Assembly (NCBI GenBank): GCA_021821785.1
Contig: JAKACD010000006.1
Location: 1-51,415 of the forward strand
Length of the DNA: 51,415 bases
From: Thermoplasmata archaeon
GTDB lineage: Archaea; Thermoplasmatota; Thermoplasmata; Lutacidiplasmatales; UBA184
Direction of reading: 5' to 3'
Shown here piece by piece: positions 1 through 51,415 of this stretch. The notes beneath the pieces are model-generated. The model did not search any database. It had not been told where the DNA came from and saw only the letters and a program-made list of their open reading frames with translations. How positions within the stretch are numbered: position 1 is the first letter of the stretch; each line of letters opens with the position of its first letter. The translations under genes were made by a program, and so were the position numbers.

Positions 1-760
1 GTTGAGAATCTGAAGGCTCCACGAGGTGCTCGTCAAAAGACCCACAAACTGGAATGAGAACGGGTACGAGTAACGGAACGACAGGTGAATGAGCACGCTC
101 GACCCGTTAACGATCACCTCCCCCTGAGATGGGATCGGATAGTACATGAAGCCCGGGAAGTAGGTTATGTTCGTGAGAGTGGCGGTCCACGCAAAGGTGC
201 CGTTCAATACCCCATCATTTGAGCCGGCAAGGGTGTGGGTCGGCCCGGGGCCGTAGATGCCCCGTCCTCCGGAATTGGGCGGGGAGACCGCTGAGGATAG
301 CTGGACCGTCCAGGAGACGTTCCAGGGCAGCCCGGACTGCACGAACGTCACGTAGGAGGTGCCGGGTACCGGCGGGCTGTAGTACACCGTCACGTGGACC
401 GCGGCGCCGCCGACGTGGACGGTCGTCACGAAGGCATAGCTGCGGTATCCCATCAGGTCCCCGGTATAGAGGGGATAGCTCCCATTGGGTTCCGCGAGCG
501 TGATGGCCGACAGGGTCGAGTGCTAGGCCGTCGCGTTCAAGGTGACCGACCAGTTCGTTCCGGGGGTCAAACCGGTCTCCGTGAATGTCACCGGGTAGGC
601 GGCGACCGCAACGCTCGGCGTCCCGGATCCCGAGGCATCCGGGACTATCGCCCGCGCAAGCTAGGATGGCCCGAACCGCCCGACGGCAGGTTTAGCACCG
701 CCGTGCTGGTCAACAGGAGGAGTGCGAGAGCGACGACGCCCACGCCGACTACGCGCGTTC
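1..760 (-). pseudogene. Secreted/cell-surface protein with tandem '(V/F)xFxxxGLxxxTxWSVxL' repeats, disrupted; continues past left edge
   Basis: Minus-strand reading gives a signal-peptide-like stretch (VVGVGVVALALLLLTSTAVLNLPSGGSG), then in another frame VAAYPVTFTETGLTPGTNWSVTLNATA*HSTLSAITLAEPNGSYPLYTGDL...SYVTFVQSGLPWNVSWTVQLSS...YPFSFQFVGLLTSTSWSLQILN. A frameshift is needed around 648-660 and there is an in-frame TAG at 523-525. Confidence 0.7.
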
Positions 761-1047
761 GACTCGATCTACCTTTACACCTGCCAACATTAAGAACCCT
801 TGGCCGCCTCACTTTCTAGCCCGTCATCGAGTAGCGGATACCGCGGCGCGACGATTTCGCGGCGGGTCCGTTCGATGCGGCGACCCTCACGGGGCTCGTG
901 AGGGTGTCGCTCGTCGGCGATCGTCCCTGAGGGTCGATCGAGAAGCCTCGCGGACGGGCCGGCGGCCGCACGCCGTCACCAAAATGGAGGGCGGATCGTG
1001 GGTAGGGTCCTCACCGGAGGGACGGAGGAAGGGGTTGCGCGTTCCGG

Positions 1048-2388
1048 CTAGCGGCGCCGGGAAGCCCGATACGCGACGGCGACCGCTACGGCCGCTCCCA
1101 CGGCCACGATCCCGATGGTCAGGTAGTAGACCCACGAGGTGGTGTCCGGCGCGATGCTCGTCGATCCCTGCCCGGGGCAGAGGTTGTGGGTCGCGTTGAG
1201 GCAGCCGGCGGCTGCGGTGGCCGTCGCCGGATCCAGCGGGACGGTCGCGACCTCGACCGTCGGCACACCGGGGGTCGCGTTCACGGCTGTGGCAGCCATC
1301 ATCGACGGGCCCGTGCCCATCATGCCGTCGCCCATGGCCGGGGTCGTGTCGCTCGTCCCGAAGAGCGAGGTCGCCGCGCTGAGACGGAACGAGGCCGCCT
1401 CACCCATGAACTGGACCGCGAGGCGGTGGGTCTCCATCATCGCGAAGCCCATCCGGTAGCCGTCCCATGGGTGTCCACCTGGGCCGTCAAAGAAGTTCGC
1501 GCCCCGGGGCAGGAAGATCATCCCGTCGAGCACTTGGAGGTTGCTCGAGAAATCGAGGGTGATCGCCGGAAGTACGGTGCCGCCCGGGAGGGTCATGGAG
1601 CCGACGACCGCGCCGTCCACCGTCACCCCACCGGTGACGTTGAGACTGCCCGCGGGTACCCCCGAGAGGGTCGTAATCGCTCCACTCGCGTTCGTCTTTT
1701 CGTACGACCACACAACCGACCAGTTCCCCTGGCCTTCGTAGGCGCTCGTAGCGTTCCACGTGTCGCCGACAGAGAGGGTCAGCGGGAAGAGGCCGAGCGC
1801 CGGGTCGAACGAGAGGCGGGCCTGTGCCTGACCCGCGGCGTGGAACTCCTCGGTCACATGCCTCACCCCTTGCGGGGTCACGACCCAGATCTCGGAGCTG
1901 GAGACGGCCACCGCGTTCGCGGTCGCGGAGGCGTTGAGCACCGCGAACGCCGGGACGGCGGTTCCGTTCTCATAGACCCCCCCTGCGCGCGTGACGTTGA
2001 CGTAGCCGACGGCATGCTCGTAGGTCGCGTGGCTCAGGTTCACTTGAAGGTCGGGGCTCACGCAGTCGGGAGCGCAGTACTGGGCCGTGAAGTTCGACAG
2101 CACCGTGCGCTCGACACTGAGCTGGAAGACGGGGGAGGACAGGTTGGTCAGGTTGAAGACCGTGTACCACGCCATGTAGGCGTGGATGGTGTGGACCCCG
2201 TTCGCCATGGGGCTAGTGAAGTTGAACCACTTCTCCCCCCCATAGGACCATGAGTCCGGAGCCACCGCGGACACCGGGGCGGCCGATCCTTCGGGCAGCG
2301 CGACGACCAGAGGCGCGAGAAAGGTGGTGCTGAGCAACAGTGCGGCGATGGCGACGCTACGAACCGAGGGGAATCTGCGGGCCCGCAT
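1048..2388 (-). CDS. Secreted protein with N-terminal signal peptide and C-terminal membrane anchor, unknown function
   Basis: 446 aa ORF; hydrophobic N-terminus (SVAIAALLLSTTFLAPLVVA), many N-x-S/T sequons, C-terminal TM (WVYYLTIGIVAVGAAVAVAVAYRASRRR). Confidence 0.8.
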   Translation of the reverse strand: MRARRFPSVRSVAIAALLLSTTFLAPLVVALPEGSAAPVSAVAPDSWSYGGEKWFNFTSPMANGVHTIHAYMAWYTVFNLTNLSSPVFQLSVERTVLSNFTAQYCAPDCVSPDLQVNLSHATYEHAVGYVNVTRAGGVYENGTAVPAFAVLNASATANAVAVSSSEIWVVTPQGVRHVTEEFHAAGQAQARLSFDPALGLFPLTLSVGDTWNATSAYEGQGNWSVVWSYEKTNASGAITTLSGVPAGSLNVTGGVTVDGAVVGSMTLPGGTVLPAITLDFSSNLQVLDGMIFLPRGANFFDGPGGHPWDGYRMGFAMMETHRLAVQFMGEAASFRLSAATSLFGTSDTTPAMGDGMMGTGPSMMAATAVNATPGVPTVEVATVPLDPATATAAAGCLNATHNLCPGQGSTSIAPDTTSWVYYLTIGIVAVGAAVAVAVAYRASRRR

Positions 2389-2573
2389 GGTTCATCGGCA
2401 GAACCAGTCCGGCGCGCCCCATAGGGGCTACGTCAAGTGAGACTCACGGAAGGGGCGCGCGGTCCGACGCCCGCGTCGAGTTCTGACTACGACGGCTATG
2501 CCGGGATAGCCCGCCGCGGACTGGCGACGTTCACCGACCGGGGCTCCCCGAACGCTCGGGGGCCGCGGGCGGC

Positions 2574-3308
2574 TCAGGGCCCGGGTAGGACGCGGCCAGC
2601 GGGGAGAGTCCAGCTCGAGTCGATCAGCCAAGCGTGGAGGATCCGCCGGGGATGTAGGCGCGTCAGGTCCGCGTGCGCGGACCCATGGAACTCGACATGG
2701 CCCCGTCCCTGCCAGATCTCACGGAGCCGGTAGCTATCGAGCAATGTGTAGACGACCTGTCGGAGCCCGGGTATGGCCGGGTCCGGACTAGGGAGGGTCC
2801 TCAGGCAGAGTCGGTTCGGGGTGGTGGGAAGGTCCTGGGGATCACCCCGGGCGCCGTACGAGAAAGCGACCTTGAGGAGGGGACCCGACCTTCGACGGAT
2901 CGTCCCGACGATCTCGTTCCCGTCCTCGAGGAGCGCTTCGGGCTCGCACATCATCTTGGCCATGCCGTAGAGCTCCCGGCCGACGAGCAGCGCCTCATCG
3001 CTCGAGGTCCAGAGGAACGGGGCGTAGGTCGACCTGAGGTCTCGATAGCGCACTCCAACCAGTAACCCCCCCTCGTGATACCGACCGGGTCCCGGGACCT
3101 GCCGCATGTCGCCGACGAACGCGCACACGAACGGCCGCTCGGGCAGTTCGAACGGCGGAGGAATGAACGAAGCGATCTCGTTCGGATCGGCTTCGAACTG
3201 CACCAACACCTGGCGACAATCCGTCATCTCGAACGGCGGCGGGCCGTACGCGGGCGAGGTCCACGGCAGGGAATACCCCTCAGGCGCTCCAGTGGGCATG
3301 GCTCCCAC
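2574..3308 (-). CDS. Acetoacetate decarboxylase-like (ADC family) protein
   Basis: 244 aa; ADC-like pattern (PPFELPERPFVCAFVGDMRQVPGPGRYHEGGLLVGVRYRD...GRELYGMAKMMCEPEALLEDGNEIVGTIRRRSG). Confidence 0.75.
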   Translation of the reverse strand: MGAMPTGAPEGYSLPWTSPAYGPPPFEMTDCRQVLVQFEADPNEIASFIPPPFELPERPFVCAFVGDMRQVPGPGRYHEGGLLVGVRYRDLRSTYAPFLWTSSDEALLVGRELYGMAKMMCEPEALLEDGNEIVGTIRRRSGPLLKVAFSYGARGDPQDLPTTPNRLCLRTLPSPDPAIPGLRQVVYTLLDSYRLREIWQGRGHVEFHGSAHADLTRLHPRRILHAWLIDSSWTLPAGRVLPGP

Positions 3309-3481
3309 GAAGGACGCGGGCTACTTGAGGAGGGCTGGGCCGGCGGCCCCGCTCCCGATGCGCACCGCGCGGGTTCGGCGAACCGCGCCGCCTTCATCTA
3401 GGGCTGCCCCTCTCACCCCCGGTCGGAGGTCGCCGGGCCACCGAGGGCCGGGATTTCGCCCGGCGGCACCGAAATCGGTCG

Positions 3482-4342
3482 ATGATCCTGATCGTGGTCT
3501 CCGAATCCGATCCGGTCGCAACCCGGGTCGCGGATCGTTGGGGCACCCCGCCGGCCACCGGGGACCATCTTGATGGCGCTGCGATCCGTCAGCTGGCGCC
3601 CGATGTCCTGCTCGTGCGACGTGCGGTCCGTCATATCCACGACGAGCACTTTGACCGACGTCTTCCCACGGCAATCCGGGAGCGCCGCCCGACGCTGGTC
3701 TTTCCATCGATCCACCGCAGCGAGCAGAACGTGGCCTGCCTCACCGTCCATCCCCTCGGGAACCCGGGTCCGCGGGCGGAGTTCGGAGGGCGCCCCTACA
3801 CGTGGGTTCCCACGGATGCCCGTCGGATGGCCGCCGCGCTCCGCGCGCTTTCCGAACGGGCCGGCGCCTCCGGGCTCGCGCCGACCTTCGAGGCGACCCA
3901 CCATGGTCCCGAGCTCGGTCTGCCGGCCTTCTTTGTCGAGATCGGGTACGGGGCCGCACCCGGCCCTACGGACGCCTCCGTCTCGGCGCTGGCCGAGGCG
4001 ATCCCCGAGCTTGCCCCTGACCCGAGGGACCGGGTCGCGGTCGGGATCGGTGGGGGACATTACGCACCCCACTTCACGGAGCTCGTGCTACGACGCCGCT
4101 GGGCCGTGGCTCATATCGTCGCGCGCCACGCGTTGACCGAATTGACGGTGGACAGCGCCCGCGCCGCCTGGGCTTCGAGCGCCGGGGCCGAAGGGTTTCT
4201 GTTCGCCCGAGCGCAGGATGCGGAGCATGCCGCGCTCCGGGGATGGGCGACGCGCCTACGGGAAACCGAGGCGCCCGTCCGGGCGCCGAGCTCCGCGGAG
4301 CGGGATTCGTTCAGTCGCGACGCTCGCCCTTCTGGAACATGA
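3482..4342 (+). CDS. dtdA: D-aminoacyl-tRNA deacylase, archaeal DtdA type
   Basis: 286 aa; SIHRSEQNVACLTVHPLGNPG, EATHHGP, FFVEIG, GIGGGHYAPHFTELVL are typical of archaeal DtdA. Confidence 0.9.
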   Translation: MILIVVSESDPVATRVADRWGTPPATGDHLDGAAIRQLAPDVLLVRRAVRHIHDEHFDRRLPTAIRERRPTLVFPSIHRSEQNVACLTVHPLGNPGPRAEFGGRPYTWVPTDARRMAAALRALSERAGASGLAPTFEATHHGPELGLPAFFVEIGYGAAPGPTDASVSALAEAIPELAPDPRDRVAVGIGGGHYAPHFTELVLRRRWAVAHIVARHALTELTVDSARAAWASSAGAEGFLFARAQDAEHAALRGWATRLRETEAPVRAPSSAERDSFSRDARPSGT

Positions 4343-4565
4343 TGGCACCGGACCGATAGACCGCCTTTCCGAGCCGGACCGGTTGAGTGGAGGCGACGCC
4401 CGGAGTCCGTTCGGCGAGCATCAGGCTCTCTACGATTTGCCGGAACAGGGCGCTCTGGTTGATCTCGGGGTGCCGCTCGAGGAAGTGCGCCTCCTCCGGG
4501 GTGATGGTGATGTTCTTCCGCAGCATTCCGCTTACCGGAGCCTCGGCACGCTGGCGTGTCCGCAT
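4311..4565 (-). CDS. Small ribbon-helix-helix-like putative DNA-binding protein
   Basis: 84 aa; MLRKNITITPEEAHFLERHPEINQSALFRQIVESLM resembles an RHH fold; TATA-like cttata ~24 nt upstream of the ATG at 4565. Confidence 0.55.
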   Translation of the reverse strand: MRTRQRAEAPVSGMLRKNITITPEEAHFLERHPEINQSALFRQIVESLMLAERTPGVASTQPVRLGKAVYRSGAIMFQKGERRD

Positions 4566-4582
4566 GGGGCCGAGGAGTCAGT

Positions 4583-4612
4583 GCGCGTATAAGTGCGTAT
4601 GGGTGCGTAGGA
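4583..4612. promoter_or_regulatory. Three tandem 10-bp direct repeats (GCGCGTATAA / GTGCGTATGG / GTGCGTAGGA) over the RHH-gene promoter
   Basis: Direct reading of 4583-4612; the minus-strand TATA-like element lies inside the first repeat. Confidence 0.5.
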
Positions 4613-4730
4613 AATCCTGGAGAATCCCTCTCCGGCGAGCTGAGGTCCGGGCCTTCCGGGAAACGCCCCTGCGCGGGGCGACGCGTTGCGGTACCCGGGA
4701 CGCGCCCGCCGACGCGCTTCCCGAGGATTC

Positions 4731-5255
4731 ATGCCGCCCGGTGCCTCGAGGTCCAACGTGGCGCCCCCCGTGATCATCCAGGTCGTGGGGGCGAGCGGCT
4801 CGGGAAAGTCGCTCGTCATCGAGCGCGCCGTCCGCCGCCTCGCGGCTCGCGGACTCGCGGTGGGCGTCGTGAAGCATTCCCATCACTCGCCCGATCTTTC
4901 GGGAAAGGACTCCGCTCGGTTCGCGAAGGCGGGCGCCTCCGTAGTCCTGTTCGCGTCCGACCGCTCGTTCGTCACGTTCCGAGGCCGGACCGAGGACCTC
5001 GTCCCGGCGCTCCCGGTCGACGTCGTACTGGTGGAAGGATACTCGCGTCGCACGTTCGGGGGACTCCGCCTACGGATGCAGGGGCCCGGGGATGCCTCGG
5101 CCGCGCTCGTTCGGATCCTGCGCGCGGCCCCCCTGCGGCCGGGTCCGACCCGCCTGAAGGTCGACGGCCGGTCCCGACCCGTTCGCGGGCCGTGGAGGTT
5201 CGTGGCGTATCTCCTTAGGGCGAACGACGTCCGGCACGTGGAGCGGGAGGATTGA
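4731..5255 (+). CDS. mobB: Molybdopterin-guanine dinucleotide biosynthesis protein MobB
   Basis: P-loop VVGASGSGKS, VGVVKHSHH, VDVVLVEGYS; ATG at 4731 preferred over the upstream TTG. Confidence 0.85.
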   Translation: MPPGASRSNVAPPVIIQVVGASGSGKSLVIERAVRRLAARGLAVGVVKHSHHSPDLSGKDSARFAKAGASVVLFASDRSFVTFRGRTEDLVPALPVDVVLVEGYSRRTFGGLRLRMQGPGDASAALVRILRAAPLRPGPTRLKVDGRSRPVRGPWRFVAYLLRANDVRHVERED

Positions 5256-5256
5256 C

Positions 5257-5826
5257 GTGGGGGAGGGGCCTCGGTCGGTCGGCCGCGCCTACCTCTTGGC
5301 CGGACGGGCAACGCGGTTCCCGGGGAAGTTCCTGCTCTCCGTGGACGGGGAGACGATCGTCGGGCGCGAGGTGCGGCTGCTGCGATCTCTCGGTCTCTCC
5401 GTGACCGTGGTCAGTGTCCTTCCCCTCGAGCTCCCGGGGGTACGCGTCGTCCGAGATCCGTTCGATCGCGGGCCGCTCGGGGGCCTCGCGCGCGTGCTCA
5501 CCGAGACGGTCGATCCGTTCTTCCTATTCGGAGCGGATATGCCGTTCCTCGATCGGGACTCGCTCCTCGCGATGCGCGCGCGCTACCGGGGACCCGCGCT
5601 CGTGCCGATCGATCGCTCGGGTCGCTGGCAGGTCCTTCACGCCATCTACTCCGGCCGAGAGCGGGGGGTGGTGGAAGAGCTCCTACCGAAGGGGGTCGGA
5701 TTGCGCGGCCTGGTCGAGCAGCTCCAGCGCACGGGGGCCGTGGAGCTCTGGGGGCCCGGGACGGTCGCGGAAGCCTCCTTCGCCGACATCGATACGCCCG
5801 CGGATCTGGTGAGGGTCCGCGAGTAG
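5257..5826 (+). CDS. mobA: Molybdenum cofactor guanylyltransferase (MobA-like)
   Basis: 189 aa, GTG start; YLLAGRATRFPGKFLLSVDGETIVGR, FLFGADMPFLD, DIDTPADL. Confidence 0.85.
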   Translation: MGEGPRSVGRAYLLAGRATRFPGKFLLSVDGETIVGREVRLLRSLGLSVTVVSVLPLELPGVRVVRDPFDRGPLGGLARVLTETVDPFFLFGADMPFLDRDSLLAMRARYRGPALVPIDRSGRWQVLHAIYSGRERGVVEELLPKGVGLRGLVEQLQRTGAVELWGPGTVAEASFADIDTPADLVRVRE

Positions 5827-5958
5827 CCGCCGACCGACCCCGCCCCGCGCTCGGTGCGCCTCCGCCGTTCGCGAACGTATCGGCCCCGGGCGCCGCGCGG
5901 ATTCCTAAATACCGCCACGTGCTGAGGTGTCGCAAGGAGCGATTCGCCCGTCTAGAGT

Positions 5959-8877
5959 ATGGTTCACGTGGTCCTGGATGGGCAGTCGCACGAGGTCGCT
6001 CCCGACACCCGCGTTCTCGATTTCTTGCGGACTCAGGGACGCGCGCCCCCCAGCCTCTGCTACCACCCGAAGCTCGGGCCGCTCAAGACCTGCGATGCCT
6101 GCCTCGTCGTCGCCGACGGCCAGGTCGTGCGGGCCTGTGCGACGATGGTCTCGGAAGGGCTCGAGCTCGATGCCTCGAGTCCGATGATCGTCGCCGCGCA
6201 GCGCACCGCGATGGACCGGATCGTCGAGAACCACGAGTTCGCCTGCACGCTCTGCGACCGCAACAACGGCGACTGTGAGCTCCACAACACGGCGGTACGC
6301 TTCGGGATCAAGGAACAGCACTACCGGCCGAAGCCGTACGCGATGGATGAAACGAGCCCGTTCTACGCCTACAACCCGAACCAGTGCATCCTGTGCGGCC
6401 GATGCGTGGAAGCCTGCCAGGATGTCGTGGTGAACGAGGTCATTCACATCGATTGGAGCCTCTCGCCGCCCCGGGTCGTGTGGGACCAGGGGGTCCCTAT
6501 CGACCGGTCCTCCTGCGTCTCCTGCGGGACGTGCGCGACCGTCTGCCCGGTCGACGCGATGATGGAGAAGTCGATGCGGGGAAGGGCGGCTCACTTCTCA
6601 AACCTGGCCCCGGAGACCCGGGACAAGCTCGTCCACTGGACGAAGGAGGCCTCCCCGGACCTGGAGCCGCTCTGGCTCACGAGCGAGCTTGAGGCGGCGG
6701 CCCGGCAGGGTTCGATCCGTCGGACGAAGACGGTCTGCACGTTCTGCGGGGTAGGCTGCTCGTTCGAGGTATGGACCCGGGGACGCGAGATCCTGAAGGT
6801 CCTCCCGAAGACCGAGTCGCCCGCGAACGGGATCGCGACCTGCGTGAAGGGCAAGTTCGGCTACGACTTCGTGAACAGTCCGAACCGTCTCACGGAGCCC
6901 CTCGCGCGCGCAGGCGACCGGTTCGTCGGGGTCAGTTGGGACGAGGCGCTCGACGACATCGCCCGGCGGATGACGGAGATCCGGGACCGTTACGGACCGG
7001 ATTCGATCGGGGTCATCGCGACCTGCACGGGCACGAACGAGGAAGGGTATCTCACCCAGAAGTTCGCGCGGCAGGTCCTCGGCACGAACAACATCGACAA
7101 CTGCGCCCGCTACTGCCAAGCGCCGGCCACGACCGGTCTCTTCCGCACCGTGGGCATCGGGGCCGACCCCGGCACGTTCGTCGATATCGAGCAGTCCGAC
7201 CTCGTGATGACGATCGGGTCGAACGCCGCGGAAGCCCACCCGGTCCTCGCCGGTCGGATCAAGCGGTCCCAGAAGCTCCGGAAATCGAAGCTCGTGGTGG
7301 TCGACCCCCGCCGCCACGAGCTCGCGCAACGCGCCGACCTCTTCCTCGCGCCTCGATCGGGCACCGACCTCGTGCTGCTCAACGCGGTCGCGAAGTACAT
7401 CATCGACCAAGGCTGGGAGGCGCGGGAGTTCATCGCCGAGCGGACGAGCGACTTCGCCGAGTTCCGCGACCGGCTCGCCCGCTATACGCTCGACTTCGCA
7501 GAGGAGGTCACGGGCCTCCCGCGCGCCGACATCGTCCGCATGGCGGAGATGTTCCATGCGGCACGGTCCGCCTGCATCCTCTGGGCGATGGGGGTCACCC
7601 AGCACCAGAACGGCAGCGACACCTCGACCGCGATCTGCAACCTTCTCCTCGTCACCGGGAACTTCGGTCGGCCGGGCACGGGCGGGTACCCGTTGCGGGG
7701 CCACTGCAACGTCCAGGGAGTGAGCGACTTTGGCTGCCTCCCCGGCTTCCTTCCGGGATACCAGAAGATCGACGACCCCGATGCCCGGGCCCGGATCGAA
7801 CAGGAGTGGGGAACCCCGCTCCCGAAGACGAAGGGGCTCACGAGCACCGAGTTCGTCGATGCGATCCTCGACGGCCGCATCCGGGCCCTCTACATCCTCG
7901 GGGAGGACAAGCTGCTCGCCGACGCCGATGAGGCGAAGGTCGCGAAGGCGTTCGAACGGCTCGAGCTCCTCGTCGTCCAGGATCTGTTCCTCACCCGTAC
8001 CGCGGAGTTCGCGGACTACGTCCTTCCGGCCGCCGCCTCGCTCGAGAAGGAAGGGACGTTCGTCAACACCGAACGCCGGCTCCAGCGCCTCTACCGCGCG
8101 TTCCCGCCGCTCGGCCAAGCGCGGACCGACGGCGAGATCGTGACGGCGCTGGCGCGACGGCTCGGGGCGAACTGGAGCGGGACCGAACCGAGGGCCGTGC
8201 TGGACGAGGTCGCCCGGGTGACCCCGATGTTCGCCGGCGCCAGCTTCGATCGGCTCGAAGGGTTTTCGAGCCTCCTGTGGCCGATCCGCGCGGACGGCGT
8301 CGATACCCCGGTCCTGCACCGGGAACGGTTCAACTTCCCGGACGGGAAGGCCCGGTTCCACCCGGTCGATTTCGCCCCGCCGACGCCGACCGATGCGGCG
8401 TACGACCTCGCGCTCGACAACGGACGGCTCCTCGAGCACTTCCACTGGGGGAACCTTACGTACGAGGACGCCGGCATCCGTTCGAAGGTCCCCGGTACGT
8501 TCGTCGAGGTCTCCCCACCCCTCGCCGCGGAGCGGGGACTCTCGGAAGGAGACTGGGTCCGCCTCACCTCGGAAGCCGGATCGATCCAGACGCGGGTCCA
8601 CGTGACCGACCGCGTCCCGGACCGGACGCTCTTCCTCACCTTGCACGACCGGGCCGACGGCGCGGTCAACCGATTGACGCGGGACGTGCGGGACGGGCCG
8701 ACCACCACCCCTGACTACAAGGGCACTCGGGTTCGGATGGAACGCCTCGAGAGCCCGGGCCCGCTCGAGTCGCCCGTCCCCGTCACGAACCCCCGCGGCA
8801 AGATCCGCCGCCCGCAGGCGGGGGTGCGGGTCGAAGATAAGTGGGCGCGACCGGACTACCGGCCCCCGGGGAGCTGA
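5959..8877 (+). CDS. fdhA: Formate dehydrogenase catalytic subunit (NuoG-like N-terminus, 4Fe-4S ferredoxin domain, Mo-bisPGD domain; YrhE/YjgC-like)
   Basis: 972 aa; CILCGRCVEACQDV, CVSCGTCATVCPVDAM, CTFCGVGC, and active-site NNIDNCARYCQAPATTGL (Cys rather than Sec). Confidence 0.92.
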   Translation: MVHVVLDGQSHEVAPDTRVLDFLRTQGRAPPSLCYHPKLGPLKTCDACLVVADGQVVRACATMVSEGLELDASSPMIVAAQRTAMDRIVENHEFACTLCDRNNGDCELHNTAVRFGIKEQHYRPKPYAMDETSPFYAYNPNQCILCGRCVEACQDVVVNEVIHIDWSLSPPRVVWDQGVPIDRSSCVSCGTCATVCPVDAMMEKSMRGRAAHFSNLAPETRDKLVHWTKEASPDLEPLWLTSELEAAARQGSIRRTKTVCTFCGVGCSFEVWTRGREILKVLPKTESPANGIATCVKGKFGYDFVNSPNRLTEPLARAGDRFVGVSWDEALDDIARRMTEIRDRYGPDSIGVIATCTGTNEEGYLTQKFARQVLGTNNIDNCARYCQAPATTGLFRTVGIGADPGTFVDIEQSDLVMTIGSNAAEAHPVLAGRIKRSQKLRKSKLVVVDPRRHELAQRADLFLAPRSGTDLVLLNAVAKYIIDQGWEAREFIAERTSDFAEFRDRLARYTLDFAEEVTGLPRADIVRMAEMFHAARSACILWAMGVTQHQNGSDTSTAICNLLLVTGNFGRPGTGGYPLRGHCNVQGVSDFGCLPGFLPGYQKIDDPDARARIEQEWGTPLPKTKGLTSTEFVDAILDGRIRALYILGEDKLLADADEAKVAKAFERLELLVVQDLFLTRTAEFADYVLPAAASLEKEGTFVNTERRLQRLYRAFPPLGQARTDGEIVTALARRLGANWSGTEPRAVLDEVARVTPMFAGASFDRLEGFSSLLWPIRADGVDTPVLHRERFNFPDGKARFHPVDFAPPTPTDAAYDLALDNGRLLEHFHWGNLTYEDAGIRSKVPGTFVEVSPPLAAERGLSEGDWVRLTSEAGSIQTRVHVTDRVPDRTLFLTLHDRADGAVNRLTRDVRDGPTTTPDYKGTRVRMERLESPGPLESPVPVTNPRGKIRRPQAGVRVEDKWARPDYRPPGS

Positions 8878-8885
8878 CCCGCACC

Positions 8886-9356
8886 ATGGCCCGACCGATC
8901 CGATCGCGACCCGCCCCCTCCTCCGGGAGCCGCCCCGCCGCTCTTCCCGAGACCCTCGGTCCGGAGCTCGACGCGTCGGCGACCTCGATCCGGGAGCTGC
9001 TCGAGCTCGTGCGCCTCCTCGAGGAGCGCGGCGTGCTGCGCTTCTCCTCCGACGTCCTGCGTTCCGAGGACCGCCTGGTGGGGGTCCTCACCGACCGTCT
9101 CGACCCCGTGTCGATCCGACGGGCCGTACGGAACCTCGAGGTGCTCGTCCGGACGTTCGAGCGCCTGGACCCGAAAACGCTCGCGGCGCTCACGAGCGGG
9201 GTCCCCGCCGCGCTGGAAGAGGCCCACCGCGCCGAGGGGGATCGGCCGATGGGCCTCCTCGAGATCGCGACCGCGGTACGGGACCCCGAGGTGAACCGCG
9301 GGGTGCGCATGGTCCTCGGTCTCCTCCGCGGGATCGGCCGTAGCGCGGGCCGGTAG
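8886..9356 (+). CDS. DUF1641 protein, formate dehydrogenase-associated (YrhD/YjgD-like)
   Basis: DUF1641-like sequence (LELVRLLEERGVLRFSSDVLRS...VNRGVRMVLGLLRGIG), directly downstream of fdhA as in Bacillus loci. Confidence 0.75.
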   Translation: MARPIRSRPAPSSGSRPAALPETLGPELDASATSIRELLELVRLLEERGVLRFSSDVLRSEDRLVGVLTDRLDPVSIRRAVRNLEVLVRTFERLDPKTLAALTSGVPAALEEAHRAEGDRPMGLLEIATAVRDPEVNRGVRMVLGLLRGIGRSAGR

Positions 9357-10205
9357 ATGGCCGCGCCCGATCCCCACGCGGTCGCCCAGGTCGAGAACCT
9401 CAAGGTTTCGCGGTCGGCGGGGGAAACGCTCGCGTTCCCGGTCGCGGACCTCGTCGCGACCGAAGAGCCGCTCGAGATCCGCCTCGTCCACGAAGGTCGC
9501 TCCGAGACCGTCAGCGTCACGATGCGCACGCCGACCGACGACGCGAGCCTGGCCGCGGGCTTTCTGTTCACCGAAGGGATCCTCACCGACCGCGCCGATA
9601 TCGAGCGGATCGTGCCGAACCTCGACACGAGCGGCAACGTCGTCGAGGTCCACACTCGACGGCCGATCGATGTCGCGCCCGAGCTCCGGCGTCAGTTCTT
9701 CACCAACTCGAGCTGCGGGGTCTGCGGACGCTCGCTCGTCAAGGGGCTCTACGCCGAACGGGGCGGACCGGTCGCAAGCGACCTCGTCGTCGACGCCGCG
9801 TTCCTGCTCGGGCTGCCGAAGCGGCTGCGAGCGGCTCAGCCATTGTTCGACCGGACCGGGGGTCTCCACGCGGCCGGGCTGTTCGATCCCGGCGGAGCGC
9901 TCCTCGTCGTCGCCGAGGACGTCGGACGCCACAACGCCGTGGACAAGGTGGTGGGGGTCCGGTTCCTGGGGGGGCACCTGCCCGACGCGCGCGCGATCCT
10001 TCAGGTGAGCGGTCGCGTGAGCTTCGAGATCGTGCAGAAGGCCAACGCCGCCGGGATCCCGATCGTCTCCGCGGTCTCGGCGCCCTCCTCCCTCGCGGTC
10101 TCCGCCGCCGACCGATGGGGGATCACACTCGCCGCGTTCGTGCGGGAGGACCGGCTCAATCTCTACTCCCATCCCGAGCGCGTGCGCGACACGGCCGAAC
10201 CCTGA
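9357..10205 (+). CDS. fdhD: Formate dehydrogenase accessory sulfurtransferase FdhD
   Basis: FFTNSSCGVCGRSL, GGLHAAGLF, EDVGRHNAVDKVVG, SGRVSFEIVQKANAAGIPIVSAVSAPSSLAV. Confidence 0.95.
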   Translation: MAAPDPHAVAQVENLKVSRSAGETLAFPVADLVATEEPLEIRLVHEGRSETVSVTMRTPTDDASLAAGFLFTEGILTDRADIERIVPNLDTSGNVVEVHTRRPIDVAPELRRQFFTNSSCGVCGRSLVKGLYAERGGPVASDLVVDAAFLLGLPKRLRAAQPLFDRTGGLHAAGLFDPGGALLVVAEDVGRHNAVDKVVGVRFLGGHLPDARAILQVSGRVSFEIVQKANAAGIPIVSAVSAPSSLAVSAADRWGITLAAFVREDRLNLYSHPERVRDTAEP

Positions 10206-10230
10206 CCGCACTTCGGCCGGCCCTTCGGCC

Positions 10231-11496
10231 TCAACCCAGCGGACCGGCGAGGACCGTGACGGCCCGCCGAACGTCGAGGGCGAGTGCGGCCGCGGCGCGC
10301 ACGTCGCGGGGTCGGACCGCCCTGAGCTTCGCCGGCCAGCCGAGCCAGTAGTCGCCCGGGAGCCGGTGGTACGCGACGTCGACCGCCAGCTCGTGCGCGT
10401 CCGACGTCGACTCGAGGGCGAGCGGGATCTGGCCGATCGCGCTCTCCCGGATCGTATCGAGGGTCGCCCGCGAAACCTCTTCGTTCGAGGCGCGGGCGAG
10501 CTCCTGACGGAGGAGACGGACGACCTTGGGATACCGGTCGCCCCCGGTCCCGGCCTGCACCTCGAAATGTCCGCCGAGGCGCATCGCCTCGAGCGCACTC
10601 GAGGCATGGTAGGCGAGCCCTCCCTTCTCCCGGACCTGCTGGAAGAGCCGGCTGAGCATCGGCCGCCCGCCCAGGATCTCGTTCGCGAGGTACGCGGCCG
10701 GATACTCCGGGGCGGAGCGGGGGATCGATACCCCTCCGAGTCGGACCTCGACCTGGCTGCGGCCCGGGAGATCGATCCGTCGCTCGGTCGGCCGACGGTT
10801 CCCGAGGGGCGGCAGGGAGAGGGAGGGGGCGGTCCGGGTGGCGAACGACCGAAAGAGCCGTCGAGCCGCCCGTTCGACCGCGGCGGGACCGACCGGTGCG
10901 GTCACCACCAGGACCGCCTCGCCGCTCGAGTACTGAGCGCGGTGGAACTTCTGCAGGTCGGCCCGGGTGATGCGGGCGAGCGACCGGGCCGAGCCCACCC
11001 CGCTCTCGCGGTACGGGTGGCCCTCGGGAAAGACGGCCCTCCACAGCTCGACCTCGGCCCGGCTCGCCGGCTGGGTCGCTTCGCGCAGCTGCCGCTCCCG
11101 CATCTGGCGCCGGGCCCGGGCCACGTCGCTCGGGTCGAATCGGGGCCGAAGCACGACGTCCGCGAGGATCTCGAGAAGATGCCCCCACTCGGAGGCCGGT
11201 CCCCAGATCGAGACCTCCGCGGACTCGGGGGCGCATTGCCGGGCGAGCGTCGCGCCGAGGCGGTCGAGGCGCCGCGCGAGCGCGATCCGGTCCAGCCGGC
11301 CGGCCGCGCTCGTGACCAGCTGGTTGACCAGGCGGGCCGTCCCCTCCCTTCCGGGCGGATCGAACGCCCAGCCGGCGGGGCCGACGTACGTCGCGGAGAC
11401 GCTCGCGGCTCCCGTGGGGGCCGGCTGGTGAACGACCTGGAGCCCGTCGAGCTCGGCCCCGTATTCGATACGGAGAGGGTCCGTACGGTCAGTCAT
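10231..11496 (-). CDS. M16 family peptidase-like protein, non-catalytic subunit
   Basis: 421 aa with M16 fold features (GGRPMLSRLFQQVREKGGLAYHASS) but no HxxEH motif. Confidence 0.85.
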   Translation of the reverse strand: MTDRTDPLRIEYGAELDGLQVVHQPAPTGAASVSATYVGPAGWAFDPPGREGTARLVNQLVTSAAGRLDRIALARRLDRLGATLARQCAPESAEVSIWGPASEWGHLLEILADVVLRPRFDPSDVARARRQMRERQLREATQPASRAEVELWRAVFPEGHPYRESGVGSARSLARITRADLQKFHRAQYSSGEAVLVVTAPVGPAAVERAARRLFRSFATRTAPSLSLPPLGNRRPTERRIDLPGRSQVEVRLGGVSIPRSAPEYPAAYLANEILGGRPMLSRLFQQVREKGGLAYHASSALEAMRLGGHFEVQAGTGGDRYPKVVRLLRQELARASNEEVSRATLDTIRESAIGQIPLALESTSDAHELAVDVAYHRLPGDYWLGWPAKLRAVRPRDVRAAAALALDVRRAVTVLAGPLG

Positions 11497-12808
11497 CCTG
11501 GCCCTCCCCCGTCGGGGTGTACCGCACTACCACCCGGTGCTCGGGACGCAGCATCTCGCGCGCGCGGGCGCGGACCTCCTCGGCGCGCACCCGAAGAACC
11601 GCCCGGTAGAGCTCGTCCTCGTACTCGGGGGAGCGGAGGACGGAGAAGTAGCCGAGTCGGAATCCGATGCGCGATGCGCCTTCGTACGCGAGGGCCGCGC
11701 CCCGGCGGATCTTGGTCCGGATCTCCTCCATCTCCTGGGCGGTCGGGCCGGTCCGGGCGACCCGCTCCACGACGCGCTCGATCTCGTGCTCGATCCGGTC
11801 GAGCGAGACCCCTTTCGCAGCCAAGGCCTGGATCGTGAAGAGGCCGGGATAAAACTTGGGCCGGAAGTCGCTCGCGGCCCGCACGGCGAGCCCGGGGTCC
11901 ACGAGCACCCGGTAGAGCCGGGCGCTGGGATGCTCCGCGCTGCGCCACCAGCCGGCACCGGCCGAGAACATCCGGGTCTCCCCGCCGAGCAGGGTGTCGA
12001 GGACCAGCGTCGCGGGCGTCGCCGGGTCGGCGAGCGCCGGAGACCGCCAGCCGATCTGCAGGTACGGCGTGGTCCCGGGACCGGAAAGCTCGGAGCGACG
12101 CTCCCCCCGCTGGGGAGGTTCGACCTCGGCGACCGTGACGTCCTCGCCGGTCGCGGGGAGCGGAGAGAACCGTTCCCGGATCTCCGCCGCGATCGCCGTG
12201 GGGTCGAAACCTCCCGCCACGACGAGGATCGCGTTCCGCGTGCCGTAGAACCGGTGATAGTATCCGCGCAGCTCGGCCGGGGTCATGCGCGCGATATCCT
12301 CCCGGTGGCCCAGCGCGTCCCAGCGGTACGGGTGGCGACGGAAGGCGAGCGCGTAGAGGTCCTCCTCGACTCGGAACTCGGGCCAGTTCTCGTTCCCCTC
12401 CCGCTCCGAGTGGATGATCGTCCGTTCCCGCTCGACCTCCTCGTCCGCGATGAGCGCCCGGGTCATTCGGTCCGACTCGATGTCGAGCGGCACCGAGAGG
12501 TGATCCCGGGGCACGGTGGAAAAGTAGGCCGTGAAGTCGGTGTCGGTGAACGCGTTCAGCTCTCCGCCGACGCTCACGATCGCCCGATCGATCGCTCCCT
12601 TCCCGTAGCGGGGCGATCCCTCGAAGAGCATGTGCTCGACCCAATGGGAGGCCCCGGTCACGCCGGGCCACTCGTTCTTCGAGCCGACGCGGTACCAGAC
12701 CCAGACGCTCGCGGTCGGGCTCGCCGAGTCGGCGGCGAGCACGACGGATAGGCCGTTGTCCAGCTGGAAGGACTGGAGGGGAGGACGCGCGACGCCCGAC
12801 GGGGACAC
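11489..12808 (-). CDS. M16 family zinc metallopeptidase, catalytic subunit
   Basis: HWVEHMLFEG (HxxEH) motif. Start revised from ATG 12895 to GTG 12808 because a TATA-like atataac lies ~26 nt upstream of 12808. Confidence 0.88.
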   Translation of the reverse strand: MSPSGVARPPLQSFQLDNGLSVVLAADSASPTASVWVWYRVGSKNEWPGVTGASHWVEHMLFEGSPRYGKGAIDRAIVSVGGELNAFTDTDFTAYFSTVPRDHLSVPLDIESDRMTRALIADEEVERERTIIHSEREGNENWPEFRVEEDLYALAFRRHPYRWDALGHREDIARMTPAELRGYYHRFYGTRNAILVVAGGFDPTAIAAEIRERFSPLPATGEDVTVAEVEPPQRGERRSELSGPGTTPYLQIGWRSPALADPATPATLVLDTLLGGETRMFSAGAGWWRSAEHPSARLYRVLVDPGLAVRAASDFRPKFYPGLFTIQALAAKGVSLDRIEHEIERVVERVARTGPTAQEMEEIRTKIRRGAALAYEGASRIGFRLGYFSVLRSPEYEDELYRAVLRVRAEEVRARAREMLRPEHRVVVRYTPTGEGQDD

Positions 12809-12830
12809 GGCCGCCGGGAGACGGGCCGGG

Positions 12831-12837
12831 ATATAAC
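12831..12837 (-). promoter_or_regulatory. TATA-like box for the M16 operon
   Basis: gatataac read on + strand (gttatatc on -), ~26 nt from GTG 12808; AT-rich island in a very GC-rich background. Confidence 0.5.
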
Positions 12838-12927
12838 GCGCCGTCCTCCCCGGGCCACGGGGGCTCAGGGTCGGCCGCGCGTCCCCCGGACACAACTCTT
12901 AAGCGATTTGTTCGGCCATCGGCCGCC

Positions 12928-13776
12928 GTGCGCGGGGAGCTTCGACTGCTTCGGCTGCCCAACCTGGCCGTCTCGTTCGTCGGAACGGTCGTCGGGGGGC
13001 TGGTCGCGGCCGCGCTCGGGGTCGGGATCTCCGCTACCTTGTGGGTCCTGCTCGTGCTGGCCGGGCTCTCGACCTCCCTGGTCACCGCGGGCGGGAATGT
13101 GCTGAACGACGTCCTCGACCTCGAGGTCGACCGGACGAACCACCCGGACCGGCCCCTCGTGACGGGGGCGGTGTCCGTCGAGCGGGCCCGGGGGCTCGCG
13201 GTGGCGCTGTTCCTCTCGGGACTGATCGTCGTGCTGCCCGTGATCGCGATGGAGCCGCTCGTCGGCGCGATCTTCGCCGCGGCGGTCCTCGCCCTCTACG
13301 TCTACGAATTCCACCTCAAGGCGCGGGGATTCGTCGGGAACCTCGTCGTGGCGTTTCTCACCGCCATGGTCTTCCTTTACGGTGGGGCCGCCGCCGGCGA
13401 CGCCACCCTCCTCCTACCGTTCGCGGGGATGGCGTTCCTCGCGACGCTGAGCCGGGAGGTGATCAAGGACATGGAGGACGTCCAGGGGGACATCGGGCGG
13501 ACGACGCTTCCGATGACCTACGGGCTCCCGTTCTCGGGGCGCGTCGCCCAGGCGAGCGTGTTCGCCGGGATCGTCCTCAGCGTGGTCCCCCTCGCCTGGT
13601 TCGTCTCCGCGACGACGGTCGTGGGAATTATCTACGTGGTGCTGGTCGGGGCTGCTGACGCGGTCTTCGGGGTCTCCGTCTGGTTCCTGCCCGACCGGCT
13701 CCACTACGAGCAGACGATGAGCAAGGTGGCGATGACGGTCGCGCTGGTCGCGTTCCTGGTGGTGGCGTTCCGATGA
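12928..13776 (+). CDS. UbiA-family prenyltransferase, digeranylgeranylglyceryl phosphate synthase
   Basis: NVLNDVLDLEVDRTNHPDRPLVTGAVS and DMEDVQGDIGRTTLPMTYG motifs; multiple TMs; neighbour of GGGPS. Confidence 0.88.
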   Translation: MRGELRLLRLPNLAVSFVGTVVGGLVAAALGVGISATLWVLLVLAGLSTSLVTAGGNVLNDVLDLEVDRTNHPDRPLVTGAVSVERARGLAVALFLSGLIVVLPVIAMEPLVGAIFAAAVLALYVYEFHLKARGFVGNLVVAFLTAMVFLYGGAAAGDATLLLPFAGMAFLATLSREVIKDMEDVQGDIGRTTLPMTYGLPFSGRVAQASVFAGIVLSVVPLAWFVSATTVVGIIYVVLVGAADAVFGVSVWFLPDRLHYEQTMSKVAMTVALVAFLVVAFR

Positions 13777-14543
13777 GCGACCCACGGTCCCCGGCCCTCC
13801 GGGTCGAGCAGTACCTCGCCGAGACGCTTCGGGGCGGGCCGATCCATTTCACGCTGATCGATCCCGATAAGTCCCCCGGCGCCCGGGCCGCCCACGTCGC
13901 CCGCGGCGCGGTCGAGCTCGGGAGCCACGGGATCCTGCTCGGGGGATCGACGGGGATCAGCCGCGAGGTGATGGCCGAGGCGGCGCGGGCCGTGAAGGCG
14001 GCGGTAAAGGTCCCGGTCGTCATCTTTCCGGAAGGGCCGGGCTCCCTCGCGCCGGGGGCGGATGCGATCCTCTTCATGAGCCTCCTCAACTCCCGCAACC
14101 TCGACCTCGTCATCCGGACCCACGCGCGCACCGCTTCGGTCGTGCGGGCCCTCCGCCTCGAGCCGATCCCGATGGGCTATCTTGTCATCGCGCCGGGGAT
14201 GCGGGTCGGGGAGGTCGGCCAGGTCGACGCGGTCGATCGCGAGGACGTCCGGGGCGCGGCCGGCTACGCCCTCGCCGCTCAGTTCCTCGGGATGCGGTAC
14301 ATCTACCTCGAGGCGGGTTCGGGGGCCCCGGCTCCCGTACCGCCGCCGATGGTGCGCGCGGTCCGGTCGGCCGTGGAGATCCCGGTGATTGTCGGAGGCG
14401 GGATCCGTACGGGGAACGACGCCCGGTCGCTCCTGGACGCCGGGGCGCAGGTCCTGGTCACGGGAACGATCACGGAGGAGGAAGGGTTCGGGGCAGGGTT
14501 CCGAGGCATCCTTTCGGAGGTGCGGCGCGCCCGTGGCGGCTGA
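13773..14543 (+). CDS. Geranylgeranylglyceryl phosphate synthase
   Basis: HFTLIDPDKSPG, LLGGSTGIS, YIYLEAGSGAP, VGGGIRTGNDARSLLDAGAQVLVTGTI. Confidence 0.92.
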   Translation: MSDPRSPALRVEQYLAETLRGGPIHFTLIDPDKSPGARAAHVARGAVELGSHGILLGGSTGISREVMAEAARAVKAAVKVPVVIFPEGPGSLAPGADAILFMSLLNSRNLDLVIRTHARTASVVRALRLEPIPMGYLVIAPGMRVGEVGQVDAVDREDVRGAAGYALAAQFLGMRYIYLEAGSGAPAPVPPPMVRAVRSAVEIPVIVGGGIRTGNDARSLLDAGAQVLVTGTITEEEGFGAGFRGILSEVRRARGG

Positions 14544-16347
14544 CGTCGGCTCGTTCGAGTCGCCCGGACAGCGCGAGGTCCGGCGGGGTCACCTATTGTT
14601 CCGGGCTCCGCGGCCCCCTGTAACGCTGGCCCTCACGGTCGTCGCGAGCGCCGGCCTCGCCGCCCTGCTCTGGTTACCGGACACCCCGCGGTTCTTCGAG
14701 GGGTTCCTTCTCGCGATCCTCGTCCCGGCGCTCATCGGCACGTGCGCGACGCCGGCGCTCGCGCGGTGGGTCGGAGGCCGTTTCGAGTTCCACCGATCGG
14801 CGTTCCTGACCCTGACCCTGTTCGTGCTGATGATCCCGATCGCCCTGATCTGGCGCGGCGCCTACACCGTCTGGCCCGGAAGCGTTCCGAGCCTCCTTCT
14901 CCTCGCGGCGTTCGTGGCCGGACCGGCGTTCTGGTTCCGCCACTTGACGCTCTACGGTGTCTCCCGGGCCAGCCACTCGCGGACGGTCGGGGTCTCGCTC
15001 CTACCGGTCGCGCTCTACCTGCTCGGAGTGTTCGCGATCTCCCCTCCTTCGATCGCGGTCGTTGCGGCCACGTTCCTGTTCCTCCTGATCGCCTTCGCCT
15101 GCTCGGTGGCGCTGATCCGGGCCGCGGACCGACCGATGCGCCGCGAGTTCCACATCTCGGGGGTCTCGCTGATCCGTCCGCTCCTCGACCACGTCGGCGA
15201 TCGCGACAGCTCGGCGACCGATGCGCTCGAGGCGTTCTTCCTCCGGACGGCGGTCGAGGCCGATCTCAAGGTGCGCCTCCTCGTGTTCTACAAGGACGGG
15301 CACCCTCACGTTACCCTCGCGCTGCCGACGGTACACCCGGGCCCGTTCGCGGCGCTGGGGGCGAGCGATCTTCCCCGAAAGCTCGCCGACCGGCTGGGAC
15401 CCGAAGCCGGGACCGTTCTCGTCCCGCACACCCCGTCCGACCACGACCTCGACCTCCCCAGCGAGAAGGAGGTCGGTCAGGTCGCGGACGCCGCTCGCGC
15501 GCTGTTGCGCCGACTGACGCCGTCGAAGTCCTCGCGCGCCGGACCGCTCGTGGCCCCGTATCCGAAGAGCCTCGCCCGCGCGCAGCTCCTCGGCGACGCG
15601 GCGCTCGTGACCGTCTCGCGCGCCCCCGCGCCCACGGATGACATCGCCTACAGCGTCGCGGACCGTCTGGTCCGAGAGCTGACGGTCCCCGGCGGTCCCT
15701 CGATCGCGCTCATCGATGGGCACAACTCCTACATCGAGGGCGAGGGCGACATCCTGTACGGTACCCCCTCCGCCGAGCAGCTCGTCAAGGACGCCCAGGC
15801 GGCGGTGGCCGCGGCGTCGGCCGCGGCGACCTCCGAACCGGTGGAGGTCGGAGTGGCGGTCCGCGCGGGCTATTCGATCGGCCGCGACGGAATCGGGCCG
15901 CAGGGGCTGCGCGCGGTCGCGGTCCGGGCCGGCGGAAAGGTCTCGGCCTACCTCCTGATCGACGGGAACAATCTCGTGGTGGGCCTGCGCGAGCCCATCG
16001 TGCGGGCGCTCGAGAAGGTCGTCGACGTCGCCGAGGTGATGACGACCGACAACCACGTCGTTCACGAGGTCGACGGCGGGATCAACCCGGTCGGCGAGCG
16101 ATACCCCCTCCCGCGGCTCATCGAGGACGCGACCGAGGTCGTGCGCCGTGCGGTCGCCGATCTCGCCCCGGTCGAAGTGCGCTACGGGGAGGCCGATGTG
16201 CCTTCGGTACGGGTCCTTGGACCCGGTCACACCGCTCGGCTTTTGACCTCGCTGGGCGACACCCTTTCGATGTTCACGAACATGTTCCCGGCCATGTTCC
16301 TGCTCCTCCTGACCGGATCGCTCGTCGTCGCCTTCGCGCTCGCCTAG
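14533..16347 (+). CDS. DUF2070 family archaeal membrane protein
   Basis: N-terminal TMs then HVTLALPTVHPGPFAALGASDLPRKLADRLG, VPHTPSDHDLDLPSEKEV, LIDGHNSY; GTG start overlapping the GGGPS stop. Confidence 0.8.
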   Translation: MAADVGSFESPGQREVRRGHLLFRAPRPPVTLALTVVASAGLAALLWLPDTPRFFEGFLLAILVPALIGTCATPALARWVGGRFEFHRSAFLTLTLFVLMIPIALIWRGAYTVWPGSVPSLLLLAAFVAGPAFWFRHLTLYGVSRASHSRTVGVSLLPVALYLLGVFAISPPSIAVVAATFLFLLIAFACSVALIRAADRPMRREFHISGVSLIRPLLDHVGDRDSSATDALEAFFLRTAVEADLKVRLLVFYKDGHPHVTLALPTVHPGPFAALGASDLPRKLADRLGPEAGTVLVPHTPSDHDLDLPSEKEVGQVADAARALLRRLTPSKSSRAGPLVAPYPKSLARAQLLGDAALVTVSRAPAPTDDIAYSVADRLVRELTVPGGPSIALIDGHNSYIEGEGDILYGTPSAEQLVKDAQAAVAAASAAATSEPVEVGVAVRAGYSIGRDGIGPQGLRAVAVRAGGKVSAYLLIDGNNLVVGLREPIVRALEKVVDVAEVMTTDNHVVHEVDGGINPVGERYPLPRLIEDATEVVRRAVADLAPVEVRYGEADVPSVRVLGPGHTARLLTSLGDTLSMFTNMFPAMFLLLLTGSLVVAFALA

Positions 16348-16358
16348 GGGGACCCGCG

Positions 16359-17990
16359 ATGGCCGACGCTCCGGGAGAAGCACCGGTCGGAGAGGCCGCC
16401 CGCGCGATGGGCGGCGAGGAGCCGCTCCGGCTCCTGACCCAGCTCGTCGCCACGGCGCCGGTGAACCTCGAGGATCCGGGCCACCAGCGGTGGGAGAAGC
16501 CGAACTACCTGCGCGCTTCCGACACCATCGTGCGGGCGGCCCGCGCCGCGGGGCTCGCGACCCGCATCTACGACCCGTTGGTCGCGGGGGATGCCGGCGG
16601 GAACCTGCGGGGCATCAACCGACCGAACGTGATCATCGACCTCGACGTCGGCGCCAGCGAGACGGTGCTCATCCTGGCCCACTACGATGTCGTGCCGGTC
16701 CCGGCCGAGCAGCTCGCCCGGTGGAAGAGTCCGCCGCACTCGCTCACCTACCGCGCCGACCATCGCCTCTACGGACGCGGGTCGAACGATGATCTCGGCA
16801 GCGGCGTCGTCACCTCGCTGACCGCCCTTCGCCACCTCGCCGACGCGAAGGACCTCCCGCGGAACGTCCGGCTCTTGGTCTGCTGCGACGAGGAGACCGG
16901 AGGGCAGGGCGGGATCGAAGCGATACGGGAACACGATGCGCCTCTCGCGGCCGACGACCCGGAGCGGATACTTCGCGCCGACGTGGCGCTCATCCCGGAC
17001 GGGGGCCCCGAGGTCACGGCGGGATCGAGCGGGGTGGCCTTCCTCGAAGGGTCGTTCGAGCGGCCCGTGCCGCTCGCCGAGGCCCTCGCGTACGGCCGCG
17101 CCCTGGTCGACCTCCACGAGGTGGCTCGGGGATGGCGCTCCGTGTACCGTTCTCCGGACTGGCCGGACCGGCACGCGCCCGAGCCCGTGATCACCGGCCG
17201 GGCGTCGCTGACGAAGTTCGACGTCGGCGAGGTCTTGAGCGATCCGGACGGGGTCGGCCTGCTGGCGGCCCATGCGGAGACCGACGCGGCGAACCAGATC
17301 GCCCGCGCCGTCACGCTCGTATTCGGGGGTCCGGCCCCGGCCCTGGATGCGCTGCCCGCGAAGCTGGCCGGCCTCGTGCCCGCCCCGTTCCGGCTGGAGA
17401 CCGCGGGCGCCACCGCGCTGTCCCTCGCGCCCGGCACCCGGGCGCTGCAGGTCGTGGGCACGGCGGCGCACGGCGGCTACCCGCACCGCGGACACAATCC
17501 GGTCCCGGTCGCGATCGACCTCCTTCGCCACGCGGCGGATCGGCGGCTGATCGACGAGCATGCCGTGGGGGTCACGTCGTTCACGGTCGACCTGCGCCTC
17601 ACCCCGGAGATGGAGCTCAATACGGCACTCTCGGCCGTCCAGGGCCACGTGCGGGAATGGATCCAGTCCCACTCGCCCCTCGCGGTGATCGAGGCGCCTC
17701 CTGAGCGGTGCCGGCCCGGCTACGCCCTCCCGGTGGACGACCCGGCCGCCCAGCGGCTCGTCCGCATCCTCCACGAGACCCTCGGGGCGAAGGGCGTGGT
17801 CGGCGAGTACGGCGGCACGGACGCGAGCGCCCTCCGCGGCCTGCGCACCCCGAAGGGGGTGGCGCTGCCGGCCCTCGTCTTCGGGAGCATGGACCCGACG
17901 GCCAACATTCACGACGCGGAGGAGAGCCTCGACCCCCGGCTCTTCGCCGGCGTCGTGACGACGATCGAACGGTTCGTCCGGGAACCGTAG
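16359..17990 (+). CDS. M20 family metallopeptidase/deacylase (ArgE/DapE-like)
   Basis: VLILAHYDVVPVP, YGRGSNDDLGSGVV, CCDEETGGQGGI. Confidence 0.85.
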   Translation: MADAPGEAPVGEAARAMGGEEPLRLLTQLVATAPVNLEDPGHQRWEKPNYLRASDTIVRAARAAGLATRIYDPLVAGDAGGNLRGINRPNVIIDLDVGASETVLILAHYDVVPVPAEQLARWKSPPHSLTYRADHRLYGRGSNDDLGSGVVTSLTALRHLADAKDLPRNVRLLVCCDEETGGQGGIEAIREHDAPLAADDPERILRADVALIPDGGPEVTAGSSGVAFLEGSFERPVPLAEALAYGRALVDLHEVARGWRSVYRSPDWPDRHAPEPVITGRASLTKFDVGEVLSDPDGVGLLAAHAETDAANQIARAVTLVFGGPAPALDALPAKLAGLVPAPFRLETAGATALSLAPGTRALQVVGTAAHGGYPHRGHNPVPVAIDLLRHAADRRLIDEHAVGVTSFTVDLRLTPEMELNTALSAVQGHVREWIQSHSPLAVIEAPPERCRPGYALPVDDPAAQRLVRILHETLGAKGVVGEYGGTDASALRGLRTPKGVALPALVFGSMDPTANIHDAEESLDPRLFAGVVTTIERFVREP

Positions 17991-18002
17991 CGGGGCGGCG
18001 CG

Positions 18003-18578
18003 GTGCTTGCCCAGTTCGTTGCGAGCGCCTTCGCAGTACTCTGGCTCCTGCTCCCCGCGTACATCGCGAACGCCGTCGCGACCCTGCCGCGGGGCCGAGG
18101 CCCCCCCATGGACTTCGGGCGGCTCTGGTCCGACGGACGGCGGGTTCTCGGCGCCTCGAAGACCTGGTCGGGGTTCCTCTTCGCCGGGTTCTTCGGGATG
18201 CCGTTCTGCCTCCTCGAAGCGTGGCTGATCCTGATCGCCCCGCCGAACCTTCAGCTCGTCCCGACCCTCGCGCCGACCGTCCTCGCCGCGGTCCCGCTCG
18301 CCGCCCTGCTCACCTTCGGGGCGATGTCGGGGGACGCGCTCGGCTCGTTCCTGAAGCGGCGCCTCGGCCGGGAGAGCGGGACGCGTACCCTCCTCATCGA
18401 CCAGCTGCCGTTCGTCCTCGTGCCGATCGCGATCGGGTTCGCGCTCTATCCCGCGCTGTTCGCGTCCGTCTTTTTCCACTGGGAAGCGGTCTTATGGCTG
18501 CTCGTGTTCACGCTGGGGTTGCACGTGGCCTTCAACTGGATCGGGTTCAAGGTCGGCTTGAAGAAGGTGCCGTGGTGA
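18003..18578 (+). CDS. carS: CDP-archaeol synthase
   Basis: LLPAYIANAVATLPRGRGPPMDFGR, GASKTWSGFLFAGFFG, GAMSGDALGSFLKRRLGRESG, LIDQLPFVL. Confidence 0.92.
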   Translation: MLAQFVASAFAVLWLLLPAYIANAVATLPRGRGPPMDFGRLWSDGRRVLGASKTWSGFLFAGFFGMPFCLLEAWLILIAPPNLQLVPTLAPTVLAAVPLAALLTFGAMSGDALGSFLKRRLGRESGTRTLLIDQLPFVLVPIAIGFALYPALFASVFFHWEAVLWLLVFTLGLHVAFNWIGFKVGLKKVPW

Positions 18579-19132
18579 CGTCGACCGGTCCCTCGGGCGG
18601 ATCCGTGGATCCGGCGGCGATCGTCCGTCTTCTCCTGGATTCGGGCGCGGTGCGGTTCGGCGATTTCACGCTCACCTCCGGGCAGAAGAGCGACGTCTAC
18701 GTGGACGTGAAACGAGCCTGGACGGACCCCGGGCGACTCGACACGATCGCGCGCGCGCTCGCGGCGCGGGTCGGCGATGCGGAACGGCTCGCGGGCATGG
18801 AGCTCGGCGCGGTGCCCCTGGTCGTCGCGACCGCGCTGCGCACCGGAAAGCCGTATGTCGTCCTCCGCAAGGCGCCGAAGGAGCACGGTACGCGCCAGGC
18901 GTTCGAAGGGGAGATCCCGAAGGACGCCCACGTCCTTCTGATCGAGGACGTCTCCACGACCGGGGGCAGCTCGCTGCGCTCGATCGAGATCGTGCGGGCC
19001 GCCGGGGGCCGGGTCGACCGGGCGCTCGTGGTGGTCGACCGCGAGCTCGGGGCGCGCGAGCGGCTCGCGGAGGTCGGCGTCCGGCTCGAGCCGCTCCTTT
19101 GCCTCTCCGACCTTCGGGGAGCCCAGCGGTGA
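18575..19132 (+). CDS. pyrE: Orotate phosphoribosyltransferase
   Basis: FTLTSGQKSDVYVDVKRA, LRKAPKEHGT, VLLIEDVSTTGGSSLRSIE; GTG start overlapping the carS stop. Confidence 0.9.
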   Translation: MTSTGPSGGSVDPAAIVRLLLDSGAVRFGDFTLTSGQKSDVYVDVKRAWTDPGRLDTIARALAARVGDAERLAGMELGAVPLVVATALRTGKPYVVLRKAPKEHGTRQAFEGEIPKDAHVLLIEDVSTTGGSSLRSIEIVRAAGGRVDRALVVVDRELGARERLAEVGVRLEPLLCLSDLRGAQR

Positions 19133-20193
19133 GCGGGGTTCTCGCCGACGAGGGGACCGTCCGGTTCGAGGACGCGGCCGAAGCGAGCGCGCTCTACGGC
19201 AAGGGGTACTTCGGGACCCCGGAGTCGGGCGGCGCGCTCGCGCTCGACCGGTACGAATCGGTGTACCTCGCGGAGATGAGCCGCATCGCGGTGGTCTCGG
19301 CCGCCGGGCGCACGGTCGAGTGGCCCGAGATCTTCCGCCGGGCGGTCCGCCACGACCGCGGCTTTCCGGTCCGCTATCTGGTCTACCGCGACCTTCGCCA
19401 ACGCGGCTACGTCGTTCGCGCGAGCCCTCCGCCGGTCGACTTCGCGGTCCTGCCGCGCGGCGGCACGCTCCACAAGACGCCCTCCCGCTACTGGGTCGAG
19501 GTGCTCAGCGAGCGGGCGCCGTTCGACCTCGCCCACCTGTTCGACCTCGCCGCCCGCGCCCAGACCGCGAAGAAGGCGCTCCTGCTCGGGCTCGTGGACG
19601 AGGAGTCCGACCTGACCTACTACCGGGTGCGCCGTCCGTCTCCTACGGGCGCGCTGCCGCCCCGTCCGCTCCCGCAGCCGACCGACGGCTGGCTTAGCGA
19701 GGACCGTGTGACCGTTCACGACCCCGCCGCTGTCGAGGCGCTCGGCCGCGAGCTCGCGTACGGGAGCCGGGTCGGAGACCGTCTCGAGCTGAGCCTCATC
19801 GAAGCGGCGTACCTCGCGTCCTCCGGCCAGCTGACGCTGCGGGACGCACCTTCGGGTCGCGCCATCCCGCTCGAGCGGATCGAGCGCCGCGCCCGCAAGC
19901 TCGACCCGCGGTTCACGGAGCGACTCGCCGCCTACCGGGACCTGCGGGGCCGGCACCTGGTGGTCAAGACGGGGTTCAAGTACGGCGCCCATTTCCGCGC
20001 GTATCCGCGGAACCCGGCGAACGCCCACGCCCGCTACCTGATCCAGGCGGTGCCTACCGACCACGTGGCTCCGTGGCCCGAGGTCGCGGGCGGCGTGCGG
20101 GTCGCCCAAGGGGTCCGCAAGGAGTTCCTGGTCGCGGGGGTCGCCGCCGATGCGAGCGTCCGCTTTCTGGCCCTCGAGAGGATCCGCCCGTAA
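19129..20193 (+). CDS. endA: tRNA-splicing endonuclease, fused two-domain (alpha2-type) form
   Basis: C-terminal half has KTGFKYGAHFRAYPRNP and HARYLIQ; N-terminal half is a degenerate duplicate; GTG start overlapping the pyrE stop. Confidence 0.88.
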   Translation: MSGVLADEGTVRFEDAAEASALYGKGYFGTPESGGALALDRYESVYLAEMSRIAVVSAAGRTVEWPEIFRRAVRHDRGFPVRYLVYRDLRQRGYVVRASPPPVDFAVLPRGGTLHKTPSRYWVEVLSERAPFDLAHLFDLAARAQTAKKALLLGLVDEESDLTYYRVRRPSPTGALPPRPLPQPTDGWLSEDRVTVHDPAAVEALGRELAYGSRVGDRLELSLIEAAYLASSGQLTLRDAPSGRAIPLERIERRARKLDPRFTERLAAYRDLRGRHLVVKTGFKYGAHFRAYPRNPANAHARYLIQAVPTDHVAPWPEVAGGVRVAQGVRKEFLVAGVAADASVRFLALERIRP

Positions 20194-20227
20194 GCCGGGC
20201 CGAACCCCGAGGGACTCGGCGAGGCGA

Positions 20228-21013
20228 TCAGGGCCGGGGCGTGCCGGCGATGCGCCGGAACCACCGCTCGATCGAGGCGGGCCGCGGGTCCCGCTGGATC
20301 ATCTCTTCGAGCGCGGTGCCCACGACAACGCCGTCCGCGCCGGTCGAGAGGGCTCGGGCCGCGCTGGCCCGGTCCCGGATGCCGAACCCCACCAGAACCG
20401 GGAGTGAGGGGGCGGCCCGGTGCGCCGCGTTTACGAGGGGGGCCAGGTCGACTCGGTTACCCTCCGCGGCGTGCCCCGTCGTCCCGTAGTAGGCGACCAG
20501 GTAGAGAAACCCCCGCGAACTCCGGGCCAGGCGAGCGACCCGCTCGTCGGATCCGCCCGGGGCCGCGAGAAGCACGAGCGAGAGCCCGCCCGCGCGGGCC
20601 GCACGGCGCCACGGCGCCGACTCCTCGAGCGAGAGGTCGGGCACGATCAGCCCGGAGATCCCGGCGCCGCCCAGCGTTCGGGCCGCGGCCTCAAGGCCGT
20701 GGCGGAGCACCGGGTTCGCGTAGGTCATCACGGCGGTCGGGAGTACCTCGCTGGTGACCCGCGCCGCCTCGAGGAGGTCGGCCCAGGTCGTGCCTCCCCG
20801 GAGCGCCCGGTTCGCCGCGGCCTCCAGCACCGGTCCGTCCGCGATCGGGTCGGAGAACGGAAAGCCGAGCTCGAGCGCGGTCGCCCCCGCCTCCCGCAGC
20901 GCGAGGACCGTGGCTTTCAGCCGGGACGCCCGCCGGCGTTCGACCATGAGGTACGGAACGGCAATCGTCCGTCCTTCCGCGCGCGCCGTCCGCAGCGCTT
21001 TATCGAGTCGCAC
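20228..21013 (-). CDS. trpA: Tryptophan synthase alpha subunit
   Basis: [44 protein letters not shown]; likely GTG start at 21013 overlapping trpB. Confidence 0.95.
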
Positions 21014-22157
21014 CGAGCACCACCCCGAGGTCCTTGTCCCCACGCCCCGAGAGCGTCACGACGATATGCTGCTCCTTCGGGCGCCGCCGCGCCTCCGTCA
21101 CCGCCGCAAAGAGGGCGTGCGACGACTCGAGCGCCGGCAGGATCCCTTCGTCCACCGCGAGCCAGTGGAAGGCGCGGAGGGCGTCCTGGTCGTGGACCGC
21201 CGTGTAGCGGACCCGGCCGGAGTCCCGGAACCACGCATGCTCCGGCCCCACGCCCGGATAGTCGAGCCCGGCCGAGATGCTCTCGGTCTCGGAGACCTGG
21301 CCGTCCGCGTCCTGGAGCACGTAGGAAAGGGCGCCGTGCAGGATCCCCGGACGGCCGTAGGAGAGCGAGCCCGCGCCGGTCGATCCCGCCGGACCGCCCG
21401 CCTCGACCCCGAGGAGCTCGACCGACGTCTTCCGCAGCGGATGGAACGTGCCGAGGGCGTTCGATCCTCCCCCGACACAGGCGACCGCGAGGTCGGGGAG
21501 CCGGCCGAACGCGCGAACGGCCTGGCGACGGAGCTCGCGACCGATGACGCTCTGGAAGTCGGTCACGATCGATGGGAACGGATGGGGTCCCACCGCCGAA
21601 CCGATCAGGTAGTGCGTCGTCCGGACGTTCGCGATCCAGTCCCGGAGCGCGGCGTTGATCGCATCCTTCAGGGTCCGGGTCCCGCTCTTCACGGGGATGA
21701 CGCGGGCGCCCAGAAGGCGCATCCGATCGACGTTCGGCTTCTGCCGGTCGATATCGACCTCGCCCATGTAGACCTCGGTACGGAGCCCGAGCGCCGCGCC
21801 GATCATCGCGGTCGCGACACCGTGCTGGCCCGCCCCGGTCTCGGCGATCAGCCGCGGCTTCCCCATGCGCTGGGCGAGCAGACCCTGGCCGAGGGCGTTG
21901 TTGAACTTGTGCGCCCCCCCGTGCACCAGGTCCTCCCGCTTGAGCCAGATCTCGGCCCCGCCGGCGCGCCGAGTGAGCCGGGAGGCGAAGTAGAGCGGCG
22001 TCGGCCGGCCGCCGAGGGTCGTCGAGAGCCGGGAGAGCTCGCGCCGGAACGCCGGGTCTCTCCGGGCCTCCTTCCAGACCCGTTCGAGCTCCGCGAGGGC
22101 GGGGACGAGCGTCTCGGGGACGAACGCCCCTCCGTACGGTCCGTACCGTTCAGGCAT
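21000..22157 (-). CDS. trpB: Tryptophan synthase beta subunit
   Basis: [54 protein letters not shown]; start at ATG 22157. Confidence 0.96.
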
Positions 22158-22797
22158 GCCCGTGCTCGAACTCCTCGACGGCGCGGACGAAGGCGCGCAT
22201 CTTCTCGACGTCCTTGACCCCTCGGGTCTTTTCGATCCCCGAGGAGACATCGACGCCCCACGGTCGCACGACGGCGAGCGCCTCCCCTACATTCTCGGGA
22301 GTCAGTCCGCCGGCCAGGATGAACTTGCGACCAGGGTGCGCATCGACGATCCGCGCGCAGACCTCCCAGTCCGGGCGCACCCCGCTCCCGCCGGGGAGCG
22401 CCTGGCCCGCGGCGTCCAGATGGACCCGCGAGTAGTCCTCCGCGGGGGGAATGGTCGGCTCGGCTCCCGCGGATCCGGCGGGGGCGATCGGCACCGAGGG
22501 AACCAGGTGATGGATCTCGAGGTACTCGAGGCCGGAGGGCACGGCCCCGTAGACCTGCACGCGGTCGACCCCGACCTCCTCGAACAATCGGTGGATCAGA
22601 TCCGTCGACGGATTGACCACGACCGCCCATGCTTCGACCTCGGTGGGAAGGGTGCCGACGATCTCGATCGCCCGCTCGGTCGAGATCGACCGGGGGGAAT
22701 CTGGGACGTCGACCACGAGACCGGCCGCGCCGCCGTTCGGGATCTCGGAGGTCAGTGCCGGGTCGGTGAGCCCGCAGAACTTGACGAACGTCCTCAT
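22150..22797 (-). CDS. trpF: Phosphoribosylanthranilate isomerase
   Basis: [51 protein letters not shown]. Confidence 0.93.
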
Positions 22798-23609
22798 GCG
22801 GGTCCCTCCCCGCCCGGAGCGGGCTCCCGGGTCAACGATCGCAGGAAGCCGACCGGATCGGGCGACCGGGCCACAGCGGTCCCCACGAGAAGGCCGTCCG
22901 CTCCGGCCGACCAGAACCGACCGGCCGTTCGGGAGTCCTCGACGCCGCTCAGACCGAGGAGGGGGACGAGCCCCGCCTCGCGCGCCGCCCCGAGCGTCCC
23001 CTCGGCCGCGCTCCGGTCCAAAGCGAGGGAGTCCAGGTCCCGAACGTTCACGCCGTACATGTCCGCGGGCACCCGGTCGGCCACACTTAATTCTGACCGT
23101 CGGTGGAATTCGAGGAGAACCTCGAGGCCCCGCGTCTGGGCCCCCGCCGCCAGGGCTTCGAGCGGGACGGTGAGATGGCCTTCCGTTTCGAGCCGCGCGA
23201 TGAGCAGCACCGCGCTGGCTCCGGCCCGGGCGGCCGCGTCGAGCTGGACCGGCTCGACGACGAAGTCCTTGAACAGCACCGGGACGGCGGTCGCGCGAGC
23301 GAGGTCGGCGACATCCCGCGGCGCGCCATCGAACCGGGGCCCGGTGGCCAGACAGGAATAGCCGGTCACCGGCGCCGGAGCGGTCGCGCGGACGAAGTCC
23401 TCGACGCTCCGCGCCGGAAGCCGCGGGTCCGGCTGGCCCGGCGAGACCCGTTTGTATTCGACCAGCAACGCTCCCCGGGGCGCGTCCCTCCGCACCGCCT
23501 CCCGGAGGCTCGCCCGCCGGGGCGGCGGTGTCGGGGAAAGCCCGGCAAGGTACGCTGGCGAGCGCACGCGGGCCCGCGTGGCGGCGACGATCTCGGAAAG
23601 GAATCCCAT
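22794..23609 (-). CDS. trpC: Indole-3-glycerol phosphate synthase
   Basis: LLVEYKRVSPG, LFKDFVV, VLLIARL, YGVNVRDL, GADGLLVGTAV. Confidence 0.92.
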   Translation of the reverse strand: MGFLSEIVAATRARVRSPAYLAGLSPTPPPRRASLREAVRRDAPRGALLVEYKRVSPGQPDPRLPARSVEDFVRATAPAPVTGYSCLATGPRFDGAPRDVADLARATAVPVLFKDFVVEPVQLDAAARAGASAVLLIARLETEGHLTVPLEALAAGAQTRGLEVLLEFHRRSELSVADRVPADMYGVNVRDLDSLALDRSAAEGTLGAAREAGLVPLLGLSGVEDSRTAGRFWSAGADGLLVGTAVARSPDPVGFLRSLTREPAPGGEGPA

Positions 23610-23611
23610 GG

Positions 23612-24646
23612 TCACGGCCTCCCGGGCCCGCGCCGGCCCCGCGCGAGCGCGACAACGCCCGAGAAAAGCTCCTCGGCGCGGCCGTCGTCGAGCGCCTGAC
23701 GCGCGATCTCGACCCCTTTGGCCAACGACGAGGTCGCGCCCGCGATCCAGAGGGCCGCCCCGCTCGTCAGGAGCACCGAACCACGCCGGGCGCCGCCGCC
23801 GCCCGCGAGCACCCGACGCGCCTCCTCCGCGGCCTCGCTCGGAGGCAAGGAGCCCCAGTCGCCCCGACGGTCGTCGGGAGGGAGGAGGTCGTCCGGGCGG
23901 ACCCGGGTCGTGCGCGTCCCCTCTCCATCCCAGATCACGGTGGTCGTCACCGCGCGCGGAGAGAACTCGTCCGCGCCCTCGGTCGACGTCATCGCCATAC
24001 CCCGCCGGACCCCGAGACGTCCCAGGGCGAATGCGACCCGGTGGGCCGCCTCGAGGTTCGGAACCCCGACGACCTGGAACGGCACTCGCGCCGGGTTGGA
24101 AAGCGGCCCGAGCCGATTGAAGACGGTGGGGATGCCGACGATGCGCCGCGCCTCGGCGACGGCGCCGGTCGCCGGATGGAAGAGCGGAGCGTGGAGGAAG
24201 GCGAGCCGGTACCGGTCGTAGGTCGCTCGGGCAAAGTCCGGGTCGCTTGTCACCGGCAGGCCGAGCGCTTCGAGGAGGTCGCTCGACCCGCAAAGGCCTC
24301 GGGCGCTTCGGTTGCCGTGCTTCACGACCGGGGTCCCGGTCGCGGCGACCACGAAGGCGCTGACCGTGGAGACATTGAAGGACGGATGCGGCGCGCCGCC
24401 CGAGCCGCACAGATCGACCGGGCGGTCTCCCGGCGGGATCGGGAACGGCCGGGCCCGCCGCCGCATCTCTAGTGCGAACGCCGCGAGCTCCTCGGGGCCG
24501 CCGTCGCGCGCCGTGAGCGCGACGAGCAGCGCAGCCCGCTCCGCGTCGGTCGTCTCCGGGGCAAGGAGCACATCGAACGTCGCGCGGGCCGTGCGAGGGG
24601 TCATCGGCGACCGGTCGAGGATCCGTTCGAGCGCCTCCCGGATCAT
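23612..24646 (-). CDS. trpD: Anthranilate phosphoribosyltransferase
   Basis: VDLCGSGGAPHPSFNVSTVSAFVVAATGTPVVKHGNRSARGLCGSSDLLEALG, FLHAPLFHPA, FNRLGPLSNP. Confidence 0.95.
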   Translation of the reverse strand: MIREALERILDRSPMTPRTARATFDVLLAPETTDAERAALLVALTARDGGPEELAAFALEMRRRARPFPIPPGDRPVDLCGSGGAPHPSFNVSTVSAFVVAATGTPVVKHGNRSARGLCGSSDLLEALGLPVTSDPDFARATYDRYRLAFLHAPLFHPATGAVAEARRIVGIPTVFNRLGPLSNPARVPFQVVGVPNLEAAHRVAFALGRLGVRRGMAMTSTEGADEFSPRAVTTTVIWDGEGTRTTRVRPDDLLPPDDRRGDWGSLPPSEAAEEARRVLAGGGGARRGSVLLTSGAALWIAGATSSLAKGVEIARQALDDGRAEELFSGVVALARGRRGPGRP

Positions 24647-25224
24647 CGGCGCGCCTCCGCGACGAAGTTCGCGAGCAGCTTCGGGCCGTAGCGGGTCAGG
24701 TAGGACTCCGGATGGAACTGGACCGATTCGACCGGGCGGGTCCGGTGCCGGACCGCCATCACGAGGCCGTCCCGGCCGCGCGCGGAGATCTCGAGCGACT
24801 CGGGTACCGTCGCCGGGTCGAGGACGAGCGAGTGGTACCGTGCCGCCGACATCGGGCTCGGCACGCCGTGGAAGATCCCCTGCCCATCGTGCACCAGCTC
24901 GGAAAGCTCTCCGTGGACCGGTTCCGGAGCATGCACGACCCGAGCCCCGTACTGCTCCCCGATCAGCTGGTGGCCGAGGCAGACCCCAAGGAACGGCCGC
25001 TCGGTGTCCCATCGCGCCAAGAGCGCGCGCGAGAGGCCCGTGACGCGACGGTCGCTCGGGTGGCCGGGGCCGGGAGACAGCACGATCCCGTCCGGATCGA
25101 CCGCGAGCGCGGCCTTGAGAGGTTCGGTCGCCCGCAGGCAGACCACCTCGGCGCCGCGGGCGCGGAGCGCCTGCTCGATGTTGTGGACGAACGAATCCTC
25201 GTGGTCGACCAGGAGGACCTTCAT
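24643..25224 (-). CDS. trpG: Anthranilate synthase glutamine amidotransferase subunit
   Basis: LVDHEDSFVHNIEQ, LSPGPGHPSDR, FLGVCLGHQLIGEQYGA, SVQFHPESYLT. Confidence 0.95.
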   Translation of the reverse strand: MKVLLVDHEDSFVHNIEQALRARGAEVVCLRATEPLKAALAVDPDGIVLSPGPGHPSDRRVTGLSRALLARWDTERPFLGVCLGHQLIGEQYGARVVHAPEPVHGELSELVHDGQGIFHGVPSPMSAARYHSLVLDPATVPESLEISARGRDGLVMAVRHRTRPVESVQFHPESYLTRYGPKLLANFVAEARR

Positions 25225-26414
25225 AGAGGGCCCCCGAGGAGCGACGCCTCTACGTGCGAGAGTTTGGCGAGCGTTTCGCGGAACTCCTGGGCTGGACGGG
25301 ACCGATGGACGATCCCCGCCCCGGCCGACGTGTAGAGCGTAGGGCCTGCGGCGTACGCGGCCCGGATGGCGAGCGCGAAGTCGGCCCGACCGTGGGAGCG
25401 GACCAGGCCGACCGCTCCCGCGTACGGCCCCCGCCAGGTCGCCTCCTCTCGTCGGAGGAGCTCGGTCGCCCGGATCTTCGGCGCGCCGCTGACCGTGCCC
25501 GCGGGGAACGTTGCGCCGAGGGCCTGCCAAGGTCCGACCGACGGCTCGAGCTCGGCCCCGACCCGGCTCACGAGGTGCGTGAGTCGGGCGTACCGGACCT
25601 TACGCTCCCGCCACAGGAGGTGGACCGATCCGGGGCGGGCGACCCGTCCGAGGTCGTTGCGGGCAAGGTCGACCAGCATCCGGTGCTCGGCGAGCTCTTT
25701 CGGATCGACGTGGAGGGCGGCCCGGTTCTCGGCTCCCGGCCCTTCCCACATGGTCCCCGCGATCGGATCGACATAGGCCCGGCCCCGATCGAGCTGCACG
25801 ACCGCTTCGGGGGCGGCTCCGACCAGTTCCCGGTCGCCGAACTTGAGGTAGAAGAAGAAGGCGTACCGCTCCGAGGCGCGTAGTCGCGCGGCCCCCTCAA
25901 GGAGATCGGCGGGGCGCTTCCAGGTCCTTCGGTGGGCGAGGACGACCTGGAACGCCTCTCCGTCGCGGATATCCCGTTGCAGGCGACGTACGCTCGACTC
26001 GAAGGGGCGCCGCGGCAACGAGTCGCTCTCGGGGGTTCGGTGAGAGACCGGGCGGGAGGCGCCGAGGCGGGGCGGGGCGACCGACCGCACCGTGGGCCGG
26101 GGGACGAACGCGAACTCGCCGAGCGGGAACGGGGAGCCGCTGGGGAACGCGCGGAGGGCTGGCTCGAAGAGACCGACCGCGTCGAATCCCGCGTAGCCGA
26201 GTACGGCACGGTGGGGACCGCCGGCGAGGAACCGATCCGCCTCTCGGGCGAAGGCGCCGACGTCGGTCCGGCGATCGAGCGGTCGCACCTCGCGCGCGCC
26301 GGTGAACGATACTGCGAGACCGGGGCCATGGCCCCGTCCTCCCCGTCGCTCGAAGTAGCCGGCGACCTCCGCGCTCGCGGCCCCCGCGGCAAACGCACGG
26401 AACGGATCGCTCAT
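25221..26414 (-). CDS. trpE: Anthranilate synthase component I, compact (397 aa)
   Basis: DGEAFQVVLAHR, PIAGTMWEG, LVDLARNDLGRVARPGSV, FPAGTVSGAPKIRATELL, YTSAGAGIV. Confidence 0.92.
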   Translation of the reverse strand: MSDPFRAFAAGAASAEVAGYFERRGGRGHGPGLAVSFTGAREVRPLDRRTDVGAFAREADRFLAGGPHRAVLGYAGFDAVGLFEPALRAFPSGSPFPLGEFAFVPRPTVRSVAPPRLGASRPVSHRTPESDSLPRRPFESSVRRLQRDIRDGEAFQVVLAHRRTWKRPADLLEGAARLRASERYAFFFYLKFGDRELVGAAPEAVVQLDRGRAYVDPIAGTMWEGPGAENRAALHVDPKELAEHRMLVDLARNDLGRVARPGSVHLLWRERKVRYARLTHLVSRVGAELEPSVGPWQALGATFPAGTVSGAPKIRATELLRREEATWRGPYAGAVGLVRSHGRADFALAIRAAYAAGPTLYTSAGAGIVHRSRPAQEFRETLAKLSHVEASLLGGPL

Positions 26415-27730
26415 CGTCGGTCCTCGGAGACGAGCGCCTGGTGGAGTATCCGCAGCACGTCGGGTCCCCGAGCTTCCGGGACCGCGATCGAGAGGGCGCG
26501 GGGGGTGGCGCTGAACCCCTCCGCCCCGCTGACGGCGGCCGAAGGGACGCGGTCGAGATCGTCCAAGATGCCATCGCCGATCGCGATGACGAGGGTCACT
26601 GGGTAGGGGCCCTCCACCATCGCCGCGGCCTCCCGCGTGACGGGGGCCAGCGCCCGGATCGCGGTGACGACCTGCGGCGGCTCGAGGACGAGGCAGAGGA
26701 GTGCCGAGGAGGTGTAGAGCTGGACGAGGTTCACGCCCGCCGCGCTCAGCCGCTGAGAGACCTCCGCGACGATCCCCGGCCGTTGCCGGCCGCCGGGGAC
26801 GCGCAACCGGATGAGGCGAAGCGGCCGGAGCATCGTGAGGGCCCGGTTCCGCCGGCCCGACTGGGCCGGACCGATGGTCGTGACGACGCGGGGGTCGTCG
26901 AGGGAGCGGACCCGAAGGACGACGCTCTGGGCGCGCGCCGGTTCGATCGTGAGCGGATGCAGGACGCGGGCCCCGAACTGCGCGAGCTCCTCGGCCTCCT
27001 CGTAGGAGAGCTCGGGGATCGGCCGCGCGTCGGCGACCTCGTGCGGGTCGGCCGAGAGCACCGCGACATGGCGTTTGACGAGCTCGACCCGAGAGGCGCC
27101 GAGCAGCGCGCCGATCGCGGCGGCGGCGTAGTCGGACCCGCCCCGACCGAGCGTGGCGACCCGCCCCTCCAAGCTGCGCCCGAAGTAGCCGGTCACGACC
27201 GGCACCTCGCCGCGCGCGAGGCGACGGCCGAGGCCGCGACGGACGGCGGTCTGCGAACGGTCGAACAGGATCAGCGAAGCCCCGTAGGTGTTGTCGGTGA
27301 TCAACCCGAGGTGATCGGCCTCCACGGGGACGGCCGGAATCCCCTCCTCCACGAGCCGGGCCGAGAGCCAGTGGACGGCGAGCCGTTCCCCCTCGCTCAG
27401 GAGCCGGTCGGAGAGCGGCGGGTCGTGGCCGCCGACCGCTTCCACCTCGGCCAGGAGGCGCCGGATACGGTCGAGCTGGCGCCGCCCGTTCGGTGGGAGG
27501 CCCGGGTGCCGTCGGCGCAATTCCTCGAGCGCGTGCTGGTGGACCGCCTTCGACCGGGGATGGGCGAGCGTCTCAGTGAGGAGGTCGGTCACGCCCTGGC
27601 GGGCGGAGGCGACCACGACCACGGGGGTCCCATCCTGACGGACCGCCGCGACCTCTCGGGCGACCTGGGCGGCGTCCTCCAGCGAGGCCCCGCCGAACTT
27701 GAGGACCACCGGCGCCCGGGAGCGAGTCAC
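26411..27730 (-). CDS. lysC: Aspartate kinase with C-terminal ACT domain
   Basis: VLKFGGASLEDA, VPVVTGYFG, TLGRGGSDYAAAAIGALLGA, ACT-like RPGIVAEVSQRLSAAGVNLVQL. Confidence 0.92.
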   Translation of the reverse strand: MTRSRAPVVLKFGGASLEDAAQVAREVAAVRQDGTPVVVVASARQGVTDLLTETLAHPRSKAVHQHALEELRRRHPGLPPNGRRQLDRIRRLLAEVEAVGGHDPPLSDRLLSEGERLAVHWLSARLVEEGIPAVPVEADHLGLITDNTYGASLILFDRSQTAVRRGLGRRLARGEVPVVTGYFGRSLEGRVATLGRGGSDYAAAAIGALLGASRVELVKRHVAVLSADPHEVADARPIPELSYEEAEELAQFGARVLHPLTIEPARAQSVVLRVRSLDDPRVVTTIGPAQSGRRNRALTMLRPLRLIRLRVPGGRQRPGIVAEVSQRLSAAGVNLVQLYTSSALLCLVLEPPQVVTAIRALAPVTREAAAMVEGPYPVTLVIAIGDGILDDLDRVPSAAVSGAEGFSATPRALSIAVPEARGPDVLRILHQALVSEDRR

Positions 27731-27736
27731 GAAAGG

Positions 27737-28813
27737 TCAGCCTCCCCGGACCGGAAGGTCCCCTCGGGCGAGTGCGAGCTCGGCGTTGAGCACGGAGCCG
27801 CCCGCGCCCCCCCGGACCGCGTTGTGCGAGAGCACGAAGAACCGGAGGAAGGGAGGTTCCCAGCGGACCCGCCCGACCACCGCGGCCATGCCTCGAGCCC
27901 GGTGGGGCGCTCCGGCCCAGCGGTCCCGGAGCGGCTGGGGCCGGTCGGGCTCGCGCCGGAGCTCGATCGGCGGGTGCGGCGCGGTCGGAAGGTCGAGACC
28001 ACCGAGCGGGTCGAACGTCCTCCACGCGGCCTCGATTTCGGCCCGCGAGGGTCGATGCTCCGCTTCGATCGTGACCGCCTCGAGGTGCCCCTCCCGGGTC
28101 CCGACCCGCGCGCAGTGGGCGAGCACCGGGGTCGGAAGGTCGACGATGCGACGCCCGCGACGCAGCCCCAGGATCCGAGCGGTCTCCCGCTCCATCTTCT
28201 CCTCCTCCTCGCGGATGAACGGTACCACGTTGTCCGTGATGGCGAGCGACGGAACGCCGGGATAGCCCGCCCCCGACAGCGCTTGGTAGGTCGCCACGTG
28301 GATCGAACGCGGACGCAGGATCTCGGCGATCGGGGCGAGCGCGAGCACGAGGCCGGTCGTGGAGCAGTTCGGATTGGTGACGAGGATCCCGGGTCCGCGA
28401 GCCGTTCGTCGGCCGAGGAGCGAAAGGTGATCCCCGTTCACCTCGGGGACCAAGAGGGGCACCCCGGGATCGAGCCGGTGGTCGGCCGCGTTCGAGAAGA
28501 CGTGCACGCCGCGCCGGGCGAGCTCCGTTTCGATCGGACCGGCCGTCCCCGAGGGAAGCGCGGAGAAGGCGACCTTCACGCCCGCTCGCGCGAGACGCGC
28601 CGGGCTCCACGGCTCGAGCCGACGGTCCGCGAGGGCGCTCGGCGGCGCCTCCGCGAGCTGCCAGAGCTCGCCGAGCGTCTTCCCTTCCGACCGCTCGCCG
28701 GCTCCGAGGAACGGGAGGCCGAAGCGGGGGTGGTCGGCGAGGAGCCGCGCGAAGTGCTGTCCAATGTAGCCGCTGGCGCCCAGGATGGCGGTCGGGATCT
28801 CGATGTCGCTCAT
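27737..28813 (-). CDS. asd: Aspartate-semialdehyde dehydrogenase
   Basis: AILGASGYIGQHFARLLADHP, LVTNPNCSTTGLVLALAPI, YQALSGAGYPGV. Confidence 0.94.
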   Translation of the reverse strand: MSDIEIPTAILGASGYIGQHFARLLADHPRFGLPFLGAGERSEGKTLGELWQLAEAPPSALADRRLEPWSPARLARAGVKVAFSALPSGTAGPIETELARRGVHVFSNAADHRLDPGVPLLVPEVNGDHLSLLGRRTARGPGILVTNPNCSTTGLVLALAPIAEILRPRSIHVATYQALSGAGYPGVPSLAITDNVVPFIREEEEKMERETARILGLRRGRRIVDLPTPVLAHCARVGTREGHLEAVTIEAEHRPSRAEIEAAWRTFDPLGGLDLPTAPHPPIELRREPDRPQPLRDRWAGAPHRARGMAAVVGRVRWEPPFLRFFVLSHNAVRGGAGGSVLNAELALARGDLPVRGG

Positions 28814-29898
28814 GTGAGGAAACCTCCACGGAAGGCAAGGTCCGTGAGCGTGAACGCGGTCACCGACTCGAGCACGACCACCGACCGCGGGACGATGCAG
28901 GGGTCGTGGCGTCCGGTGACCACGAGGGTAGCCGGAAGTCCGGTCTTGAGGTCGACCGTGCGCTGGGGTCGGGCGATCGAGCTCGTCGGCTTGACGGCGA
29001 CGCGGAAGACGATCGGCATGCCGGTCGTGAGGCCCCCGAGGAGCCCGCCCGCCTGGTTCGTCTCGGTCACGACCTTCCCGTCCTTCCAGACGAACGGGTC
29101 GTTGTGCTCGCTGCCCCGCATCCGCGCGGCCGCGAAGCCCGCCCCGAATTCGATCGCCTTCACGGCTGGGACGGAGAAGGCCGCGTGGGCGATCTCGCTC
29201 TCGACCGAATCGAAGAACGGCTCGCCGAGCCCGACCGGTAGCCCCGCGACCCGGACCTCGACCGTTCCACCGACGCTGTCCCCGTCCCGGCGGGCCACCG
29301 CGATCGCCTCCTCCATACGGGCAGCCGCGATCGGGTCCGGGGTCCCGACCTCGTTGGCAGCGGCCCGGTTTCGGAGTTCGACAAGACCTAGGTCCGCCGG
29401 GACGTCGGCGTCTACGCCCCCGATCGAGCGGGTGAACGCCACGAGGTCCACTCCGATCGGACGTAGCAGCTCTCGGGCGATCGCGCCGGCGATCACGAGC
29501 CCTACGGTCATCCGACCCGAGAAGATCCCCCCGCCCGAGAGGTCGGCCTCGGGACCGTATCGGACGCGGGCGGGGTAGTCCGCGTGGCCGGGTCGCGGGG
29601 TGTCGCGCATCCGGTCGTAGGCCTCGCGCCGCACGTCCTCGTTGGCCACGTGGGCCCGGAGGGTTTCGCCGGTCGCGCGGCCCTCGACGACACCCGAGTC
29701 CACGACCAGGTGATCCTCCTCCCGGCGCTTGGTCGCGAGGCGGCGGCCGACCGGTCGCCGGCGATCGAGCTCGGCCTGGATGCGGGCCGCATCGATCGGG
29801 GTCCCCGCCGGGACGCCCTCGATGGTGACCCCGACCTCGGGGCCATGGCTCGTGCCGAAGATCGTCACTCGGTACCGCTCGCCGAACTGCATCGTCAT
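28810..29898 (-). CDS. aroC: Chorismate synthase
   Basis: FGTSHGPEVGVTIEGVPAG, RRPVGRRLATKRREEDHLVVDSGVVEGRATG, RPGHADYPARVRYG, GGLLGGLTTGMPIVFRVAVKPTSS. Confidence 0.96.
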   Translation of the reverse strand: MTMQFGERYRVTIFGTSHGPEVGVTIEGVPAGTPIDAARIQAELDRRRPVGRRLATKRREEDHLVVDSGVVEGRATGETLRAHVANEDVRREAYDRMRDTPRPGHADYPARVRYGPEADLSGGGIFSGRMTVGLVIAGAIARELLRPIGVDLVAFTRSIGGVDADVPADLGLVELRNRAAANEVGTPDPIAAARMEEAIAVARRDGDSVGGTVEVRVAGLPVGLGEPFFDSVESEIAHAAFSVPAVKAIEFGAGFAAARMRGSEHNDPFVWKDGKVVTETNQAGGLLGGLTTGMPIVFRVAVKPTSSIARPQRTVDLKTGLPATLVVTGRHDPCIVPRSVVVLESVTAFTLTDLAFRGGFLT

Positions 29899-31175
29899 GC
29901 TTCGACACCTCCCGGGGCGATCTGCGCGAGGACCGTCCAGAACTCGGGGAACGACTTCGCGACCGCCCGGCCGTCGCCGATGGCCGATGTGCCGCGGGCC
30001 GCGAGGGCGCCGACAGCGGCGCTCATCACCAGGCGGTGGTCGGAGAGAGTGCGTTTCCGGAACGGCCGGGGCCGCGCGACACCGCGGATCTCGAGATGCC
30101 CGCCGGCGATGCGGGTCTTTCCGCCCATCGCCGCGACCAGGCCGGCCGTCTCGGCGCGACGGTCGGATTCCTTGAGCGCGACGTGCGGCGCCCCGCGGAG
30201 CTCGCTCCGCCCCGGGATCGCCGCCGCCAGCACACCCGCGAGAGGGTAGAGGTCCGGCGCATCCGTGAGGTCCGCTCGGAACGGCTTGAGCGTCTCGCCC
30301 CCCGCGACCTCCGCGCCGGTGGACGTGCGGCGCACGCGAGCGCCGGCGCGTTCGAGCACGTCGAGCATCTGGGTGTCGGCCTGGGGCCAGACCGCCGGTA
30401 TGCCCTCGACTCGGACGCGTCCTCCCGTGAGCGCGGCGGCGACCCAGAAGTAGGCCGCCGAGGAAGCGTCTCCCGGCACCGAGAAGCCGGCCCGGGCGTA
30501 GCGCTGTCCGCCGGGGATCCGGACCACCTTGCCGCGCCGCTCCACCCGGATCCGGTGGTGGGCCAGGACCGCGAGGGTCGCCTCGATGTACGGCAGCGAG
30601 ACGAGGCGGCCCGTCAACGTGAGCCGGGAGTCGCCCGACAGGGTGGGCAGTACGAGCAGGAGAGCGGAAGCGAATTGAGAGCTCTCCGAGACATCGAGGG
30701 CCACGGAACCCGACCGGATCGGTCCTTCGACCGTGAACGGGAGGCCGACGCCCGTGTCCCCGCGGCGCACCGTCGCTCCCAGGGTACGGAGCGCGCGCAG
30801 GAGAGCCTCCATCGGGCGGGTAGGGAGCCGACCGGACCCTTGGAAGGTCACCGGTCGGGATTCGAGCGCCGCGAGTGCCGCGACGAAACGGAGCGTGGTT
30901 CCGGATTCTCCGCAATCGACCGTGATCGGGGCCGAGCTCTCGGAACGATGGCGGGGCCGGAGGGACCAGAGACCGGAACCCCGGTGGACGGTCGTTCCCA
31001 GGCGGTCCAGCGCTTGAGCGGTCGCGCGAGTGTCGTCCGAGTCGAGCGGTCGCCGGATATCGTACCGACGACCGGCGAGATGGCCCGAAACCAGCGCGCG
31101 GTGCGTGTAGCTTTTCGAAGGGGGTGCTCGGAGGCGACCCGCCGCGACCGCCCCGGAGAGACGGACGACGCTCAC
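29895..31175 (-). CDS. aroA: EPSP synthase
   Basis: PPSKSYTHRALV, DCGESGTTLRF, GSGRLPTRPMEALL, VPGDASSAAYFWVAAAL, DHRLVMSAAVGAL; GTG start at 31175. Confidence 0.95.
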   Translation of the reverse strand: MSVVRLSGAVAAGRLRAPPSKSYTHRALVSGHLAGRRYDIRRPLDSDDTRATAQALDRLGTTVHRGSGLWSLRPRHRSESSAPITVDCGESGTTLRFVAALAALESRPVTFQGSGRLPTRPMEALLRALRTLGATVRRGDTGVGLPFTVEGPIRSGSVALDVSESSQFASALLLVLPTLSGDSRLTLTGRLVSLPYIEATLAVLAHHRIRVERRGKVVRIPGGQRYARAGFSVPGDASSAAYFWVAAALTGGRVRVEGIPAVWPQADTQMLDVLERAGARVRRTSTGAEVAGGETLKPFRADLTDAPDLYPLAGVLAAAIPGRSELRGAPHVALKESDRRAETAGLVAAMGGKTRIAGGHLEIRGVARPRPFRKRTLSDHRLVMSAAVGALAARGTSAIGDGRAVAKSFPEFWTVLAQIAPGGVEA

Positions 31176-32050
31176 GGGCCAGCCCCCCGCGCCGCGATCG
31201 GCGAGCCCGAGACGGGGACCGTCAGCACCTCGCCCTCGTGACGCCGGAGGACGCGCACGACCTCCTCGGTACGGGTGGCCGGCTGGATCGCGGCGAGCGC
31301 CGGGCCGAGACCACTCACCCCCGCGGCGAGCGCTCCGGCGGCGCGGAGTTCGGTCCGCAGGGACTCGTAGGCGTAGCCCATGACGGACTCCACCAGCCTC
31401 GTGTTGCTTTCCATCGCCGCCCACCATTTCCCGGCTTGCGCCAGCTCGGCGGCCTCCTGACCGCGGGATCTCTCCCTGGCGAATGTCGCGGCCCACTCGG
31501 GGGAGGGGCGGTGGCGCGCTTCGGGAACCAGGAGGGCCGCTTCCCAGCCGGGTTCCGCCGGGCCGCTTCGGAGGAGTTGGTCCGCCCCGTTGTCGGTCAC
31601 GACGAACCCCGGCCGCACGCCCGCCAGCGCGTCGTCGAACGCACCGGTGGCGCTCACTCCCGCGGTTCTACCCGCGACGGCCGAAAGCCGTGCGATCTCC
31701 TCGGGAGCGGCCCGGGCGCCCGCGGCAGCCGCGACCGCGCGAGCGGTCGCGCCCGCGACCGCGCTCGAGCTCTTGAGACCCCGAGCGACGGGAACGGCGG
31801 AGCGGACGACGAGCCGACCGAGGATCGGGCGACCACCGAGGAACTCCGCTACCGCGAGCCGGAACGCGGTCGTGACGACCGGGCTCGCGTGCGCGGGATC
31901 CGCCGTAAGCTCGGTCTCCGAGCCGATGGGCCGGGGCTCGAGGTCGACGGTCACCTCCGCCTCTAGACCGATCCCGAGGGCGCAGCCGATCCCGGTCGGG
32001 AGGGCATTCACGATCGTGACCGCCGCGGTCGCCCGTCCTACGCCGTGCAT
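31172..32050 (-). CDS. aroK: Shikimate kinase, archaeal GHMP type
   Basis: ATAAVTIVNALPTGIGCALGIGLEAEV, VPVARGLKSSSAVAGATARAV, GVSATGAFDDALAG. Confidence 0.92.
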   Translation of the reverse strand: MHGVGRATAAVTIVNALPTGIGCALGIGLEAEVTVDLEPRPIGSETELTADPAHASPVVTTAFRLAVAEFLGGRPILGRLVVRSAVPVARGLKSSSAVAGATARAVAAAAGARAAPEEIARLSAVAGRTAGVSATGAFDDALAGVRPGFVVTDNGADQLLRSGPAEPGWEAALLVPEARHRPSPEWAATFARERSRGQEAAELAQAGKWWAAMESNTRLVESVMGYAYESLRTELRAAGALAAGVSGLGPALAAIQPATRTEEVVRVLRRHEGEVLTVPVSGSPIAARGAGP

Positions 32051-33549
32051 CCTTCCTCTCGGAGGGTCGCGGTGATCTCGTCGGGATCGGGTTCATCGCC
32101 CCACCAGATCCCAAAGCTGGCGGCCGCCTGGTAGACGAGCAGCCGGCGTCCGTCCTCGTAGGTCGCGCCGGCGGCTTCCACGGTCTGGCGGACGGTCGGA
32201 TCGCTCGGAAGATAGACCCAGTCGATCACGTGGGTCGTCGAGCGGACAAGGGATCGGAGCGGGAGCTCTAGCGGGCCCGTGCCAGTCCGACCCACGTCGG
32301 TCGCGTGGACCACGAGTCCCTCCGGCCGCGCCTCGGCCGACACGGCCGGCTCCGCGTCGAACTGCCGAGCGAGCGCGTTCGTCGGTTCGGCGCGTCGACC
32401 GTAGAGGCGCGCGCGGGCGCCCACCGTTCGGGCGGCCACGAGGGTCGCACGGGCCGCTCCTCCGGTGCCGAGGATCGCGAGCTCCCGCCCGTCCCAACGG
32501 TTCGTCTCCTTCAGCTCCTCGAGGCGGCGGAGGATCGCGACCAGGTCGGTGTTCTCCGCCGCGATCTCCCCGTCGCGCAGCGTCAGGCAGTTCGCGACCC
32601 CGCAGGCCTCCGCGCCCGGGCCGACCTCGGTCGCCACTTCGAGCGCGGCGGACTTGAGCGGATGCGTGACGTTCAGCCCCCGGAACCCCCACTCGGCGAG
32701 GCGGGGGAGCGATCCTACGAACTCCTCCTCGCTCGCGAAGTCGAGCGCGACATAGAGCCCGGCAAGTTCGCCCTCGCGCATCCACCGGGAATGGAGCGCC
32801 GGGCTCCGCGAATGGGCCACCGGATGGCCGGCGAGAGCGAAAAGGGGCGCCTCCGGACCGGCGTCGAGGAACGGCCGCAACCGATCGACCGAGATCTGGC
32901 TCGGTTCGACCGGGGCCGGAGCGGGGGCGGATCCCCGCGGCTCGGGCAGGGCCGCATAGACGAACGGGAAACCGAGCCGAGCCGAGAAGGCGCGGAAGAG
33001 CGGACCGGAAGCCCCGACGGTCATCGCGACCAGCGTGTTTTCCCCGGGGGGAGGCAGCCCTGGAAGCAGCTCCTCGAACAGCTGCCCGACGGACGCCGGA
33101 ACGACGACCTTCCGTACCGCCGCGCCGGTCGGGGCCTCCCGGACCCATCGCGACCACTCCGGGGCTGGGACCGGTTCGGTCCGATGGGTCGAGACGATGC
33201 GCCCGAGCCCGGTGGAGGGAGGGAGATGCAGGTCGGACTCTCGGTCGCGGTCCTTCTCGAGGTCGATCCAGCGGAACGGAAGCTCCGCCAAGCGGTCCAG
33301 GATCCGCGCACGCTCGGTGGGGTCGTCTGGACCCGCTCCGCCTTCGATGCGCGAACGGAGGGTCGCGACGAGCGGAAGGGGTGCGGGGAAGAGCTCCCGC
33401 GCCCGCTCGATCTCGCCCGGAGCGAACCGGTCGAAGCGGACCTCCGCGAGGTCCGCGCCCGCCGCCCGGGCTCGCTCGATCATCTCTCGGGCTTCCTCTA
33501 CCGTATCGGCGGGGAGCGAGACGATGACCCGGGGCCGGTGGTCGCTCAT
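32038..33549 (-). CDS. aroDE: Bifunctional 3-dehydroquinate dehydratase (type I)/shikimate dehydrogenase
   Basis: N-terminal DHQ dehydratase (ADLAEVRFDRF...RIVSTHRT...VRKVVVPA), C-terminal shikimate dehydrogenase (LAGHPVAHSRSPALHSRWM, GLNVTHPLKSAAL, NTDLVAILRRLEE, AILGTGGAARATLVA). Confidence 0.94.
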   Translation of the reverse strand: MSDHRPRVIVSLPADTVEEAREMIERARAAGADLAEVRFDRFAPGEIERARELFPAPLPLVATLRSRIEGGAGPDDPTERARILDRLAELPFRWIDLEKDRDRESDLHLPPSTGLGRIVSTHRTEPVPAPEWSRWVREAPTGAAVRKVVVPASVGQLFEELLPGLPPPGENTLVAMTVGASGPLFRAFSARLGFPFVYAALPEPRGSAPAPAPVEPSQISVDRLRPFLDAGPEAPLFALAGHPVAHSRSPALHSRWMREGELAGLYVALDFASEEEFVGSLPRLAEWGFRGLNVTHPLKSAALEVATEVGPGAEACGVANCLTLRDGEIAAENTDLVAILRRLEELKETNRWDGRELAILGTGGAARATLVAARTVGARARLYGRRAEPTNALARQFDAEPAVSAEARPEGLVVHATDVGRTGTGPLELPLRSLVRSTTHVIDWVYLPSDPTVRQTVEAAGATYEDGRRLLVYQAAASFGIWWGDEPDPDEITATLREEGCTA

Positions 33550-34577
33550 CGCTCTTCGATCGTCTCTTCGATCGCGTGGCCCAGGTGGCGCGCCGCCGGC
33601 AAGCGTACCCCGAGGACCTTCGCACCGACGTCGATCTCGGTGGTCGGGATGCGCCCGGTCTCGGTAGAGACCCGGACGGTCTCCGCCTCCTGAAGGAAGA
33701 GCGTCCGTCGCTCGCCCTGGTCGTCGGCCACAAGGACGTCCATCGGACGACGCTCGATCTTGATGCGGCCGACCCGGACGGAGCGCGCCGCGCCGTGGGG
33801 CTCGACGATGAGGACCGCGTCACCGGGCCCGAGCTCGGCGAGGTACCGCGTCGAGCCATCCGCCATGAGGACGTAGGAGTGGGCCGCGCCGGCATTGACC
33901 CGGAACGGGCGCGGCCGGCTGAACTGAGAGCCGACCGCCTCGCTGGCGACATGGAAGAGGAACGCCGCGGCGCTCCCCACGAGCAACCCTTCGGCGGGCC
34001 GGAGCATCGAGGTCGTGTCGACGATCACCCGGTCGCCGACCCCGACCGGTCGGACCGAGGTGAGGGGCACCCCCGTCCAGGCGAGTCCCGTCGGCAGCGG
34101 GCCGTCCACGATCGACTCGAGATGGTCGACGTCCGAGGGGGTCGTGACCTCCACGAGCACCCGGTCGGCGCCGTGCTCGAGCGCCCCGAGCGCCGCCGGG
34201 ACCTCACTAGGTCTTCGCGCATAGACCCAGAGCTCGAACCGTCGGCCCCGGGCGGCGATCGCGTTCTCGAGCGGGATGACCCGATCCGCGGTCCACTCGA
34301 TAGCGAGGATCCCGCCCGGGGCCACTCCATGGACGGCCGTCCGGAGGTGGGCCTCGTCCGTGACCGCCACGATCGGGATCGGCGGGGCGTCCGGGGCGTT
34401 GCGCAGCAACCGATCGCCAGCCCGTCGGAGGAGCTCTTCCCCCGGCTCCGCCGAGAAGGGGGTCTCCGCGTCCAGTACGAACGAGCGGAAGTCGCGTCTA
34501 CGCGCCCGCTCGAGGATCGGCCCGAGCTCCCCCGGTGCCGACGGGCGGGGGACGATCGTCACGCGCTCGCGCGTCAT
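33546..34577 (-). CDS. 3-dehydroquinate synthase II (archaeal type)
   Basis: GILAIEWTADRVIPLENAIA, VGDRVIVDTTSMLRPAEGLLVGSAAAFLFHVASEA, FRVNAGAAHSYVLMADGSTRYLAELGPGDAVLIV. Confidence 0.93.
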   Translation of the reverse strand: MTRERVTIVPRPSAPGELGPILERARRRDFRSFVLDAETPFSAEPGEELLRRAGDRLLRNAPDAPPIPIVAVTDEAHLRTAVHGVAPGGILAIEWTADRVIPLENAIAARGRRFELWVYARRPSEVPAALGALEHGADRVLVEVTTPSDVDHLESIVDGPLPTGLAWTGVPLTSVRPVGVGDRVIVDTTSMLRPAEGLLVGSAAAFLFHVASEAVGSQFSRPRPFRVNAGAAHSYVLMADGSTRYLAELGPGDAVLIVEPHGAARSVRVGRIKIERRPMDVLVADDQGERRTLFLQEAETVRVSTETGRIPTTEIDVGAKVLGVRLPAARHLGHAIEETIEER

Positions 34578-34592
34578 GGGTCGATCTCCGTC

Positions 34593-35345
34593 CTACGAAC
34601 TGCCGTGGAGGACGTCGGTGATGCGACGGGCCAGCGGGCCCACCGGACGGCGCTGGAAGAGGTTCCGCCCGATGCAGATACCGGCCCCTCCGGCGCGGAC
34701 GCTGTCGGCGACGATCTTCAGGAACTCCGCCTCGTTGTCGAGGCGCACCCCGCCCCCGATCAATACGGGGACCGGGGTCGTCCGGCACATCTTCGCGAAC
34801 TCATCGGGGGAGCCCGGATAGCTCGTCTTCACGATGTCGGCACCGGTGTCGGCCGCCGCCCGGGCCGCGTGGCGCAGCTCGTCCGGGGTGGCCCCGTTCG
34901 GCTTCTTCACGTAGGCCATGCAGAGCAGGGGAAGCCCGAGCGCGCGGCACTCATCGGCGGCGATCCCGAGGTCCCGGAGCATCTCGGGCTCCTCGGGGAT
35001 GCCGAAGTTCACCTGGATCGAGAGGACGTCCGCGCCGAGGCTCACCGCCTCCTCGGCCGTGCCGACCAGGACCTTTCGGTTCGAGGTCGAGCCGAGGCTC
35101 GTCGAGGCCGAGAGGTGGATCCCGAGCAGGGTCGTCGGCTGGAGCACCGGCACCAGCTCGCGGACCGCTCCCTTCGTGACGATCAGGAGGTCCGCGCCGC
35201 CCTCCTGGAGCTCGGTCGCAAGGGGGGCGAGCTCTTCGAGCCCGTCGATCGGGCCCATCGACACCGGATGGTCGAGCGGGACCGAAAAAAGCCGGTGGGC
35301 CGGGTCGGGAAAGATGCGCTTCAGTCGGATCGTTTTTCCGTACAT
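34593..35345 (-). CDS. 2-amino-3,7-dideoxy-D-threo-hept-6-ulosonate synthase (class I aldolase)
   Basis: FSVPLDHPVSMGPIDGLE, IHLSASTSLG, YVKKPNGATPDELRHAARAAADTGADIVKTSYPGSPDEFAKM, VLIGGGVRLDNEAEFLKIVADSVRAGGAGICIGRN; SD-like gaggag before ATG 35345. Confidence 0.92.
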   Translation of the reverse strand: MYGKTIRLKRIFPDPAHRLFSVPLDHPVSMGPIDGLEELAPLATELQEGGADLLIVTKGAVRELVPVLQPTTLLGIHLSASTSLGSTSNRKVLVGTAEEAVSLGADVLSIQVNFGIPEEPEMLRDLGIAADECRALGLPLLCMAYVKKPNGATPDELRHAARAAADTGADIVKTSYPGSPDEFAKMCRTTPVPVLIGGGVRLDNEAEFLKIVADSVRAGGAGICIGRNLFQRRPVGPLARRITDVLHGSS

Positions 35346-35348
35346 GTT

Positions 35349-35442
35349 TCTCCTCTACGAAGGCTCGCAGGGGAGACGCCCGGAGGGTGCGGCCCGCGCC
35401 CCGGAGGGGCGGGTCGGGATGGCGCCCTCCCGGCGCCTCCCG
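35349..35442 (-). promoter_or_regulatory. Structured 5' leader of the shikimate/Trp superoperon (candidate attenuator)
   Basis: Minus strand: CGGGAGGCGCC-gggag-GGCGCC(a)TCCCG hairpin (35415-35442); CGCCGGGAGGG (35425-35435) can instead pair with CCCTCCGGGCG (35377-35387), 10 of 11 positions; TCTCCCCT (35369-35376) can pair with AGAGGAGA (35349-35356), which contains the SD of the first gene. Confidence 0.45.
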
Positions 35443-35443
35443 T

Positions 35444-35515
35444 TCACCAGAGCCAGGTCGCGGCAGTCCGGTCCATTGCCCGCGCGTCTCGGCTGGGGCC
35501 CGTCCGGTCCGCCAT
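35444..35515 (-). CDS. Candidate leader peptide MADRTGPSRDARAMDRTAATWLW*
   Basis: 23-codon ORF in the leader, ending acc tgg ctc tgg tga; ATG ~28 nt from a TATA-like element, fitting a leaderless transcript start. Confidence 0.45.
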   Translation of the reverse strand: MADRTGPSRDARAMDRTAATWLW

Positions 35516-35538
35516 CGACTGGCGTGAGCCTCCCGCTC

Positions 35539-36282
35539 CTATTTAGTCTTCGCTGGGGCGCTTGTGCGGGCGGTCGCCGCGAGCACTCCGTCCACGAGGA
35601 GCGCGTGGATGGAGAAGCCCCGCATCATCTGGTCCCACATCTGCTTGCGGACCTCGGGCGAGGTCGCGAAGCCGGCCACGATCTGGCCGATCCACTCGGA
35701 GTGCTCCACGTCCGCGACCACGTGGAGGGTGTAGTACTCGAGGTGGGACTCGTCGACATGGTAGTGCTTCCGGAACGACGGCAGGAGCCGGGCGCACAGC
35801 TCGACGTTCGGCGGCTCGCTCGAGCCGGCGGCAGAGACGTAGAACGGGTGGACCCGGTTGGTGTACAGGAAGTCGTCGATCGCGACCATCGTGCTCGGGA
35901 GGAGCGGAGCGGACTGCACCTCGTCACGGGGCACGCCGAGCCCCTCGCAGAACCGTAGCCACAGCTCCGGATGCCCCGGCGCCTTGCCCTTCGGGTCGCC
36001 GGCCTCCTCGACAAGCTGGTCGAGGATCATGCGGCGGTACCGGTCGTTCGCCGGCTCCCAGGAGCAGTTCGCGAACCGCTCGGCCATCGCGATCGGGACG
36101 CTGGCGAGCCAGGGGTAGAACTGCTTCACCCACTCCCGCACGGTCGGGAGCGGCACCTCGCCCCGCTCGAGCTGGGCGAAGAACGGGTGGGTCTTGAACG
36201 GGTGATGGGCCATCTTGTACTTCGTGAGCTCGTCGCGGAACTTCTCGCCCTCGAAGCGGACCCAGGGGGCTTCTGGCATCAT
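35539..36282 (-). CDS. Heme-oxygenase-like diiron (PqqC/TenA/CADD-like) protein
   Basis: 247 aa; KTHPFFAQLERGEVPLPTVREWVKQFY, LVEEAGDPKGKAPGHPELW, ESHLEYYTLHVVADVEHSEW (HxxxDxxH). Confidence 0.75.
   Translation of the reverse strand: MMPEAPWVRFEGEKFRDELTKYKMAHHPFKTHPFFAQLERGEVPLPTVREWVKQFYPWLASVPIAMAERFANCSWEPANDRYRRMILDQLVEEAGDPKGKAPGHPELWLRFCEGLGVPRDEVQSAPLLPSTMVAIDDFLYTNRVHPFYVSAAGSSEPPNVELCARLLPSFRKHYHVDESHLEYYTLHVVADVEHSEWIGQIVAGFATSPEVRKQMWDQMMRGFSIHALLVDGVLAATARTSAPAKTK
35540..35546 (-). promoter_or_regulatory. TATA-like box (ctaaata on minus strand) for the superoperon
   Basis: AT-rich heptamer overlapping the stop of the upstream gene; centre ~28 nt from leader-peptide ATG 35515. 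Confidence 0.45.
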
Positions 36283-36366
36283 CCCGCCGAGCGGGACCCG
36301 CTATTTGGACCCCGAGGTTTCCCGCTGAACCTCGGCGTTCATCAACGCGGCGCTCGCTCTCGGTCC

Positions 36367-37680
36367 GTGTCCACTTCGGCTCGCCCGCCGTCGCTTGTAC
36401 CGCCGTACGGCCCGCTGAGCGGGCTCCGCGTCGTCGAATCGGCGCGGTTCGTCGCCGGCCCCTGGGCATCGGCGTACCTCGGCGAGTTCGGCGCCGAGGT
36501 CGTCCACGTCGAAGGTCCCCCGTTCGCTCCCCCGTACGCCGATCCGACCCGCTCGCTCCGCCCGCTCCTTCCCGGTGGGAGCCCCGAGGAGAACGTTTCC
36601 GAGTCCTGGGTCCAGTACTCCCGGAACAAGCTCTCCCTGGGCCTTGACCTGAAGCATCCGGACGGGCGCCGCGTCTTCCTCGACCTGCTCGGCGCCTCCG
36701 ACATCTGGATCGAGTCGTCCCGGCCCGGGACGTACGACAAGCTCGGCCTCTCCGACGAGACCGCGTGGGGGGCCAACCCGAAGCTCACGATCGTCCATGT
36801 CTCGGGCCACGGGCGGACCGGCGAGCCCGCCCGCGTTGCGGCGCCTTCCTACGATCTCACCGCGCAGGCGTTCAGCGGCTACCTTTCGCTGCAAGGGAAT
36901 CCTGACCCCGACCCGCCGATGCGCGCGGGGACCGCCCTGAACGACACCGTGACGGGACTCGCCTCGGCGACCGCGGGCCTCATGGGCTACATCCATGCGC
37001 AGCGGACCGGGAAGGGCCAGTCCGTCGACGTGGCCCAGTACGAGATCTTCTTCGTCCTCCTCGAGAACCTGGCGCTCGACTACTTCATGCGCGGGGTGGT
37101 CCGCGGCCGGTTCGGCTCGGGCCACCAGCGGCTCCACCCCTACGACGTCCATCGGGCCGCCGACGGCTGGGTCGTGGTCGCCGCCCCCACCCCGGAGTCC
37201 TGGCTCCGGCTGAAGGCGCTCATCGGCTTCACCGACCCGGCGTTCGACGACCGCGATTACCGCCTCGCGCACCGAGAGCCGGTCGACCGGGCGATCGCCG
37301 AGTTCTGCCGACAGCGGGACCGGGCCGAGCTCGAGCGCCTCGCCCGGGAGAACGATGTCGCTATCTCCCGGGTCTACGACATTGCCGACATGGCGCGGGA
37401 CCCGCACTACCGGGCACGGGAGATGTTCCTCGAGTGGGACGACCCGGTCGCCGGTCGAGTGAAAGGCCCCGGGGTCGCCCCGAAGTTCTCCGAGACCCCG
37501 GGCGGGGTCTGGCGCGGCGCTCCCTGGCTCGGCCAGGACAACGATCGGGTCTTGCGCGAGCTCCTTCACTACCCCGCGACCGAGGTCGACCGACTTCGGG
37601 CGGAACGGGTCATCGGGGAGGACCCGCCTCGGTCAACGCCGGCGAACGGGACTCCTTTCTACCGGCGCGAGGGTCTGTAG
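36367..37680 (+). CDS. CaiB/BaiF-type (family III) CoA-transferase
   Basis: LSGLRVVESARFVAGPWASAYLGEFGAEVVHVE, NKLSLGLDLKHPDGRRVFLDLL, LTAQAFSGYLSLQGNPDPDPPMRAGTALNDTVTG, GKGQSVDVAQYE; GTG start 36367. Confidence 0.9.
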   Translation: MSTSARPPSLVPPYGPLSGLRVVESARFVAGPWASAYLGEFGAEVVHVEGPPFAPPYADPTRSLRPLLPGGSPEENVSESWVQYSRNKLSLGLDLKHPDGRRVFLDLLGASDIWIESSRPGTYDKLGLSDETAWGANPKLTIVHVSGHGRTGEPARVAAPSYDLTAQAFSGYLSLQGNPDPDPPMRAGTALNDTVTGLASATAGLMGYIHAQRTGKGQSVDVAQYEIFFVLLENLALDYFMRGVVRGRFGSGHQRLHPYDVHRAADGWVVVAAPTPESWLRLKALIGFTDPAFDDRDYRLAHREPVDRAIAEFCRQRDRAELERLARENDVAISRVYDIADMARDPHYRAREMFLEWDDPVAGRVKGPGVAPKFSETPGGVWRGAPWLGQDNDRVLRELLHYPATEVDRLRAERVIGEDPPRSTPANGTPFYRREGL

Positions 37681-37687
37681 CCGCACC

Positions 37688-38839
37688 ATGGGCGAACCGT
37701 TCGACCTTCCGAGCGACCCGATCGTCGACGAGATCCGTGCCGCCGCGGGCCGGTTCGAGCTCGGTCAGCGGTACCGGGACCTCGACCGGGAACCGGCGTT
37801 CCCGTGGAGGGAGTTCCGCGCGCTGGGCGAAGCGGGGCTGGTCGGCCTCCACACCCCGACGGCTCTCGGGGGCCGCGGCCTCTCCGTGGAGCGGACCGGG
37901 ATCGGGCTCTTCCATCTCGGCTACCTCGGCGGGACGGCGTTCGCGAAGCTCTCCCTCCAGCCGGAATTTTCGAGCGTGCTCGCCGAACATGGCGCGGCGC
38001 CGCTTGTCGACGAGTGGTTCCGTCCGATGGTCCGGGGCGAGCGGCTCGTCGGGAACCAGATCACCGAGCCGGGCGCCGGGGCCGATGCCCAGGCGATGGC
38101 GATGGTCGCCACGCCTTCCGGAGAGAGCTACCTTCTCAACGGCGAGAAGAGCGAGGCGGCGTTCGCGCTCGATGCCGGAGCGGCGATCGTGTACGCCCGA
38201 GTCCCGGGCCCGGATCCCCGGCGCGAGATCACGGCCTTCCTCGTTCCCCAGGACCTTCCCGGGATCTCCCGGACGCTCACCGCCGGGGACCTCGGTGAGC
38301 GCTGGATGCGCCGGGGCACCGTCCGCTACGAGAACGTCTCCCTGCCGGCCCGCTACCGCCTCGGCGCGGTGGGGGACGGCTTCCGCTACGTCCGGTCGGA
38401 GCTGACCCGGGAGCACGCGCTCCTCGCCGCGATCTACCTCGGGGTCGCGAGGGCGGCCTGGGACGAGACGGTCGCCTATGTGGGGGAACGGAAGGCGTTC
38501 GGCCGCCCGCTCTCGGCGCAGGAGGCGGTCGCCTTCCCGCTCGTCGCCGACGGCGCGGAGCTACAGTCCGCCTGGCTGTTCACCGAACGCGCGCTCCAGC
38601 GGCTCGACCGAGGCGAGGAGGCGGACAGCGGCGCCGCGCTCGCGAAGTGGATGGCGACCGAGGTCGCGCTCCGCGCGATCGACCACGCCATCCAGTTCCA
38701 CGGGGGCCGGGGCTACTCGAAGGACCTCCCGCACGAGCAGCGCTGGCGGGACGTCCGGAGCGGGCGCATCGCGCACGGGCCGTCGGAGGTCATGCTCCAT
38801 ATCGCGGCGCGCCGGCTCTGGCATCGGACGCCCGGGTAG
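37688..38839 (+). CDS. Acyl-CoA dehydrogenase family protein
   Basis: GNQITEPGAGADAQAMAMVATPSG, YLLNGEKSEA, YVGERKAFGRPLSAQEAVAF, IDHAIQFHGGRGYSKDLPHEQRWRDVR. Confidence 0.92.
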   Translation: MGEPFDLPSDPIVDEIRAAAGRFELGQRYRDLDREPAFPWREFRALGEAGLVGLHTPTALGGRGLSVERTGIGLFHLGYLGGTAFAKLSLQPEFSSVLAEHGAAPLVDEWFRPMVRGERLVGNQITEPGAGADAQAMAMVATPSGESYLLNGEKSEAAFALDAGAAIVYARVPGPDPRREITAFLVPQDLPGISRTLTAGDLGERWMRRGTVRYENVSLPARYRLGAVGDGFRYVRSELTREHALLAAIYLGVARAAWDETVAYVGERKAFGRPLSAQEAVAFPLVADGAELQSAWLFTERALQRLDRGEEADSGAALAKWMATEVALRAIDHAIQFHGGRGYSKDLPHEQRWRDVRSGRIAHGPSEVMLHIAARRLWHRTPG

Positions 38840-38860
38840 GGGCGCCCCACCCCCCGGGAC

Positions 38861-40195
38861 CTAGGTCGCCTTCGAGGAGGCGGACCGCGCGCGCCCGGCG
38901 CGTCCGGGCTCCGGCGACGCCGACTTCGGCCGCTCCTGGAACTGCTCGGCCTCGGTCGAGCCGTCCATCGCGAGCGTGGTGCTCAAGCCGCCCGAGAGGA
39001 CCTGGGCGACGTCGTCGAAGTAGCCGGTGCCGACGAACGACTGGTGCTTCACGGCGGCGTAGCCCTCCTCCTCGGCCCGGAACTCCTCCTCCTGAAGGTC
39101 GGAGTAGGCCGCCATCCCCCGCGTCGAGTAGCTCTTCGCGAGCTGGAACATCGAGAGGTTCAGCGCGTGGAAGCCGGCGAGGGTGACGAACTGGAACTTG
39201 TAGCCCATCTCGGCGATCGTCGACTGGAACTCGGCGATGACGTCGGGCGGGAGCTTCTTGCGCCAGTTGAACGAAGGGGAGCAGTTGTACGCGAGGATCT
39301 TTCCCGGGAACTGCGCGTGGACCTCCCGCGCGAACCGCTCGGCCTCATCGAGGTCGGGGCCGGCGGTCTCGAACCAGAGGAGGTCGGAGTAGGGCGCATA
39401 GGCGATCCCGCGGGCGATCGCCATGTCGAGCCCGCCCGTGATCTCGAAGAAGCCCTCGGGCGTCCGCTTGCCGGTCAGGAACTTCTCGTCCCGCGCGTCG
39501 ACGTCGCTCGTCAGGAGCTTGGCCGAGAGCGCGTCCGTGCGGGCGACCAGGACCGTAGGGACCCCGAGCACGTCCGCGGCGAGCCGGGCCGCCCACAACT
39601 TCTGGTTGAACTCGCGGGTCGGAACGAGCACCTTGCCGCCCATGTGCCCGCATTTCTTCACGGACGCGAGCTGGTCCTCAAGGTGAAGGCCGGCCGTGCC
39701 CGCGTCGATCAGGGCTTTCGTGAGCTCGAAGACGTTCAGGTTCCCTCCGAACCCCGCCTCCCCGTCCGCGACGATGGGGGCGTACCAGTAGGTATCGTCC
39801 TTGCCGAGGGAGTGCTGCTTCTCGTCCTCCCGCCGGAAGGCGTTGTTGATGCGGCGGACGAGGTGGGGCATCGAGTCCGCGGGGTAGAGGCTCTGGTCGG
39901 GGTAGGTCTGGTCGGCGTCGTTCGCGTCGGCGGCGACCTGCCAGCCGCTCGCGTAGATCGCAGGGAGGCCGCCGGCGACCATCTGGACCGCCTGGGTGCC
40001 GCTCAGGGCGCCGAGCGTGGGGACATAGGGTTGGGAGTGAAGCAACCGCCAGAGTCGCTGGGCACCGAGCGTGGCGAGGGTGTACTCGATGCGGACGGAG
40101 CCCCGCAGGCGCTCCACGTCCTCGGCCTTGTACGGCCGTACGATCCCCTGCCAGCGTTCGCTCTTTTTCCACTCCGCCCCCAGACCCTCCTTCAT
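38861..40195 (-). CDS. aceA: Isocitrate lyase
   Basis: [78 protein letters not shown]. Confidence 0.96.
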
Positions 40196-41892
40196 GGCTC
40201 GTTACCTCCGGCCCCGTCCCCCAGGTAGGGGTACGCGTACTCGGTGATAAACTCCTCGAAAGTGGGTGCCGAGACGACTCGGTCGATGAGGTCCCGGGCA
40301 CGCGCGAGGGTCGGAGAATCGGTCCCTCCGGATTCGGCCCGGAAGCGCTCGGATTCTGAGTCGAGGTACTGACGGACCAGGGCGCGGTCGACCCGGCCCC
40401 CCGCCTCGAGCGGGGCGCCGTGACGGATCCATTGCCATAGCTGGGAGCGGGCGATCTCGACCGTGGCGGCGTCCTCCATCAGGTGGTCGATCGGGACGCA
40501 GCCGGTGCCGCCGAGCCAAGCCTCGAGGTAGCGGAGCGCGACCCGGGTGTTCCGCCGGACCCCCTCCGCGGTCACCGTGCCCTTCGGGATGACCAGGAGC
40601 TGCCCGGGACCGATGCGTTCCGTCGAGAGCGGTCGGTCGATCTGGTTGGCGGTCGGCATCTCCTCGTCGAAGACCCGCATCGCGACCGGCACGAGCCCCG
40701 GATGCGCGACCCAGGTCCCATCATGTCCTGCCCGGACCTCGCGCTCCTTGTCGGCGATGACCCGCGCCATCGCCTCCTCGTTCGCGGCCGGGTCCCCCTT
40801 GATCGGGATCTGGGCGGCCATCCCTCCCATCGCGTGGGCGCCGCGCCGGTGGCAGGTTCGGATCAGGAGATGGGTGTAGGCCGTGAGGAACGGAGTGGTC
40901 ATCGCGAGCTGGGCTCGGTCGGGGAAGACGCGATGCGGGTCGTCCCGAACCTGCTTGAGGAAGCTGAACAGGTAGTCCCACCGGCCGCAGTTCAGGCCGG
41001 CCGAGTGGTCCCGAAGCTCGTAGAGGATCTCGTCCATCTGGAACGCGGCCGGGAGCGTCTCGATCAGGACCGTGGCGCGGATCGTGCCGGGGGCGAGGCC
41101 CAGGCGTTTCTCGGAATAGACGAAGACGTCGTTCCAGAGCCGGGCTTCGAGGTAATGCTCGAGCTTGGGCAGGTAGAAGTACGGTCCGGTGCCCCGCGCG
41201 ATCAGCTCCGACGCGTTGTGGAATAGGTAGAGGCCCAAATCGAAGAGGCTCGCGGAGACCGCCCGGCCCCCGGCGAGCACATGACGTTCCTCGAGATGCC
41301 AGCCGCGCGGCCGCATCATGAGCGTCGCCGTTCGATCGTTGAGGCGGTACTCCCGGCCCTCGGGAGAGCGGTAGCGGATCGACCGGCGAACGGCATCGCG
41401 CAGGTGGACCTGCCCCGCCACGGTCCCGGGCCACGTCGGGGCGTGCGAGTCCTCAAAGTCGGCCATGAAGACCTTCGCCCCCGAGTTGAGGGCGTTGATG
41501 ATCATCTTCCGGTCGACCGGGCCCGTGATCTCGACGCGGCGGTCGGTGAGGTCCTTCGGCGGTGGTGGGACCTTCCATCGGCCGGCGCGCACCCGCCGGG
41601 TCTCGGCAGGGAACGCAGGGACCCGACCCGCGGCGAGCGTGGCCCGAAACCCGCCCCGACCCGCCAATAGGCGACGACGGGTCGGCTCGAACCGTTCGAT
41701 CAGCTCGCGGAGGAAGTCGAGCGCCTCGGGCGTCAGGACCTCGTCCGAACGCGGTACCTCGGTCCCTCGGACCTCGAGCGGACCTCGGACCCGGGTGGGG
41801 GACGCGCGACGGCCGACCGACCCGGTTCCGCGTACGGGCCGCCGGTTCGGGCGGGGCGGTCGACCGATCCTGCGGGCCCGGCCCGGTCCCAT
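40192..41892 (-). CDS. aceB: Malate synthase A type
   Basis: [124 protein letters not shown]. Confidence 0.95.
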
Positions 41893-42020
41893 TCTGGCTC
41901 CCTAGTGCGTCCGCCCCAAAAGAGTTCCCCCGAGCGCATTTCCGATGGGTTGAAGCGCGGGGGCTCTGTCGGACACCCCAGCGCCCGGTTCATGCGGCCC
42001 CCCACGTCCGAACTTACGCG

Positions 42021-42027
42021 TTATAAG
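42021..42027 (+). promoter_or_regulatory. TATA-like box (TTATAAG), ~25 nt before GTG 42049
   Basis: acgcgTTATAAGtcc in a GC-rich context; spacing fits a leaderless transcript. Confidence 0.5.
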
Positions 42028-42048
42028 TCCCCGGGAGGCTCCGACGCC

Positions 42049-43362
42049 GTGTCGGAAGCTCCGACCTTGGGCACTCCGCTCTCTCTGCTCACGCTCGCGG
42101 AGACGCGACGGTACATCCGCCGTTCGCACGCGATCATGATGACGGTCACCTTCGTCCTCCTCTACGCGCTCGGCTCGATGGTGATCGGGGGCATGCTCAT
42201 CCTCGCGAACCTGACCGGAGGGACGGTCGTCCAGATCGTATGGGGCAACGGCCTCGGGACGGACTTCTGGAACTATCCCGGCCTCCTGATCATCGCTCCG
42301 TGGGGCATCGTTGACCTGCCGATGTTTGCGACGGTCTCGATGGTGTTCGTCTCAATCGGGGTCGGCATGGGGATGTCGGTGGCGGTCCTGCTCGGGGTCG
42401 CGATGGTCCGCTCGCGCCGAGCGTCGCTCGGGCGGCCCGCCTCCGTCGGTTCGATCGCGGGCCTCACCCCCGCGATGATCGCGCTCGTGACGCTGGGAGC
42501 CTGCTGCTCCACCACGGCCGCGGCCACCGCCGGCGTAGGCATCGTCGCCCATGCGAGCGGCACGACGACTACGAACCTCCTCGTGAACACCTGGTACCTC
42601 GGTGTCTTCCAGATGGCGGTCATGTACGTCGCCCTCTTCGCCCAGGAGCTGGTCCTGCGGGTCTACGGCGGGATCCTGGGGCTCTCGGGCCGCGACGCGA
42701 GCCGGATCTACGTGGCTCCCCCGGTCGATCGCCGGTACGTTGCCGGGATCCTGCTGCGGGTCGCCCTCATGGTGGGCGGCATCACCTGGTCGCTCGCGAT
42801 GCTGGTCGATTGGACGACGACCGGACCGTTCTCCGCCTCCGCCGCCCTGTGGACGCGCTGGATCCTCGAACACCAGGTCCCGGCGTTCCTCGCGATCCTG
42901 GTCGCGCTGTTCCCGAACGGAACCTTCGCGGTCCTCCGGGACCTCGCGCGGTACCCCGGGCTCGCCGTTCGCGCGCTCCTCGTGGCGGGCGGCCTGCTGC
43001 TGCTCGTCGGAGCACCGCCCCCGCTGGCCGGATGGGGGCTCGAAGGGTTCGGAAACGAGCTCATGGGGGCGCTCGGGCTCCCCGTCGCCTGGGGGGCGGT
43101 CGCACCGGTGTATCCCCTCGGGTGGACCCTCGCCGTGCGTTGGGGGCTCCAGTATGTCCTCCTCGGAGCGTTTGCGATCTCCGTCGGGATCGCGCCGAGA
43201 CTCGCGCTACGCCCTCTCGGCTGGACCGTGGGGCAGTTTGTTCCGGCCAAGCCCGCCGCGGCGGGCCCGGCTCCCCATGGGTTGGCGCCGACCCCGACCG
43301 AGCCGCCCGCGGGACCCCGCGAGCCGGTCTCGTCCGTCGGTGCGGTCGCCGACGGCCCGTGA
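42049..43362 (+). CDS. Polytopic membrane protein of unknown function with intramembrane Cys-Cys motif
   Basis: Many predicted TMs; LVTLGACCSTTAAATAGVGIVAHASG; start revised to GTG 42049 from the TATA-like box. Confidence 0.8.
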   Translation: MSEAPTLGTPLSLLTLAETRRYIRRSHAIMMTVTFVLLYALGSMVIGGMLILANLTGGTVVQIVWGNGLGTDFWNYPGLLIIAPWGIVDLPMFATVSMVFVSIGVGMGMSVAVLLGVAMVRSRRASLGRPASVGSIAGLTPAMIALVTLGACCSTTAAATAGVGIVAHASGTTTTNLLVNTWYLGVFQMAVMYVALFAQELVLRVYGGILGLSGRDASRIYVAPPVDRRYVAGILLRVALMVGGITWSLAMLVDWTTTGPFSASAALWTRWILEHQVPAFLAILVALFPNGTFAVLRDLARYPGLAVRALLVAGGLLLLVGAPPPLAGWGLEGFGNELMGALGLPVAWGAVAPVYPLGWTLAVRWGLQYVLLGAFAISVGIAPRLALRPLGWTVGQFVPAKPAAAGPAPHGLAPTPTEPPAGPREPVSSVGAVADGP

Positions 43363-43394
43363 TCTCGGCAGGGTGGGACGGAGCGTCCTAAAGG

Positions 43395-45527
43395 ATGCTG
43401 GCGGCCACTATCGTCCTCGCGCTTCTCGCGGCCGGGATGGCGGCGGCGACCGCGTACCTCGTGCGTTGGGCGTCGGAGGCGAGGACCCCGCTCCGCGCCT
43501 CGACCGTCCTCTTCCTCCTGCTCATGATGGTGGCGATGGTCGTCGGGTCCGCGGTCTACTACGCCGACCCCGGCCCCGCGTCCCTCGTAGACGGATTCTG
43601 GGTCGCGAGCGCGCTCATGTCCGTGAGCGTCCTCCAGGTCTTCCTCGGGTTCCTCGTCGAGGTCCGCCACCGAGGAACGGAGGGGGCGTTGCCCCCGCCG
43701 CCGCTTCGGCATGTGCGGACGTTCGTCGCTTCGATCCTGCTCCTCGTTCTCGCGAACGAGTTCCTGATGGGCTGGACCTTCCAGTCGGCCATCGGCGCCC
43801 CGATCTCGATCGGCCTCGGAAGTGCCGGGGCGCTCTTCGCGGGCCTCGCGGCGGTGGTGGCCTCGCCGTGGTTCCTGTTCACGATGGCGGCCGAGATGTT
43901 CCTCACCGCCTACTTCCTCCGGCACCGCCTCCCCCGCGCGGTCACCTTCGTGCTGGTCTCGCAGTCGGGGATCATGCTGCTCTCCCCGCCGGCGCTCGCC
44001 TCGCCGGTCTGGGTCGCCCTCTCGGTCTCCCTCGCGAGCGCGGTGATGATCGCTCTCTTCGTGTTCCTGATGGAGTATCTCTACCGGTCGAAGGAGCTTG
44101 CCCGCGGGTTCTCGATCTACCTCGTCCGGCTGCTCTGGGTCTATGGCCTCATGATGGCCGGCCTGTACGTCTGGCTCGTCTACGGGGACGGGCTCGTCTT
44201 CGCCGCGGCCGTGGTCCTCGAGATGGTCCTCTACTTCGAGCTCGTGGTCCGTCCCGAACGGATCCGTCCCGAGGACCGGTTGGCCTGGCACACCCGGCCG
44301 AACTGGGCGTTCCAGCTCCTCGCCGGGATCTTCGTCGCCGAGCTGTTCATGGGCGCGCTGCTCGATGCCCAGCTGTTCGGCTCGGTGTTCACGGACGCCC
44401 TACCGGCCCTCGCGCTATCGGGCAGCGCCGCGACCGTCGTCTACCACGCCGTCTACAACGGGTTCTGGTTCGTCGCGCTCACCACGGGGTCGACCTGGTT
44501 CCTCGTGATGATGGGGTTCGAGATGGGGACGCTCGTCGCCTTCAAGTTCCGCGAGACCCGGAGCCGCGAGACGCGGGTCCGCCTCGGGTTGATGATGGGG
44601 TCGTACGCCGCGTTCGCGGTCTTCTTCCCGAGCCAGTACTACTCGATGGTGTTCCCGCGGCTCGCGGCCGGCACCCACGTGCCGGTCCTCGGCTGGAGCA
44701 TGGGGATCGGCTCGGCGCCGCTCGCGGTCGGGGTCTTCGGGGTCGTCCTCGCCACCTACGGGATCACAGGGGGGCTCTCGTTCCTGTTCGGTCGGCGAGC
44801 GATCTGCTCGACGTTCTGCACGGCGCCGCTCATGTTCCAGGGGACGGCGATCGACTCGATGAAGAGCTTCAACCGCTCGAGCCCGCTCGCTCGCAAGTAC
44901 TTGTCCAGTCGATTCTCCCGAGCGTACTCCGCGACGATGACGGTGGCGCTCCTCTCCCTCGCCCTCGCCTCGGTGGCCTCCTACCTCGACACCACCGGTG
45001 CCGTGAACGTGACGATCCTCGGCGCCGACCCGACGGTCTTCCTGTTCGCGCTCTACTTCGGCGTCCTATGGTACGTCCTCTTCGTCACGATCCCGTACGC
45101 CGGGAACTACAACTGCGTCACGATGGGCTGGTGCTACACCGGGGCCATCAGCCAGGCGTTCAGCCGGATCGGATTCTTCCGCCTCAAGGTCCGCGACAAG
45201 GAGGTCTGCCGTCGATGCACCACGGTCGACTGCGCCCGGTCCTGTCCGGTCGGACTCGTGGACATGCCCGGGCACTTCCGCCAGAAAGGAGAGTTCCGCA
45301 GCTCGAAGTGCTGCGGCGTCGGTGACTGCGTGGAGGCCTGCCCGTACGGGAACATGTACTTCTGGGACGTTCGCCACTGGCTGCGAGCGAAGCTGAGACT
45401 TCCCGAGGAGCCCGCCCCCGTCCGACTCCCCATGGTCCCGGCGAGGTCGAGCGTTTCGGCTCCCGCTCCTGAGCGGTCGTCCGCGGCCACTTCCCGGCCC
45501 GCGGCCGTCCCGTCCCCCCGGCCCTGA
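43395..45527 (+). CDS. Polytopic membrane protein with NapH/NosR-like cysteines and C-terminal bis-4Fe-4S ferredoxin domain
   Basis: 710 aa; long TM region, then RRAICSTFCTAPL, NYNCVTMGWCYTG, CRRCTTVDCARSCPVG, CCGVGDCVEACPYG. Confidence 0.8.
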   Translation: MLAATIVLALLAAGMAAATAYLVRWASEARTPLRASTVLFLLLMMVAMVVGSAVYYADPGPASLVDGFWVASALMSVSVLQVFLGFLVEVRHRGTEGALPPPPLRHVRTFVASILLLVLANEFLMGWTFQSAIGAPISIGLGSAGALFAGLAAVVASPWFLFTMAAEMFLTAYFLRHRLPRAVTFVLVSQSGIMLLSPPALASPVWVALSVSLASAVMIALFVFLMEYLYRSKELARGFSIYLVRLLWVYGLMMAGLYVWLVYGDGLVFAAAVVLEMVLYFELVVRPERIRPEDRLAWHTRPNWAFQLLAGIFVAELFMGALLDAQLFGSVFTDALPALALSGSAATVVYHAVYNGFWFVALTTGSTWFLVMMGFEMGTLVAFKFRETRSRETRVRLGLMMGSYAAFAVFFPSQYYSMVFPRLAAGTHVPVLGWSMGIGSAPLAVGVFGVVLATYGITGGLSFLFGRRAICSTFCTAPLMFQGTAIDSMKSFNRSSPLARKYLSSRFSRAYSATMTVALLSLALASVASYLDTTGAVNVTILGADPTVFLFALYFGVLWYVLFVTIPYAGNYNCVTMGWCYTGAISQAFSRIGFFRLKVRDKEVCRRCTTVDCARSCPVGLVDMPGHFRQKGEFRSSKCCGVGDCVEACPYGNMYFWDVRHWLRAKLRLPEEPAPVRLPMVPARSSVSAPAPERSSAATSRPAAVPSPRP

Positions 45528-45546
45528 GCGCGCCGAGCCCGAACGG

Positions 45547-46842
45547 CTACGCGCGGGGGTCGGCCGGCGCGAAGAGCATCCCTTCCGCGACCTTCGGCAG
45601 GAACATCGTCGATTTGTGGGCCATGACGGCCCCCGTTCCGAACGCCCTGACCTCGATCCCGTGCTCGGTGAGCGAAGGAAGGAGGAGCGCCGTGCCCACT
45701 TCCCCGGGACCGTGACCGGCCCGCACACGATCGAACGCCGCGCGCGGAGAGCGCACGAACTCAAGCTCGTGGGGATCGACCCTTAGGCGCCCCTCGAGGA
45801 ACCCGTGGAGGAGGTCGAAGTCGGCGCCAACATCGTCGCTCGCCGCGCCCCGAACCTCGTAGCAGGACTCGCCATCCGTGGCCAAGAACCCGCGATGCCC
45901 CTCGGCGCGCATCTCCGCGAGCCGAAGTATCGCCGAGGCGGGCGACACGGGCGGCTCGACCGAGAGGACCGTCGGGAACTCCTTCCGCGCGGCCGCGACC
46001 ATCTCCTCGAACGGGACCGTGGTGACGGGAAGGACGCGGTGCCATGGGAGGAGCTGGAGCGCTCGGTCCTGGCCGTTCACGAGCATGGTGAGCGGCGCGG
46101 TCGGTCGGCCCTCGTAGTGGCGGTGCGCGGCCGCGGTAAACCGATGATGGCCGTCGAGGATCAGGAGGCGAAGGTCGGCCACGATCGAGCGCAGGAACTC
46201 CACGGCCTCCGGGTCGTCGATCCGCCAGAGCCGGTGGGTCGTCCCGTCGAGGGTCGCCTCCGCGACCGGCGGGACCGTGCTGGTGAAGGAGAGTCCCCGC
46301 CGGTCGAGGCCCAGGAGGCGCTCGAGCTCGTCGTTGAGCCGGTGGTCGGGCTGGTGGTACCCGGCCAGGATCGGTGCGAACGTCGTGCCGGTCGCGTCGG
46401 TCAGCGCGACCCGTTCGTCGACCCGATCGTTGAACGTGCGCTCGTGGAGCGCCACGGAGTCGTGTCCGAGCTTCGCGAAGTCGAGCGCACCTACGAGGCC
46501 GAGGAGGAGGTACTCCGGGCGCCGCGCGGCGGGGGCGATCGTCTCGACGATGTCGACGGGGGGAACGTACCGGATCCCGTAGACATAGTACGAGGGCCGT
46601 TCGTCCCGCTGGTACGCTCGGGCGCGGAGCGCCTCCTCCAGTCGACCGACCGCGGAACGGACGAACTCGTCGACGGGAACGGTCCGCGGGCGGGGTACGA
46701 ACTGGGCCGCGTTCGACGGGTGCCGCGCGAACCGTATCAGTTCGGCATCCGAAAGAGTGTCGTAGACCGGACAGACGAGCTCGCTCGGGTCCGCGACCGA
46801 AGGGTTCGGGTGCCAGGCACGGGTCGGGGAGAGGTCCACCAT
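45547..46842 (-). CDS. DUF1015 family protein (ParB-like superfamily member, function unassigned)
   Basis: VCPVYDTLSDAE, LLILDGHHRFTAAAHRHYEG, MLVNGQDRALQLLPWHRVL. Confidence 0.85.
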   Translation of the reverse strand: MVDLSPTRAWHPNPSVADPSELVCPVYDTLSDAELIRFARHPSNAAQFVPRPRTVPVDEFVRSAVGRLEEALRARAYQRDERPSYYVYGIRYVPPVDIVETIAPAARRPEYLLLGLVGALDFAKLGHDSVALHERTFNDRVDERVALTDATGTTFAPILAGYHQPDHRLNDELERLLGLDRRGLSFTSTVPPVAEATLDGTTHRLWRIDDPEAVEFLRSIVADLRLLILDGHHRFTAAAHRHYEGRPTAPLTMLVNGQDRALQLLPWHRVLPVTTVPFEEMVAAARKEFPTVLSVEPPVSPASAILRLAEMRAEGHRGFLATDGESCYEVRGAASDDVGADFDLLHGFLEGRLRVDPHELEFVRSPRAAFDRVRAGHGPGEVGTALLLPSLTEHGIEVRAFGTGAVMAHKSTMFLPKVAEGMLFAPADPRA

Positions 46843-47072
46843 GCTCTCGGTTCGCCTCGCGGCGGACGACCTCCCGCTAATAAGGCGCTCGGGCGCCGAC
46901 GGCCGGCCCCCGTCCGACTCCTCCGGCGGACGGATCGGTTGTTAGGCGAGGTTGACGGAGTCCGTATTATGCTGTGGGCGTATGTACTACTGGGTCCCGA
47001 GGGCGACCTTCGAGTAGAGGCGCCGCGTCTTTTGGGCACCCTCGGGGCCCACCCCCGAGCTCTCGGGGTTCC

Positions 47073-47552
47073 TCACTGGTCGGGCGTACCGTCGACTCGT
47101 CCTCTCTCCGAAGGCGCGTCCCGGATCTTCGCTTGGAGCGCTTGGATTGCGGCGTGGTCCTGCGCGAACTCGATCGTAAAGAAGCGGTCGACCGCGGGTG
47201 CGATCTCCGGGATTGGGAGGGTGGGGGAGACAAATTCGCCGACGACCGTCACGCCCGTGCGGTCTCCCATAGGGGTGTAGTAGAGGAAGAAGGTGGAGCC
47301 CGTGAACGGCCCCTCGAGCACCTCGTAGGCGAGGCCGGTCGGATAGAAGGAGGTCCACCGCATCGTGAATCGGTGGGCCCCCCCTAAGAACGGCTGTTCC
47401 CAGGAGTACTCCCCCGAGTGGCCCGGCAGCGCCTTTCGATGCGTGTTCGAGTGCCCATGGGCTTCGGAGTGCCGGTCGCCCGAGCCCACGAACTGCCAGA
47501 CGAGCTCGAGCGGGGCGGAGAAGACGCTGCCCTCATCGCGGAGGAAGACCAC
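47073..47552 (-). CDS. SRPBCC/START-like hypothetical protein
   Basis: 159 aa; VFSAPLELVWQFVGSGDRHSEAH...WTSFYPTGLAYEVLEGPFTGSTFFLYYTPMGDRTGVTVVGEF; TATA-like gtaagtac ~26 nt upstream of GTG 47552. Confidence 0.6.
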   Translation of the reverse strand: MVFLRDEGSVFSAPLELVWQFVGSGDRHSEAHGHSNTHRKALPGHSGEYSWEQPFLGGAHRFTMRWTSFYPTGLAYEVLEGPFTGSTFFLYYTPMGDRTGVTVVGEFVSPTLPIPEIAPAVDRFFTIEFAQDHAAIQALQAKIRDAPSERGRVDGTPDQ

Positions 47553-47662
47553 GGCTCCGAGAACGGGCGGTAGTACTTACAGTCGAAAACCCGCCGCCCC
47601 GACGTGTGCCCCGCCGGGGGCCGGCCCGGGCGGCCGGGAGCGAACGGGCCTGAGTGAAAAGG

Positions 47663-48118
47663 TCAGTCCGTGAAGAAATGGGCCAGATTCTCGGGCGTGA
47701 ACGCCTCCACGCCCTCGAGCCGTCGGCCGTCCGGACGAACGAGGACCGGGAACCGCCGAAGATGGCGCCGGTGTTCCTGGATGTACCGATGGAGTTCGGA
47801 CTCTTTGCCAACGTCCACGATGTGGAGGTTCCGACCCTGCGCGTGCGCCTGCTTCCAGACGTCCTGGACGACCTTCTGCTCATCCGGGGAGAGTTCTGTC
47901 CCTTGTACGGGTTTGCTCCCAAATCGGGGGGCATCGAAGACCGTGCTTCCCGAGAATCCCCCCGTCCCGGTCAGCAACGGGCCCCTCGAGAACGTGTAGA
48001 AGCCCTGGGCCTGCAATCCCCGCACACATTCGTCCTGCGCGTCGGGGGGAAGCACTCTCACGATCGAGTGGGAATCCACGTAGAGCAGCACGTCCCGGGC
48101 CCGGACCTGAGCGGACAT
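47663..48118 (-). CDS. Possible thioredoxin-fold hypothetical protein (~151 aa)
   Basis: MSAQVRARDVLLYVDSHSIVRVLPPD...NLHIVDVGKESELHRYIQEHRRHLRRFPVLVRPDGRRLEGVEAFTPENLAHFF; C-terminal half resembles a glutaredoxin-like fold without a CxxC. Confidence 0.5.
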   Translation of the reverse strand: MSAQVRARDVLLYVDSHSIVRVLPPDAQDECVRGLQAQGFYTFSRGPLLTGTGGFSGSTVFDAPRFGSKPVQGTELSPDEQKVVQDVWKQAHAQGRNLHIVDVGKESELHRYIQEHRRHLRRFPVLVRPDGRRLEGVEAFTPENLAHFFTD

Positions 48119-48373
48119 TCTCCTCGCGCGACAGCGAGTCCTCCTCAAATAGCTTCGACCCGGTCTTCCGGCCCCGCGCGAACGCGTCTCATCCTCTCGG
48201 TCTCCACCTCGCGGTCCCCGAGCCTCTCGGACCGCTTCCCTAGGCCCGGGGACGGGACGAACACAGGGTTGTGCGCCGAGCCGGTAAGGGCCTCGATCCG
48301 AGCCGCGTTGCTCGCCCGGGTTTCGCCGATGCGCGGGGCAGTCGCCGAGATCCGGGAGGGACTCTCTTGCCGC

Positions 48374-48443
48374 CGCCCGGGCCCTTCGCCCGGGCGATCC
48401 GTTGGTCACTCGACCGAGAGGATGCCCCGAGAGGTCCTCTCGG
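48374..48443. other. Two adjacent strong inverted repeats in a ~490-bp gap without a convincing CDS
   Basis: CGCCCGGG-cccttcg-CCCGGGCG (48374-48396), and CCGAGAGG (48414-48421), CCGAGAGG (48427-48434), CCTCTCGG (48436-48443). Confidence 0.5.
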
Positions 48444-48607
48444 CGAACGGGCGCTCTCCGGCGGGAAGTAGGCGTAACGCGCAAGGTATTTGCCGCCGGA
48501 GCCCTACCCGACCGTCGGTGTCGGCCGGGGATTTCCCTCCGCACACCGCAGGGGGCCCCCCGCGGGCCCGGGGCCGACTTCGCTCGCCCGTCTTTCGGAT
48601 CGCGGCG

Positions 48608-49528
48608 GTGGCGCGATATGAGCTACGATGGGATCTCCGCAAGGTCTGGTTCTACCTGGCGCTCGCGTTGACCCTCCTCTTCGTGGTACTGTTCGGGGTA
48701 TTCGTCCCGTACGTGATCCTTCACCTCCCCGGCCCAGGGTCCACCCCGGGCAATTCGACCAGCCCGTCGCCGTCGAACACCGCCACGCCGTACGGTAACT
48801 TCAGCAGCTTCACGGGCCTTTGGTGGCTCCTCGGGCCCTACGCGCTGGCGCTGTTCCTTCCCGCGTTCTTCCCCCTCCTCTTCGGCTCGATGTCGTCCTC
48901 CGAGTCGCTCTCGCGGGAGCGTGATCAGGGCACGCTCGGCGCGCTCTTGTCACAGCCACTCGGCCGGTCCGACGTGGTCCTCGGGAAGTTCTTCGCCAAG
49001 GCCCTGGAGTTTCTCGTGCTGTCGACCGTCCTCGTGGTCGGGCTGATCGTTGCCGCGACGATCGTTCTGGGGCCCCAGCAGTACGAGTGGGGATTCCCCC
49101 TGGTCGTACTGGAAGTGGCGCTCGCCTTCCTCTTCTTCGCGGCGTTCGGGCTCATGATCAGCGCGGTCACGAAGCGGCCCCGACCGGTGACGTTCCTGGG
49201 CCTCGTGCTCTGGGTCCTCGTACTGTACATGCTCTGGGCGGCCGGCGTGGGCTCTCGCCCGCTCCTGCCGCTCGGCTACTACCTGCCCTTCTCCAGCGCG
49301 ATGCTCGCGACGCCGGCTGTCTACAACCTCTTTGTCCACGGGTCCGCGACGGTGCCGGTGGTGATCCAGGCCTACCTACCGGTCTTCGGCTTCGTCAACC
49401 TAAACCTGGGCGTGGCCTCCGGGTCGGCGGACTTCGTCAACGTCACGCTGGGCCTGCTCGGGGGGATCGCGTTGTGTCTTTTCCTTGCCCGGGTCGGCCT
49501 GGGTGCGACCGATGTTCGTGGGGACTGA
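48608..49528 (+). CDS. ABC-2 type transporter permease
   Basis: GTG start; LSRERDQGTLGALLSQPLGRSDVVLGKFFAKALEFLVLSTVLVVGL plus multiple TMs; followed by an ABC ATPase. Confidence 0.85.
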   Translation: MARYELRWDLRKVWFYLALALTLLFVVLFGVFVPYVILHLPGPGSTPGNSTSPSPSNTATPYGNFSSFTGLWWLLGPYALALFLPAFFPLLFGSMSSSESLSRERDQGTLGALLSQPLGRSDVVLGKFFAKALEFLVLSTVLVVGLIVAATIVLGPQQYEWGFPLVVLEVALAFLFFAAFGLMISAVTKRPRPVTFLGLVLWVLVLYMLWAAGVGSRPLLPLGYYLPFSSAMLATPAVYNLFVHGSATVPVVIQAYLPVFGFVNLNLGVASGSADFVNVTLGLLGGIALCLFLARVGLGATDVRGD

Positions 49529-49532
49529 CGCC

Positions 49533-50819
49533 ATGGCCGACTCCCGTCCCCCGGCGCTCGAGATCGACAACCTCGTACAGCTCTACGGCTCCTCGCAGAA
49601 CGGCGTACGCGGTCTGACCATGCGGGTGCCCGCGCGCAGTGTCCACGGGTTCCTGGGTCGCAACGGTGCCGGAAAGACGACCACGATGAAGTGCATCATG
49701 GGACTCCTCCGCGCCCAGGAGGGCGAGATGCGCCTCTTCGGTGCCCCGTACCGGCCGCGACGTGACCTTCCCTTGCGTCTACGGATCGGGTACTCTCCCG
49801 AGCTTCCCTCCTTCCCCGCCCACCTGCGCGCCCGAGAGGTTCTCGAGCTCTACGGGCGGATGCGGGGCCTCGGCGCCCGCGAGCTCGAGGGGGAAATCCG
49901 CTACCTCTCGGAGCATCTCGGGCTCCAAGAAGTCCTGACCCAGCGGGTCCGCACACTGAGCAAGGGGACGGTGGCCCGTCTCGGCGTCGGCGTAGCGATG
50001 CTCGGGGACCCCGATCTGCTGATCCTCGACGAACCGACCTCCGGACTCGATCCGGTCGCAATCGCAGAGCTACGAGACCTACTGCTCGGGCTCGTTCGGG
50101 GGTCGGTGGGCGCGTCCCGAACGGTCCTGCTGTCCTCGCATCAACTCGGAGAGGCGCAACGCCTCTGCTCGAGCGTGACGATCATCGACCGGGGGGTCGC
50201 GGTGGGCGAGGGCCCGGTGGATCGCTTGATCGAACAGGTCTCGGGCGGCGCGATCTACCGAGTGGAGTTCAAGGCGCTCTCGGGCGGGTTACTGAGTGCG
50301 GTCCAGGGAGTACCCGGGGTGCGTGAGGTCACCTCCGTCCCGGGTTCGTCCTCCGTGATCCGGATCCGAGCGTCCGGGGACGCTGATCCCCGGGAGGACC
50401 TCGCCCGCCTCGCCCTCCAGTACCAGGCGCTGTTGCTCTCCTGCGATCGCGAGGCGGTGTCGCTCGAGGATCTCTTCCTCGCCTTCGTGGGCCATCGCGG
50501 CCCTCCTACGGCGTTCCCGGCCCCATCGACCGGCGCGCGGGGTTCGGGGACCGGGGGCGCGACCCGGGATATCGCGTGTCCGCGCTGCGGCTCGAACAAT
50601 GCGGCGGATTCTCGTTTCTGCCGCGGCTGCGGTAGTCCCCTCTCCGCGGCCGTCTCCGGGACCGTCCGGCCCGGGGACGTTCCCTCCCCCGTCGACGCCC
50701 CACCGGCCTCGAAGAAGCTGTGCCCAGGGTGTGGCCATGAGAACGAGTGGGAGTACCGTTTCTGTCAACGGTGTGGGCGCTCCCTTTCCTCTCCCGTGGC
50801 GGCGGGTCCTGCGGGATAA
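49533..50819 (+). CDS. ABC transporter ATPase with two C-terminal zinc ribbons
   Basis: Walker A GRNGAGKTT, LSKGTVARLG, Walker B LLILDEPTSGLDP; C-terminus CPRCGSNNAADSRFCRGCG and CPGCGHENEWEYRFCQRCG. Confidence 0.92.
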   Translation: MADSRPPALEIDNLVQLYGSSQNGVRGLTMRVPARSVHGFLGRNGAGKTTTMKCIMGLLRAQEGEMRLFGAPYRPRRDLPLRLRIGYSPELPSFPAHLRAREVLELYGRMRGLGARELEGEIRYLSEHLGLQEVLTQRVRTLSKGTVARLGVGVAMLGDPDLLILDEPTSGLDPVAIAELRDLLLGLVRGSVGASRTVLLSSHQLGEAQRLCSSVTIIDRGVAVGEGPVDRLIEQVSGGAIYRVEFKALSGGLLSAVQGVPGVREVTSVPGSSSVIRIRASGDADPREDLARLALQYQALLLSCDREAVSLEDLFLAFVGHRGPPTAFPAPSTGARGSGTGGATRDIACPRCGSNNAADSRFCRGCGSPLSAAVSGTVRPGDVPSPVDAPPASKKLCPGCGHENEWEYRFCQRCGRSLSSPVAAGPAG

Positions 50820-50823
50820 GAAT

Positions 50824-50893
50824 CCGGGTCGGGAACCTGAACGGCCGCCCGCGGGGTGTTGGCCCCCCACCGCGAACACCGCGAGCGACCCGG
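50824..50893. other. Potential structured element after the ABC operon
   Basis: CCGGGTCG (50824-50831) complementary to CGACCCGG (50886-50893), with further internal complementarity (GGTGTT/AACACC). Confidence 0.3.
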
Positions 50894-51129
50894 GTAGGAA
50901 ACGTAGGAGATGATCCCCCTCCCCGTACCGAGCCGATCTCACCGAGGGTCACGACTCGAGCGTTGGGGTCGGGCAAGGGATCGAGATCGCCAAGGCATCG
51001 TACCCGCGATCGGATTCCGAGGGCGCTCGCCCCGAGACCGCCCCGGGCCTGGCGGCCCGGCGGTCGAACCGCAGGGGGCTCCTCGAGCGGCAGGTTGATT
51101 ATCAGAGTCTCTCCTCTCCGGTTGCCTCC

Positions 51130-51415
51130 ATGGGCGACCGCGCGACGCCGCATCGATGGCCGCGACTCCTGAGCCGTTCCGCCCTCGCTATGGCTCTCAC
51201 CCTGGTGCTGGTACTCCCCGCCGGCTCTAGCTTCGCCGCCGCTGCCCCCACCGGCGCCGCCGCCGGCTACGCGTGCCCGGCGGCCCACACCGCCTATGGG
51301 ATAAGCGCGAACGTCACCTGGAACGGGACGAACATCTGCACCGCCGGCTCGGCGTCCGCGGCCCTCCCGATCGTCTTCACGCAAAACGCGCACGTCGTTT
51401 TCAGCTGGTCCTCCG
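51130..51415 (+). CDS. Secreted protein, N-terminal fragment, truncated by window end
   Basis: ATG 51130: MGDRATPHRWPRLLSRSALAMALTLVLVLPAGSSFAAAAPTGAAAGYACPAAHTAYGISANVTWNGTNICTAG...; signal peptide; TATA-like tgattatc ~30 nt upstream. Confidence 0.7.
   Translation, partial: MGDRATPHRWPRLLSRSALAMALTLVLVLPAGSSFAAAAPTGAAAGYACPAAHTAYGISANVTWNGTNICTAGSASAALPIVFTQNAHVVFSWSS

Follow-up and report, generated by a model that had tools for sequence, protein, structure and literature searches.

The window, the whole 51,415-nucleotide stretch of DNA that was analysed, comes from an uncultivated lineage of the Lutacidiplasmatales, an order of acid-soil Thermoplasmatota with a GC content of about 69% (PMC9287336). 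Its minus strand carries an operon of 15 genes in the order aroA'-aroB'-aroDE-aroK-aroA-aroC-asd-aspartate kinase-trpE-G-D-C-F-B-A. The first gene (34593–35345) encodes 2-amino-3,7-dideoxy-D-threo-hept-6-ulosonate synthase (aroA', a DhnA-type aldolase; NCBIfam NF005556 above cut-off). It is followed by 3-dehydroquinate synthase II (aroB', 33546–34577), a 3-dehydroquinate dehydratase/shikimate dehydrogenase fusion (aroDE, 32038–33549), an archaeal GHMP-type shikimate kinase (aroK, 31172–32050; TIGR01920 above cut-off), EPSP synthase (aroA, 29895–31160, start approximate; TIGR01356 above cut-off) and chorismate synthase (aroC, 28810–29871, start approximate; NF003793 and TIGR00033 above their cut-offs). 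Next is an aspartate-semialdehyde dehydrogenase-like gene (asd, 27737–28813, start approximate), annotated from its translation alone, which occupies the same place in every compared operon that reaches that far. Aspartate kinase (26411–27730; TIGR00657 above cut-off) leads into trpE-trpG-trpD-trpC-trpF-trpB-trpA (20228–26414), which were identified with Pfam and have the same order in relatives. The original prediction of an operon running from aspartate to tryptophan is thus borne out, with aspartate kinase and asd alongside the shikimate genes, and trpA as its last gene.

The leader studied here is also on the minus strand, between the aldolase ATG at 35345 and a CADD/PqqC-like gene (haem-oxygenase fold) at 35539–36282. 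The latter is a conserved neighbour of the operon in many relatives, including those that have no leader. A TATA box (TAAATA, 35540–35545) lies 30 nt, counted from its first base, ahead of the ATG of a mini-ORF of 23 codons (35444–35515). This reads MADRTGPSRDARAMDRTAATWLW and then stop, as originally described, and is recognised from its sequence and its conservation in relatives. Its last codons are TGG CTC TGG (Trp-Leu-Trp, 35447–35455), directly before TGA, and are the proposed sensor of charged tRNA-Trp. One base past the stop codon begins segment A (CGGGAGGCGCC, 35432–35442), whose partner is either segment B (GGGAGGGCGCC, 35421–35431), in a hairpin that reaches 35415, or segment C (CCCTCCGGGCGTCTCCC, 35371–35387). 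Segment C pairs either with A and B together, which leaves the Shine-Dalgarno site in front of the first operon gene open, or, through its 3' portion, with that site itself, which closes it. The Shine-Dalgarno region (AGAGGAGA, 35349–35356) was defined from sequence and computed accessibility, and the AGAGGAG noted earlier before the aldolase ATG is indeed present.

Relatives were collected in several ways. When they were searched for with the DNA of the region and the sequence upstream of their aldolase gene was read, the same arrangement was found in nearly every genome of the genus that has an intact region and trp genes. This search, within the genus and in other genera, recovered TATA box, ATG, mini-ORF and Trp ending without asking for the motif. 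A class-wide protein search added leaders of other genera ending in TPWSW (g22), GSWWW (g21), RIWAW (g19) and RTWAW (g20), in each case directly before the stop, and two further g21 leaders, ending in PWW and FWSWW, had been missed by the RNA model described below. A pattern of the form TATA..ATG..TGGNNNTGGTGA was also scanned against 400 genomes of the class. It matched in about 60 genomes of the family, the reversed control pattern giving no match, and beyond the family there were scattered, chance-like matches. A second match in one genome (G256) was discarded; its reading frame is interrupted by a stop, and the surrounding 3 kb contain no gene of a trp or aro operon.

The mini-ORF upstream of the operon is conserved and open in frame, with a length of 21–24 codons in the 51 leaders with a readable start, and of exactly 23 codons in 42 of them. 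The distance from TATA box to ATG is 28–31 nt across these 51. This is the spacing that had been proposed for the window, and a leaderless transcript, starting at or next to the ATG, is to be expected from it. Tryptophan is found at position −1 in all 51 leaders and at −3 in 48 of them. There is a single Trp among the 911 residues of the mini-ORF bodies, against 103 in the 51 four-residue tails. The body itself drifts, with a pairwise identity of 19% over the 51 leaders; 39 loci that had been collected via the motif itself were counted for the drift of the body and for the spacing, and not for the conservation of the motif. It is of interest that the length stays almost fixed at 23 codons while the sequence drifts.

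The endings found are WLW, WPW, WSW, WAW, WGW, WWW, PWW, SWW and GSW. The middle codon of the tail therefore varies (L, P, S, A, G or W), as do the number and place of the Trp codons (WWW, PWW, SWW), while the terminal Trp is constant. The stop codon is always TGA, which is also the most frequent stop within this operon. In G023 (L013/L049) the first Trp codon has been lost, leaving GSW, and the RNA core behind it is unchanged; this leader is a natural test of which Trp codon counts. One leader and operon head of this archaeal kind (L032) is from a contig titled 'bacterium isolate clean3188' (DAIDCO010000003.1), a title that is probably wrong. The check on relatives proposed with the original prediction thus gave the expected result: the mini-ORF persists and keeps its Trp codons at the end, with drift in the remainder. 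The end product of the operon matches the putative regulatory codons, with TGG at the end of the leader and trpE to trpA at the end of the operon. This conservation supports the candidate role of the leader peptide as a Trp sensor.

The RNA directly past the stop codon can adopt two mutually exclusive structures: A and B either form the local A:B hairpin or pair with C. Segment C lies 25–55 nt before the first gene, in the window 26–42 nt before its ATG, and covers the Shine-Dalgarno site when not paired with A and B. The helices were tested one by one, because RNAalifold run on an automatic alignment mixed the two folds. In the A:B helix, four pairs have changes on both sides among the 24 leaders counted. 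The helix of A and B with C is about 20 bp long; against dinucleotide shuffles it has a mean z of −3.0, with 43 of 52 leaders below −2, and this result includes the widely differing sequences of G124, G221 and G068. Among 12 divergent leaders, each leader's own A and B fit its own C better than partners swapped between genera, none of 20000 permutations being as good. In G013 and G019, one change is carried through all three segments (GGCACC, GGTGCC, GTGCC), and appears in the A:B helix as a double change of G to A and C to U. The comparison shows that both predicted folds persist across genera through two-sided changes.

The position of a ribosome on the leader was represented by a mask over A that advanced from its 5' end, the side of the stop codon. 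All folds were calculated for RNA alone at 37 °C, without kinetics. The mean accessibility of the Shine-Dalgarno site falls from 0.38 when the first free base is +3 past the stop to 0.22 when it is +9. This mean change of 0.155 in the real leaders compares with 0.000 (sd 0.019) in shuffled leaders, in which accessibility is 0.363 at every offset. A shift of more than 0.05 is seen in the direction of closing in 31 of 52 species, and in the opposite direction in one. The probability that the site is paired with the stretch that contains C is 0.38 at +2 and about 0.70 at +6; the computed step of the switch falls at +3 to +6. In about a third of species the site is computed to be closed in every state, so that the model does not hold equally well throughout.

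These offsets can be related to codons by an assumption taken from bacterial ribosomes, namely that RNA can fold from about 12 nt beyond the first position of the P-site codon. With this edge, the RNA would be free from +3 when the last Trp codon occupies the A site of the ribosome, and from +6 when the ribosome is at the stop codon. The computed switch then falls between a stall at the last Trp codon (open) and the stop-codon position (closed). With an edge of about 15 nt, a stall at the last Trp codon would already half-close the site, and a fully open RNA would require a stall at the earlier Trp codon; G023 (GSW) and G221 (PWW), which have no Trp at −3, are a problem for this longer edge. 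Under either edge, the prediction is an open site for at least one Trp stall and a closed one at the stop; a biosynthetic operon would profit from a switch in this direction.

The distribution of the leader was determined across the family. With a covariance model of the core, 65 strong places (at least 45 bits) were obtained in 63 of 103 family genomes, the next score being 28 bits. Three genomes were added by inspection (G068, G221 and G223), so that the leader is present in 66 of the 103. A search for a second Trp leader per genome was negative, with the RNA model giving one strong place in each; two genomes have the leader twice, on different contigs, which is probably one place split in assembly. 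No near match to the leader region was found in the plasmid collection.

Where the contig of a leader-bearing genome is intact, the operon runs on into the trp genes, and in many more the leader and trpE are 9–10 kb apart on one contig. In the members of the genus without a leader (G018, G010, G007, G099, G184), the operon ends at asd or aspartate kinase, followed by trpF alone. Neither these genomes nor the g18 genomes tested yielded an ortholog of trpE or trpB. It is notable that such members of the genus (L130, L131, L145, L146, L147) retain trpF as the last gene of the shikimate operon when the other steps of the pathway are missing. At this place G234, which is nested among leader-bearing relatives, has lost the leader together with the genes beyond aroC. 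G068 has a separate trp operon, and its leader, which reads MAAGPCHVSYDARPAMSSCAWGW and then stop, precedes trpE and not the aldolase. In three g17 genomes (G048, G143, G219) the trp operon is also separate, and no leader was found there. The apparent exceptions that were checked, a leader without trpE (G235, G239, G008) and trpE without a leader (G253, G267, G224), are explained by contig ends that interrupt the operon. Mapped on the aldolase tree, leader presence requires six changes (five to seven among bootstraps), of which at least three are forced by well-supported branches. On this comparison of sequences, the leader and the trp genes go together.

The two-state RNA downstream of the mini-ORF, the probable control at the Shine-Dalgarno site and the link to the trp genes are additions to the original prediction. 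The leader has each of the sequence-testable features of a general Trp-codon attenuator, these being a leader ORF, codons for the end product and (as computed) exclusive pairings. The conserved ORF with its Trp ending, the two exclusive predicted folds and the link to the trp genes strongly suggest an attenuation mechanism as a whole. We infer that the leader is translated, that it responds to Trp, which way it switches, and that it controls translation rather than transcription. On the basis of these observations, we consider it on balance probable that the leader works as a ribosome-mediated, Trp-codon leader-peptide attenuator, with translation initiation at the first operon gene as its target.

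In the mechanism proposed, the transcript would start at or near the leader ATG, and the first ribosome would translate the 23-codon ORF. When charged tRNA-Trp is scarce, the ribosome would wait on the terminal Trp codons and leave segment A free; A and B would then pair with C, leaving the Shine-Dalgarno site open, and aroA' would be translated (ON). When Trp is plentiful, the ribosome would reach UGA and cover A, or would depart and allow the A:B hairpin to form first. With A covered or held in A:B, segment C would pair with the Shine-Dalgarno site (OFF). General archaeal factors may also terminate the untranslated downstream RNA.

The terminal Trp and the stop codon also fit a second reading, in which free Trp, or the terminal Trp of the nascent peptide, slows release at UGA, as in TnaC. 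The parked ribosome would cover A and close the Shine-Dalgarno site at high Trp, the same high-Trp closed state as predicted above. The closed state is computed exactly at the stop-codon position, and Trp at −1 and TGA show no variation among 51–52 leaders. However, in known arrest peptides the residues within the exit tunnel are conserved, whereas here the body of the peptide drifts and only its terminal Trp residues are conserved; TGA, as noted, is in any case the commonest stop in the operon. We regard stop-codon arrest as unlikely, though deserving of some weight.

Marginally less probable again is attenuation of transcription by the same codons, in which the folds and the ribosome position would decide the progress of RNA polymerase, for example if termination factors act on RNA that is not being translated. 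The anatomy of the leader is like that of bacterial trp attenuators, and so long an operon would profit from an early stop. Against this, no conserved U-run of a terminator was found behind any hairpin (T4 occurs in 5 of 52 leaders and T5 in 1 of 52), and the alternative pairing of C that is conserved is with the Shine-Dalgarno site. The control site is therefore most likely, on the computed folds, the Shine-Dalgarno site rather than a terminator. An attenuator of the E. coli trpL type, with an intrinsic terminator (a GC hairpin and a U-run), was rejected, and the leader is not placed in that class because there is no terminator U-run. Read-through of UGA into the first gene was also rejected, the distance from the stop to the first ATG not being constant modulo 3.

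It seems improbable that Trp or a protein is bound directly by an RNA element to which the ORF is incidental. Members of the genus share a highly conserved core (CTGGTGANCGGGAGGCGCCGGGAGGGCGCC), but in other genera the RNA sequence diverges strongly, with the frame, ORF length and terminal Trp codons kept, and Rfam gave no family match to the leader RNA up to E = 1 (riboswitch and T-box families included). Finally, a chance ORF in a GC-rich leader, which the original prediction had allowed for on the grounds that TGG is not rare at this GC content, is ruled out by the presence of the leader in 66 of the 103 genomes of the family, by its almost constant length and spacing, and by the concentration of Trp in the tails.

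Trp-codon attenuators are classical in bacteria, and the leaders of Actinobacteria have double or triple UGG codons (PMC1262725). The bacterial examples (E. coli trpL, and those predicted for Corynebacterium and Streptomyces; PMC1262725) share with the archaeal leader a short ORF at the head of a trp operon with repeated UGG near its end, exclusive alternative RNA pairings, and a proposed switch between a ribosome on the Trp codons and one at the stop. Unlike them, the archaeal mini-ORF is leaderless, has no terminator and U-run, and is followed by a pairing that covers the Shine-Dalgarno site, and the controlled unit begins with shikimate genes. In the use of ribosome position on a leader ORF to decide access to a downstream Shine-Dalgarno site, it resembles the erm leader peptides, which are translational attenuators; the erm signal is an antibiotic, whereas here it would be an amino acid codon in a biosynthetic operon. 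TnaC, the leader of the tryptophanase operon, likewise has a Trp-containing ORF and a UGA stop, but induces a catabolic operon via a conserved nascent peptide, while the archaeal body is unconserved and the operon biosynthetic.

Among archaea, control of Trp or aromatic biosynthesis by the supply of Trp or aromatics is known from TrpY of Methanothermobacter and Tar/TK0271 of Thermococcus, which are DNA-binding transcription factors without a leader peptide or RNA switch (PMC6737238). Control of this type at a DNA operator could exist alongside the leader. The same 2019 paper notes that little beyond DNA-binding regulators is known for archaeal Trp synthesis (PMC6737238), and an earlier one counts only the trp regulation systems of M. 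thermautotrophicus and T. kodakarensis (PMC1854888). No precedent for archaeal leader-peptide attenuation was found in the open-access literature, an absence that is not proof. Leaders for other amino acids offer no obvious comparison, because in 16 genomes of the genus (G000–G015) hisG was not found and KARI (ilvC) gave only weak, partial matches. The genus may need histidine and branched-chain amino acids while making its own Trp.

Leader-peptide attenuation is a textbook bacterial mechanism, and the leader of this family would put it in a second domain of life. We think it rather more probable than otherwise that archaea evolved codon-based attenuation independently of bacteria, with a leaderless 23-codon ORF reading the charging of tRNA-Trp, and the position of the ribosome selecting the fold that opens or covers the Shine-Dalgarno site of a 15-gene aspartate-to-tryptophan operon. 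The sequence elements are testable, consisting of two TGG codons, one stop and three pairing segments. If true, the mechanism is built from archaeal parts, a leaderless mini-ORF and the covering of a Shine-Dalgarno site. It would require archaeal ribosomes to be on the leader RNA early enough, and thus bears on the coupling of transcription and translation in archaea.
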